Notes under the pieces: generated by a model
The model's database searches: none
The model's input: only the letters and a program-made list of their open reading frames with translations
Told to the model about the DNA's origin: nothing
Part shown: positions 1-44,650 of the stretch, piece after piece
Layout of the letters: the number at the start of each line of letters is the position of its first letter
Numbering within the stretch: position 1 is the stretch's first letter
Program-made: the position numbers and the translations under genes
Origin: Tychonema bourrellyi FEM_GT703
Lineage (GTDB): Bacteria > Cyanobacteriota > Cyanobacteriia > Cyanobacteriales > Microcoleaceae
NCBI RefSeq assembly: GCF_002412335.2
Contig: NZ_NXIB02000010.1
Location: forward strand, 1-44,650
Length of the DNA stretch: 44,650 bases
Direction: 5' to 3'

Positions 1-796
1 CCTCTTCTCCCCCTCTCCCCCTCTCCTCCTCCCCTGCTGATGCTAATTTTTGCCAGCTAGTTTGGGTAAGGACGATCGCCCCAATACCCCCAATGCTGAT
101 CGCAACATCGTGCACCGGAACATTCCAGCCAAATCTATAGTGAAGCTGAGCTAGAATCCCTGTCTGCACAAAAGCCACATCAACAATTGACGGCAATACA
201 ATAATTCCAAATATGCTCAGCATTGCTGCACTCAGCCAAGGTATCCACTCGCGCATTCGATCTAAAGGATCTGGTCGATCGAGAATCGAATACTTCACTA
301 AACTATAAAATAGGGCTGCCAAAGCACCACTCGCTACCGGTGTCGCTAGCCAAGTCAGAGAAATAGTGCCGATGGTTTGCCAGTCAACAGCACCAATGCC
401 GGCTGCAACTGAGCTAAAACCTGCGATCGCCCCTACAACCGCATGAGACGAAGAAACCGGCAAACCCCGACTCGTAGCGATTTGCAGCCACACACCACAA
501 GCTGCCAGCACTGACACCATGCCGATTAAAAATACTTGCGGCTGGGCTGCGAAGGCTTCTGCATTCACAACTCCCGTTGCCAGAGTTTGGGAAACCCCTT
601 GCCCAAACAGCGCCGCACCCGCAAACTCCAGTATGCCTGCAACAATTATTGCCTGTCGCAGAGTTAGCGCTTTTGAGCCTACGGATGTTCCCATCGAGTT
701 AGCGACATCGTTAGCCCCCAAATTGGCTGCGACGTACAGGGCTAGTGTCGCGATCGCCAACAGTTGTAGAAATTCGCCCCCAGAGGTATTTAACAT
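1..796 (-). CDS. pit: PiT-family inorganic phosphate permease (3' end outside window)
   Basis: Low-affinity phosphate transporter of the inner membrane (PiT family, cation-coupled Pi uptake). The reading frame starts at the ATG at 796-794 and stays open to the window edge, giving 265 codons. The N-terminus carries the PiT signature GANDVANSMGTSVGS near residues 28-42 and the second family stretch LPVSSSHAVVGAI near residues 112-124, both in hydrophobic helices. The last residues before the edge are a run of Glu, Arg and Gly, probably the start of the cytoplasmic loop between the two PiT halves. It diverges from rplS. No Pho box is obvious upstream. Family assignment is secure; phosphate rather than sulfate specificity is by family. 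Confidence 0.88.
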   Translation of the reverse strand, partial: MLNTSGGEFLQLLAIATLALYVAANLGANDVANSMGTSVGSKALTLRQAIIVAGILEFAGAALFGQGVSQTLATGVVNAEAFAAQPQVFLIGMVSVLAACGVWLQIATSRGLPVSSSHAVVGAIAGFSSVAAGIGAVDWQTIGTISLTWLATPVASGALAALFYSLVKYSILDRPDPLDRMREWIPWLSAAMLSIFGIIVLPSIVDVAFVQTGILAQLHYRFGWNVPVHDVAISIGGIGAIVLTQTSWQKLASAGEEERGRGGEE

Positions 797-950
797 ATTT
801 TTGTTTTAGAAATATATAGCCGCCACCAAGACGGTTATAACATTTTGAATCACTGAAACTATTGGTATGACTTGATTTACCTTCTTCCTTCTTCCTTCTT
901 CCTTCTGCTATAAAACGGGCAGTTCGATATATGATAAGGGATTGTGAGTT

Positions 951-1346
951 TTGGTAAATCTGATGAAAGGCGCAGAAATAATCCGCTCCCTGGAGACGGA
1001 AGAAATAAATAGAGTCAAGGTAGAACTCAGCAAAGTGCTCCCCGAAATTTACGTGGGCGACACAGTGCGAGTCGGCGTGAGAATTAAGGAAGGCGCTAAA
1101 GAACGGGTTCAGCCCTACGAAGGCACCGTCATTGCCATGCGTAACGGCGGTATTAATGAAACCATCACAGTTCGCCGTGTATTTCAGGGCGTCGGTGTGG
1201 AACGGGTGTTTTTGATTCACTCGCCCCGCATTGCCACGATCCAAGTGATGCGACGCGGTAAAGTCCGTAGAGCAAAACTTTACTACCTGCGCGATCGCGT
1301 TGGTAAAGCTACCCGCGTCAAACAGCGGTTCGATCGCTCCCTGTAG
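951..1346 (+). CDS. rplS: 50S ribosomal protein L19
   Basis: Ribosomal protein at the 30S/50S interface. The 131-residue product carries the L19 core: [13 protein letters not shown], then the [21 protein letters not shown] block and the basic C-terminal [19 protein letters not shown]. The frame opens with a TTG at 951; an ATG at 963 ([11 protein letters not shown]) is the alternative and would give 127 residues. Neither has a good Shine-Dalgarno, so the start is uncertain. A run of TTCC/TTCT repeats lies upstream at about 884-908. The rplS - tRNA-Trp - secE - nusG order is typical of cyanobacteria. Confidence 0.95.
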
Positions 1347-1468
1347 AAATGCACTCAGGCTATTTCTCATTGGGAAATTGAGAAATTTGAAAAAAAGTTT
1401 CCAATTACGAGCGCACTGTGTTAGAATAAAATTCTAGAGGTTAAGCAAATATTCGCAACCTCACCTGT

Positions 1469-1541
1469 GCGCTCTTAGTTCAGTTGGTAGAACGCAGGTC
1501 TCCAAAACCTGATGTCGGGGGTTCAAGTCCTCCAGGGCGCG
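1469..1541 (+). tRNA. trnW: tRNA-Trp (anticodon CCA)
   Basis: Cloverleaf of 73 nt. The acceptor stem GCGCTCT (1469-1475) pairs with AGGGCGC (1534-1540), with one G:U pair. The anticodon stem CAGGT/ACCTG encloses the loop CTCCAAA, with anticodon CCA at 1502-1504. The T arm is GGGGGTTCAAGTCCTCC. The 3' CCA is not encoded. A tRNA-Trp just upstream of secE-nusG is the usual cyanobacterial arrangement. Confidence 0.97.
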
Positions 1542-1710
1542 CTGAATCACCAAAACTTAAATTCTGCCCGAAAGCGCCCGGATTATTAGCTGGTAACAGC
1601 GGAAACCGCAGACTTTTGGGTAGAATTAATTTTTGTGGGCGGTTCGCAAAATATAGCATCAGCAAATCCTCGGTGTAGGATCTCGATGACCAGTATGGGC
1701 GATCGTTAAT

Positions 1711-1782
1711 TAGACATCTCCCATAATTATTGTGGAACAGGCATCCTGCCTGTTCTGGACAAGCTTTTTGGGAGAGGTCTAT
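1711..1782. repeat. 72-bp inverted-repeat element (MITE-like), copy 1
   Basis: Ends TAGACATCTCCC and GGGAGAGGTCTA are near-perfect inverted repeats flanked by TTA/TTA. Inside is the palindrome GGAACAGGCATCCTGCCTGTTC. The copy at 25059-25130 is exactly the same length and shares the termini and core; further diverged copies occur at about 37604, 39970 and 44585. It lies between tRNA-Trp and secE, outside any coding region. It has no coding capacity, so movement would need a transposase in trans (inference). Confidence 0.8.
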
Positions 1783-1939
1783 TAAACTCAGATAGATTTG
1801 GCTTGTCAAGTGGTTGCTTGAGATTTGAGATTGGAAATTGGGCGTAAGTGGTTAGTGTCAAAAAATCCGATCCCCGCGAGCCACTCACAAAATCAAAAAT
1901 CGAAAATCGAAAATCAAAAATCGCAAGGGGGATTCAATT

Positions 1940-2173
1940 GTGGCGAAAAAAGACGAAGCTCAACAAACTCAAGAAATAGCGGCACCTGGGTTTGACCCGA
2001 CGGGTTTTTTGAAGGAAACGAGAGAAGAACTTGATAAAGTAGTTTGGCCGAGTCGGCAGCAGCTAATCAGCGAGTCTTTGGCCGTGCTTTTGATGGTAAT
2101 CCTCTCAGCAAGCCTAATCTACTTGGTGGATAACTTCTTTAACTGGGGCGCGGCCCAGGTTTTTGGGTCATGA
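1940..2173 (+). CDS. secE: Preprotein translocase subunit SecE
   Basis: Small essential subunit of the SecYEG channel, clamping SecY in the membrane. The 77 residues contain the SecE signature FLKETREELDKVVWPSRQQ (about residues 23-41) followed by one transmembrane helix (about residues 45-67), as in the short single-helix bacterial and plastid SecE. The start is GTG at 1940, preceded by the Shine-Dalgarno-like AAGGGG at about 1925. The stop overlaps the nusG start in ATGA, so the two are translationally coupled. A string of AAAATC repeats lies just upstream (about 1890-1922). Confidence 0.95.
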   Translation: MAKKDEAQQTQEIAAPGFDPTGFLKETREELDKVVWPSRQQLISESLAVLLMVILSASLIYLVDNFFNWGAAQVFGS

Positions 2174-2808
2174 CTTTTGCATCAGAAGAATCTGAATATT
2201 CCACAGAAGCTACCGCAGGGAAAGGCTCGCCAGAGGTACCGGAGATCAATGCTCGTTGGTACGCTGTTCAAGTAGCTTCCGGCTGCGAAAAACGGGTGAA
2301 GGCAAACTTGGAGCAGCGGATTCAAACTTTGGACGTCGCCGATCGCATCGTTCAAGTCGAAATCCCCCAAACTCCGGCGATCAAAGTCGGTAAAGATGGT
2401 TCCAGACGGCAGTCAGACGAAAAAATCTTTCCCGGCTACGTCCTCATCCGTATGTTTATGAACGAGGATACGTGGCAGGTGATCAAAAACACCCCGAACG
2501 TCATTAACTTCGTCGGGGCAGAGCAAAAACGCCGCTACGGGCGCGGTAGGGGTCACGTCAAACCGCTACCTCTGAGCCACTCAGAAGTAGAGCGGATCTT
2601 CAGAAACGCTCAGGAATCAGAACCAGTTGTCAAAGTATCGATGGCGATAGGAGACCACGTTGTGGTACTTTCCGGGCCATTTAAGGATTTTGAAGGTGAT
2701 GTGATCGAAGTTAGCCCGGAACGGAACAAGCTCAAAGTTTTACTCTCGATTTTTGGGCGCGATACGCCTGTAGAATTAGAGTTCAATCAAGTTCAGAAAC
2801 AGAACTAA
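2170..2808 (+). CDS. nusG: Transcription termination/antitermination factor NusG
   Basis: Binds the RNA polymerase clamp helices and modulates pausing and termination. The 212-residue product has a non-conserved acidic N-terminus (about residues 1-28), the NGN domain starting at ARWYAVQVASGCEKRVKANL, the FPGYVLIRMFM strand, and a C-terminal KOW domain beginning near MAIGDHVVVLSGPFKDFEGDV. It overlaps secE by four bases and is followed three bases later by rplK, so it sits inside one transcription unit. Confidence 0.96.
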   Translation: MTFASEESEYSTEATAGKGSPEVPEINARWYAVQVASGCEKRVKANLEQRIQTLDVADRIVQVEIPQTPAIKVGKDGSRRQSDEKIFPGYVLIRMFMNEDTWQVIKNTPNVINFVGAEQKRRYGRGRGHVKPLPLSHSEVERIFRNAQESEPVVKVSMAIGDHVVVLSGPFKDFEGDVIEVSPERNKLKVLLSIFGRDTPVELEFNQVQKQN

Positions 2809-2811
2809 CTA

Positions 2812-3237
2812 ATGGCAAAGAAAGTTGTTGCAGTAATTAAGTTGGCGATTACAGCGGGAAAAGCCAACCCAGCTCCTCCGATCGGCCCAGCATTGGGTCA
2901 GCACGGCGTCAATATCATGATGTTTTGCAAGGAGTACAATGCTAGAACCGCAGACCAAGCCGGTCTCGTGGTTCCAGTAGAAATCTCGGTTTTTGAAGAC
3001 CGTAGTTTCACATTTATCCTCAAAACCCCACCGGCTTCGGTTTTGATTCAAAAAGCCGCTGGCATTGCCAAAGGTTCAGGAGAACCCAATCGCAAGCAAG
3101 TAGGCAAAATCACCCAAGCTCAACTGCGAGAAATTGCGGAAGCAAAAATGCCCGACCTTAACGCTAATGATGTTGAGGCTGCCATGAGAATTGTGGCTGG
3201 AACGGCTAAAAATATGGGCGTGGCGATCGCAGATTAA
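2812..3237 (+). CDS. rplK: 50S ribosomal protein L11
   Basis: Component of the GTPase-associated centre of the large subunit. The 141 residues match family length, with the N-terminal [17 protein letters not shown] loop (about residues 20-36) and the C-terminal rRNA-binding domain ending in [12 protein letters not shown]. It starts three bases after the nusG stop. A 270-bp repeat-rich gap separates it from rplA, longer than usual for this gene pair. Confidence 0.97.
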
Positions 3238-3248
3238 AGTCAGTTAAC

Positions 3249-3311
3249 AGTACCCTGAGCGTAGTCGAAGGGTCAGTTGACAAGTACCCTGAGCGTAGTC
3301 GAAGGGTCAGT
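3249..3311. repeat. Two 29-bp direct repeats in the rplK-rplA gap
   Basis: Positions 3249-3277 and 3283-3311 are identical, each containing CCCTGAGCGTAGTCGAAGGG, which folds into a short hairpin (CCCT...AGGG arms). They are separated by five bases. They lie inside an operon and would be transcribed, so they might affect message stability, but no function is shown. Confidence 0.85.
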
Positions 3312-3334
3312 AATTCCTGATTGTGAAGGTAAAA

Positions 3335-3487
3335 TCTTCAATCTAAAATCCAAAATCCAAAATCCAAAATCGATCGATTCAGGGGGAGAAGCAAAGCTTC
3401 GCTAGGAATCGCAAGTATTTTAGATGGGAAACAACCGACCAGGTTCAATTCTTCAATCTAAAATCCAAAATCTAAAATCGAAAATCG
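3335..3487. repeat. AAAATCCAAAATC-type short repeats upstream of rplA
   Basis: Two clusters (about 3338-3372 and 3450-3487) consist of reiterated AATCTAAAATCCAAAATC units. The same motif appears at about 1890-1922, 5156-5187 and 18119-18152. The clusters are open in frame with rplA, so they create an apparent N-terminal extension that is not part of the protein. Confidence 0.7.
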
Positions 3488-3507
3488 ACAGACCCCAAAA
3501 AAACAAA

Positions 3508-4221
3508 ATGGCAAAGAAAGTATCGCGAAGACTGCAAGAACTTCTCAAGAAAGTTGAAGACAGACCTTACCTACCTTTGGAAGCTCTCCAACTTTTGAAA
3601 GAAACAGCTACAGCCAAGTTTGCAGAATCGGCTGAAGCTCACATCCGTTTAGGAATTGACCCAAAATATACTGACCAGCAGTTGCGGACAACTGTGTCGT
3701 TGCCCAAGGGAACTGGTCAAGTAGTCAGAATTGCGGTGATTGCTAAGGGCGAAAAAGTTAAAGAAGCCCTAAATGCTGGTGCGGATATTGCTGGTTCTGA
3801 AGAACTGATCGAGCAAATTCAAAAGGGCATGATGGACTTTGATTGCCTGATTGCTACCCCAGACGTGATGCCATTGGTGGCAAAATTGGGCCGATTGCTT
3901 GGTCCTCGCGGTTTGATGCCTTCTCCGAAAGGCGGCACGGTGACGGCTGATGTTACTCAGGCGATCAACGAGTTCAAAGGTGGTAAGATGGAATTCCGTG
4001 CTGACAAAACTGGCATCGTTCATGTTATGTTTGGCAAGGCCGCTTTTTCAGCCGAAGATTTGCTGATCAACCTTCATGCTTTGCAAGAAACAGTAGATCG
4101 CAACCGTCCTTCTGGTGCGAAAGGTCGCTACTGGCGCAGTTTGTATGTATCCGCAACAATGGGCCCATCGATCGAAGTCGATGTTAGCGTCCTGCGTGAT
4201 ACTAAGCTTGATGCTGGCTAG
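3508..4221 (+). CDS. rplA: 50S ribosomal protein L1
   Basis: rRNA-binding protein of the L1 stalk; in many bacteria it also represses its own operon. The chosen start, ATG at 3508 ([16 protein letters not shown]), gives 237 residues, the usual cyanobacterial length. The frame is open from 3424, but that extension is translated AAAATC repeat and is rejected. Family blocks seen: [16 protein letters not shown], the central [21 protein letters not shown] (about residues 120-140) and [15 protein letters not shown]. It is followed by a 237-bp leader region before rplJ. Confidence 0.96.
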
Positions 4222-4270
4222 AAAGAATACTAATTTCTCTCTGCTAGTCAAAGCCTAATCCAAAATCAAT

Positions 4271-4325
4271 AAGCTGAAGACCGCAGGTGCTAATCGCGCT
4301 TAATTTCCTGCCGAGGCTGAAGAAC
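4271..4325 (+). promoter_or_regulatory. Ribosomal protein L10 leader (candidate autoregulatory element)
   Basis: The stretch holds GAAGACCGCAGGTGC (4276-4290) and TTTCCTGCCGAGGC (4304-4317). GCAGG pairs with CCTGC, and the flanking GAAGACC/GAGG bases resemble the kink-turn of the L10 leader known upstream of rplJ-rplL in many bacteria, where L10-L12 binds its own mRNA. It sits 135 bp upstream of rplJ with an intrinsic terminator between. Recognition is by eye from the conserved core, without a covariance-model score. Confidence 0.65.
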
Positions 4326-4394
4326 TAAAAACTCAAGACTAAAGATTAAAAATTATCTATTTTTAACTCTCAATTCTGAACTTTTAATTCTCTG

Positions 4395-4419
4395 CCCCGG
4401 CTCCAAGGTCGGGGTTTTT
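4395..4419 (+). terminator. Intrinsic terminator / attenuator upstream of rplJ
   Basis: CCCCG (4395-4399) pairs with CGGGG (4410-4414) around a short loop and is followed by five T. It lies between the L10 leader and the rplJ ribosome-binding site, so it would stop transcripts before rplJ unless read through. It may therefore be an attenuator answering to the leader rather than a plain end of the rplA transcript (inference). Confidence 0.7.
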
Positions 4420-4458
4420 GATGGTCAGTTTTCGATCCTTAAAGGAGGTGAAATAAGT

Positions 4459-5067
4459 ATGGGCAAGAGTTTAGCAGTAAAAAATGAGATTATTGCAGAC
4501 CTCAAGAAAACCTTGAGCGAATCTCAATTGGCGATCGTGATTGACTACAAGACTTTAACTGTTGCAGAAATCACGGATTTGCGCCGGCGCTTGCGTCCGA
4601 AAGGTAGCAGTTGCCAAGTCGCAAAAAACACGCTAATGCGAATTGCGGTTGAAGGTAACGAAACCTGGCAACCGATGCAGGAATTGTTGACTGGTACGTC
4701 GGCATTTCTATTCGTGCAAGAAGATATCGGTGGCGCGATTAAAGCTTACCAAGAATTCCAAAAAGCTTCCAAGAAGACAGAACTTCGCGGCGGCGTGATG
4801 GAAGGACGGGTGCTCAGAGAAGCTGATGTTAAGGCATTAGCCGATCTGCCATCGAAAGAACAACTCATGGCTCAAATTGCTGGTGCTCTCAACGGCGTGG
4901 CTACCAAGCTGGCTGTGGGTATCAGTCAAGTTCCTACTTCGATCGCTCGCGGTCTCAAAGCTTATGCTGAAAAAGACCAAAACGGCGATTCAGTAGAAGC
5001 AGAAGCAGAAGCACAAGTAGAACCTGAAGCAGAAGCACAAGCAGAAGCAGAAAGCGTATCTGCTTAG
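4459..5067 (+). CDS. rplJ: 50S ribosomal protein L10, with acidic Ala-Glu tail
   Basis: Base of the L12 stalk. The start ATG at 4459 follows a very strong Shine-Dalgarno AAAGGAGGTG (4440-4449). The 202-residue product has the L10 core (VIDYKTLTVAEITDLRRRLR; SSCQVAKNTLMRIAV) and the C-terminal helix that binds L12 dimers. From about residue 175 there is an added tail of alternating Glu and Ala with a few Gln, encoded by reiterated GAAGCA triplets. Most L10 proteins stop near 165-180 residues, so the tail is extra. rplL follows after 137 bp. Confidence 0.95.
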   Translation: MGKSLAVKNEIIADLKKTLSESQLAIVIDYKTLTVAEITDLRRRLRPKGSSCQVAKNTLMRIAVEGNETWQPMQELLTGTSAFLFVQEDIGGAIKAYQEFQKASKKTELRGGVMEGRVLREADVKALADLPSKEQLMAQIAGALNGVATKLAVGISQVPTSIARGLKAYAEKDQNGDSVEAEAEAQVEPEAEAQAEAESVSA

Positions 5068-5103
5068 TCATTAGTCATTAGTCATCGAGTCATCAGTCAT
5101 TAG
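5065..5103. repeat. TAGTCAT heptamer tandem repeat after rplJ
   Basis: Begins at the rplJ stop and runs through several TAGTCAT/CAGTCAT units. The same unit reappears after thrC (about 44550-44580), and a related TAATGACTACTGAC array lies at 42895-42956. It belongs to the short tandem repeat class common between cyanobacterial genes. Confidence 0.7.
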
Positions 5104-5204
5104 TGTTGAGCGACAGACTGAAGACTGGAGACGAGAAACGAATGATGAATCAGCAATCGAAAATCCAAAATCCCAAATCTAAAATCGAATTAGGAGTTCA
5201 AAAA

Positions 5205-5594
5205 ATGTCTACTGCAACTGATGAAATCTTGGAAAAACTTAAGTCTTTGACTTTGCTTGAAGCATCTGAATTGGTGAAGCAAATCGAAGAAGCTTTTGGC
5301 GTGAGCGCTGCTGCTCCCGTCGGTGGCATGATGATGATGGGTGGTCCTGCTGCTGCCGCTGCTGAACCCGAAGAAGAGCAAACTGAGTTTACCGTCGTGC
5401 TCGAAGAGTTTCCTTCTGACAAGAAAATCGCAGTTCTGAAGGAAGTCCGGGCGATTACCGGTTTGGGCTTGAAAGAAGCGAAAGAGTTGGTAGAAGCCGC
5501 ACCGAAAGCAGTTAAGGAAGCTATCGCTAAGGATGCTGCTGAAGAAATCAAGAAACAGCTTGAAGCTGTGGGCGCAAAGATCTCTATCAAGTAG
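5205..5594 (+). CDS. rplL: 50S ribosomal protein L7/L12
   Basis: Multi-copy stalk protein that recruits translational GTPases. The start at 5205 ([20 protein letters not shown]) follows TAGGAG at 5191 and gives 129 residues. The frame is open from 5103, but that extension is intergenic repeat. Layout: N-terminal dimerisation helices (1-32), Ala/Gly/Met hinge (about 36-53), and C-terminal domain with [24 protein letters not shown] strong terminator 40 bp downstream closes the cluster; rpoB is not adjacent, as in other cyanobacteria. Confidence 0.97.
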
Positions 5595-5634
5595 TGACAG
5601 AATGTAGCTGACCGGTTTTAACTTGTCGCTATCG

Positions 5635-5668
5635 AACCTCAGTCTTCATGTGAAGACTGAGGTTTTTT
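5635..5668 (+). terminator. Rho-independent terminator of the ribosomal protein cluster
   Basis: CCTCAGTCTTCA (5637-5648) and TGAAGACTGAGG (5651-5662) are perfect inverted repeats, followed by seven T. It is the clearest intrinsic terminator in the window and lies 40 bp after the rplL stop. Confidence 0.92.
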
Positions 5669-5703
5669 TGTGAATGATCAAGAAATTAGGAGAGGGCATC
5701 GAC

Positions 5704-5795
5704 TTTGATCGTCGATCGCCGTCATCATATTGCCTTAGCTCGTATTGACGTAGACTATAGTAAGCCTTATGAACACATCGATGCGATGTTGTCAC
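5704..5795 (+). pseudogene. Fragment of a peroxiredoxin-like gene
   Basis: Reads LIVDRRHHIALARIDVDYSKPYE in one frame and is close at DNA level to 11030-11110, the 3' part of the peroxiredoxin-like gene in this window (IIDRRRHIALAHIDVDYTKRYE). Only about 30 codons remain, with no start codon and no thioredoxin-fold active site. It is best explained as a decayed partial copy of that gene or of a relative. It runs directly into a HicB-like fragment. Confidence 0.75.
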
Positions 5796-5921
5796 ACATG
5801 GGGAGAGAGTTATGAACAATTATTAGAAATGCTGGAAGATGCTGTTCAAGGTTGGCTGGAAGTCGCCAGTCAGCAAAATGAACTTGCGCCCGATAAACAG
5901 TTAATTGAGTTATCTCTATAA
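5796..5921 (+). pseudogene. HicB-like antitoxin fragment (C-terminal part)
   Basis: An open frame of about 41 codons ends at TAA 5919-5921 and reads WGESYEQLLEMLEDAVQGWL, then EVASQQNELAPDK and IELSL. This resembles the end of the HicB/UPF0150 antitoxin fold (helix after the ferredoxin-like sheet). There is no N-terminal half and no HicA toxin neighbour. It may be the remnant of a lost toxin-antitoxin pair. Confidence 0.55.
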
Positions 5922-6154
5922 CAGTAGCCTTCAATTCGGTGCGATCGCTCTTTTAGTTTCTAGTATTATTGTTCTGCGAAGATTGCTATTGTGCGGGAAT
6001 CAGCGACGTTTTCTTGATTTTGGTTGGGTTTGGTAATGAATTATAAGCGAGGAGAATAGTTCTATTTTATCCTTGTTTTAGGCGTTTTTTCAAAGAATGA
6101 CATCCAGAAAAATTCTTGCTATCATCGACGAACAAGAGCGTTGAGGCTGCATAG

Positions 6155-7207
6155 ATGACTGGCAAAGCTCAGACCGGGACTAGACAATTATTGCGTAGGT
6201 GTTGGTTGACCTTAACGAAATGGCGATCGCTCAGTGTCCTCTGTGTTTTGACACTGGCGGTTAGCCTGATTATGAATGCTTGTAGCCTTGCACCACAGCA
6301 ATTAGCTCCTTTGCGCGTGGGAATCGTCAGTTGGGCAGGATTTGATATTGCACTTTATGCTCAGGAAGCGGGATTATTCAAACAGCGCGGATTAGATGTG
6401 CAACTCATTCGATTTGAGAATAATCAAGATTCGACTCGCGCCATGCTGCGCGGTAATTTGGATGCTAATTTTACCTCTTTGTGGGATGTGATGCAGTCTG
6501 ATTCGGGGAATGATAAGCCTGTGGTGCTGATGGTAACAAATATTTCTCACGGGGCTGATGGTATTGTTGCTCAACCTGTAATCAAGTCAGTGGCAAACCT
6601 TCGCGGTAAAAGAGTGGGATCGAAACTGGGAACAGTAAATCATCTGATTTTATTGGAAGCCCTCAAGTTGCACCAGATTAAACCCGAAGAGGTCAAGATT
6701 GAGGATGTTTCCAACGAGATAGCAGTTGATTTGATGCAGAATAAACGTTTAGATGCCGCCGTGATCTGGCAACCGTTGCTAGGGGAAATGGCTCAAAATA
6801 TTAAGGGTAATATCATTTACACTACTCAGGAAGTTGATAGTTTAATCATTGATACCTTGGCTTCTAGGTCAACTATTACTAGCACGAAAAAAGCTGAATT
6901 GAAGCAATTTATTATGGCTTGGTTTGATATTATGAGTGCAGTGGAAACAAAGCCGAATGAAGTATTTCAAAAGGTTGGAAAAAGCCTGGGACAGAAGAGT
7001 GAGGCTTTTGCTAAAGATTACGCTGGTCTGAAAAAGGGTGACATTGCTATGCAACAACAGATGTTTAAGTCTGGTCGCTTACCAGAAGCGATCGCTCAAA
7101 TGGCTAAACTATTGAAATCTGACCCTCGTGCCGGAAAGATACCGCGTCAGGATGTGGAGATTAACACTGAGATAGTAACTACAGCAATCAATGAATGGAA
7201 ATTATGA
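6155..7207 (+). CDS. Substrate-binding lipoprotein (NMT1/SsuA/TauA-like)
   Basis: Periplasmic binding protein of the NMT1/THI5-like class, whose members bind small anions, sulfonates or pyrimidines for ABC importers. A charged N-terminus, a hydrophobic stretch (about residues 26-42) and SLIMNAC (lipid cysteine at 43) mark it as a lipoprotein. The mature part begins LRVGIVSWAGFDIALYAQEAGLF and contains the typical AVIWQPLLGEMA block. No permease or ATPase gene follows; instead the stop overlaps the start of a sensor histidine kinase. It may therefore act as the extracytoplasmic ligand receptor for that kinase (inference). The ligand is unknown. The 230-bp upstream gap holds no other gene. Confidence 0.8.
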   Translation: MTGKAQTGTRQLLRRCWLTLTKWRSLSVLCVLTLAVSLIMNACSLAPQQLAPLRVGIVSWAGFDIALYAQEAGLFKQRGLDVQLIRFENNQDSTRAMLRGNLDANFTSLWDVMQSDSGNDKPVVLMVTNISHGADGIVAQPVIKSVANLRGKRVGSKLGTVNHLILLEALKLHQIKPEEVKIEDVSNEIAVDLMQNKRLDAAVIWQPLLGEMAQNIKGNIIYTTQEVDSLIIDTLASRSTITSTKKAELKQFIMAWFDIMSAVETKPNEVFQKVGKSLGQKSEAFAKDYAGLKKGDIAMQQQMFKSGRLPEAIAQMAKLLKSDPRAGKIPRQDVEINTEIVTTAINEWKL

Positions 7208-8922
7208 CGAAATTCCTGCATCCCCATAGCTTGTCGCAGCGCTTGCTGGTTAGCGTTGGGTTGTCGATTACCACAGTTGGACTGGCAACTCTGGGACTTA
7301 ACTATCGGCTGATGCAGTCTGACTTACAAACGCAAGTTCATAACCGGGCTCAATCAATTACACAATCTCTGGAGTTTTCTACAGAAGGCTTACTAGAGTT
7401 GGAGAATAAAAGCATTCTGCGACGGGTTGTGCAAAATTTTGCCACGATGCCCGGTGTGTTGGAAATTGCGATTGTCGATCCATCTGGAATGGCGATCGCG
7501 CGCAGCCCTCAGAATGCGACTAATCAACCATACAATTCAATTTATCCGCAACTCGCGCAAGCGATCGACCAAGCGGCAACCACAAGCGTCGAAGTCAGCT
7601 ACGATATCGTACTAGATGGCAAGCCTGCGATCGCACAAATTCTGCCTTTTAGCAGTACCTTATTTGGCACATCCCAACGACGGGGAGTAGCGATCGCGCT
7701 ACTCGATCTCAACCAAATGAAGCAAGCTGCCGACAGAACTTTCATTACCTCAACTTTGTTATTGCTAGTTGGCATCATCACAATTTTGTTAATCATGGGG
7801 ATACTCCTTCAGAAGAATGTATTGCAACCCTTGCGGGACTTAAACGAAGCAGTTTCTCAAAGTAAAAAAACTGGCATCTTTCCTATGCCAAAGACGATTC
7901 CAGCTAACGAAATTCTATTTTTGGCAAGCACATTTGAGGAGGTATTCCGACAATTGGAAATCCACGAGCAACTCACCGCAGAAATAGCTCAACGGAAACA
8001 AATAGAAGTCACATTACGCGATAGCGAAGCCAGAGAAAGAGACAAATCTCAGCAGCTTGAGCAGGCAATTGAGAACTTAAAACGAACGCAATCCCAACTG
8101 ATTCAGACAGAAAAAATCTCATCCTTGGGGCAATTAGTTGCAGGAGTAGCCCATGAAATTAACAATCCGGTCGGCTTCATTCATGGCAATCTAATTCATG
8201 TACAATATTATGCTGACAGTCTCTTAAATTTGGTACACTTATATCAAAAGCATTATCCAAACCCAATTGGCGAAATTGAGGAAGAAGCAGAAAATATTGA
8301 GCTGGATTTTTTGCAAGATGATTTACCTAAAATTCTGAGTTCAATGAGAATTGGTACCGATCGCATTCGCCAGATTGTGCTGTCACTCCGCAATTTTTCC
8401 CGGATGGATGAGTCAGAATTTAAAGCAGTTGATATCCATGAAGGAATTGATAGCACGCTGTTAATTTTGCAACATCGTCTCAAAGCGCGGCCAGAACATC
8501 CAGAAATTAAAGTCATTCGAGACTATGGCGATTTACCGCTAGTTGAGTGTTATGCCGGACTACTTAACCAAGTATTTATGAATATTTTGGCAAACGCTAT
8601 TGATGCACTCGAAGAAATAAATACTCAACGGGTAGCTTGCTCGATCGAGAGGCACCCATGTTGTATTACAATTTGTACATCGGTGGTAGATTCGCAATGG
8701 GTTAAAATTGCGATCGTCGATAATGGCAATGGAATTCCAGAATCAATTCAAACACAGATATTCAATCCATTTTTTACAACAAAGCCTGTAGGGAAGGGAA
8801 CCGGAATGGGAATGGCGATTAGTTATCAGATTATTACTGAAAAACATGGTGGGACGCTTAGGTGTTTTTCAACGCCAGAAAAAGGGACGGAGTTTGAGAT
8901 TTGTATTCCTGTTCAGCATTAG
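7204..8922 (+). CDS. Membrane sensor histidine kinase coupled to the binding protein
   Basis: The start at 7204 overlaps the previous stop (ATGA); an in-frame ATG at 7195 is the alternative. The product has 572 residues: a transmembrane helix near 10-35, a periplasmic region of about 140 residues, a second helix near 178-200, HAMP-like and coiled-coil linker (about 205-300), a dimerisation/phosphoacceptor domain with His317 in VAHEINNP, and a HATPase domain with N box NILANAIDAL, G1 IVDNGNGIP and FNPFFTTKPVGKGTGMGMA. There is no receiver domain and no response regulator nearby, so its partner is elsewhere. The coupling suggests it reads the state of the lipoprotein. Confidence 0.88.
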   Translation: MTKFLHPHSLSQRLLVSVGLSITTVGLATLGLNYRLMQSDLQTQVHNRAQSITQSLEFSTEGLLELENKSILRRVVQNFATMPGVLEIAIVDPSGMAIARSPQNATNQPYNSIYPQLAQAIDQAATTSVEVSYDIVLDGKPAIAQILPFSSTLFGTSQRRGVAIALLDLNQMKQAADRTFITSTLLLLVGIITILLIMGILLQKNVLQPLRDLNEAVSQSKKTGIFPMPKTIPANEILFLASTFEEVFRQLEIHEQLTAEIAQRKQIEVTLRDSEARERDKSQQLEQAIENLKRTQSQLIQTEKISSLGQLVAGVAHEINNPVGFIHGNLIHVQYYADSLLNLVHLYQKHYPNPIGEIEEEAENIELDFLQDDLPKILSSMRIGTDRIRQIVLSLRNFSRMDESEFKAVDIHEGIDSTLLILQHRLKARPEHPEIKVIRDYGDLPLVECYAGLLNQVFMNILANAIDALEEINTQRVACSIERHPCCITICTSVVDSQWVKIAIVDNGNGIPESIQTQIFNPFFTTKPVGKGTGMGMAISYQIITEKHGGTLRCFSTPEKGTEFEICIPVQH

Positions 8923-9026
8923 GGGTTGACGATGGGTAAAATTTTGGTATAATTAATACTTCTAATACTGTAAAATGAAATCGTAAATTGTCATTTTAGG
9001 CAAATATTTATGAAAGTCAAAATTAC

Positions 9027-9935
9027 TCAAACCCCATAATCTGAAACCCAGGGATCGAGCTTGAATTCTGCCGCTAAAAAATCAATAAAACAAGTTATTT
9101 TTGCTGGATAAAAACGACTGCGACGATAAAACGCATGAATTTGCAAGGGAGTCGGCTGATAATCCTCCAACACAACTTTGATATCGCCCCGGTAAATCTC
9201 ATCACCAAACATCCAGACTGGCGCTACCGCAATGCCCAAACCCGATAACACTGCCGATCGAATCGCCACAGAACTATTAGTTTGAAAACAGCCCCCAACC
9301 CGCACCTTAATAGTGCCATCTGTTCCTTGAAAATGCCACTCATTCCCCGTTGCTAAATGGGTATAAACAATACAATCATGATGCACTAAATCATCCGGCT
9401 TTTTGGGTTCTCCCGCTTGCTCAAAATAGCCTGTGGTTGCCACTGTAACGCGGCGAGTCGTGCCGATGCGATCGCCAATCAGGGAACTATCCAGACGATT
9501 ACCAATGCGGATCAAAAGGTCTAAACCATCCTCTACAATGTCCACAAAATGATCCGCCATCATCAAATCGATCTTGACATCGGGATAGCGTTTAATAAAA
9601 GCTTTTAAACGGGGGACAATCTGCATTTGCCCAAACAGCACAGGACAGCCCAATCGTAAAGTGCCTGTAGCCCGTTCTTTTCCTGTTAAACTGGCCTCCG
9701 CTTCGGCGACGGTTTCCAAAATTTGCTGACAGTATTGATAGTATTTTTTCCCCTCTTCGGTCAAACTCAAATGGGTAGTAGAACGAGTCAGTAATTGTAC
9801 CCCCAAATATTTTTCCAGAGCGGCGATTTGCTTGCTAATGGTGGGTTGCGTCGTCTGTTGTTCCCGCGCTGCGGCAGAAAAACTATTCAATTCGATCGCC
9901 CGAACGAAACTTTGCATACACGCAATTCGATCCAT
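9027..9935 (-). CDS. LysR-family transcriptional regulator
   Basis: The start at 9935 (MDRIACMQSFVRAIELNSFS) has AGGTG just upstream; the open frame reaches 10022 but lacks a better start. The 302-residue product has the winged-helix N-terminus (SFSAAAREQQTTQPTISKQIAALEKYLGVQLL, given here as separate helices at about 18-49) and a periplasmic-binding-like effector domain from about residue 90 (TLRLGCPVLFGQMQIVPRL). It is of the CrgA/AphB-like type by eye. It diverges from the 10046 gene across 110 bp, the usual setting for a LysR protein controlling its neighbour. Confidence 0.9.
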   Translation of the reverse strand: MDRIACMQSFVRAIELNSFSAAAREQQTTQPTISKQIAALEKYLGVQLLTRSTTHLSLTEEGKKYYQYCQQILETVAEAEASLTGKERATGTLRLGCPVLFGQMQIVPRLKAFIKRYPDVKIDLMMADHFVDIVEDGLDLLIRIGNRLDSSLIGDRIGTTRRVTVATTGYFEQAGEPKKPDDLVHHDCIVYTHLATGNEWHFQGTDGTIKVRVGGCFQTNSSVAIRSAVLSGLGIAVAPVWMFGDEIYRGDIKVVLEDYQPTPLQIHAFYRRSRFYPAKITCFIDFLAAEFKLDPWVSDYGV

Positions 9936-9959
9936 ACAGCACCTATTCCAAAATGGCAT

Positions 9960-9973
9960 ATAGTATATTCTAT
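9960..9973. promoter_or_regulatory. Candidate LysR operator (ATAG-N6-CTAT)
   Basis: The inverted repeat ATAG at 9960-9963 and CTAT at 9970-9973 sits 25 bp from the LysR start, inside the divergent gap. AT-rich interrupted dyads of about this size are the usual LysR binding core. The call rests on position and symmetry alone; the strict T-N11-A form is not matched. Confidence 0.4.
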
Positions 9974-10045
9974 TTTGCCTGCTTCTCAAACAAATTGAAA
10001 TAGACGAGGATAGTCTCATCAACCGTTCTCACCCCAAAAACGCAG

Positions 10046-10423
10046 ATGTTAAAACTCAAATTCCTCAGTCCTCTGTTTGCTCCCCTAGCCCTCGCTAGCG
10101 TTATCAGTGTGGGAGATGTGGCTGTACATAGCTTTTTGCCCCAATTCCAAAATACGGCGATCGCAGCCCCGGAAATGACGGTTCAGCAAAAGATCGATAT
10201 CATCACTAAAAGCAAAGGACAAATTGGTAGTGGCGACCAATTGCGGCGATTTTTCTATGGTGATTTGTTACCATTAGGAGTACAACCCGGTGGAGCAGGC
10301 ATGGTGGTGAATCTCTACAACAAAGCCAACGATGTCACCTTTTCCTACTGTGCAACCTATGATGTCGTCGTAGCGGTGAAAAAAGGCAAGGTGCCAATGT
10401 TTGCCGCCGCTGAAGTCAAGTAA
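10046..10423 (+). CDS. Small secreted protein of unknown function
   Basis: The 125-residue product has a signal peptide (residues 1 to about 41, cleavage likely near AIAAPEM) and a soluble part of about 84 residues containing YGDLLPLGVQPGGAGMVVNLYNKANDVTFSY. It has one Cys in the mature part. I do not recognise the family. It is the first gene opposite the LysR regulator and is followed 64 bp later by a peroxiredoxin-like gene, so a role in the same stress response is possible but only by context. Confidence 0.7.
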   Translation: MLKLKFLSPLFAPLALASVISVGDVAVHSFLPQFQNTAIAAPEMTVQQKIDIITKSKGQIGSGDQLRRFFYGDLLPLGVQPGGAGMVVNLYNKANDVTFSYCATYDVVVAVKKGKVPMFAAAEVK

Positions 10424-10487
10424 TTTGTCTTTCCCCTTGCAGATGGAATGTGAGGGTAAATTTCCTATATTGTTATAGGAAAATCCT

Positions 10488-11144
10488 GTGAATTTACAAC
10501 TTGAACTGTCGAAATTTAAACGGGAATTTTTGCTAAAAATTCCCTCTGAAAAAGCGGTAATCATGCAAGGAGCAACCCAAGCATTAGCGAAGGAATTTCA
10601 AAACCGAAGAGCATTGAGAATTGACGATGAAGCCCCCGATTTTGTCATCCAAAATACTGACGGTCAGCAGATTAGTCTTTACGACAAATTAAATCAAGTA
10701 GCCGTTATTCTCACCTTTTATTTTGGGGGTTGGTGCCCGTATTGCAATCTCGAATTACGGGCTTATGAGAGGCTATTACCCAAAATTCAGGCATTAGGAG
10801 CTTCGGTTTTGGCTATTTCTCCCCAAACGCTTGATGCTTCCCAAAAAACAGTCCTCAACAACGGACTTTCCTTTGATGTCCTCAGTGATGCGGGTTGTCA
10901 AATTGCCCGTGATTATGGTATTGTCTTTGAAATTCCCGATCGCCTTCGACTGCTTTATACCGAACTGGGTCACGCTCTCCCCGATTACAACGGGACGGAA
11001 GATTGGCTGTTACCTGTTACTGCAACTTTTATTATCGATCGCCGTCGTCATATTGCCCTAGCTCATATTGACGTGGACTATACTAAGCGTTATGAACCAG
11101 CCGATGCGATCGCCATTTTACTGTCTCTGTTTGTGGCTGCTTAG
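10488..11144 (+). CDS. Peroxiredoxin-like (AhpC/TSA-fold) protein
   Basis: Thioredoxin-fold protein of 218 residues. It starts at GTG 10488. After about 45 residues of helical N-terminus comes the redoxin domain: APDFVIQNTDGQQISLYDKL, then the active site FGGWCPYCNLEL with Cys83 and Cys86 in a CxxC, unlike the single PxxxT/SxxC of classical peroxiredoxins. It ends with TATFIIDRRRHIALAHIDVDY. It probably reduces peroxides or disulfides in the cytoplasm (no signal peptide). A decayed copy of its 3' end lies at 5704-5795. Confidence 0.85.
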   Translation: MNLQLELSKFKREFLLKIPSEKAVIMQGATQALAKEFQNRRALRIDDEAPDFVIQNTDGQQISLYDKLNQVAVILTFYFGGWCPYCNLELRAYERLLPKIQALGASVLAISPQTLDASQKTVLNNGLSFDVLSDAGCQIARDYGIVFEIPDRLRLLYTELGHALPDYNGTEDWLLPVTATFIIDRRRHIALAHIDVDYTKRYEPADAIAILLSLFVAA

Positions 11145-11194
11145 TTCTGATTAATTTTGATTGTCCCTGAATCGTTCATTAATGGATCTTTAAC

Positions 11195-11899
11195 ATGGAA
11201 CTTCAAGATACCTTGGCTTTATTACATCCGGCGATCGCCATTATTGTCGTCTTTCCCTTAATCGGAGTTGTAGTGAATCGCGCCCTACTCACCCGTCAGC
11301 GTCGCCTGGAAGTCGTCGATGGGCAAAAAAGTAAAATTCCGCCAGTAGTAGGTTCTGAGCACGTAGCGATCGGTAATTGGTTGAGTGGCTCAGTGGTAGG
11401 AGTTGCCCTACTGGGAATGGCCTATCCCATCTTCTCAAAAATGCTGAGTAACGACACCCTCACCAAAGAACCTTTTCGAGTCTTTTTTGCGATCGCCATT
11501 TTCCTGTTAACCATTGCTTCTTTCGCACTACTATTTAAGGCAAGAGTTAAACTATGGCGAGGCATTTTTGCCACTTTTACAGGGATGGGATTGATGATTT
11601 TAGGGTTTCAACCAGAAATCTTTCGTCGGGATAATGAATGGTTTGTTTCCCATTATTACTACGGTATGATAGCCTCTTTGTTGATGATTTTTTCAGTGGC
11701 GATTGTTCAAGATATTTATCAGGATAGACAAAATCGCTGGCGCCGGGTTCATATCATCCTCAATTGTTTGGCTCTCCTGTTCTTTCTCGGTCAGGGAATG
11801 ACTGGTGCAAGAGATTTACTAGAAATTCCCCTCCATTGGCAATCAAAATATATCTATCAATGCGATTACACCAATAAAACCTGTTCCCAACCCAAATAA
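11195..11899 (+). CDS. DUF4079-type membrane protein
   Basis: The 234-residue product has about six hydrophobic segments: residues 8-28, 66-82, 98-117, 122-140, 152-172 and 184-204. The N-terminal LLHPAIAIIVVFPLIGVVVNRAL and the late histidines in FVSHYYYGM and RRVHIILN fit the cyanobacterial DUF4079 family, which looks like a b-type-cytochrome four-helix fold (family knowledge, held loosely). The C-terminus has a Cys pair, CDYTNKTC. It starts 50 bp after the peroxiredoxin-like gene and 15 bp before a cupin gene, so probably in one operon. Confidence 0.7.
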   Translation: MELQDTLALLHPAIAIIVVFPLIGVVVNRALLTRQRRLEVVDGQKSKIPPVVGSEHVAIGNWLSGSVVGVALLGMAYPIFSKMLSNDTLTKEPFRVFFAIAIFLLTIASFALLFKARVKLWRGIFATFTGMGLMILGFQPEIFRRDNEWFVSHYYYGMIASLLMIFSVAIVQDIYQDRQNRWRRVHIILNCLALLFFLGQGMTGARDLLEIPLHWQSKYIYQCDYTNKTCSQPK

Positions 11900-11914
11900 A
11901 AAGGTGGTTTGAAA

Positions 11915-12268
11915 ATGATGAAAGCCAGAATTTTTCCCCTAGAAGCTGATGTGCGTTTCTCCGATGAAGCTGCTACCGTGACTGAAATTATTCAGACTGA
12001 AAATGCTAGCATCGCTATTTGGGGAGTCAAGCCTGGGCAAATTGTGCAAGCCCATTGTCACCCGGATGGACAAGATACTTGGGTGATGCTCCGGGGCACT
12101 TTGACGTATTATTTAGGCAATGGTCAAAGCCAAACCTTGAATGCTGGTGAAGTTGCGATCGCAGAAAAAAATCAGATTCATGGGGCGGTGAATGACAATA
12201 GTGAAGATGCTGTGTTTATCTCCATTTATTCTGCTCCCCAGATTGGCTATGAAAAGGCATCACCTTAA
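11915..12268 (+). CDS. Cupin-domain protein
   Basis: Small single-cupin protein of 117 residues. The start at ATG 11915 is preceded at good distance by AAGGTGG (11901-11907); a TTG at 11909 is in frame but worse placed. The cupin motif 1 histidines are in VQAHCHPDGQDTWVMLRGTLTYYLG (two His plus a later acidic residue), and motif 2 is in KNQIHGAVNDN. Metal binding is therefore likely; substrate unknown. It ends the tightly spaced part of the redox-type gene string. Confidence 0.85.
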   Translation: MMKARIFPLEADVRFSDEAATVTEIIQTENASIAIWGVKPGQIVQAHCHPDGQDTWVMLRGTLTYYLGNGQSQTLNAGEVAIAEKNQIHGAVNDNSEDAVFISIYSAPQIGYEKASP

Positions 12269-12292
12269 ACTAATTTAATGTAAAGCTGCGTA

Positions 12293-12395
12293 TATAGCAA
12301 TCCTAAATGAGTCATAAATATTTTTACCCCACCCCAACCCTCCCCTTATCAAGGGGAGGGAGTAAGAAATTCACAAATGATTTAGGATTGCTATA
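12293..12395. repeat. 103-bp element with 16-bp perfect terminal inverted repeats
   Basis: TATAGCAATCCTAAAT (12293-12308) is matched exactly in reverse by ATTTAGGATTGCTATA (12380-12395). Inside is a second hairpin, CCTCCCCTTATCAAGGGGAGG near 12349-12369. It looks like a miniature inverted-repeat element (MITE-like) with no coding capacity, and it occupies most of the 256-bp gap between the cupin and EamA genes. A different family from the 72-bp element. Confidence 0.8.
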
Positions 12396-12435
12396 GTGAG
12401 TTTAAATGAGTCGTGAAACTCTCTTCTCTTTCCCT

Positions 12436-12464
12436 TCTTCGCGTTCTTCGCGTCTTCGCGGTTA
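12436..12464. repeat. Dispersed CTTCGCGTCTTCGCGGTTA repeat
   Basis: The motif TTCTTCGCGTCTTCGCGG here appears in the opposite orientation at about 40044-40074 (CCGCGAAGACGCAAAGGACG). Intergenic in both cases. A dispersed repeat of unknown role. Confidence 0.6.
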
Positions 12465-12524
12465 GTTTAAAAAATTTGAATTATTGCCCGAATCCATGTC
12501 ATAAAATCAACATCAATAAAGAGC

Positions 12525-13571
12525 ATGAAAGTTGCCAATAAAGTACATCAAATTTTAATGAGAGTTCCTGCCCCGATGTATCTTGGCATAGCTGTTTTGA
12601 TTTTTGCGGCCTCTAATTCTGTTACTAAAAAAATAGTTGACATTGGTCAAAATCATGCTATCAATGGCAGAAATCCTATCTCACTCTGCAATGTCTTATT
12701 TGTAGGTAATATTTGTGCTTTGGGGTTAATGACTCTAATTTTTTATCAAGACTGGAAACCGCATACTCTGAAAGCTCTGACTCGTAAAGATTGGATTAGT
12801 TTAACCATTACAGGTATTTTATCGGGGGCGATCGCTCCAGCGTTAAATTTTTCAGCCCTGGGACAGACAAATATTACCAATATCGTTTTAATTGGGCGCA
12901 TCGAACCAATTTTAACCCTGGTCTTGGGTGTTTGGCTGTTGGGTTCGCGGGTCAATTTTTGGTCAATTGCAGGCTCTCTGATTTCCTTGGTTGGGGTGGT
13001 AGTGACTGCTTTTTTGGCTAGTTCAGGGCAGATGATGACGATGGCTGGATTTCACATTGGAACAGGAGAAATTTTTGTGGCGATCGCAGCGATCATTGGT
13101 TCTATTGCGACCATCGTTGGTAAACTGCAATTACAATCGATTCCCTTGGGAATTTTTACGATTTATCGCAATATTCTGGGGACGGTGATTTTTTTCCTAT
13201 TGGCTAATCTCCTTTACGGGCCAAACCATTTTGCAGAAGTGTTATCTCCTTTTCTGTGGCAATGGATGATAGTCTATGCGGCGGTTATTATCATCACGGG
13301 TCAATTATGTTGGTTAGCAGGTTTGAAAAATGCGACTTCAACGGAACTCAATTTAGCTAGTTTATTGAACCCAATTGCTGCTATAATCATGGGATATTTA
13401 ATTTTAGGGGAATCTCCTACTTTAGCTCAATATTTAGGGGGAAGTTTATTATTGGTGGGGATTATCTTGGGTTTTGTTGGCAACCTACATCAGGCTAAAA
13501 TAAATCGAGAATTAGTTAACCCCAGTCCTCGCGAGGCAATGTCAATGGCGATCGGTTTCCGGGGAGTTTAA
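12525..13571 (+). CDS. EamA-family (DMT) permease
   Basis: Integral membrane protein of 348 residues with about ten hydrophobic helices arranged as two EamA repeats (about residues 18-165 and 180-322). It resembles drug/metabolite exporters such as RhaT/YdcZ-type DMT proteins. The second repeat ends with ASLLNPIAAIIMGYLILGESPTLAQYLGGSLLLVG (in two pieces), the usual EamA signature. Substrate cannot be told. It follows the 103-bp inverted-repeat element and precedes the DM13 gene by 22 bp, suggesting cotranscription with the latter. Confidence 0.85.
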   Translation: MKVANKVHQILMRVPAPMYLGIAVLIFAASNSVTKKIVDIGQNHAINGRNPISLCNVLFVGNICALGLMTLIFYQDWKPHTLKALTRKDWISLTITGILSGAIAPALNFSALGQTNITNIVLIGRIEPILTLVLGVWLLGSRVNFWSIAGSLISLVGVVVTAFLASSGQMMTMAGFHIGTGEIFVAIAAIIGSIATIVGKLQLQSIPLGIFTIYRNILGTVIFFLLANLLYGPNHFAEVLSPFLWQWMIVYAAVIIITGQLCWLAGLKNATSTELNLASLLNPIAAIIMGYLILGESPTLAQYLGGSLLLVGIILGFVGNLHQAKINRELVNPSPREAMSMAIGFRGV

Positions 13572-13593
13572 TGTTTTAAGGAAGAGGATTTTT

Positions 13594-14154
13594 ATGAAAC
13601 GCCGCTATTTCAACTTTGCTAGTTTTACCTTTGTGTTAACAATCGCGATCGCCTGCACCAAAACCGCTGGCGATCGAACTGCTACTGCGTCATCCGGCAC
13701 TTCTGAAACAACGCCAACGCCTGCTGCTGTTTCCTCTCCAACTGGGCCAGCGACATCACCCGTAACGGCTCAAGCCGCAAAAGTTCTAGCTTCTGGCACT
13801 TTTGTCGATGGCGAACACCCCACCAAAGGCACTGCCCGCATTGTTCAGAAAGGGAATCAGCGCATTCTGGAACTCGATCGAGCATTTAAAACCTCAACGT
13901 CTGGTCCTGATTTGGTCGTGATTTTGCACAAATCGCCCGATGTCATTGGCTCGACAGTTCCCCCAGCCTATCCCATCAAGAAAGGTGACTATGTGTTCAT
14001 CGCACCACTCAAGTCATACAGCGGTGCTCAAAGCTATGTGATTCCAGCCAGCATCAACTCAGAAGATTTTGCTTCGGCGGCAATTTGGTGCCGTAAGTTC
14101 AATGCCACCTTTGGTGCTGCTAGACTTCAGCGATCGAGTTCCGCAAGGCTCTGA
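13594..14154 (+). CDS. DM13-domain secreted protein
   Basis: The 186-residue product has an N-terminal hydrophobic segment ending in IAIAC (Cys near 21), consistent with a lipoprotein, then a Ser/Thr/Pro-rich linker (about 25-65) and a DM13 domain (about 67-175). Domain hallmarks are ASGTFVDGEHPTKGTARIV near the start and the conserved AAIWCRKFNATFGAA near the end with its single Cys. DM13 domains have been proposed to take part in extracytoplasmic redox chemistry. The neighbouring peroxiredoxin-like and DUF4079 genes fit that theme. The last ten residues (RLQRSSSARL) lie outside the domain. Confidence 0.85.
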   Translation: MKRRYFNFASFTFVLTIAIACTKTAGDRTATASSGTSETTPTPAAVSSPTGPATSPVTAQAAKVLASGTFVDGEHPTKGTARIVQKGNQRILELDRAFKTSTSGPDLVVILHKSPDVIGSTVPPAYPIKKGDYVFIAPLKSYSGAQSYVIPASINSEDFASAAIWCRKFNATFGAARLQRSSSARL

Positions 14155-14280
14155 CCGCTCCAGAGAAATAAGCCTGGTATTATAAAACTTCATTAAGTTT
14201 GTAAGCAGTAGTAAGCAATGGTAGTATCATATAGTCAACAAGCCAGAATTATTGCGAGCGTTAAAAAATGGAGAGTCTAA

Positions 14281-14711
14281 ATGCAACTAGCAGAGAGACA
14301 CATCATTAAATCCACCGAGAATCGTTTTGTTGAAATTGACGACTTAGCCTTTAAATCCAAAAATTAGTAGCTAGTATTGATTTAGGGCTGAATAATTTAG
14401 TGGCGTTAACTTCAAATCAGCCGGGATTTGTCCCTTTACTGATTAACGGGCGACCACTGAAATCAATTAATCAATTCTACAACAAGCGTAAGGCACAATT
14501 GCAATCTCAATTAAAAGGAAATCGCTTCTCCTCATCACGGATTCAACGCCTGACTCGTTGTCGCCATCAAAAAGTTGATAACTACTTGCACCACAGCAGT
14601 CGGCAGATTATCAATCTGCTCGAATCACAAGGGATTGGGACGCTAGTAAACGGAGTTTGCTATGATTCGATTGATGAAATAGAAATTGTCCAAAAAATCA
14701 ATTGTATATGA
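14281..14711 (+). pseudogene. Degenerate TnpB (IS605 OrfB-type) remnant
   Basis: Two pieces survive. Positions 14281-14367 read MQLAERHIIKSTENRF and on to FKSKN followed by TAG, matching the extreme N-terminus of TnpB. From 14370, in another frame, ASIDLGLNNLVALTS gives the RuvC-I aspartate, followed by about 90 residues of the RuvC-domain helical insert to about 14649. Roughly 150 codons between the pieces and everything after (RuvC-II Glu, zinc finger, RuvC-III Asp) are missing. No TnpA is present. It is a dead copy and cannot make an active nuclease. Confidence 0.8.
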
Positions 14712-14738
14712 GAAGTTTTGCGGAAGCTTACCCGAACG

Positions 14739-14773
14739 AGCAATTTGTGCAACAGGTTGTTGTACAAATTGCT
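14739..14773. other. Strong 35-nt hairpin downstream of the tnpB remnant
   Basis: A 16-nt arm AGCAATTTGTGCAACA (14739-14754) pairs with TGTTGTACAAATTGCT (14758-14773) around the loop GGT, with a single G:T. It sits just after the tnpB remnant and 130 bp before the end of the convergent pentapeptide-repeat gene. It might be part of an IS200/IS605 end or a bidirectional terminator; no T run follows on the plus strand. The remaining bases 14774-14901 show nothing else. Confidence 0.6.
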
Positions 14774-14901
14774 TTACAATAAACAGCCATTATTGATTTA
14801 GCCCGGTGAGTCCTTCTCTCATCGTTGCCTTTGACCGTTCGCTCTCCGAGTAAGTCGAGCATTTACTTTTTCAAAGTAGAATTGCCACTACCAAACAATC
14901 C

Positions 14902-17034
14902 TTAATTTTTCTGCGGGCACTTGGGATGCAAGCCACCTTGCAAACAAATATAAGCAATTTGACTTTGATCTAAATTCTTAGCCTCCGTAAAATCAACTCC
15001 TTGCAATCTACCAGACTTAGCAGCGCCAGGAGTTTCAATAAATTGATCCGAACCGGGCTTCCCTAAAAACACTGCGCCTTTAAAATTTGCTCCGGCTACA
15101 TTCGCGCCCCTAAAATCAGCGGAACTCACGTCAGCATTCCGCAAGTTAGCATCTTGCAATCTAGTATCTCTGAAATTTGCGTTTGCGAGTTTAGTTGAAC
15201 TCAAATCAGCTTTTTGCAAGTTCGCACCGCTCAAATCCGCACCGGATAAATCAGCACCTTGCCATTCCGATTTCTCCAAATTTGTCAAGGATAATTGAGC
15301 ACCTTGAGCCTTGACTTTGCCTAAACGCGCACCTGATAAATTCCCTCCCGAAAAATTCGCGCTCCCGATATCTGCACCAGTAAAACTGGCATCTTTTAAG
15401 ATTGCTTGTTGCAAATTCGCCCCGATTAAAATAGCACTGCTAAAATTAGCTAAATTCAAATTGCTGTTAGAAAAGTTAGCTTTGTTCAAGACAGCGCGCA
15501 CAAAAATTGTCCGATTCATTACAGCACTATTCAAATTTGCTCCTGTCAAATTTGCTCCTTCAAAATTAGCTCCGCTCAAGTCGGAAATCCAATCGTCAAA
15601 TGTACCAGGCCGCCTGTCTTCCCCGGTTCCATAAAAGCGAACTCCTGGTAAGTTGGCATTAGTTAAATTGCTATTTTTTAGCTTGATTCCTGACAAGTCA
15701 ACTTTGTCTAATACTAATGTGAACTGAGCTGAACCAGCAGGACTTTGACCTAAATCGGTGCGGCTCAAATCTGCGCCATTGAGTTGACTGCTATACAATG
15801 TGAGGATTTTGCCGATCGCCCTTTGGACAGTTCGTTGACGAGAAGCAGCTAACTCCCGTTCCTGAGTCTTCCCCCCGAAGCGCAAGGACTCCAGGTCGTT
15901 GCTGAGGGCTTGATTTAACCGCTGCAAGTAAGGCAAAGCTTTCGGCCCGGCACTGACTAAAGCTTGCTGAATCGCATCGAGCATAGTGCGGCTTTCTTCT
16001 TGAGCCAACAAATCGGCTAGTAGCGGTACGGCGCGGGAGTCTTCCACTGTAGCCAAGGCTAAAATTGCCGATCGCCTCCCCGCTGTCCCATTCCCCGAAG
16101 TAGGCGACAATTTGTTTACTAAAGCTACAAATAATTCGTCATTCCGTTGTCGAGAATCCCGTAAATTTGTTTGACTTTGAATATAAACTTGAGTGCCAAC
16201 AAACAGGGTTAAAATCAATCCCGCACTACCGATAGTTACTGTTAGTAAAATGATGCCGGGGTGTTGGCGTATCCAATTCCAAAGAGTCGCATTTTCTTTT
16301 GTGCTCGTTTCAGGAGTCAACACCAAAGCCGCAATCTGGGCGTCTTCCTCAGTCCAATCTTGACTCTTCACCGGATTAGTAGATAATTCGTTCGATCGAG
16401 CATTGACGACCAAAGTATTCGCAAGGCGATCGTGTCCCGCTTGCCCCTTGTAGCGAAACGCAAAAGCCCCATCTACGAGCATTGCCAAGCCGCTCAGCCC
16501 CCCTAAAATGATCAAATCTGGAAACGCACCCGATAAGCGCCAAACGCCGTAAACGAGGCCCAGAGGCACTCCCCAGCGCCCGAAACTTTCCCGAATTAGC
16601 ACTCGCCCAAAACCCGGAGGAGTACCCGACGCTGTAACAACTTTGACCCCAAACCACCGTTTAGGCAGAGTTTGGCCAGTGCGGGCGAGTAAAAACAGTT
16701 GCCACGCTGCGAGAACCGCCGGTGCCATCAAGGCGGCGGACCAGAATAGATTAGTTAGGGGTGCAACTCTGGGGTTGCGATCGCGCACAGGTATCCCTAA
16801 ACTACGAGAAACCGATTCAGATGCTGCTGCTATTGAGGAGTTGAGTGGCACGGTTTGAGCTTCCCGATTCACCAATGTCCCGATACTGAAAGGAACTAGG
16901 GCGCTGGTAGCCACCAATGAAATTTCAACTACCCAAGCGCCGCACCTGCGAATCAGCAGTGGCATTTGCTTAGATTGTGCCTGCCAAGACGGATCTGGTT
17001 GATTAATGCCACTGGGGGCGGTGGGGCTAGCCAT
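14902..17034 (-). CDS. RDD membrane domain - HEAT-like - pentapeptide-repeat protein
   Basis: A 710-residue multidomain protein. Residues about 25-210 form an RDD-type membrane domain (starts PLLIRRCGAWVVEISLVATS, several helices, conserved RxxxRW segment). A single helix follows at about 262-285. Residues about 300-380 resemble a HEAT-like repeat region (AILALATVEDSRAVPLLADLL). From about 420 to 680 there are tandem pentapeptide repeats A(D/N)LXX, such as LSGANFEGANLTGANL, which would form a right-handed quadrilateral beta helix. The arrangement suggests an anchored scaffold; the function is unknown. It is translated 2 bp after the small membrane gene at 17037-17372. Confidence 0.85.
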   Translation of the reverse strand: MASPTAPSGINQPDPSWQAQSKQMPLLIRRCGAWVVEISLVATSALVPFSIGTLVNREAQTVPLNSSIAAASESVSRSLGIPVRDRNPRVAPLTNLFWSAALMAPAVLAAWQLFLLARTGQTLPKRWFGVKVVTASGTPPGFGRVLIRESFGRWGVPLGLVYGVWRLSGAFPDLIILGGLSGLAMLVDGAFAFRYKGQAGHDRLANTLVVNARSNELSTNPVKSQDWTEEDAQIAALVLTPETSTKENATLWNWIRQHPGIILLTVTIGSAGLILTLFVGTQVYIQSQTNLRDSRQRNDELFVALVNKLSPTSGNGTAGRRSAILALATVEDSRAVPLLADLLAQEESRTMLDAIQQALVSAGPKALPYLQRLNQALSNDLESLRFGGKTQERELAASRQRTVQRAIGKILTLYSSQLNGADLSRTDLGQSPAGSAQFTLVLDKVDLSGIKLKNSNLTNANLPGVRFYGTGEDRRPGTFDDWISDLSGANFEGANLTGANLNSAVMNRTIFVRAVLNKANFSNSNLNLANFSSAILIGANLQQAILKDASFTGADIGSANFSGGNLSGARLGKVKAQGAQLSLTNLEKSEWQGADLSGADLSGANLQKADLSSTKLANANFRDTRLQDANLRNADVSSADFRGANVAGANFKGAVFLGKPGSDQFIETPGAAKSGRLQGVDFTEAKNLDQSQIAYICLQGGLHPKCPQKN

Positions 17035-17036
17035 AT

Positions 17037-17372
17037 TTATAATTTCCTAGTGTTGTTAGTATTTGAAGAATCTGGAGAAATTGCCAATTTATATGTTATG
17101 TAGATGATCGCTCCGAGAACGGCAAGAGTAATCAGGGCTGAAATTAGCTGTACAACAGTATTGAAGACTGTCAGGAGAATGATCGCCGCGACTGCAAATA
17201 CAGCAACTTGACCTGGTTTGGGGAGGCTTTGAAATTTCTCCAAAAACTGATTGTAGAAGGTTTGGACGGCTGGGTAGTTGTCTAAATTGATTTTGATTAA
17301 TGGCGATCGATCCAGTTTAGCTTTTAGTTCTCCCAATGCTTGCTGCCAGTTGAAATCATTTTGATAATTCAT
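17037..17372 (-). CDS. Small membrane protein, operon partner of the pentapeptide-repeat protein
   Basis: The 111-residue product has an amphipathic N-terminal half (about 1-50, charged, with NWQQALGELKAKLDRSPLI) and two adjacent hydrophobic helices (about 56-75 and 78-95), ending in a polar Asn/Ser/Thr tail. No family recognised beyond a general likeness to short cyanobacterial thylakoid proteins. Its stop is two bases from the start of the RDD/pentapeptide gene, so the two are cotranscribed and may form a complex (inference). Confidence 0.75.
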   Translation of the reverse strand: MNYQNDFNWQQALGELKAKLDRSPLIKINLDNYPAVQTFYNQFLEKFQSLPKPGQVAVFAVAAIILLTVFNTVVQLISALITLAVLGAIIYITYKLAISPDSSNTNNTRKL

Positions 17373-17527
17373 AAAAAAAAATTGCTAGTTACTTGAGCTG
17401 TAAGTTTGTCATGCTAGGAGGGTCACATTTATAACAGTCACATTAGCTTGTTCCCAAGCGCTAATGATCCTCTACCCTCAAATAAGCGGAACATTCCGCC
17501 ATTGTGTTCGGTTCAATAAGGATAAAC

Positions 17528-17977
17528 ATGAAGATACACTATCCGTGCGATCGCGCCAGACCGAGGTTAAGCTCGATCGCAACCTTAGCCTTGGCAATGA
17601 TTTTAGCTCCTGTGAGCACTGTTGGGAGCCAACCGCTACAAATTGCTCCAGGATTTCCCGAACCGCTTAGTGTGTCGGGAGTTTCCGGCGGCCCGAACAA
17701 TAGCGGCGATTGCGGTTTTGTTTCCCAAGCACCAAACCACGTCATCCAAGTTACCCAAGATTTACATTATTGGCGGATTGCAGTACAAACCGCTGGAGCT
17801 CCGAGTTTGATGATTCAAGGGCCGAGGGGTCGTTTCTGCGTCCTACCAGCCAATGCTGCCACGGCAATTGTAGAATTTTCCGGTTATGGGGATAAGGGAA
17901 CTTATGCTATCTTTGTAGGCGATCGGGCACAAGGTCAACACCCTTATTCTCTCTCTATTTCTCAGAAGCGAAACTAA
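17528..17977 (+). CDS. Secreted protein of unknown function
   Basis: The start at ATG 17528 follows AAGG at 17518; a GTG at 17504 is in frame but has no ribosome-binding site. The 149-residue product has a signal peptide (hydrophobic SSIATLALAMILAPVSTVGS, residues about 15-34) and a mature domain of about 110 residues with two Cys (in GDCGF and RFCVL) that could form a disulfide. The C-terminal half GYGDKGTYAIFVGDRAQGQHPYSL suggests a beta-rich, pre-peptidase-C-like fold. Unassigned. Confidence 0.7.
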   Translation: MKIHYPCDRARPRLSSIATLALAMILAPVSTVGSQPLQIAPGFPEPLSVSGVSGGPNNSGDCGFVSQAPNHVIQVTQDLHYWRIAVQTAGAPSLMIQGPRGRFCVLPANAATAIVEFSGYGDKGTYAIFVGDRAQGQHPYSLSISQKRN

Positions 17978-17990
17978 AAAGGTAATTGGT

Positions 17991-18034
17991 AATTGGGCAT
18001 CGGGCATCGGGCATCGGGCATTGGGCATTGGGAA
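17991..18034. repeat. Heptanucleotide tandem repeat (GGGCATC/GGGCATT)
   Basis: Six near-identical 7-bp units between two convergent genes. The same repeat class occurs at 18841-18960, 21152-21217, 21731-21800, 22387-22472 and 42836-42880. It corresponds to the short tandemly repeated repetitive sequences described in filamentous cyanobacteria. Confidence 0.85.
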
Positions 18035-18151
18035 ACAGTCAGGTTTGTAGTCATGACTAAAGTCTTCAATTTGGGATTTGAGATTTATTCTCGCGTTTAA
18101 ATTTGGGATGCGTGAATCTTCAATCCAAAATCCAAAATTTAAAATCTAAAA

Positions 18152-18796
18152 TTAGGCGATTTGTTCCCTCACCCATTTACGAAACAATCTAAGAGTTTGA
18201 CTTGTGCCCGCTGTTTGACTTTGTTCACAATATTGAGAAATAGCTTCAACAATTGGCAAATTGGGAAAAGTTGGACTAATTTCAGATGCCACATATTTCC
18301 CGTCTTCAAGCACATTAATCTCAAGCTGGTTATTTTCATACCGCCAAAGTTCCGGTACTCCCAGCGCCTCGTAAGCATCTAATTGAGTTTTGGAAGTTAG
18401 ATCCACTTCAATTGCTAGATCAGGTGGCGGATCTACAGTCAAATCTATACGCTTTTTGCCAATCATTCGAGCATAATTTTGAATGTAAAAACATTCATCA
18501 GGCTCAATTCCTTGCAACATACTTTTCCGCTTAAAAGTCGTCGAACCAAATGGTTCAAAGTCGATTTCTAGTTCCTCAAACAAAATCTTCACCAAATAAC
18601 CAATAATGATTTTCGCTTTTTCGTGTTCTGGTAGCGGCATCCTAATCTCCAAAGTTCCTTGACTGTATGCTATTCTGGAGGCACGATGTTCTCCCAACTC
18701 CTCTAAAATTGCTTCAAATTCCTGCCAGTTGACATCATGGAACAACACTCTATGTCCAGGCGGTACAGTAATTTGTCTTAATTGCAGAGCTACCAT
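18152..18796 (-). CDS. Uma2-family (DUF820) putative restriction-endonuclease-fold protein
   Basis: Protein of 214 residues in the Uma2 family, which has a PD-(D/E)xK-type nuclease fold and is strongly expanded in cyanobacteria. Candidate catalytic residues: Glu and Asp in GIEPDECFYIQN (about 98-108) and DLAIEVDLTSKT (about 128-139: Asp, Glu, Lys). Length is typical. Its biological role is not established. It is flanked on both sides by repeat arrays. A second member lies at 36724-37332. Confidence 0.85.
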   Translation of the reverse strand: MVALQLRQITVPPGHRVLFHDVNWQEFEAILEELGEHRASRIAYSQGTLEIRMPLPEHEKAKIIIGYLVKILFEELEIDFEPFGSTTFKRKSMLQGIEPDECFYIQNYARMIGKKRIDLTVDPPPDLAIEVDLTSKTQLDAYEALGVPELWRYENNQLEINVLEDGKYVASEISPTFPNLPIVEAISQYCEQSQTAGTSQTLRLFRKWVREQIA

Positions 18797-18840
18797 TTCA
18801 ACCTCCGATCTATTTTAAGTTTATGATAACTTGTCTTTAC

Positions 18841-18960
18841 TGGGAATTGGGCATTGGGCATTGGGCATGGGGAATTGGGCATCGGGCATCGGGCATTGGG
18901 CATCGGGCATTGGGCATCGGGCATCGGGCATTGGGCATTGGGCATTGGGCATCGGGCATT
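18841..18960. repeat. Long heptanucleotide tandem repeat array
   Basis: About 17 units of GGGCATT/GGGCATC with a few GGGAATT and GGGCATG variants, filling most of the gap between the Uma2 and photolyase genes. The longest such array in the window, so probably variable in copy number between strains. Confidence 0.88.
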
Positions 18961-19000
18961 GTTGACTATTCACTGTTGACTAATAACCAATAACCAATAA

Positions 19001-20452
19001 CTACTCAACTATTTTTTGCTGTTTATAAAGTTCCTTAAACTTGCGCTGTTGCTCATTATGATCTACGATCGGATCTGGATAAGGCAGAGTTTTTCGCACT
19101 AAAGGCGGAATATTTCCGGTTAGCAAAAGTTTGGTATCGACTCGGCGCAATTCAGGCACCCAGTGCCGAATATATTCCCCTTCCGGGTCAAATTTTTGAG
19201 CTTGACTGGCGGGATTGAATATTCGCAAAGGTTTCGGGTCCATACCGCTCGATGCGCTCCACTGCCAGCCACCATTATTAGCAGAAAGGTCGCCGTCTAT
19301 CAATTTTTGCATAAAGTATTTTTCCCCCCACTGCCAGTTAATAATTAAATCTTTGGTGAGGAAACTAGCGACTATCATCCGGCATCGATTGTGCATCCAA
19401 CCTGTCTGATTTAATTGCCGCATTGCCGCATCAATAATCGGATAGCCTGTTTTGCCTCTACACCATGCTTGAAATATTTTTTCATCATTCTCCCAAGGAA
19501 AGTCTTTGAATGCTTGACGGTAGGGCCCATCTGCTAATTCTGGGAAGTTATACATGGCGTGTTGATAAAATTCTCGCCACGCTAATTCCTGTTGCCAAGT
19601 GCGGATATTTGTGCGCGTTTCTTCATTGCGGCAATTATCCATTACTATCTGGGTAGCTTGCCAAACCGTGCGGATACCTATTGCACCAAATTTGAGGGCT
19701 GGGCTGAGTTGCGATGTGCCGTTAACTGTGGGTAAATTACGCTTTTCTTGATATTCGTAAATTGTGCGATCGCAAAATTCTTCCAACTTTTCTCGCGCCG
19801 CATCTTCTCCCGGTTCAATTAACAATGGACTTTCCCAAACAAATCCCAAATCACTCGCACTTGGCAACACTTGAATTGCCCCTGCTTGGTATGCAAGTTC
19901 TTGTTCTTCTGAGGTTAATCCCACCATTAATTCCAGAGAAATTACTGGCAGTGTTTCTACTGGTTGAGTTTTAGGTTTACTATTCCATCTTTTCCAAAAT
20001 GGTGTATAAACTGTATATATAGTTCCCGCGCCGGTGCGAATTTCATCTGGGGCGTGTAGCAGTTGATCCCAGAAATTTTCGATAGTAATTCCTGCTTCTT
20101 GGAGGGCGTTTGATACTGCCAAATCGCGCTTTTTTGCATAGGGTTCCACATCCAAATTCCAAAATACTGCTTTGGCATTGATAGCTGTAGCTAATCTTGG
20201 GATTCCTTCAGTAGGTTCGCCTTGAATTATCAGTAATTGACTGCCAGATTCAACGTAACTTTGCTGAAGTTTTTGCAAGCAGCCGATCATATATGTGACT
20301 CTGGCGGGCGCTACCTCGTCAAGATCTAGGATATTGCGATCGAGACAAAAGATACCGACTACTTTCGGGCTTTGCTGGCGCGCCGCTGCTAGTCCGATGT
20401 TATCATAAATACGCAAATCTCGACGATGCCAAAATAAAATTAGGTCAGACAT
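19001..20452 (-). CDS. phr: Deoxyribodipyrimidine photolyase (class I CPD, 8-HDF type)
   Basis: Light-driven repair of cyclobutane pyrimidine dimers. The 483 residues carry the N-terminal antenna domain ([21 protein letters not shown]) and the C-terminal FAD domain with the hallmark [18 protein letters not shown], the segment [10 protein letters not shown], and [20 protein letters not shown]. The last matches the flavin-binding and Trp electron-transfer regions of E. coli-type photolyases. The antenna is probably 8-HDF, as in other cyanobacterial enzymes. It lies on the same strand as a Nudix gene and folK. Confidence 0.93.
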
Positions 20453-20520
20453 TTGATTTTAGATTTTAGATTTAGTCACAACCTCCACCGATAAATGCGG
20501 GAGATTATGACCAAATCGTT

Positions 20521-21069
20521 TTAAGTTAAAAAAGGACGGGCCAAGAAAAAGCTAGCAATTGATTTTGCATCAATTGGTTCACCAGCTAAAATCGCTTTTT
20601 CTAATTCTTCAGGAGTGAATAAAACCGTTTCCATGTCTTCATCATCGTCTTGGGCTGGGGGCTTTTCCAGTTTTTCCAAATCTTGGGCTAAAAAAGCATA
20701 AATGATTTCATCTGAATAACCGGGGGCGAGCAAAAATTCCCCTAATCTTTGCCATTTCCCCGCGCGATATCCGGTTTCTTCTTCGATTTCGCGTTTAATG
20801 GTTTCGGCGGGTGTTTCGTTGATTTCTACTGTACCAGCAGGAAATTCTAAAATTCGTCCTTTAGCAGCAAAGCGATATTGTCGTACCAAGACGAGTTTAC
20901 CTTCGGGGGTGACGGGAACTGCAAGGGCTCCACCGGGGTGGCGAATACATTCCCATTCGCCTTCGGAACCGTTGGGAAGACGGAGGGTGTTTACGTCAAA
21001 ATTAAATTTGCGCCCTTGGTAAAACAGGCGTTGTTTGAGGAGTTGGGGTAGTTCTTGACCGATCGCCAT
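20521..21069 (-). CDS. Nudix hydrolase (ADP-ribose pyrophosphatase-like)
   Basis: The 182-residue product carries a full Nudix box: Gly79, Glu85, then R93-E94-I-E-E97-E98-T-G100, which binds metal for pyrophosphate-bond cleavage. The upstream VRQYRFAAKGRILEFPAG fits the ADP-ribose/ADP-sugar pyrophosphatase group. The ATG at 21069 is chosen over a TTG at 21075. It is 68 bp upstream of the photolyase start on the same strand. ADP-ribose clearance next to DNA repair is a plausible but unproved link. Confidence 0.88.
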   Translation of the reverse strand: MAIGQELPQLLKQRLFYQGRKFNFDVNTLRLPNGSEGEWECIRHPGGALAVPVTPEGKLVLVRQYRFAAKGRILEFPAGTVEINETPAETIKREIEEETGYRAGKWQRLGEFLLAPGYSDEIIYAFLAQDLEKLEKPPAQDDDEDMETVLFTPEELEKAILAGEPIDAKSIASFFLARPFLT

Positions 21070-21151
21070 AAGCAAGAAGTGAATAATGTTTGAGTGCAGT
21101 GATTTATAACATCATATCAAATCTGGTTACATCGGCATGATTCTATTTTTT

Positions 21152-21217
21152 GGAAATGGGAATTGGGAATGGAAATTGGGAATTGGGAATTGGGAATGGG
21201 GAATGGGGAATTGGGAA
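21152..21217. repeat. Heptanucleotide tandem repeat (GGGAATT/GGGAATG variant)
   Basis: About nine units of a variant in which GGGAATT replaces GGGCATT. It lies between folK and the Nudix gene. Confidence 0.8.
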
Positions 21218-21241
21218 GTGATAATTAGTTTTGTTCCTTTT

Positions 21242-21730
21242 CTACAGTATCATTTTTTGGACTCCAGAACAGTCTGCGGTTTGCACCAGTTGTGCGATCG
21301 CACTTTCTGTCACCGGATGCACCCAGCCAGGGGCAATTTCTGCCAAAGGTACTAATACAAAAGCTCTTTCGGTCATCCGGGGGTGAGGTAGAGTCAGTGT
21401 CGAAGTTTCTAGGACTAAATTATCATATAATAGCAAATCTAGGTCTAGGGTTCTCGGCCCCCATTTTTCTTGGCGAATTCGATTAAACTTTATTTCAATT
21501 TCTAATAAAGCTAATAGTAACTGTTCTGGTTCTAGTGTCACTTCTAGGATGGCACAAGCGTTGATGTAATCGGGTTGGGGCGGCCCAATTGGGGCTGTTT
21601 GATACCAGCTTGAATGAGATTTTACTGCTATTCCTGGGGTTTTGTTTAGGGTGGCGATCGCACTTTTGAGAATTGTGAGGGAATCGCCTAAGTTGCTACC
21701 AAGGGCGATCGCACATTTTCTTGATTTCAT
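21242..21730 (-). CDS. folK: HPPK, 6-hydroxymethyl-dihydropterin pyrophosphokinase
   Basis: Folate biosynthesis: transfers pyrophosphate from ATP to 6-hydroxymethyl-7,8-dihydropterin. The start is placed at 21730 ([17 protein letters not shown]). The frame extends to 21799, but that extension is translated heptamer repeat ([12 protein letters not shown]) and is rejected. At 162 residues it has family length. Signatures: ALGSNLGDS, the [14 protein letters not shown] segment, and the HPPK motif [16 protein letters not shown] with its two catalytic aspartates, then [16 protein letters not shown]. Confidence 0.95.
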
Positions 21731-21800
21731 GGGAATTGGGCATTGGGAATTGGGCATTGGGCATTGGGCATTGGGAATTGGGCATTTTGAATTGGGCATT
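21731..21800. repeat. Heptanucleotide tandem repeat abutting the folK start
   Basis: Ten or so GGGCATT/GGGAATT units touch the folK start codon, so they occupy the place of its ribosome-binding site and leader. Copy number change here could alter folK translation. Confidence 0.85.
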
Positions 21801-21916
21801 GTTAGTTATTTTCTGAGTAATGCAGGGTGGATTTTATTCTTTTAATCTTAGCTTAATTTACAGTTAATCTTTGCTGACTATAATTGTATAGATGTCAGTA
21901 TTTAGTTTAAAAGTTA

Positions 21917-22384
21917 ATGAGTTTGCACCGTCGCGTCTTCTTTGCCGTTTTTCTAGCAATTATTAGTTTGACATCAAGTACATCGATCGCCTTGGCTGAA
22001 ACAAAGGAAAGCTATCTTACCTTAGATTCGGACGGTAGTCAATCTTTTTTGGGTTTAGTTCAGCAGGCCGAAGAGTTGGCAAAAGATGCGATCGCCCAAG
22101 AATTCCAAAACAATCCCGGATTGACAGAAGTTACGGTTATAGTTACAGCCGATCGCAGCAGACGAATGGTTCCAGTTTTGCGATCGAGAGTATCTCGCAA
22201 CCAGTGGCAAAAAGATTCCCGAATCGAACAGTGGACTAGATATTTTGCCGATGCTAAATACCTCTTGGGATTCAGAGAGGGCAATATTTCACCAGCCAAT
22301 TCTGGGCCATCCCAAACTATCAACGTACCAGCACCCAGTCGGCCAGCATCTAGACAAAATGATCCAGCTTTTCGAGATGACTAA
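21917..22384 (+). CDS. Secreted protein of unknown function
   Basis: The 155-residue product has a signal peptide (about residues 1-27, cleavage near ALAETK) followed by a domain with AEELAKDAIAQEFQNNPGLTEVTVIVTADRSRRMVPVLRSRVSR (in two pieces) and a Pro/Ser-rich tail. This looks like a common short cyanobacterial periplasmic protein; I give no function. An AT-rich promoter region with TATAAT-like TATAATTG lies about 45 bp upstream. Confidence 0.75.
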   Translation: MSLHRRVFFAVFLAIISLTSSTSIALAETKESYLTLDSDGSQSFLGLVQQAEELAKDAIAQEFQNNPGLTEVTVIVTADRSRRMVPVLRSRVSRNQWQKDSRIEQWTRYFADAKYLLGFREGNISPANSGPSQTINVPAPSRPASRQNDPAFRDD

Positions 22385-22386
22385 TC

Positions 22387-22472
22387 GGGAATCGGGCATC
22401 GGGCATGGGGCATCGGGCATGGGGCATTGGGCATGGGGCATTGGGCATTGGGCATGGGGCATTGGGCATCGG
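22387..22472. repeat. Heptanucleotide tandem repeat
   Basis: About twelve GGGCATC/GGGCATG/GGGCATT units directly after the stop codon of the 21917 gene. On the minus strand the array reads as a false ORF of repeated Pro-Met-Pro-His-Ala-Gln-Cys. Confidence 0.85.
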
Positions 22473-22528
22473 TAACAAATAAGCAATAACCAATTACCAA
22501 TCATTAACCAAAACATAATCTTACTTTA

Positions 22529-22558
22529 ATTAACCTTCATGTTAACTTCCCTTAATTT
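22529..22558 (+). promoter_or_regulatory. Pho box upstream of phoX
   Basis: Three 8-bp direct repeats with 3-bp spacers: ATTAACCT (22529-22536), TGTTAACT (22540-22547) and CTTAATTT (22551-22558), matching the cyanobacterial SphR/PhoB consensus of repeated YTTAAYY units. The 11-bp period places all repeats on one face of the helix. GATAAG about 9 bp downstream may be the -10. The site is 61 bp from the phoX start and predicts induction by phosphate limitation. Confidence 0.8.
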
Positions 22559-22619
22559 AATAACGATAAGATCTCATAGAGAATCATCAAATTAGGGATG
22601 TGGGGTTCAACAGGAATTT

Positions 22620-24971
22620 ATGTCTAAAATAACTCGCCGACAACTGCTAATTTTCTTCGGTAGCAGTGCAGCTACAACTGTGCTTGCGCCTCAACTAACT
22701 GAAACACTATTCGGCCTCAATTCCACTTCGGCCGAAGCTGCGTTTAGTCCGATATCTTTCACTCCGTTAAGACTTCCTCACCCACTGCCAGTTTATCAAG
22801 AATTGTCTAGCTTTATGCCGACGGGCCTAAACGGACAAGGAACTGTGATGGCGGCTTCGCAGGATACTAAATTAACCAGCTACAGCGTTGTTGACGATGT
22901 AGTTGTACCACCGGAATACGAACGCTATGTGATTCTCCGCTGGGGCGATCGCGTTTTCCCCGATCTATCCGACTATTTCGGCTACAACAACGACTACACA
23001 GGCTTCGTAGGCCTTCGCGGCAGCAATGACGACGGCTATCTCTGGGTCAACCACGAGTATGTATCCTTCCCAATGTCAAAACAGGCACCGGAAACGCCGA
23101 CAGATTTGGCATCATTTCCCGCAACCGATCGCGCCGTCATCGGTCTAGACTTATCTGTAAAAAATCGCGCGACCCTCGGCGAATTTTTGTACAACATGGG
23201 TGGTTCGATCGTCCGCATCACCAAACAAGCCAACGGTCGATTTGGCGCGATCGCCCGCGACCCCCTCAACCGACGCATCCACGGACTTTCCGGCCTCGGA
23301 ATCAACAGCCAGCGTTCTGACAAATACAAAGAAGTCACATCCTGGGGAACCAGACAAGGCGACGACAAATATCTGACAGGTACCGGCCCGGCAGCCACCC
23401 AAGTCTTCGCCCAAGTTAACAGCGACGGGCTGGGAAACCAGATCATAGGTACTGCCTACAACTGTTCCGGCGGCACAACCCCCTGGGGCACAATCCTCTC
23501 CGCCGAAGAAAACTTCCAAGGTAGCGAACTATTCTTCGTCGGAGTTCAGGAAAACATCAAACCCAACGGTAGCCAAACCAGCTACGCCAAGGGCACTACA
23601 GGTGAAGAATTCGGCTTAGTCGGCGAAAAATACGGCTGGATGGTAGAAGTCGATCTCCAAGATCCGAATTTCCGCCCCCGCAAACACACTGCTTTAGGTC
23701 GTTTCCGCCACGAAAACGTCGCGATGCGCGCCGAAGCAGGCCGCAAGTTAGTAGTGTACATGGGTGACGATCGCAGAGGCGGACACACCTGGAAATTTGT
23801 CAGCAACGGTACTGTCACCAATCCCGCAGATAAAAACAATAGCCGCTTGTTTGAAGACGGCACTTTGTACGTTGCCCAATTCAATCGTAACGGTGCGGGA
23901 AGATGGCTACCACTGGCATTAAATAGCCCAACAAATCCAGTCAGTCCCAAAAAAATGGGCGAAGCCGAATTAGCAAGTTTTGGCAAAGCTCAAAGAGATG
24001 CCAATACTCGCTTACCAAAACGTGCCGGAATTGCCGGTCAAACCGAGGACGGCGGTTCTTTTGTAGTAGATACAACTAATGAAGCAACAGCACTTCCTGG
24101 CTACAGAAATAAAACTCTTGCTAGTTTCTATACCAGCCAAGGTGCGGTTTTAGTTGATGCCTTTTTAGCTGCTAATTTGATTGGTGGCACTCCGACGGCA
24201 CGCCCTGAAGATTTGGAAATTCATCCTACAACTAAGGAAGTTTTCATTGCTTATACTGACGGCGCACCGGGAAGCGACGGCTATCCAGATTCTCGCATTT
24301 TTAATGTTGCGAAATACACTGCCGCCCTCAACAGCGGTCAGCAGTCGGGAGGAATTTACAAGATAATTGAAGATAGTTCCGACGGTGCGGGTTTGACATT
24401 CCGCTGGCAGCGTTTTGTTCAAGGTGGAGAAGCGGGTTCAGTCTCTGGGGCGGGATTTGCTAGTGTAGACAATTTGGCTTTTGACACTCAAGGTAATATT
24501 TGGGGTGTCACTGATATGTCTACTAGCACGCACAATGGTTTTGATGTTGGTTCTGCGGCAAAACAAGCTGCGATCGACCACAAAAAGACTGGTAATACAT
24601 CAGAATTTACTGGTGTTTTCGGCAACAATTGGCTGTTTTACATTCCAACGAACGGCCCGAATGCCGGAAGTGTAATTCCCTTTGCTTACGGGCCGAATCG
24701 GTGCGAAATAACTGGACCAACTTTTATCGGAGATACGTTGGTAGTTGCGGTGCAGCATCCAGGGGAAGATTGTCCGATCGATGATGGTACTGTACTCAGC
24801 CGCCAAATTGAAATGTTGGATTTGAACGGTGCTCTTTTCAATCAGACTCGCACTGTTTCTCGCGGCAGTTTGTGGCCAAGTAATATCTCGAATGATTCGC
24901 GTCGTTCCCCCATGCCTTCGGTGATTGGAATTCGTCGCGTGCGATCGACTACAACCGGTCAGTTTGTGTAA
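22620..24971 (+). CDS. phoX: PhoX-family alkaline phosphatase (DUF839)
   Basis: Exported phosphatase that frees phosphate from organic esters; characterised PhoX enzymes use iron and calcium and go through the Tat pathway. The 783 residues begin with a twin-arginine leader (ITRRQLLIFFGSSAATTV, Arg6-Arg7), with cleavage likely after SAEAA. The family body follows: WGDRVFPDLSDYFGYNNDY, YLWVNHEY, ILSAEENFQG, and RPEDLEIHP near residue 528. Length fits large cyanobacterial PhoX. The Pho box upstream supports the assignment and its regulation. No partner gene follows. Confidence 0.9.
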   Translation: MSKITRRQLLIFFGSSAATTVLAPQLTETLFGLNSTSAEAAFSPISFTPLRLPHPLPVYQELSSFMPTGLNGQGTVMAASQDTKLTSYSVVDDVVVPPEYERYVILRWGDRVFPDLSDYFGYNNDYTGFVGLRGSNDDGYLWVNHEYVSFPMSKQAPETPTDLASFPATDRAVIGLDLSVKNRATLGEFLYNMGGSIVRITKQANGRFGAIARDPLNRRIHGLSGLGINSQRSDKYKEVTSWGTRQGDDKYLTGTGPAATQVFAQVNSDGLGNQIIGTAYNCSGGTTPWGTILSAEENFQGSELFFVGVQENIKPNGSQTSYAKGTTGEEFGLVGEKYGWMVEVDLQDPNFRPRKHTALGRFRHENVAMRAEAGRKLVVYMGDDRRGGHTWKFVSNGTVTNPADKNNSRLFEDGTLYVAQFNRNGAGRWLPLALNSPTNPVSPKKMGEAELASFGKAQRDANTRLPKRAGIAGQTEDGGSFVVDTTNEATALPGYRNKTLASFYTSQGAVLVDAFLAANLIGGTPTARPEDLEIHPTTKEVFIAYTDGAPGSDGYPDSRIFNVAKYTAALNSGQQSGGIYKIIEDSSDGAGLTFRWQRFVQGGEAGSVSGAGFASVDNLAFDTQGNIWGVTDMSTSTHNGFDVGSAAKQAAIDHKKTGNTSEFTGVFGNNWLFYIPTNGPNAGSVIPFAYGPNRCEITGPTFIGDTLVVAVQHPGEDCPIDDGTVLSRQIEMLDLNGALFNQTRTVSRGSLWPSNISNDSRRSPMPSVIGIRRVRSTTTGQFV

Positions 24972-24989
24972 ATCTCACATCTTGCACCA

Positions 24990-25050
24990 TTGTCAGCAAC
25001 AGGCTTTCCGGCCTGTTCCACAAAGACTCTATTTTCTTGTGGAACAGGTC
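24990..25050. repeat. Partial copies of the GGAACAGG inverted-repeat core
   Basis: Contains CAACAGGCTTTCCGGCCTGTTCCACA (as two arms) followed by CTTGTGGAACAGG, i.e. the core palindrome of the 72-bp element in the opposite orientation, lacking its TAGACATCTCC ends. It lies between phoX and an intact 72-bp copy and might serve as a phoX terminator. Confidence 0.65.
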
Positions 25051-25058
25051 TGAAATAT

Positions 25059-25130
25059 TAGACATCTCCAATAATCATTGTGGAACAGGCCGGAAAGCCT
25101 GTTCAAGAATGGCTTTTTTGGAGATGTCTA
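25059..25130. repeat. 72-bp inverted-repeat element (MITE-like), copy 2, perfect termini
   Basis: TAGACATCTCCA (25059-25070) is matched exactly by TGGAGATGTCTA (25119-25130), flanked by ATT/TTA. The core GGAACAGGCCGGAAAGCCTGTTC is palindromic and differs from copy 1 at its centre while keeping the pairing, as expected if the fold matters. It marks the left border of the accessory island. Confidence 0.85.
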
Positions 25131-25185
25131 TTAGTCTCAAGCGAGAGGGACGAAAGTTTGTGTAGTAGCGATCGCATCGCTAAGT

Positions 25186-25243
25186 AAATTGTCAAGTTTT
25201 TTTGCGAAACAACTTGACAATTTAGTAAAGTGGTAAGGATAAT
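25186..25243 (+). promoter_or_regulatory. Promoter with palindromic operator for the AbiE operon
   Basis: A perfect 13-bp inverted repeat, AAATTGTCAAGTT (25186-25198) and AACTTGACAATTT (25211-25223). The right arm contains a perfect -35 TTGACA (25214-25219), and GATAAT at 25238-25243 lies 18 bp downstream as -10. The first codon follows at 25275. A dyad over the -35 is what an autorepressing antitoxin such as AbiEi would bind (known for the AbiE family). Confidence 0.75.
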
Positions 25244-25274
25244 GGGATTAAGACCCTGACCTCGGATTTGAGTG

Positions 25275-25991
25275 ATGAAAAGGAGTCAAGTCAACACAGC
25301 AGAGTTAATTCGCAGACAGATTGAGGAACGGCCAGAAGGCTATTGGCGGCACTCTGACTTTTCTAACCTGCCGTCAACTGCGGTCAGCAAGGCACTTTCC
25401 CGAATGGCGGAAAACGGAATTTTGGAGCGAGTCAGCAAAGGACTATACTATCGATCGCGCCCGACTCGATTTGGTCGCAGTCGTCCCTCTCCAAGCGATA
25501 TCCAAAAACTGCTGACAAAACAGAACTTGCATCCGGCTGGACTAAGTGCGGCTAATTTATTGGGGTTTACCACTCAAAACGCAATTCAAGGTGAATTTGC
25601 TACCTCAGCGAACAGTGTCCCCCGCACTATAATTGGTTCTCGCGCCCGACTCCACACTCGCCGACCTGAAACTTGGAATCGCTTAGAAGCGACTGATGCA
25701 GCAATGCTTGATTTTTTAAGGTCTAGGGGTAAGTTGAGCGAGTTGTCTCTGACGGAGACTAAGCAAAGGTTGCTAGACTATTTTCGAGAAGGATCTCGCT
25801 TTGAACGTTTGTTGGCAGTTGCAGATGCGGAACCGCCGCGAGTACGAGCTATGCTGGGTGCGATCGGACAGGAACTCAGAAAGAGTCTTAAAGAGCTAGA
25901 AAAACTCCGAAAAAGCCTAAATCCAGTCTCTCGGTTTGATTTTGGTAACTTCAGCAATCTGAGTTATGCCAAGGAGTGGCAAGCCGAGTGA
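25275..25991 (+). CDS. AbiEi-like antitoxin / transcriptional repressor (DUF6088 type)
   Basis: The 238-residue product has an N-terminal winged helix (residues about 8-60: GYWRHSDFSNLPSTAVSKALSRM, then NGILERVSKGLYYR), the standard AbiEi N-terminus, followed by an all-purpose middle domain (NLLGFTTQNAIQGEFATSAN) and a charged helical C-terminus. It overlaps the AbiEii-like toxin gene by four bases. In type IV AbiE systems the antitoxin represses the operon and counters a nucleotidyltransferase toxin. A GTG at 25272 is an alternative start. It is the first gene of the accessory island. Confidence 0.85.
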   Translation: MKRSQVNTAELIRRQIEERPEGYWRHSDFSNLPSTAVSKALSRMAENGILERVSKGLYYRSRPTRFGRSRPSPSDIQKLLTKQNLHPAGLSAANLLGFTTQNAIQGEFATSANSVPRTIIGSRARLHTRRPETWNRLEATDAAMLDFLRSRGKLSELSLTETKQRLLDYFREGSRFERLLAVADAEPPRVRAMLGAIGQELRKSLKELEKLRKSLNPVSRFDFGNFSNLSYAKEWQAE

Positions 25992-26947
25992 AAATGTTTG
26001 AACATCCTGATTTCCGCGATGCTGTCATCGCAGCTAGGGAACATTTCGATCGCTTTGGACTCACCGAACAATTCATCGAGAAAGATTACTATGTCACCTC
26101 GGCGCTGCGAATTGTGGCGAATCAGTGGCGTACTCAAGTCATTTTTAAAGGTGGAACCAGTCTCTCGAAGGGGTGGAAACTAATAGAACGATTCTCGGAG
26201 GATATCGATCTGTTTTTGAACAAACAGGCATTCGTTCCTCCCCTTGGTGCAAACAGAATTGATCAAGAATTAGCAGCAATCGAAAGTGCTGTGGGAGAGC
26301 ATCCTGCTTTGACGCTAGAACCTGATTCGTCCAAGCGGAAGCGGGGGGTTTTTCGCAATAGCTATTTCAGCTACACTCAGCAATTTTCGGGCAATCAGGC
26401 GATCGCCAATCGTGTATTCTTAGAAATGGGAACTCGCAGCGGCACTTATCCTACGCAGACTGTACAACTGTCTTCCTATGTGGCTGAATTTCTGCGTGAA
26501 ATTGGGCAGAGTCTTGATACTGAAGATGAATTGCCTTTCTCTATGCTATTGCTGGACTTTCGGCGCACCTTTGTTGAGAAGCTGTTTGCAATTCACTCTA
26601 AAGTAGTGAAGATTCAGCAGGATGGGCAATCAATTGGAACCTACGCCAGACATTACTACGACCTGTTTTGTTTAGCTCAAAAGTCCGAAGTGCGCCAAAT
26701 GTTCCAAACTGAGGAATACAGCCAGATTAAAGAGGATTGCGATCGCATTAGCCGCGAACACTTCCCAGATTATCAGCCGCCGTCAGCGATGAAATTCTCA
26801 AACAGTTCGGCTCTCTTCCCAACTGGAGAACTGCGTCAAACTATTGCTAGAGAATACGAACAGCAGTGCGGTAGACTCTGCTATGGAAATTATCCAACAT
26901 GGGAGGAGATTGAAGCTTGTTTTGAAGAACTTCGCGATCTACTTTGA
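25988..26947 (+). CDS. AbiEii/AbiGii-type nucleotidyltransferase toxin
   Basis: The toxin half of an AbiE-like pair. It has the AbiEii nucleotidyltransferase motif FKGGTSLSKGW (Gly55-Gly56-Thr-Ser) followed by FSEDIDLFL with Asp72 and Asp74 as metal ligands, all intact. The start is taken as GTG 25988 in GTGA, coupled to the antitoxin stop, with AAGGAG at about 25969; ATG 25994 and GTG 25976 are alternatives. The 319 residues fit the family. Known relatives act on tRNA ends or other nucleic acids; the target here is unknown. Confidence 0.88.
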   Translation: MKMFEHPDFRDAVIAAREHFDRFGLTEQFIEKDYYVTSALRIVANQWRTQVIFKGGTSLSKGWKLIERFSEDIDLFLNKQAFVPPLGANRIDQELAAIESAVGEHPALTLEPDSSKRKRGVFRNSYFSYTQQFSGNQAIANRVFLEMGTRSGTYPTQTVQLSSYVAEFLREIGQSLDTEDELPFSMLLLDFRRTFVEKLFAIHSKVVKIQQDGQSIGTYARHYYDLFCLAQKSEVRQMFQTEEYSQIKEDCDRISREHFPDYQPPSAMKFSNSSALFPTGELRQTIAREYEQQCGRLCYGNYPTWEEIEACFEELRDLL

Positions 26948-27030
26948 CTGTTGAGCCTGAAGCATAAGGAACCGGAAAGCTACCTGGCTAATTCAATGTT
27001 TATTTATGTAGGTTTAGTTAAGGATTTGTT

Positions 27031-27357
27031 ATGAATATTTTGCTAAAAAACTATTGTGTAATGGTTGAATTTCCTGATGTGAGTGGGGCTGAACATTTAG
27101 AAATGTTGCAACTTAGAGATGAGTTGGCAAAAGTTGAATCTCAACTGAGTGAGGAAGAGAAGGGTTTATTAGCAAATGCCGATCGACGGTTAGTTGAACA
27201 AGCAAGGGAGTTTTATGAGGAGTTGTCGAGATTTGTGGATTTAACCCAGAAGCGCAAATTTGAGGAGATTACACCTCAGCGTTGGTGGTGGTATTTGGAT
27301 GTTTTGGCATTGTTGCCGAATTTGATGAAACAAGAGTTGACAAGCGGTGTTGTTTGA
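27031..27357 (+). CDS. Small helical protein of unknown function
   Basis: 108 residues, almost entirely helical and charged (LRDELAKVESQLSEEEKGLL; ADRRLVEQAREFYEELSRF), with a Trp cluster in PQRWWWYLDVLALLPNLM. No catalytic motif is visible. TAAGGA precedes the ATG at 27031; an ATG at 27061 (MVEFPDVSG) is the other possible start. It converges on the STAND ATPase gene with five bases between the stops. No family recognised. Confidence 0.6.
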   Translation: MNILLKNYCVMVEFPDVSGAEHLEMLQLRDELAKVESQLSEEEKGLLANADRRLVEQAREFYEELSRFVDLTQKRKFEEITPQRWWWYLDVLALLPNLMKQELTSGVV

Positions 27358-27362
27358 AACGT

Positions 27363-28778
27363 TTATTCATTGTCGATGTTTGTTAAGTGCGATAATCGAG
27401 TTTTGATATATTGCTTCATTATAGGTGACAAAGTGTAAAAATTTGCTTGTTGTTCTATCAAGCAGCGCCGCGATAGAGATTGCAGCGCATTTGCCAAATC
27501 TGACACCGGAATTATGTCATTTTCAAGTAATTTTGCCCGATCGACCGGCTGGCTTTCCCTCGCCAACAAGCAGATTACTTGTTTTTCTAGTTCCGATAGG
27601 CGATCGAACTGCTGCTGTAAAACATCTTTCAAATCTTCCGGCAACAATATGGTATCATTTGGTAATAACTCAGTCACGCCTCCTCCCAATTCTTGAATCA
27701 GACTGGCCACGCTTTTTAACCATAGGGGGTTGCCTTGGTAGCGATGAATGAGTGTTTCACTGTTGTCGCTTTCTGCTAACCCATAATCTCTGAGGATTTC
27801 CCGTGCGGCTGCGATGTCTAAACCTTTGAGTTGTAAAGTACGAATGGGAGTATTTTGGTTTTTAACTTGAGTCACTTCTCTGGGTTGTTCCCAACCGATT
27901 AGCAGCAAGCAACTTTGATGGGATAATTTTTCTATTTGTTTGAATAAAGAGCGATATTCTTCGCATTCTGGTTTGTATTTTCCTGCCGATTCGCCACTAC
28001 AGAAAAGGTTGTGAACGTCATCTAAGACTATTAAACAGCGATGATTTTGCAAATATTTAATCAGCGGTAAGCGTTTCTGGTTTGTTGGCGAGGAATCTAG
28101 GTTTTCTGACTTGGAAAAAAGCTGTATTAGGTTAGGTTGAAATTTATCGATGGTGGGGAATTCGTCTAGGGTGCACCAAACTGTGTACTCAAACTCGTCT
28201 TTGATTTGTTGTACGAGTTGCACTGCTAAGCTGGTTTTGCCGATTCCGCTGATGCCGGTGATGGCTATGAGGCGGCAGTTTTGTTGTAGAATCCAGGTTG
28301 TGAGGGTTTGGAGTTCGTGGGTGCGATCGAAGAAAGTGCCTAATTCTGGCATCTCGCTTAAATCTTGATGTGGAGTTTCAGGTTGTTTTGTGTTAGATGT
28401 TTCTTGATTTGGTGGGGGTTGGTTTGGGATGTTTGGCGGGTGTCTAGCTTGTCCACAGGTGTTAAAACTACCACTGATGTGTTGTTCGTTGACGTTTTGT
28501 GCAAAGTTTGAAACATTAGAGACTTGGAACCTCTCCATTGCTGATCGGAAATTTGATTTAGTAACTTTTTCTCCCAATTCTTCTGAGAGTATTTGCCATA
28601 ATTGCGATCCGATTTCCCTGATGCGACTTTCAGAACAGTCAAAGTCTTTGGCTATTTCTTTGTATGTCTCCCGTTGTAGAGTTCCTCGCAGTACCGCCTC
28701 TTGTAAATCGTCAAGATGTTGGCCTGTTTTGGCAAATACTATATCATCAGCGAATTTTAACATTTCTTTAAGATTCAT
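27363..28778 (-). CDS. NB-ARC (STAND) ATPase with N-terminal HTH, no repeat sensor domain
   Basis: The 471 residues begin with a helical HTH-like domain common in cyanobacterial STAND proteins (residues 1-85; TLQRETYKEIAKDFDCSESRIREIG, in two pieces), then a Pro/Asn/Gln-rich linker (about 90-140), an NB-ARC domain with Walker A GISGIGKTS (175-183) and Walker B CLIVLDDV (248-255), and a winged-helix end (VICLLARESQPVDRAKLL). Most STAND proteins continue into WD40, TPR or effector domains; this one stops after the winged helix. It may be a regulator or a truncated sensor. Three 10-bp repeats lie 53 bp upstream. Confidence 0.87.
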   Translation of the reverse strand: MNLKEMLKFADDIVFAKTGQHLDDLQEAVLRGTLQRETYKEIAKDFDCSESRIREIGSQLWQILSEELGEKVTKSNFRSAMERFQVSNVSNFAQNVNEQHISGSFNTCGQARHPPNIPNQPPPNQETSNTKQPETPHQDLSEMPELGTFFDRTHELQTLTTWILQQNCRLIAITGISGIGKTSLAVQLVQQIKDEFEYTVWCTLDEFPTIDKFQPNLIQLFSKSENLDSSPTNQKRLPLIKYLQNHRCLIVLDDVHNLFCSGESAGKYKPECEEYRSLFKQIEKLSHQSCLLLIGWEQPREVTQVKNQNTPIRTLQLKGLDIAAAREILRDYGLAESDNSETLIHRYQGNPLWLKSVASLIQELGGGVTELLPNDTILLPEDLKDVLQQQFDRLSELEKQVICLLARESQPVDRAKLLENDIIPVSDLANALQSLSRRCLIEQQANFYTLSPIMKQYIKTRLSHLTNIDNE

Positions 28779-28830
28779 CTGGTTTGGTAGATGCGAGATT
28801 TTTTGTATTGTAGCTCACATTTGCCAGCAT

Positions 28831-28860
28831 TTTCGTACAATTTCGTATATTTTTGTACAA
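28831..28860. promoter_or_regulatory. Three 10-bp direct repeats upstream of the STAND gene
   Basis: TTTCGTACAA, TTTCGTATAT and TTTTGTACAA lie end to end with a 10-bp period, so equivalent bases fall on one face of the helix. They are 53-82 bp upstream of the STAND start and about 200 bp upstream of the nucleotidyltransferase operon. Possibly an operator for the HTH domain of the STAND protein. The rest of 28861-29060 shows only a TATAAT at 29026-29031, a possible -10 for the next operon. Confidence 0.45.
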
Positions 28861-29060
28861 ATTTAGATTTAAGAGAATGAAAGTGGGGGGAGGTTGGCGG
28901 CAAAATAGGATGTTTTGGGGCTAGACAAATCTTTGATTTGTAAGGATGATGGAAGAAGTCTCAAGCGTCACGGGATTGAACGTTTGCTGTTTGATAGCCT
29001 TTAATAATGTATTAAACTTTTGCGGTATAATTAATAGTTAGCTGGCTTCGGTATCAGGTA

Positions 29061-29792
29061 ATGTTAACTCTCAGGAAAAACTTCCAAATAATGAGCCATG
29101 AGACGATGTGCGAATTTGAACACCTGACAAGCCAAATTATTAATAATTTTGGTTCAGAATTAGTAGCGGTTCTGGGATATGGATCGAGAATCAACAATCG
29201 AAAAGCAGTCGATGCATTTTCCGACTACGATATTACGGTCGTTTTTTCTGACTACCCTAATAATCATTTCCCTGATTTGCCCATATATGCTGATGTAACG
29301 ATGGTCTTTCTTTCAGAGATTGAGCTAACAGGAGTAGAACTCTTTCGATTGGATGGTCACGGGGCATACTACCTATATGTACTAGCGCACGCTGTTGCGT
29401 TGTACGGATCGAACCCCTTTTCTAACTTTGCCGCTCGACTCGATACAGACTCCGTAAATATGAGTTTGCGAGAACAGATAGTAGCTTATTGCTGGAAATT
29501 ACAGAGAATTGTAATACAACCACAGACCAACAGAAAATGGAGGGACATCAGAAAATATTCTTTAAGAATGGCACAGAATTACTACTTTTTAGTTAAGGGA
29601 ATTTGCTGTGAAGTTTTTTGGGATTTGAGTTATGTAGAATGTGTTGCTGAGTTATGCAAAGTTCTAATATTGGAAGATAAATTCGCTAGTTACTTGATTA
29701 AATCTGCACAATATCCTGAGCGACTTGAAATAAAAGAAGTTTTAGAGTATGCCGCTCTATTGAAAGCAAAGGTAGCAATCAAAGATGGATGA
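29061..29792 (+). CDS. Nucleotidyltransferase-fold protein (gene 1 of NTase-NTase-carbamoyltransferase operon)
   Basis: 243 residues. The N-terminal half is a polymerase-beta-type nucleotidyltransferase core: LGYGSRINN (Gly41-Ser42), then FSDYDITVVF (Asp55, Asp57) and YADVTMVF (Asp78 as likely third carboxylate), so the metal site looks complete. The C-terminal half is helical (about 130-235: QIVAYCWKLQRIVIQPQTN; SLRMAQNYYFLVKGI), like the accessory helical domain of aminoglycoside-type transferases. Start: ATG 29061, or ATG 29091 in frame. It overlaps the next gene by eight bases. Substrate unknown. AT-rich, no HIP1 site. Confidence 0.75.
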   Translation: MLTLRKNFQIMSHETMCEFEHLTSQIINNFGSELVAVLGYGSRINNRKAVDAFSDYDITVVFSDYPNNHFPDLPIYADVTMVFLSEIELTGVELFRLDGHGAYYLYVLAHAVALYGSNPFSNFAARLDTDSVNMSLREQIVAYCWKLQRIVIQPQTNRKWRDIRKYSLRMAQNYYFLVKGICCEVFWDLSYVECVAELCKVLILEDKFASYLIKSAQYPERLEIKEVLEYAALLKAKVAIKDG

Positions 29793-30960
29793 ACTATTCC
29801 GAAAGGTGTTTGATAAATGTATCAAGTTTTCTAACGACACTCGCAAGTCTCTTCTTGCCCAAATTGACTCTTTCGACACGTACTTAGCGGGATCGGTATC
29901 TAGGAGTGAAGCACTTCCGATGTCTGATCTTGATGTCGTTTATTTCGGGGATGAAGGTAAACTTGACCTTGTTGAAGTGAAGAATATCGACAGGATAGAT
30001 GATTTATGTATCCCTGATGAAAACAGTGCAGATTTGCTTCTATTGAGAATGTCTCCAGAGGCAGGCTTCTTGGATTCTGTGCCACTTAACAATCATCACC
30101 ATAAATACTATGATAAATTTAGAAGCATTCCCCATCTGGTCAGTAAGTCTTTATGGGAGTACGAATATTCGCGAAGGTTCAACGAAAGGTCAACTGATGG
30201 AGGTATTAATATGAAATATTCAGTGGGCGGATATCGAGATATCCTGATAATTAATTTGCTGGCTCGCTGCCTTCTACCCGATAGAGATGAAGACAACCCG
30301 GAAATTTATCAATCAATAGAAATTTTGAGTGCAGAGCTACAATTATCGAAAGTAAGAAAGAAGCAGGTGCTTAACGCAATTGCACTTATTATGCTCACTA
30401 AGTCGGTAGTTCTGATGGCAGGTCGAACGACTTCTTCAAAAGGACAGACATTGCTTAATATAGGCACTCTCAATGAAACTTTTAGACAGTATTCTTGGCT
30501 CTCTATGATATCACTTAATTCACCGAGTTATCTCAGCAAATATAATTCGGCAAAGCACGTTGTCTCGAAATTCACGCTAGACGCGGCTAATCTCATCAAA
30601 AGGATCTGCAAAGAAAACATTTTGGAATCAGTAAAAATAGCTCTTGAGTGCGCTGTAGGTTCTCGAAATATCAGCGTATTGGATGTGGAGAAAAATAGCG
30701 AACTAAACGTTTTTCCTGTTTTTGCTTGTCTGATCCACAATCCATCAATCAACAGCGCAGAATTAGAAAGGTTACGAGAGATAGCCTCTGATGATCCAGG
30801 GCATTACTACACAAACCGATTGTTGGCGAAGTCGCAAAATGCATCATACCATCTTCTCTGTAGCCTGAAAAGCAATGCACGATTCGCTTTGGATCGTAGA
30901 ACTGATATGCGTTACAAAAGTCTGGTCGCAAATAGATTGGAGCGTCAGTATGGCAATTGA
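29785..30960 (+). CDS. Second nucleotidyltransferase-fold protein (gene 2 of the operon)
   Basis: 391 residues. Near the N-terminus it has LAGSVSRSEALPMSDLDVVYFG: Gly36-Ser37 and Asp48/Asp50 in the GS...SDLD pattern of the GlnD/DUF294-like nucleotidyltransferases. The remaining 300 residues are mostly helical (GYRDILIINLLARCLLPD; AELQLSKVRKKQVLNAIALI) with no ACT or HD domain recognised, so it is not GlnD. It begins within gene 1 and ends within gene 3, so all three proteins are translationally coupled. It might nucleotidylate a protein, RNA or small molecule; none is shown. Confidence 0.72.
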   Translation: MDELFRKVFDKCIKFSNDTRKSLLAQIDSFDTYLAGSVSRSEALPMSDLDVVYFGDEGKLDLVEVKNIDRIDDLCIPDENSADLLLLRMSPEAGFLDSVPLNNHHHKYYDKFRSIPHLVSKSLWEYEYSRRFNERSTDGGINMKYSVGGYRDILIINLLARCLLPDRDEDNPEIYQSIEILSAELQLSKVRKKQVLNAIALIMLTKSVVLMAGRTTSSKGQTLLNIGTLNETFRQYSWLSMISLNSPSYLSKYNSAKHVVSKFTLDAANLIKRICKENILESVKIALECAVGSRNISVLDVEKNSELNVFPVFACLIHNPSINSAELERLREIASDDPGHYYTNRLLAKSQNASYHLLCSLKSNARFALDRRTDMRYKSLVANRLERQYGN

Positions 30961-32530
30961 CAGTCAATTAATTGGGGTAAGCCTCGCATTCAATTTTCAC
31001 GATTCTAATTGTGCGCTGTCAATCGGTAATACAATTGTTGCAACACTGGAACTTGAAAGACTATTCCGTTCAAAGCGTATGAGCGCTTCCATAGCTCATA
31101 TGGAACTTGCTGTTAATTATTTGCTGCATTGCTATAACTTGAGGTCAAGTCAGATTGACTATTTAGTAGTAAACGCGCTGAATAACCCTTTCGATCAAGT
31201 AAGCAGTAATAAAGATATTCGCGAAGCAACTTATCGCTTTCTTGGAAAAGACCACCTTACATACGTGGTTCGGCATCATCTTGCCCATGCTGGTTACTTT
31301 TACTTTTCACCTTTCCGTAGAGCTCTGATCTGTAGTTGTGACGGAGGCGGCGATCTTGGAGAAAGAGTTACTTATTTTCTGGGCGATGGTGCTTGTTTAG
31401 AGCGGCTTGAGATCGAAGTGTCCAGACATACATCTACAAAGCCATACGGTCAATTTTCATCCTTTTTATATGGCGAAGCTTTTTGTGAGGGTAAGCTTAT
31501 GGCTCTATCTAGTTTTGGTGCAACATCTGAAAGGATAATAGAATTAGTAAACAGTATCTTTCCAAAGCTACGTAACGTACTTTTTTCTGAAGGTCAAGGC
31601 TTGCTAAATGAGACATTTCAAGGGTTTCAAGGAATGGCTCAATCTGACCCAATACAAGCAGCCGATTTAGCTTATGCGGTTCAGGAGGAATTCGTTAGAA
31701 GACGAGTATCGGATATAAAAAGTGTTTTTATACCAGAGTACAAAAACTTAGTCTTGGTTGGAGGTAGCGCTCTTAACTTATCTTGCAACACCAGTATTCT
31801 AAACGAAGTTACCAAAAATGTTTATATCCCTCCTTGCTGCGACGATACTGGTATAGCCGCTGGACAGTGTGCTGTTGTAATAGCAAATTTGCTAGGAGTT
31901 CGAGCTACGTTCAATCTTCCATACATGAGCGTAGATGAAAATAACTTAGAACGTAGCAGATATTTTGGTTCTGCTTCAGCGCAACATAATCTTGTTCAGG
32001 ATGTGACTGTTGCAGCAAAACAACTGGCGGAGGGGGCATTGTGTCTCACACACATTGGTCGCCCCGAAGTCGGACCTCGCGCACTTGGACATAGATCGTT
32101 TCTCATTGGTGCCGGAGACATTCGACAACGTGAATCTGTTAGTTCTACGATCAAAAAAAGAGAGTGGTATCGACCTGTTGCACCCATCATCCTAGCTGAG
32201 GATGCAACAGAATACTTTTTTGGAGGTCCCAACGAATCTCCTTATATGCTTTACAGCTACCACGCCACGGATACGGGCAAGGAATTTATCCCCGCAGGGC
32301 TTCATATTGATGGCACTGCTCGTGTTCAAACAGTTACTAAAGAGGATGATGAAACGCTATACCGCCTCCTGATAGAATATAAAAAGATCACAGGGGTCGG
32401 TGTGCTATTGAACACCTCATTGAATTTGAAAGGTCAACCATTATCCAATTTTGCTTTTGATACTTTGGAAATATCGAGAAAAATAAACATGAAATCATTC
32501 ATTTTAACTAATGAGGAAAGTGAAAATTAA
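30950..32530 (+). CDS. Carbamoyltransferase, TobZ/NodU/CmcH family (gene 3 of the operon)
   Basis: Transfers carbamoyl from carbamoyl phosphate by way of carbamoyl-AMP to a hydroxyl or amine. The start ATG 30950, with GGAG at about 30939, overlaps gene 2 by 11 bases and gives 526 residues; the frame is open from 30875 but inside gene 2. Kae1-like half: NFHDSNCALSIG, metal histidines H109-H-L-A-H113, CDGGGDLGER, LVLVGGSALNLSCNT, PPCCDDTGIAAGQC. YrdC-associated C-terminal half: GRPEVGPRALGHRSFLIGA, KKREWYRPVAPIIL, LLNTSLNLKGQPLS. All core motifs look intact. Relatives act on antibiotics, Nod factors and saxitoxin (SxtI), but no such pathway genes are here. Confidence 0.88.
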   Translation: MAIDSQLIGVSLAFNFHDSNCALSIGNTIVATLELERLFRSKRMSASIAHMELAVNYLLHCYNLRSSQIDYLVVNALNNPFDQVSSNKDIREATYRFLGKDHLTYVVRHHLAHAGYFYFSPFRRALICSCDGGGDLGERVTYFLGDGACLERLEIEVSRHTSTKPYGQFSSFLYGEAFCEGKLMALSSFGATSERIIELVNSIFPKLRNVLFSEGQGLLNETFQGFQGMAQSDPIQAADLAYAVQEEFVRRRVSDIKSVFIPEYKNLVLVGGSALNLSCNTSILNEVTKNVYIPPCCDDTGIAAGQCAVVIANLLGVRATFNLPYMSVDENNLERSRYFGSASAQHNLVQDVTVAAKQLAEGALCLTHIGRPEVGPRALGHRSFLIGAGDIRQRESVSSTIKKREWYRPVAPIILAEDATEYFFGGPNESPYMLYSYHATDTGKEFIPAGLHIDGTARVQTVTKEDDETLYRLLIEYKKITGVGVLLNTSLNLKGQPLSNFAFDTLEISRKINMKSFILTNEESEN

Positions 32531-32561
32531 TCTTGTTAGTGAGGCATTTTTTAAGTCTTGC

Positions 32562-32733
32562 ATATGTTTGGAAGCCCTATGAAGGTGAAGTTTATAGACC
32601 ACTACTAGCATCACCGGACTTAAAGAACAAGCTTGATGAATTGCTGAGCGTGGGGTAAATCCTTTCAGTGGAGGCATAGCCCTTCACACCAAATACCAAA
32701 CAGTACGATGATTGTACGAGTTGCGATCGCTCA
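32562..32733 (+). pseudogene. Truncated 3' copy of the 34178-34702 gene (direct repeat A)
   Basis: From TATGTTTGG at 32563 it reads YVWKPYEGEVYRPLLASPDL, then NKLDELLSVG and TAA at 32656-32658, matching the last 32 residues of the 34178 gene with few changes. The DNA match continues past the stop to GCGATCGC near 32733, so it is a segmental duplicate (the intact counterpart is 34609-34775). It has no 5' part and abuts the carbamoyltransferase gene. Confidence 0.88.
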
Positions 32734-32752
32734 CTAAAACTCATCCTAATTA

Positions 32753-33208
32753 TTAAGTAGATAAAGACGGCACTGTAAAATTTGTAAACAATTGCACATC
32801 AAACTCACTACCTGTCAAAGAATTCACTAACCGTTCATCCAATGTTAGCAACGGTGCTGTGACTTGCTCTGACAGTGCCACATAGCAGCCATCATAAGCT
32901 GTGATACCATAGTCCAATCCAATTTGAACAGCTTTATTCATTAGCTCTTTGGTTGAAGTAACTTGAAATCGTAAAGCTTTTAAGTCACTTAGATCGGCCT
33001 GAACTTGTTCGGCAGTGTAGAGTTTAGCTCGAACATACTTCCAAAGAACATTAGCACACTCAATATAAAACAGATCTGGCACAAAAAACTCAACAGCCGG
33101 ATCGTCAAGACAATCGAATAATTGATTAACTTTAGGAGTCAAAGGATCGACGATAAACTGCTTAATACAAATATTTGTATCCAGTACCAATCGTAGCGGA
33201 ACAGTCAT
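32753..33208 (-). CDS. vapC: VapC-like PIN-domain toxin
   Basis: PIN-fold ribonuclease, 151 residues. The four acidic active-site residues are in place: Asp10 (LVLDTN), Glu50 (FYIECANVLW), Asp106 (ITAYDGCYVAL) and Asp124 (LLTLDERL). Such toxins usually cut tRNA or rRNA. Its start overlaps the antitoxin stop by four bases (ATGA), the usual VapBC coupling. It is located inside the direct repeat pair 32562/34609, so it may have arrived with that rearrangement. Confidence 0.92.
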   Translation of the reverse strand: MTVPLRLVLDTNICIKQFIVDPLTPKVNQLFDCLDDPAVEFFVPDLFYIECANVLWKYVRAKLYTAEQVQADLSDLKALRFQVTSTKELMNKAVQIGLDYGITAYDGCYVALSEQVTAPLLTLDERLVNSLTGSEFDVQLFTNFTVPSLST

Positions 33209-33480
33209 CTGTTGCGATCCTCTCGAATCAAAACAGTGCTATCCGTTAATCCAAAATCCCTTGGATTAACTCTAGGACGACTGCGAATCCTTTGTAGGAT
33301 TGCTGACGTTAGTTGGCTTTCTTGCGCCCGATCTATCATTACTTTGTCGGACTCAAATGATTGCTTCAATAGATGAATCACTGCCTCATTGAGAGTAAAA
33401 TTTTTTTCAGAGGCAAGACATTGAATACGACTGTATAATTCATCGGGTAGATTTTGAATCTGAAGTGTAGCCATTGCCAT
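33205..33480 (-). CDS. vapB: VapB-like ribbon-helix-helix antitoxin
   Basis: 91 residues; the N-terminus MATLQIQNLPDELYSRIQCL and FTLNEAVIHLLKQ form a ribbon-helix-helix (Arc-type) DNA-binding domain, of the FitA/VapB kind. The C-terminus is charged and would wrap the PIN toxin. Two starts are possible, 33480 (MAMATLQ) and 33474 (MATLQ); the second is the usual form. Autoregulation of the pair is expected. Confidence 0.87.
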   Translation of the reverse strand: MAMATLQIQNLPDELYSRIQCLASEKNFTLNEAVIHLLKQSFESDKVMIDRAQESQLTSAILQRIRSRPRVNPRDFGLTDSTVLIREDRNR

Positions 33481-33532
33481 TTCATAGTTACTTTATTCAT
33501 TATATCACAGTTTAACTCAAGCGTCAATGTTC

Positions 33533-33597
33533 AGAAACCGGGTTTCTCAGATAACTCAAGCATCGCCGCCGAGATTTTCTTCAGAAACCCGGTTTTT
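33533..33597. repeat. AGAAACCGGGTTTCT palindrome pair
   Basis: AGAAACCGGGTTTCT (33533-33547) is a perfect palindrome around its centre and recurs as AGAAACCCGGTTTTT (33583-33597). It lies between the vapB start and the 33704 gene. This palindrome is a common dispersed repeat between cyanobacterial genes. Confidence 0.75.
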
Positions 33598-33703
33598 CAC
33601 CCCCACGCGATACGGCCACCAAAAGAAAGCGCGATCGCGTGAAACCAATGCAGCAATTACCTTATAATTAGTCTGGCGATCGTGTTAGGCTGATGAAACG
33701 CTC

Positions 33704-34147
33704 ATGACAAGACTCTATTATCGAGGCATGGCAGAAGAAAACGGTAAACCCAAAATCGGACGCAATGCGAGGCTACTGGGAGTCAGACCCGCTATTGACA
33801 TTGATGTTGAGCAAGTGCCCAAAGAATGGTTGGATGAACAAGGTTATTTACGGCCAGAAACAGAGCGCAATTCTTCAGAGGAGTCTGTCACTGTAGCTAT
33901 TAGAAACACAAAAGGAATGTCCGTATCCCTATCTATCGAAGGCTTGCCACCATTTCGCAAACCCCCAAAATTTGGCGGCACAGGAAAAGATCCTCTTTGG
34001 CAGATTGACGACAGCAAGATCGTCGGAGATATTGAAGCTGTACAAGATAGTCCAACTCATGTCAGTATTTTGCCAAGCGCTACAATGCTTTTAGAGAAAT
34101 ATGAAACAGCCCTCGCCCAGACACAAAGCGAATGGGAGAAAGTTTGA
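33704..34147 (+). CDS. Possible Tse2-like ADP-ribosyltransferase toxin
   Basis: 147 residues. The N-terminus LYYRGMAEENGKPKIGRNARLLGVRP followed by DIDVEQVP and KGMSVSLSIEGLPPF (in pieces) recalls Tse2-type toxin domains, which have an LYR start, a GPSARxLGVRPG-like turn and a GMSVS motif. The likeness is by eye and short. The next gene, 30 bp downstream, is a small acidic protein whose 3' end is duplicated nearby, as immunity genes often are. I would call it a candidate toxin, with a plain hypothetical protein as the alternative. Confidence 0.5.
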   Translation: MTRLYYRGMAEENGKPKIGRNARLLGVRPAIDIDVEQVPKEWLDEQGYLRPETERNSSEESVTVAIRNTKGMSVSLSIEGLPPFRKPPKFGGTGKDPLWQIDDSKIVGDIEAVQDSPTHVSILPSATMLLEKYETALAQTQSEWEKV

Positions 34148-34177
34148 TAGTTTAATTTAGTCAAGGGGAGAACAGCA

Positions 34178-34702
34178 ATGGCATGGGTATTTAGCTTATC
34201 GGCTGAATGTGGGACAAAGCAATCTGAAGCAGAGCAATTTGCTCAATATTTCAATCAAATTTCCTGGACGATCTCAAACGGTACACATTCCCAATGTCGG
34301 GCAGAAATTTTTCAGGATATAGAAGAAAATTGGTGGTGCCGAGTTTGTCCAAGTGGCATCAGTGAGATTGGGATAGACACTCCAGAAAGTGCTTATTTAA
34401 TGACGGAAATAGGTATCTTTCTGTATCATAGTTTGCGGTTTGCTCCACCGTTTCGGTATGCTTTAGTTGGTATGGAAGTAGATGAGTTTAGAACCTATAG
34501 CGAATTGATTGAAGAATCGGCCTTGGTTTTTCCAGGATTGGTTTTGGCTGAAGCTGTTTGGCAAGCGACTGGATCGGATTCGGTTTTTCGATCGTTCAGT
34601 CTTGGATATGTTTGGAAGCCCTATGAAGGTGAAGTTTATAGACCACTAATAGCATCGCCTGACCTAAAGAACAAGCTTGATGAATTACTGAGTGTGGGGT
34701 AA
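34178..34702 (+). CDS. Putative immunity/antitoxin partner of the 33704 gene
   Basis: 174 residues, acidic, no signal peptide or membrane segment. It contains FQDIEENWWCRVCPSGISEIG and FAPPFRYALVGMEVDEFRTYSEL and ends YRPLIASPDLKNKLDELLSVG. AAGGGGAG precedes the ATG. No known domain is recognised. Its pairing with the Tse2-like gene and the truncated second copy of its 3' end at 32562 suggest an immunity protein; this is inference from context. Confidence 0.6.
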   Translation: MAWVFSLSAECGTKQSEAEQFAQYFNQISWTISNGTHSQCRAEIFQDIEENWWCRVCPSGISEIGIDTPESAYLMTEIGIFLYHSLRFAPPFRYALVGMEVDEFRTYSELIEESALVFPGLVLAEAVWQATGSDSVFRSFSLGYVWKPYEGEVYRPLIASPDLKNKLDELLSVG

Positions 34703-34778
34703 ATCCCTTCAGTGGATCGATCGCCCTTCGCAGCAAATACCAAACACTGCGATAATTGCACGAGTTGCGATCGCCTCT

Positions 34779-35438
34779 CTAAGGTGAATTTCGCATATAA
34801 TCCTTATTAACAGCAGCATTTTCTATCTGATTACGGAATACATCAAGCATTCCCATAATTTCTGTGTGTAACTCTATATACTCTTCTCTGTCAACCGTCA
34901 AATAGTTACCATGTGCAATTTCGTTTCTTGTTTTCAAAAGCTTAATATCGATTAACACGGACTTAGTAGAGTAAACCGAAAAGTCTATTCCCAGAGTACA
35001 AGTTATTTCCTTCAAAATGTCAGAAGACAGATTGGATGCAGTAGAAATTGCATCTTTGTCTTTGTATGGCAAAGAGCATTTAGTATTTAAGTTAGAAAGG
35101 AAGAAATCACAAACAGGTATATATAATGATGGTTTATTTGTGTCTCTAGCCTCATTCAATTTTGTCTTCATTGCCAGAGCTAGAAAATTGCTACTAAGCT
35201 GATCGTAGCGAAGCTTTTGCATAGCAACATACTCTAGATAACTATTTGATGCTAATTTGACAAAACCTTCCCAATGAGCATAGAGAATACATATTCCACT
35301 CCGAATCAACGCATTATGCCTTTGAGGAGAAACATTTCTCGCTTCTACCAAGGATTTGATTTCCGAAAGTTCCTTCTTTCGCCAAGCAAGATCAGTGGAA
35401 AGCTTATCACTTAATTGTTCAGCAGTTCGGATACTCAT
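34779..35438 (-). CDS. MAE_28990/MAE_18760-type HEPN protein
   Basis: 219 residues, all helical. LIRSGICILYAHWEGFVKLASNSYL (about 45-69, in two pieces) and RNEIAHG (Arg171-x4-His176) are the hallmarks of this HEPN group, whose Rx4-6H motif is the RNase site in active members. HEPN proteins commonly serve as toxins or effectors in defence systems. Its start overlaps the stop of the DUF262 gene by one base (TAATG), so both are cotranscribed and likely interact. Confidence 0.87.
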   Translation of the reverse strand: MSIRTAEQLSDKLSTDLAWRKKELSEIKSLVEARNVSPQRHNALIRSGICILYAHWEGFVKLASNSYLEYVAMQKLRYDQLSSNFLALAMKTKLNEARDTNKPSLYIPVCDFFLSNLNTKCSLPYKDKDAISTASNLSSDILKEITCTLGIDFSVYSTKSVLIDIKLLKTRNEIAHGNYLTVDREEYIELHTEIMGMLDVFRNQIENAAVNKDYMRNSP

Positions 35439-36559
35439 TAGGGTGAAAATACTTCTCTACCAAGCGGAATCAGGTAAGGTAAACGTCTTGCAGCATTCAC
35501 GCCTGCTCCCGACCATTTTTGATACGTCGGATGTGACCAAATACTTTTTATACGCTCGGATATTTGGTTTATTTGAGGTATAATTTTATAGTGATATCCG
35601 ATTCCCAAAGCTACCACTTCATATGCAGATAATAGAAAACCACCAAGGAACCTGTCTTGTTCGGATTTATATCTCTTGAAACTATCCTCACCTGTAGTTT
35701 CATTCAGAAGATCGAATGTTGTTTTGAATGCAGTTTCTATATGCTGATAATCTATTTTTTTATTAAGAGCCATTTCACGCATTTTGTCGGTCAGAAAAAC
35801 GCTAACATCACCACCCAATTTTTGAAGACTTATCTCATCTTGATCGAATAGAAGTATGAAGCGCAATACTAACTCCATATCATACTGCTCTTCATAAAGC
35901 CTATCACTTAAAGCCGTACATTTTTTGAATGCTTCATAATCTGCCAGCGTTCGCATCAATTGATATAAATTTTTATTCAACATCAAAAGAATACAATTTC
36001 TCACTTCTTGAGGTGTCGCAACGGAACCTCCTGTGTTCAGTCGTTGAAATAGCTCATATTTCATCATTTCATCGCTTTCTTTTTCAACAATATTGACAGC
36101 AATTTTTGAGCGCTTAATCAATAAACGTTGTGTTTGAGTGAAAGAATTATCTTTGTCATTTGGATCGTCCCATTTTTTACCTTCTAAAGAAGCTAAATAT
36201 GTAGTTTTTTGTAGAGCTACTGGATGTGCATTGTTTTCTGATTCATCTTTTTCTGATTCATCTTTTTTCAAAAGACCGACAAATTCATATATTGTTGATA
36301 GTCTCTGAACACCATCTACAACATCCCAAACACCATCATCTCTTTGGCTCACAAAAATTGGTGGAATAGGTATACCTAGCAAGATTGATTCTATGAAGGT
36401 TGATTTTTGATGATCTGACCAACGGAAAAATCTCTGAAAATCTGGATGAATATCAATCTCACTCTTCTCATAAAGGCTGATCCACTCTCCAATAGACATT
36501 GAGTAGCCATCAGTCCTAATTTCTTGCCTTGTTTTGTCAATCTCATCTTGCAGGGACAT
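35438..36559 (-). CDS. DUF262 (ParB/GmrS-like N-terminal) protein
   Basis: 373 residues. The N-terminal part is a DUF262 domain: IDIHPDFQRFFRWSDHQKST, FIESILLGIPIPPIFV and DVVDGVQRLSTI (Asp82-Gly83-x-Gln85-Arg86), the ParB-related NTPase motif found in GmrS and similar defence proteins. The C-terminal half is helical and has no DUF1524 HNH nuclease, so unlike GmrSD the nuclease role would fall to the HEPN partner encoded next (inference). Confidence 0.85.
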   Translation of the reverse strand: MSLQDEIDKTRQEIRTDGYSMSIGEWISLYEKSEIDIHPDFQRFFRWSDHQKSTFIESILLGIPIPPIFVSQRDDGVWDVVDGVQRLSTIYEFVGLLKKDESEKDESENNAHPVALQKTTYLASLEGKKWDDPNDKDNSFTQTQRLLIKRSKIAVNIVEKESDEMMKYELFQRLNTGGSVATPQEVRNCILLMLNKNLYQLMRTLADYEAFKKCTALSDRLYEEQYDMELVLRFILLFDQDEISLQKLGGDVSVFLTDKMREMALNKKIDYQHIETAFKTTFDLLNETTGEDSFKRYKSEQDRFLGGFLLSAYEVVALGIGYHYKIIPQINQISERIKSIWSHPTYQKWSGAGVNAARRLPYLIPLGREVFSP

Positions 36560-36723
36560 AGTTCAATGTGTATTAAATGTTGTTATGTATAACCATTTTT
36601 GTAGAATAGGGATACTTAGCCATTCTACTGTGTTCCGTTGCGTCTGACAAAAAGTCAGTCTTTAACCATGTAGATTATACCATATCAAACGATTTCTTGC
36701 GTAACCCTGATTAATCAACCAAA

Positions 36724-37332
36724 TTACTGCCGCCGAATCCCCTTAATAAACTCCTGTCTAGCCTCAATTATTGAAGGCATTAAAACGCAACGCACCAACA
36801 ATTCTAAATCCAACTCTGGCAACAACTCACTTCTGGAAACTTGCTCATAATTATCCTCACGCAACCCATAAACAGACAACTGATTATTTTCCCAAAACCA
36901 GACTTCAGGAATGCGAAGTCGCAGATATTTAGCTAGTTTATTTGTACTCCCGCTAGTAATTGTCACCTCCACTGCTAAATCGGGATGCTCTTTCTTTTTA
37001 CCTATATAATAAGACTCGTCAGGTTCAAAGGAAACATCTTTGGCTCGATTTCTGCGAGTCGCACTACCTACAGGAAAAAATGTAATTCCGAACTCACAAA
37101 AGTATGCTTCCAGCAATATAGCGATCGCCTTTTTAAAGCTTTCATGTGCTTCACCCAATGTCATAAACTCAATCCACCCATCAAGATAAGTTATCCGCAA
37201 ACCAGAAGAGTCTGCCATCAAAGATTCTAGAGCCTCAAATTGCTCCCAACTATAATAACTGGGGAGAACAAATCGCTGTTCCCCAAGCGTACCTATTTCT
37301 TCTAAAAGTTGTGCAGTCACAGGTATCACCAT
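36724..37332 (-). CDS. Uma2-family (DUF820) protein, second member
   Basis: 202 residues; carries the Uma2 pattern VSFEPDESYYIG (about 101-112) and HPDLAVEVTITSGSTNKL (Asp, Glu and Lys of a PD-(D/E)xK-like site). It is only distantly similar to the 18152 member. It is located at the right edge of the accessory island, 165 bp upstream of the DUF262 gene on the same strand; a functional link is not shown. Confidence 0.85.
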   Translation of the reverse strand: MVIPVTAQLLEEIGTLGEQRFVLPSYYSWEQFEALESLMADSSGLRITYLDGWIEFMTLGEAHESFKKAIAILLEAYFCEFGITFFPVGSATRRNRAKDVSFEPDESYYIGKKKEHPDLAVEVTITSGSTNKLAKYLRLRIPEVWFWENNQLSVYGLREDNYEQVSRSELLPELDLELLVRCVLMPSIIEARQEFIKGIRRQ

Positions 37333-37404
37333 CCTATTTTAAATATTACTACCCCCTACCTAGCCAAAACCAGGCAGGGGCATTCTCTCACATTCTAGCT
37401 TAAT

Positions 37405-37673
37405 AAACATTTTCAGAAAAGCCAGTCTTGAACAGGCAGGATGCCTGTTCCACAAGAAATATGGTCGAGGTTTAACTCAGATCTTGCACCAATATCAATA
37501 AGCCTTTCACAGGCGGGCAGGATGCCCACCCCACAAGAAAATTCATTCTTTGTGGAACAGGCATCTTGCCTGTTACTGACAATGGTGCAACATATGAGTC
37601 TAATAGACATCGCAAGAATTGCCAGTCTTGAACAGGCAGGATGCCTGTTCCACAAGAATTATTGGAAAGGTCT
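37405..37673. repeat. Cluster of at least three 72-bp-type inverted-repeat elements
   Basis: Three copies of the core GAACAGGC...GCCTGTTC, at about 37429-37451, 37505-37535 (a diverged GGCGGGCAGGATGCCCACCCC form) and 37629-37652, plus a half core at 37553-37575 in the other orientation. The last copy, 37604-37673, has recognisable ends TAGACATC and GGTCTA. Its right end runs into the stop codon of the transketolase-family gene. Confidence 0.75.
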
Positions 37674-39885
37674 AATCAACTAATGCGATCGCCCTTTTAG
37701 TCAACGCCTCAGCAGTCAACCCATTAAACGCCATCAATTGACCAGCACTAGCAGTAGTTTCCCCCCGCTTCCAAGCGAAAGTATCGCGCGGACAATTGCT
37801 CCGTAGCATCACCGGTTCCAACATCCCAGAAGCGCCGCCTATCACGCCAACTAAGGCATCTCCGCCAAACATTTCGGCAAATTTGTCATCGCTCAAAAAG
37901 CCGCCGTCAGCCTCGGAACAAGTATCCCAAGCAACATCAGTTGGGCGGTACAAACGCCGAGGATTGATAATAGAAACAATCCGCGAACCAATCCCTGATT
38001 TTTCCAAAGATGCCGCTGCTTCAAACACCGGAATCAAACTCATATCGCCAATGACAGCAAATACAACCTTCTTACTCCCAGCTATTTCTTGCAACACGAT
38101 CGCACCATCTTCCAAACCTTGGCGAGTCTGGGCAAAAGTAGTCCGAATTGGCAATGGCGACTTGCTCGCAGTAATCACAATTCCCTTATTCTTCGCAGTC
38201 AAAGCCCAATCGTAACAAGCTTGAATACTGTTAGCATCGGGTGGGAACAAAGGAAACACATTTCCGTTACGCATCATCGCCGCAAAATAAGCCTCAATTT
38301 CCGGGCGTTGGTGCGTCCAACCATTGCGGCCTTGCTCTAAAGCACCCGCAGTAAATAAGGTGACAGTAGCTGGAGTTGGACGACGCAATTCTGCCATTGC
38401 TTGAGTAACTGTTTGCCAAATTGGTAAACCATTAATCGCAAAAGATTCATAGGAACACCACAAACTCCGCGCGCCGAATAAGCACAAACCTACGGCTAAA
38501 CCTGCACAAGCATCTTCACTCAAAGGTTCGTAAACTTGTCCGTTTGGCCCTTGATTGTACAGGTCATCTGTGGTAGGGTGAATGATTTTCAGGGCTTGGT
38601 TGATGTTGGCAATTCCCGATGCTTCGTTACCGTCAGCATTGGTGACAATAAAGGTCCGATCGCGCTCACCGACTTTTCCTACCAAACGCCCCATTGCTGT
38701 TGTCGAAACCTTCGCTTCCCCACCAACTGCAAATTCCTCTAAAGGCAATTCGCCTAAATCTGCTAATGGCAATTCAAACTCAGTCACAACAGTTTTCGCA
38801 GCAGGCCCGCCGCCCGCGCGTTCAGCATTTGTCCGCACTAATTGCCAAGCTTCCACAGTCAAAGCGCGCTCTTTTAAAGCACTGATAATGTGCGGTGCAT
38901 CTAGCGTATCTTTGGGATAAAGGTTGTGCGATTTGGCTCCAAGCGCGTGGACACCTGCACCTTTCAACTGTTTGATAATAAACACAGTTAGTTTGCCGCC
39001 AAGAGCAGATTTTGCAGCTTTATCAACTCCTTGCAAAACAGCTTTGGTAAACGCCATCCGCTGTTCTAGCGAAAAAGCAGTGCTGTCAATATAATCTCCG
39101 GCTTGACTTCCATCGTCAAATTCCTTAGCGTCAACTAAGATGATTTCTTCAAAACCATTTCCTTGCCAATAAGCAATCATTTCTGCATTGGTTTTAGTCG
39201 AAACCATGCTATGATGTTCTTGAGAATATCCGTTCCAAACTAACACTGGCAAAAAGTTGGTAACGCTCGGATAAGCAGTGTGAAAATGTCCCATGCTGCT
39301 CATCGGATAGGGTTCGCCCATGCCGCCGTCGCCCATTGTGAAAGCAAACAGTTTATCGCGGTGCAAAAGTGCTCCTGACATGGCAAAATGCTGTCCTTGT
39401 CCGAGCGGACCTGCTGGTGCTAAAAGACCTGGAATGAAGCCGGAAAGATGTCCTAACAAACCGTCTTTTTCTCGGAATTTGTCGCGCACTTGCTGTACGT
39501 TGACAATTTCCATGTCTTCTAAAGAGCGATCGAGAAACATGGCACTATAAAATCCGGGGGCGTGATGCCCGACTTCAGTTACAATATTCTTGTGTCCCAG
39601 CATTACCAAGGCTGCGTAAGCCTCGGCTTGGCTCGCAAATCCCCCCGGATGTCCAGAGGCCTTGCTGGCTGTTACTTGCAGTGTCAGGTAGCGTAGGGCG
39701 TCTGCTGCTAGCATGGTTTGAAAGACGGCTGCGGGATCGGCTGGATCGGCGATCGATTTGCTCCCCTGTGCGATCGCAGGTGCTTTCCCATAAGTCTCAA
39801 AACCAGGCACTGTCTCGGAAAAATATTGAATACCTTCGCAAAAAGCGGGCGTTGCTGACGTTGGTTTTGGGGTAGTTGCAGTCAT
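37672..39885 (-). CDS. Transketolase-family thiamine diphosphate enzyme (non-canonical, 737 aa)
   Basis: Thiamine-diphosphate enzyme with transketolase layout. PP domain: SKASGHPGGFASQAEAYAAL and the cofactor motif MGDGGMGEPYP...VLVWN (about 190-220). Pyr domain: IVTNADGNEASG, SLWCSYESFAINGLPIW and GWTHQRPEIEAYF; then a C-terminal domain. It is about 70 residues longer than ordinary Tkt and differs in many conserved blocks, so it may be a paralogue or related to phosphoketolase-like proteins; it lacks the classical phosphoketolase GHGHG-type motifs. Substrate undetermined. The stop codon lies in a repeat element. It stands alone. Confidence 0.8.
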   Translation of the reverse strand: MTATTPKPTSATPAFCEGIQYFSETVPGFETYGKAPAIAQGSKSIADPADPAAVFQTMLAADALRYLTLQVTASKASGHPGGFASQAEAYAALVMLGHKNIVTEVGHHAPGFYSAMFLDRSLEDMEIVNVQQVRDKFREKDGLLGHLSGFIPGLLAPAGPLGQGQHFAMSGALLHRDKLFAFTMGDGGMGEPYPMSSMGHFHTAYPSVTNFLPVLVWNGYSQEHHSMVSTKTNAEMIAYWQGNGFEEIILVDAKEFDDGSQAGDYIDSTAFSLEQRMAFTKAVLQGVDKAAKSALGGKLTVFIIKQLKGAGVHALGAKSHNLYPKDTLDAPHIISALKERALTVEAWQLVRTNAERAGGGPAAKTVVTEFELPLADLGELPLEEFAVGGEAKVSTTAMGRLVGKVGERDRTFIVTNADGNEASGIANINQALKIIHPTTDDLYNQGPNGQVYEPLSEDACAGLAVGLCLFGARSLWCSYESFAINGLPIWQTVTQAMAELRRPTPATVTLFTAGALEQGRNGWTHQRPEIEAYFAAMMRNGNVFPLFPPDANSIQACYDWALTAKNKGIVITASKSPLPIRTTFAQTRQGLEDGAIVLQEIAGSKKVVFAVIGDMSLIPVFEAAASLEKSGIGSRIVSIINPRRLYRPTDVAWDTCSEADGGFLSDDKFAEMFGGDALVGVIGGASGMLEPVMLRSNCPRDTFAWKRGETTASAGQLMAFNGLTAEALTKRAIALVD

Positions 39886-39967
39886 GCGTTGATACCTGAA
39901 AAATTTGAATTGGATTCATGTAACAGTAATTTTATAGCTTCCGTGTTACCAAAAAATCATTAGTTCT

Positions 39968-40031
39968 ATTAGACTTCGACCATATTTATTGTGGAACAGG
40001 CATCTTGCCTGTTCAATACTGGCAATTATTG
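39968..40031. repeat. Diverged copy of the 72-bp element
   Basis: TATTAGACTTCGACCATA, then the core GGAACAGGCATCTTGCCTGTTC, then ACTGGCAATTATTG. The left end and core are recognisable; the right end has decayed. It sits upstream of the transketolase-family start. Just after it, 40044-40074 is the reverse copy of the CGCGAAGACGC repeat seen at 12436. Confidence 0.7.
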
Positions 40032-40307
40032 CATCGGAATGATTTAACCGCGAAGACGCAAAGGACGCGAAGGAAGAGAATAGAAGAGAGAGATTAATAA
40101 TTATAATGAAGAGAGGATTTGAATCTATCAATAAGAGAGGATATTTTGAACACTGTTCGAGAATAAGTTCGTGCGAGCACTCCAACTAAACTTACTATAG
40201 TTGGAGCTTCCAACCAAAAAAAATATTTATAATATGATTAATTTAGGACTGATATCAACTATCTTTGAAATCCCTAAAATCAGATAACCAACCCCCTGGT
40301 AATTCCC

Positions 40308-41687
40308 ATGACACTACCTAACGGCCCGAAAACTCTGCCCTTTGTGCAGTTAATTCAATGGATCGCCGATCCGTTGACATACATGGATAAATGTGCTAGT
40401 CAATACGGCGACATTTTCACAACCCAATGGGGCAACCTCCAACCATTTGTGATGGTCAACCACCCGGAAGCAGTGCAGTTCATGCTCAACAGCAGCGCTT
40501 TTGAAGCTCCTGGCCACCTGAACAGCATCCTAAAACCCTTACTGGGAGAACAATCCATGATTATCCTCTCCGGCGAAAGGCACAAACGCCAGCGCCAATT
40601 ATTGATGCCCCCCTTTCATGGGGAACGGATGCGGAACTACGGCCAGCAAATTTGCGATATTGCTTTAGATGTTGCCAGTAAATGGTCGGTCGATCGACCT
40701 TTTTTCGCCCGCAGCGCCATGCAGGAAGTCACCATGCGGGTAATCTTGCAAGCTGTGTTCGGCTTGGATGACGGGCCACGGTTGCAAGAGCTCAGGCCCC
40801 TACTTGCCTCAGTTGTCGATATGACTGGTTCTCCGTTGCGATCGAGTATGCTATTTTTCGGCTGGATGCAACAAGATTGGGGTGCATGGAGTCCTTGGGG
40901 ACGCATGAAACAGCGGCAGCGAAAAATTGACGAACTGATTTACGCCGAAATTGCCGAACGCAGAGAGCAACCAGATGCCAGCCGTACCGACATTCTCAGC
41001 TTAATGATGGCCGCCCGCGACGAAAACGGGGAACCGATGACTGATGAAGAATTGCGTGACGAGTTGATGACACTGCTGTTTGCCGGCCACGAAACCACCG
41101 CCACAGCCCTAGCTTGGGCATTTTACTGGATTCACAGTTTGCCCTCAGTCCGCCAGAAACTGCTGCAAGAATTGGACAGTTTGGGGGAAAATCCAGACCC
41201 GATGGAGATTTTCCGCTTACCTTACCTGAGTGCAGTTTGTCAAGAGACGCTGCGGATTTATCCGGTAGGAATGCTGACATTTCCGCGAGAAGTCAAGTCG
41301 CCTGTGGAACTCATGGGATATCAACTCGAACCGGGTACGGTTGTGGTCGGCTCGATTTATTTAACCCACCGTCGCGAGGATTTGTATCCAGAACCGCTGC
41401 AATTTAAACCAGAACGGTTTTTGGAGAGGCAATTCTCACCTTACGAGTATGTACCCTTTGGAGGGGGAAGCCGCCGCTGCATCGGCATGGCTCTGGCGCA
41501 GTTGGAGATGAAACTGGTGCTGGCAAATATTTTGCGGGATTTCGACCTAGCATTGGCCGAGAACCAGCCTGTGCAACCGAAGCGTCGAGGGGTGACTTTA
41601 GGGCCAGCCGGCGGCGTGCGGATGGTCATGAGGGGGCGACGGATGCGCTATTCTCAGAAGCCTGAACCTGTTGTTAGTGGGGTTTGA
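40308..41687 (+). CDS. Cytochrome P450, CYP110-like
   Basis: Heme monooxygenase of 459 residues without a membrane anchor, resembling CYP110, a family typical of cyanobacteria that hydroxylates fatty acids or terpenoids. Motifs: I-helix AGHETT (259-264), K-helix ETLR (Glu313, Arg316), PERF region (FKPERFLERQF) and heme loop FGGGSRRCIG with Cys391. No redox partner or terpene synthase gene is next to it, so the substrate is open. A GC-richer body than the island genes indicates a native gene. Confidence 0.93.
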   Translation: MTLPNGPKTLPFVQLIQWIADPLTYMDKCASQYGDIFTTQWGNLQPFVMVNHPEAVQFMLNSSAFEAPGHLNSILKPLLGEQSMIILSGERHKRQRQLLMPPFHGERMRNYGQQICDIALDVASKWSVDRPFFARSAMQEVTMRVILQAVFGLDDGPRLQELRPLLASVVDMTGSPLRSSMLFFGWMQQDWGAWSPWGRMKQRQRKIDELIYAEIAERREQPDASRTDILSLMMAARDENGEPMTDEELRDELMTLLFAGHETTATALAWAFYWIHSLPSVRQKLLQELDSLGENPDPMEIFRLPYLSAVCQETLRIYPVGMLTFPREVKSPVELMGYQLEPGTVVVGSIYLTHRREDLYPEPLQFKPERFLERQFSPYEYVPFGGGSRRCIGMALAQLEMKLVLANILRDFDLALAENQPVQPKRRGVTLGPAGGVRMVMRGRRMRYSQKPEPVVSGV

Positions 41688-41985
41688 AGTTGCAGCAGTT
41701 GCAGCGGACGATCGCACTTTCGGTCTTGATTGCCAAAAATTGAGGCGAAATGTGCGATCGACCGCTTCAGCAATAGTTTTTGGTAGCACCCGCTACATGT
41801 AAATAGCTAGAATCCTTAACCTGTAACCATCCCCGCTCTCAAATTTAAAATTTTTAGTCTAAAATTGTATGAACCTTGCAAACATACCCTGAGAGCAAAA
41901 GTGGGTGATTGCAATAGTCCTCTTGATATCTCGAAAGCCTGCCTGCCATACTGTAAAAACATATGCATACCCTGTTATTCAGCAA

Positions 41986-42029
41986 GGGCGGAAGCGTGTT
42001 GGCATTGCCTGCAATCTTCCGCCCTCTTT
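41986..42029 (+). terminator. Strong hairpin with T-rich tail; possible end of a small RNA
   Basis: GGGCGGAAG (41986-41994) pairs perfectly with CTTCCGCCC (42016-42024), followed by TCTTTA. It lies 300 bp after the P450 and between convergent genes. A stretch of about 120 bp before it (from 41865, after a TAAAATTGTATG-like sequence) has no ORF and could be a small RNA ending at this terminator. The remaining sequence 41688-41860 shows nothing recognisable. Confidence 0.6.
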
Positions 42030-42058
42030 ATTATGGAAAAGGTCTTTGTATCAATCCT

Positions 42059-42346
42059 TCAATCTTCTGTTTTGAGAAATTCTGATACCGAAACCGACTT
42101 GGGGAGACTTTCTATATCTTGAATTTCGCTTTCGTGGGCAAAAAACTCGACTTCTTTATCGTCAATCTCGATTTGATAGCTAGCGGTAGCAGTCACAATG
42201 CGCCGCTTTTTTTTGTCTTCTATTAAAACCCAACACACCACAGGTCTTACCCACCTCTCAACGTGCTGACTTTGCTTGGTACTCCCAAAGGCATACCAAC
42301 CCTTAGCTTCAATAATTTGAATCACTTTAAAATCGTTATTGGCCAT
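42059..42346 (-). CDS. Small protein of unknown function
   Basis: 95 residues. The middle looks beta-rich (VVCWVLIEDKKKRRIVTATA; YQIEIDDKEVEFFAHE) with an acidic C-terminus. No domain recognised. No strong Shine-Dalgarno. It converges on the P450 side and diverges from the MoaD-like gene. I keep it for its length and protein-like composition, but a spurious call is possible. Confidence 0.5.
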   Translation of the reverse strand: MANNDFKVIQIIEAKGWYAFGSTKQSQHVERWVRPVVCWVLIEDKKKRRIVTATASYQIEIDDKEVEFFAHESEIQDIESLPKSVSVSEFLKTED

Positions 42347-42574
42347 AAATATCCCGATCGCGCTAACTTCACTATTATTCTTAGATCAAACTAATTGCTT
42401 ACTAAGCTGGGTAAAGTTTCTGGACTTCCCAACTGCACTTATTGACACTCCTATAAGGACGGGGTTTTCAACCCAGTTTTCTGATAACCAGATTTTAAGC
42501 CTCTGCGCGTCTAATTCCCAATTAATTGTATTGTGTATTTGATCGTTGGCTAAAGTTCCTAACTCTTAATTATT

Positions 42575-42835
42575 GTGTCTAACTCTTTGATTACTATCAC
42601 TGTTAAACTGTTCGCCGCCTTTAGTGAAGCCTACGGCGTTTCTGAACTTACACTAGAATTTCCACTCCTCACCCCAGTGTCCCAGGTTCTAGAACGTGCG
42701 ATCGCCCAACATCCCCAATTAGAACAGTGGCGCTCAGTTACCCGCTTCGGCCTCAACCTGGAATTCGTCTCCCCCGACACCATCCTCCAAGACGGCGACG
42801 AGGTTGTACTGATTCCCCCTGTCAGCGGTGGGTAG
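42575..42835 (+). CDS. MoaD/ThiS-family sulfur-carrier protein
   Basis: Ubiquitin-fold protein of 86 residues starting at GTG 42575. It ends in PPVSGG; the C-terminal Gly-Gly is what is adenylated and thiocarboxylated in sulfur carriers. Core: ITVKLFAAFSEAYGVSELTL and LQDGDEVVLIPPVSGG. It may serve as the small subunit of molybdopterin synthase, but no other moa gene is near. It precedes threonine synthase on the same strand with a repeat-filled gap of 415 bp, a neighbourhood that invites comparison with CysO-type carriers. Confidence 0.88.
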   Translation: MSNSLITITVKLFAAFSEAYGVSELTLEFPLLTPVSQVLERAIAQHPQLEQWRSVTRFGLNLEFVSPDTILQDGDEVVLIPPVSGG

Positions 42836-42880
42836 GGGCATGGGGCATGGGGCATTGGGCATTGGGCATGGGGCATTGGT
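42836..42880. repeat. Heptanucleotide tandem repeat after the MoaD-like gene
   Basis: Six GGGCATG/GGGCATT units directly after the stop codon. Confidence 0.8.
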
Positions 42881-42894
42881 CGTAAATCACCAAA

Positions 42895-42956
42895 ACTAAT
42901 GACTAATGACTACTGACTAATGACTACTGACTAATGACTACTGACTAATGACTAAT
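42895..42956. repeat. 14-bp tandem repeat TAATGACTACTGAC
   Basis: Just over four units of a 14-bp repeat composed of TAATGAC and TACTGAC heptamers. It is part of the 415-bp gap upstream of thrC. The rest (42957-43250) holds a short CCCGA...TCGGG hairpin at 43157-43173 and no recognisable riboswitch. Confidence 0.8.
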
Positions 42957-43250
42957 TGCCCATTCTTAAGCAAATATTAAGTTTTGTAACAATTTTGTGA
43001 GCAAATCATCGTTGAGTGCGATCGGGCGAGAGGCCCAGCCTGATAATCTGCATTTTCAGACAGAGCTTGAGAACAACTCTAATCCTTGTCATACCTAGTT
43101 TTCGGCCGTCCAAAGCTGCAAGTTAAATACACGATATTTTTACTCTAAAATCAATCCCGACTAAAAAAATCGGGTATGGTTGACGCAGTAATTTGACCGT
43201 GATAATCTGTGACAAGAATTGAAAACATCGCAAAACTAGAGAGTTGAGCT

Positions 43251-44549
43251 ATGACCCAGGCGACCAGAACCCAATCCACAGCAGCTACCTTCACAGCCCT
43301 CAAGTGCAAAGAATGTGGCGAAGAGTATGAACTCCAAGCCAAACACGTCTGCGATTGCTGTTTTGGCCCGCTAGAAGTCAAGTACGACTACGACGCAATT
43401 CGTCGCACCGTCACCCGCCAAACCATCGAAGCCGGGCCAAACTCGATTTGGCGCTACCGAGCATTTCTGCCAGTCGCTACAGATAACGTCATCGATGTCG
43501 GCACCGGCATGACTCCTCTAGTAAAATCCCATCGCCTAGCGCGCAGGCTGGGTCTAAAAAATCTTTATATTAAAAATGATGCTGTGAATATGCCCACTCT
43601 CAGTTTCAAAGACAGAGTGGTGTCAGTTGCCCTCAGCAGAGCGAGAGAATTGGGTTTCACAACGGTATCCTGTGCCAGCACTGGTAATTTAGCTAACTCT
43701 ACAGCCGCGATCGCAGCCCATGCCGGACTCGACTGCGTGGTCTTCATTCCTTCCGACTTAGAAGCAGGCAAAGTCCTCGGCACTCTGATTTATAATCCAA
43801 CTGTGATGTCAGTTCACGGGAACTACGACCAAGTGAACCGCCTCTGTTGCGAAGTCGCCAATACACACGGCTGGGGATTTGTCAACATCAATTTGCGTCC
43901 TTACTATTCCGAAGGCTCGAAAACTCTCGGCTACGAAGTTGCCGAACAGCTTGGCTGGAAACTGCCAGACCACATCGTCGCCCCCCTCGCTTCCGGCTCT
44001 TTGTTCACGAAAATTTACAAAGGCTTTAAAGAATTCGTCGAAGTCGGCTTAGTAGATGACAAAGAAGTCCGGTTCAGCGGTGCTCAAGCTGACGGCTGTT
44101 CTCCCATCGCCCAAGCATTCCGCGAAGGCCGCGATTTCGTCACACCCGTGAAACCGAATACAATTGCTAAGTCGATCGCGATCGGCAATCCAGCAGACGG
44201 GATGTACGCCCTCGAAGTCGCCCGCAAAACAGGCGGCAACATCGAATCAGTCAGCGACACCGAAATCATCGAAGGCATGAAACTGCTAGCAGAAACCGAA
44301 GGCATTTTCACTGAAACTGCGGGTGGCACAACAATTGCAGTCTTGAAAAAACTCGTAGAAGCAGGTAAGATCAACCCCGACGAAACCACCGTCGCCTACA
44401 TCACCGGCAACGGCTTGAAAACCCAAGAAGCCGTCCAAGGTTACATCGGCGAGCCCATCACCCTCGAACCAAAACTAGAAGCCTTCGAGCGTGCCCTAGA
44501 ACGTGCTCGCACCCTCGAACGCTTAGAATGGCAGCAAGTTTCGGTTTAA
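43251..44549 (+). CDS. thrC: Threonine synthase
   Basis: PLP enzyme converting O-phosphohomoserine to threonine. The 432 residues begin with an N-terminal zinc-ribbon-like motif (CKECGEEY...CDCCFGPLEV: Cys19, Cys22, Cys34, Cys37), then the PLP lysine in PTLSFKDR (Lys120), the phosphate loop SCASTGNLANSTAA and the late ETAGGTTIAVLKKL. This is the short class of threonine synthase found in cyanobacteria and plants. AGAG precedes the ATG. Followed by TAGTCAT repeats and another 72-bp element. Confidence 0.93.
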   Translation: MTQATRTQSTAATFTALKCKECGEEYELQAKHVCDCCFGPLEVKYDYDAIRRTVTRQTIEAGPNSIWRYRAFLPVATDNVIDVGTGMTPLVKSHRLARRLGLKNLYIKNDAVNMPTLSFKDRVVSVALSRARELGFTTVSCASTGNLANSTAAIAAHAGLDCVVFIPSDLEAGKVLGTLIYNPTVMSVHGNYDQVNRLCCEVANTHGWGFVNINLRPYYSEGSKTLGYEVAEQLGWKLPDHIVAPLASGSLFTKIYKGFKEFVEVGLVDDKEVRFSGAQADGCSPIAQAFREGRDFVTPVKPNTIAKSIAIGNPADGMYALEVARKTGGNIESVSDTEIIEGMKLLAETEGIFTETAGGTTIAVLKKLVEAGKINPDETTVAYITGNGLKTQEAVQGYIGEPITLEPKLEAFERALERARTLERLEWQQVSV

Positions 44550-44584
44550 TAGTCATTAGTCATTAGTCATTATTCATTGGTCAT

Positions 44585-44650
44585 TAGACATCTCTCATAA
44601 TTCTTGTGGAACAGGCATCCTGCTTGTTCAAGACTGGCTTTTTAGGAGAT
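44585..44650. repeat. 72-bp inverted-repeat element, cut by window edge
   Basis: TAGACATCTCTCATAATTCT followed by the core GGAACAGGCATCCTGCTTGTTC and, at the edge, TAGGAGAT, the start of the right inverted terminus. Same orientation as copies 1 and 2. Confidence 0.8.

Follow-up and report, generated by a model that had tools for sequence, protein, structure and literature searches.

A nucleotidyltransferase–carbamoyltransferase gene trio as a candidate exchangeable cargo of a STAND-associated slot in Tychonema bourrellyi

The window (the whole stretch of 44,650 nucleotides that was analysed, from contig NZ_NXIB02000010.1 of Tychonema bourrellyi FEM_GT703) contains a trio of overlapping genes for two nucleotidyltransferase-like (NTase) proteins and a carbamoyltransferase (CTase), which stand back to back with a short STAND gene. 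The features of the locus are as follows.

27031..27357, + strand: gene for a 108-aa protein at the 3' end of the STAND gene; serves to recognise one and the same locus in seven chromosomes
27363..28778, - strand: STAND gene, 471 aa, putative HTH plus NB-ARC, divergent from the trio; presumed regulator
28779..28960, no strand: intergenic stretch, conserved among STAND copies with differing cargos
28901..28917, no strand: operator-like imperfect inverted repeat CAAAATAGGATGTTTTG; putative function
28922..28950, + strand: promoter-like site TAGACA-17-GATGAT, facing the trio; position common across loci
29061..29792, + strand: gene 1, 243 aa, pol-beta-type NTase motif and a distant likeness to PF04439 adenylyltransferases
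29785..30960, + strand: gene 2, 391 aa, NTase motif at the N terminus, then a long stretch of unknown fold
30950..32530, + strand: gene 3, 526 aa, class III O-carbamoyltransferase of the TobZ/GdmN/NodU type, as judged from its domains
32551..32730, + strand: right edge of the cargo, a truncated copy (89%) of 34595-34774

The ORF coordinates in the window give overlaps of 8 and 11 bases (the start of gene 3 being taken as the ATG at 30950, while the mechanical ORF begins at 30875), and the operon layout proposed by an earlier sequence-only reading is thus real. The AbiE, STAND, VapBC, HEPN and DUF262 surroundings that it described were also recovered by profile matches: AbiEii, NB-ARC, PIN, HEPN and GmrSD/DUF262 exceeded their Pfam cut-offs, and the AbiEi neighbor gene was matched solely by DUF6088 and PADLOC models. 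Its compositional claims are correct in fact, as the trio has no GCGATCGC (3.3 expected at the frequency in the remainder of the window, P ~0.04) and a GC content of 40.3% versus 44.2% for the window (13th percentile among equal-sized stretches), but they are weak as evidence because the GCGATCGC-free gap (26739-32723) also covers the STAND gene, and the HEPN and DUF262 genes (GC ~36%) lie below the trio. No transposase or integrase is present among the trio ORFs. The trio was also ruled out as an independent mobile element, being bordered by the conserved STAND promoter and by the truncated copy of a neighboring module, whose source (34595-34774) is the end of the ORF located 3' of a Tse2-like gene. 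An RNA element was likewise ruled out by an Rfam scan of 27000-33600, which gave no matches.

The enzyme families proposed for the trio hold, by motif for the two NTases and by Pfam matches above cut-off for the CTase (Carbam_trans_N, 1.1e-20; Carbam_trans_C, 1.6e-45). By its sequence, gene 3 is a class III O-carbamoyltransferase: it carries HHLAH and GPRALGHRS, and its core is intact, with 15 of 39 examined positions invariant across all 185 rows of an alignment that includes gene 3. It resembles TobZ, GdmN, NovN and NodU in both domains and in the metal-site HxxxH, GPRALG and NTS motifs, but differs from them in its ~30% identity, its long branch (terminal branch 1.52 versus a median of 0.29), a T at the position of TobZ W408 (W in 112 of 185 rows) and the absence of adjoining scaffold genes. 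The nearest CTases among the matches listed are ~25-38% identical in the matched segments. Judged from its length and domain ends, gene 3 has no C-terminal dimerisation domain, and class III CTases of this kind are reported usually to act on polar acceptors (PMC9633730).

Many CTases at ~30% identity lie in natural-product or glycan clusters, which counts in part against the sequence-only reading, since it had named a consistent placing of homologues in such clusters as grounds for rejecting it. By eye, glycosyltransferase-like neighbors were found in 14 of 88 of these CTase loci and epimerase-like ones in 11 of 88 (genes of this sort are annotated in L092 and L097), and the weak sister group of gene 3 consists of the CTases of L092 and L190 (support 0.88). 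The trio could accordingly decorate a glycan or lipid by modifying a surface sugar, an activity that many distant CTases seem to have. However, it contains no glycosyltransferase, epimerase or polysaccharide gene and Pfam does not assign its NTases to the sugar-nucleotide type, and we regard this explanation as very unlikely.

Because the best Pfam matches of genes 1 and 2 are below cut-off, their identity as NTases is at the level of motifs. Both share the GS...D-x-D core with the streptomycin-type adenylyltransferases (PF04439) and other pol-beta NTases, but remain below every curated cut-off, and the remainder of both proteins matches nothing. The motif of gene 1 reads GSRINNRKAVDAFSDYD, with G41-S42, D55 and D57 as its residues and probably D78 as the third acid; its best match is PF04439 (19.4 versus a cut-off of 22 bits, E 6e-4), and it scores 15.9 against a cut-off of 26.9 bits with the Polbeta profile. 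The structure model of gene 1 has a low pLDDT (46.6); its best Foldseek match is an NTase-like protein (E 0.18) and its third is AadA (E 1.3, insignificant). A single credible relative of gene 1 was found, in an unrelated MAG (L124:8026-8742; phmmer 3.8e-7, reverse 7.6e-7, hhalign 2.5e-6), where it adjoins a CTase. At L119, another NTase (PF01909, 3.2e-6) overlaps a CTase by 8 bases, with Nudix and DHQ synthase-like genes nearby; by hhalign, neither this NTase nor that of L094 has a detectable relation to gene 1 or gene 2. Given these two arrangements, L124 and L119, gene 1 may be tied to CTases. No other credible relative was found in 386 genomes of the phylum (best E 1e-4, in a frame with a stop), with a two-row gene 1 profile (best other match E 4.4e-4, short or stop-containing) or in plasmids, where the L124 gene as query was equally unproductive. 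Neither the gene 1 profile nor its motif pattern found anything useful in IMG/VR, and VIA gave no NTase among the 50 matches listed for gene 1.

The likeness of gene 1 to streptomycin adenylyltransferases, together with the absence of any scaffold or exporter gene from the cargo, would suit a detoxification cassette in which ANT-like NTases and the CTase, switched by the STAND protein, inactivate an imported antibiotic or toxin of a competitor. This seems unlikely, as the PF04439 and AadA matches are both insignificant, and the NTases of L124 and L119 sit in small clusters with other enzymes. Carbamoylation is known mainly as a biosynthetic decoration and not as a means of resistance.

Gene 2 carries the motif GSVSRSEALPMSDLD, and its best Pfam match is PF01909 (19.3 versus a cut-off of 21 bits). 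It also has a faint GlnD-like GGxRDI stretch, and its hhalign match to Escherichia coli GlnD (E 0.028, probability 1.8 versus at most 0.4 in 20 shuffles) is suggestive but not significant by itself; no GlnD Pfam domain was reported for it, and membership in the GlnD family was not accepted. Its structure model has a low pLDDT (32.7). Apart from its own genome (one of the 386 and one of the 98), no relatives were found in 386 genomes of the phylum, 98 related genomes, plasmids or phages. Peptide-pattern scans of IMG/VR and GTDB were empty, which is weak evidence with six exact 8-residue peptides.

The STAND gene encodes an NB-ARC domain (PF00931, 1.1e-14; 54.7 versus a cut-off of 23.5 bits) and a putative HTH similar to sigma70 region 4 (Sigma70_r4, 21.8 bits, below the cut-off of 24.1), and 70 of 98 relatives contain a match to it at E <= 1e-80. 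MalT and AfsR are STAND transcription regulators that combine an HTH with a STAND NTPase. The present gene probably has a similar combination and likewise adjoins genes that it may control, but it is short, has no long repeat sensor and is partnered with changing cargos. A similar domain pair occurs in cyanobacterial Sigma70-r4 plus NB-ARC proteins, and the available portion of the survey covering them treats them as sigma-like proteins and does not describe exchangeable cargo (PMC11119718).

STAND loci (98 copies) were hand-picked from ranked lists. The nearest gene on the promoter side of STAND is divergent in 90 of the 98, and in 77 of the 98 the first + strand gene begins at a distance of 190-345 nt from the STAND start (the trio at 283 nt). 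The first cargo genes in 99 loci belong to 61 families, several of which have no known domain and several of which are antibiotic-, RiPP- or effector-like. Promoter-like sites with a score of at least 10, facing the cargo at a near-constant distance, were found in 65 of 99 loci versus 10/97 and 8/99 in controls, in a test that admitted TAGACA after the alignment had been inspected; a score of at least 9 does not discriminate (88/99 versus 41/97 and 72/99 shuffled). The site in front of the trio scores 9 of 12, in a region with 19 such sites versus 10.6 expected. The block GTTTTGGGGCTAGACAA (at most 5 mismatches) is present in 62 of 99 intergenic stretches, versus none of 97 stretches taken 1 kb downstream and 11 of 495 shuffled sequences. 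As a shared operator, the palindrome ACAAATCTTTGATTTGT (28925-28941) was rejected: it is specific to the window and absent from other loci. In sum, a STAND gene with conserved intergenic DNA recurs beside many different gene sets.

At the trio's chromosomal locus, defined by the same 3' neighbor (94-98% identity in L052-L057), seven genomes carry seven different cargos. In other groups sharing a 3' neighbor, cargos differ in four of four genomes (one group) and in two of two (three groups), while one group has two kinds in four and another a single kind in two. Since related genomes carry other genes in the slot, the trio has the appearance of an interchangeable payload. Six of seven recurring cargos stand beside differing 3' neighbors. 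The 3' neighbors of STAND are nearly as diverse as the cargos (21 versus 25 families in 36 loci), and cargo diversity by itself is therefore not specific. Biosynthetic-looking cargos include TrpRS, TrpA, TrpB, MFS and TrpG (L068), MNIO (L084), YcaO (L322) and radical SAM genes (L295, L296 and L298), several of which begin 546-920 nt from the STAND start, beyond the usual range. Comparable slots with small TA-like downstream genes hold proteases, tRNA-synthetase-like genes, GUN4, RTX and RiPP-type enzymes. The defence-like neighbors of the trio are weak evidence of its role because such slots also carry non-defence cargos.

These observations bear on the proposal that the trio acts in anti-phage defence, making a carbamoylated nucleotide signal or modifying RNA or DNA so as to block phage. 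AbiE, PIN, HEPN, DUF262 and Tse2-like genes surround it, and a published CTase modifies 5-hydroxymethylcytosine of both DNA and RNA (PMC8670742). That enzyme requires a hydroxymethyl base, whereas the trio includes no hydroxymethylase-like gene. Furthermore, no second trio was found in the 386 genomes, the 98 relatives, plasmids, phages or around the GTDB and IMG/VR CTases among the matches listed, and PADLOC gave no match for gene 3 and weak ones for genes 1 and 2 (E 0.0026-0.026 overall; PDC-S09 at E 0.0026 and 0.0095, respectively). Within the searched data, a conserved defence system was thus rejected, on an outcome that the sequence-only reading had itself named as refuting (the trio not being conserved elsewhere); in the same data gene 2 exists in its own genome only, and a carbamoylated nucleotide or modified RNA as the product received no specific support. 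With many non-defence cargos in the slot as well, we consider a defence role quite improbable. The literature searched contains no described system combining two NTases with a CTase, in agreement with the sequence-only reading.

We favor, with somewhat better than even confidence, the explanation that the trio is an exchangeable cargo of the STAND slot which would nucleotidylate and carbamoylate a polar small molecule. The slot would be made up of the short STAND gene (HTH-NB-ARC) together with its constant companion, a promoter-like site, and the STAND protein may sense a signal and then turn on whichever cargo faces the promoter. Gene 3 would use carbamoyl phosphate and ATP to form carbamoyl-AMP and then carbamoylate a hydroxyl of a polar acceptor, and gene 1, probably together with gene 2, would add a nucleotide to the same molecule or its precursor, so that a bioactive small molecule is made or masked. 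As the cargo has no scaffold gene, the acceptor would come from the host or by uptake. VMAP and MoxR-vWA conflict systems of filamentous bacteria (PMC7159879) resemble the STAND slot in having an NTP-dependent core and variable effector genes; in the STAND slot, however, the cargo is divergent and not fused, and a scan of ten window proteins gave no MoxR or vWA gene.

The novelty lies in the location, namely the trio in a slot beside a STAND gene; within the data searched, the trio itself is not a conserved system. More speculatively, and with considerable doubt, filamentous cyanobacteria may possess a family of STAND-controlled plug-in slots, in which the sensor keeps its promoter and the payload is swapped like an arsenal, the trio being a new payload that nucleotidylates and carbamoylates a molecule by a chemistry undescribed as a unit. 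Should the slot prove real, the side of one recognisable STAND family that faces the cargo would offer a search handle, and the long-standing question of which genes are switched on by short bacterial STAND proteins would become directly testable with a single reporter construct. For the trio, nucleotidylation together with carbamoylation would then represent a new pairing of modifications.

The STAND gene (27363-28778, minus strand; a putative HTH plus NB-ARC), a presumed regulator, lies divergently from three genes that we refer to as the trio, whose ORFs share 8 and 11 bases at their two junctions:

29061-29792, gene 1, with a nucleotidyltransferase (NTase) motif
29785-30960, gene 2, with an NTase motif
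30950-32530, gene 3, class III carbamoyltransferase (CTase)

Pfam scores of genes 1 and 2 are under the cut-off despite their motifs, and gene 3 is a clear carbamoyltransferase in Pfam, the closest PDB entries being a decarbamoylnovobiocin carbamoyltransferase, GdmN, and TobZ. Across 185 aligned CTases (including gene 3), 15 of 39 examined positions are invariant. W408, G421, and R423 are named specificity positions in PMC8670742; gene 3 retains G and R at the latter two and has T at the TobZ W408 position, which is W in 112 of the 185. With a terminal branch of 1.52 (median 0.29 in the CTase tree), gene 3 is distant from its relatives, and its weak sister group comprises the CTases of loci L092 and L190 (support 0.88).

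Gene 2 was detected only in the window's own genome (1/98 relatives and 1/386 phylum genomes); it was not found in the plasmids or phages searched, and its peptide patterns had no match in IMG/VR or GTDB scans. Among 168 CTase loci (80 kept from GTDB and 80 from IMG/VR among the matches listed, and 8 others), an NTase-motif ORF is close to the CTase in L094, L119, and L124, and lies farther away in L190, within a methyltransferase-like ORF. The only credible relative of gene 1 in these listed loci is the L124 protein (phmmer 3.8e-7, reverse 7.6e-7, hhalign 2.5e-6; blastp, 27% identity across 95 aa); in L124 the CTase is followed by a Nudix-like ORF (by eye) and then by the NTase. In L119, the CTase and an NTase (PF01909 3.2e-6, above cut-off) share 8 bases, and genes close by encode a Nudix protein (2.1e-14) and a DHQ synthase-like protein (2.7e-36). 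No relation of the L119 and L094 NTases to genes 1 and 2 was detectable with hhalign. Thus, among the genomes and matches covered, CTase-NTase pairing recurs but the trio does not; it is a real operon, unique within that scope. In L087, from the window's genus, the order is TniB, Nudix, a 383-aa ORF, and then the CTase; within L087:282-9620 a TniQ-like ORF (by eye) also precedes the CTase, and ORFs resembling type I restriction genes (by eye) follow it. L094:5986-11931 is a Moellerella plasmid cluster flanked by IS elements, containing the CTase, the NTase-motif protein, DUF6270, SIS, histidine phosphatase, and HAD.

Searching 29 genomes of the genus at the DNA level revealed that the STAND gene and its upstream stretch are repeated within the genus and the trio DNA is not. 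We term the promoter side of a STAND copy the slot and its genes the cargo. Of 40 stretches fetched, 38 contained a STAND copy (the exceptions being the CTase loci L087 and L088), and 60 further STAND loci were hand-picked from ranked lists out of 98 relatives, with gene positions from a simple ORF caller. The nearest promoter-side gene is divergent in 35/38 and 55/60 loci, the distance from the STAND start to the start of the first plus-strand gene is 190-345 nt in 32/38 and 45/60, and the intergenic stretch resembles the window's in 37 of the first 38. GTTTTGGGGCTAGACAA (<=5 mismatches) occurs in 62/99 intergenic stretches, versus 0/97 stretches 1 kb downstream and 11/495 shuffles. A cargo-facing -35/-10 pair scoring >=10 was found in 65/99 (controls, 10/97 and 8/99), TAGACA having been accepted as a -35 box only after the alignment had been inspected; at >=9 there is no discrimination (88 versus 41 and 72). 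The -35 lies 133-144 nt (quartiles) from the STAND start. In the window, these elements are:

28901-28917, CAAAATAGGATGTTTTG, just before the promoter-like site
28922-28950, promoter-like site, TAGACA-17-GATGAT

A perfect palindrome with 7-bp arms (ACAAATCTTTGATTTGT, 28925-28941) overlaps this site and was not found in the other STAND loci.

First genes fall into 61 families across the 99 loci (window included), 42 of them seen once, and no locus besides the window's carries a relative of genes 1-3 at E <= 0.01. In the ten rows listed, relatives of the STAND gene on named plasmids are cyanobacterial, which points to a cyanobacterial host for the window. However, this diversity argument is weakened because, in a 36-locus control, 3' neighbours form almost as many families as cargos (21 versus 25). 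The argument for exchange relies on loci sharing a 3' neighbour. The same 108-aa neighbour (27031-27357, plus strand, in the window; 94-98% identical) occurs in seven loci with seven cargo families, and other such groups carry two families in four loci, four in four, two in two (three times), and one in two. Two further window genes, AbiEii and the one at 37672, have counterparts in L052 (98% and 96%, respectively). Payload exchange at the slot is demonstrated at one locus and supported at others. At 33704-34702, a Tse2-like ADP-ribosyltransferase toxin gene (PF18648, 1.9e-17) precedes a 174-aa ORF that matches no Pfam family and might be its partner; the pair also occurs in L063 and L091. The end of this ORF is duplicated directly after gene 3 (direct repeat, 89%; 32551-32730 and 34595-34774), and the 32551-32730 copy may be a recombination edge of the cargo.

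Families in the scanned cargos, assigned by Pfam or NCBIfam:

L052, TPR
L053, trypsin and chagasin
L054, AsnRS/AsnA-like
L055, VWA, PP2C, kinase
L063, L289, L290, GTPases
L066, helicase
L068 (2601-9504), TrpRS, TrpA, TrpB, MFS, M14 peptidase, TrpG
L073, type I methylase and S subunit
L076, RTX
L081, JmjC and Suc_Fer
L084, MNIO
L090, GUN4
L295, L296, L298, radical SAM
L322, YcaO
L327, dynamin-like

The scanned genes of L058, L064, L069, L074, L082, L089, L292, and L339 had no Pfam or NCBIfam family. Some of the biosynthetic-looking cargos (L084, L295, L296, L298, and L322) start 546-920 nt from the STAND gene, beyond the usual range. L068:2601-9504 looks like a small-molecule cluster carrying its own resistant synthetase.

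We favour reading the trio as a payload in an exchangeable slot, and divergence, the putative HTH, and the conserved promoter-like site suggest that the STAND protein controls the cargo. Gene 3 would carbamoylate, as its family does, and genes 1 and 2, by their motif, might nucleotidylate. The acceptor could be polar, because class III CTases without the dimerisation domain mostly act on polar recipients according to PMC9633730. A defence or toxin role had been suggested for the trio in the sequence-only reading, and our results do not support a defence system; given the company of CTase-NTase pairs and of other cargos, we favour small-molecule production over detoxification or defence. Neither the trio nor a STAND gene with exchangeable cargo is reported in the mostly open-access literature searched. 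Because PMC11119718 records NB-ARC among the accessory domains of cyanobacterial sigma70-like proteins, the domain architecture of the STAND protein has a precedent. The more interesting finding is the slot, which takes its place beside the STAND regulators and variable-effector loci already known.
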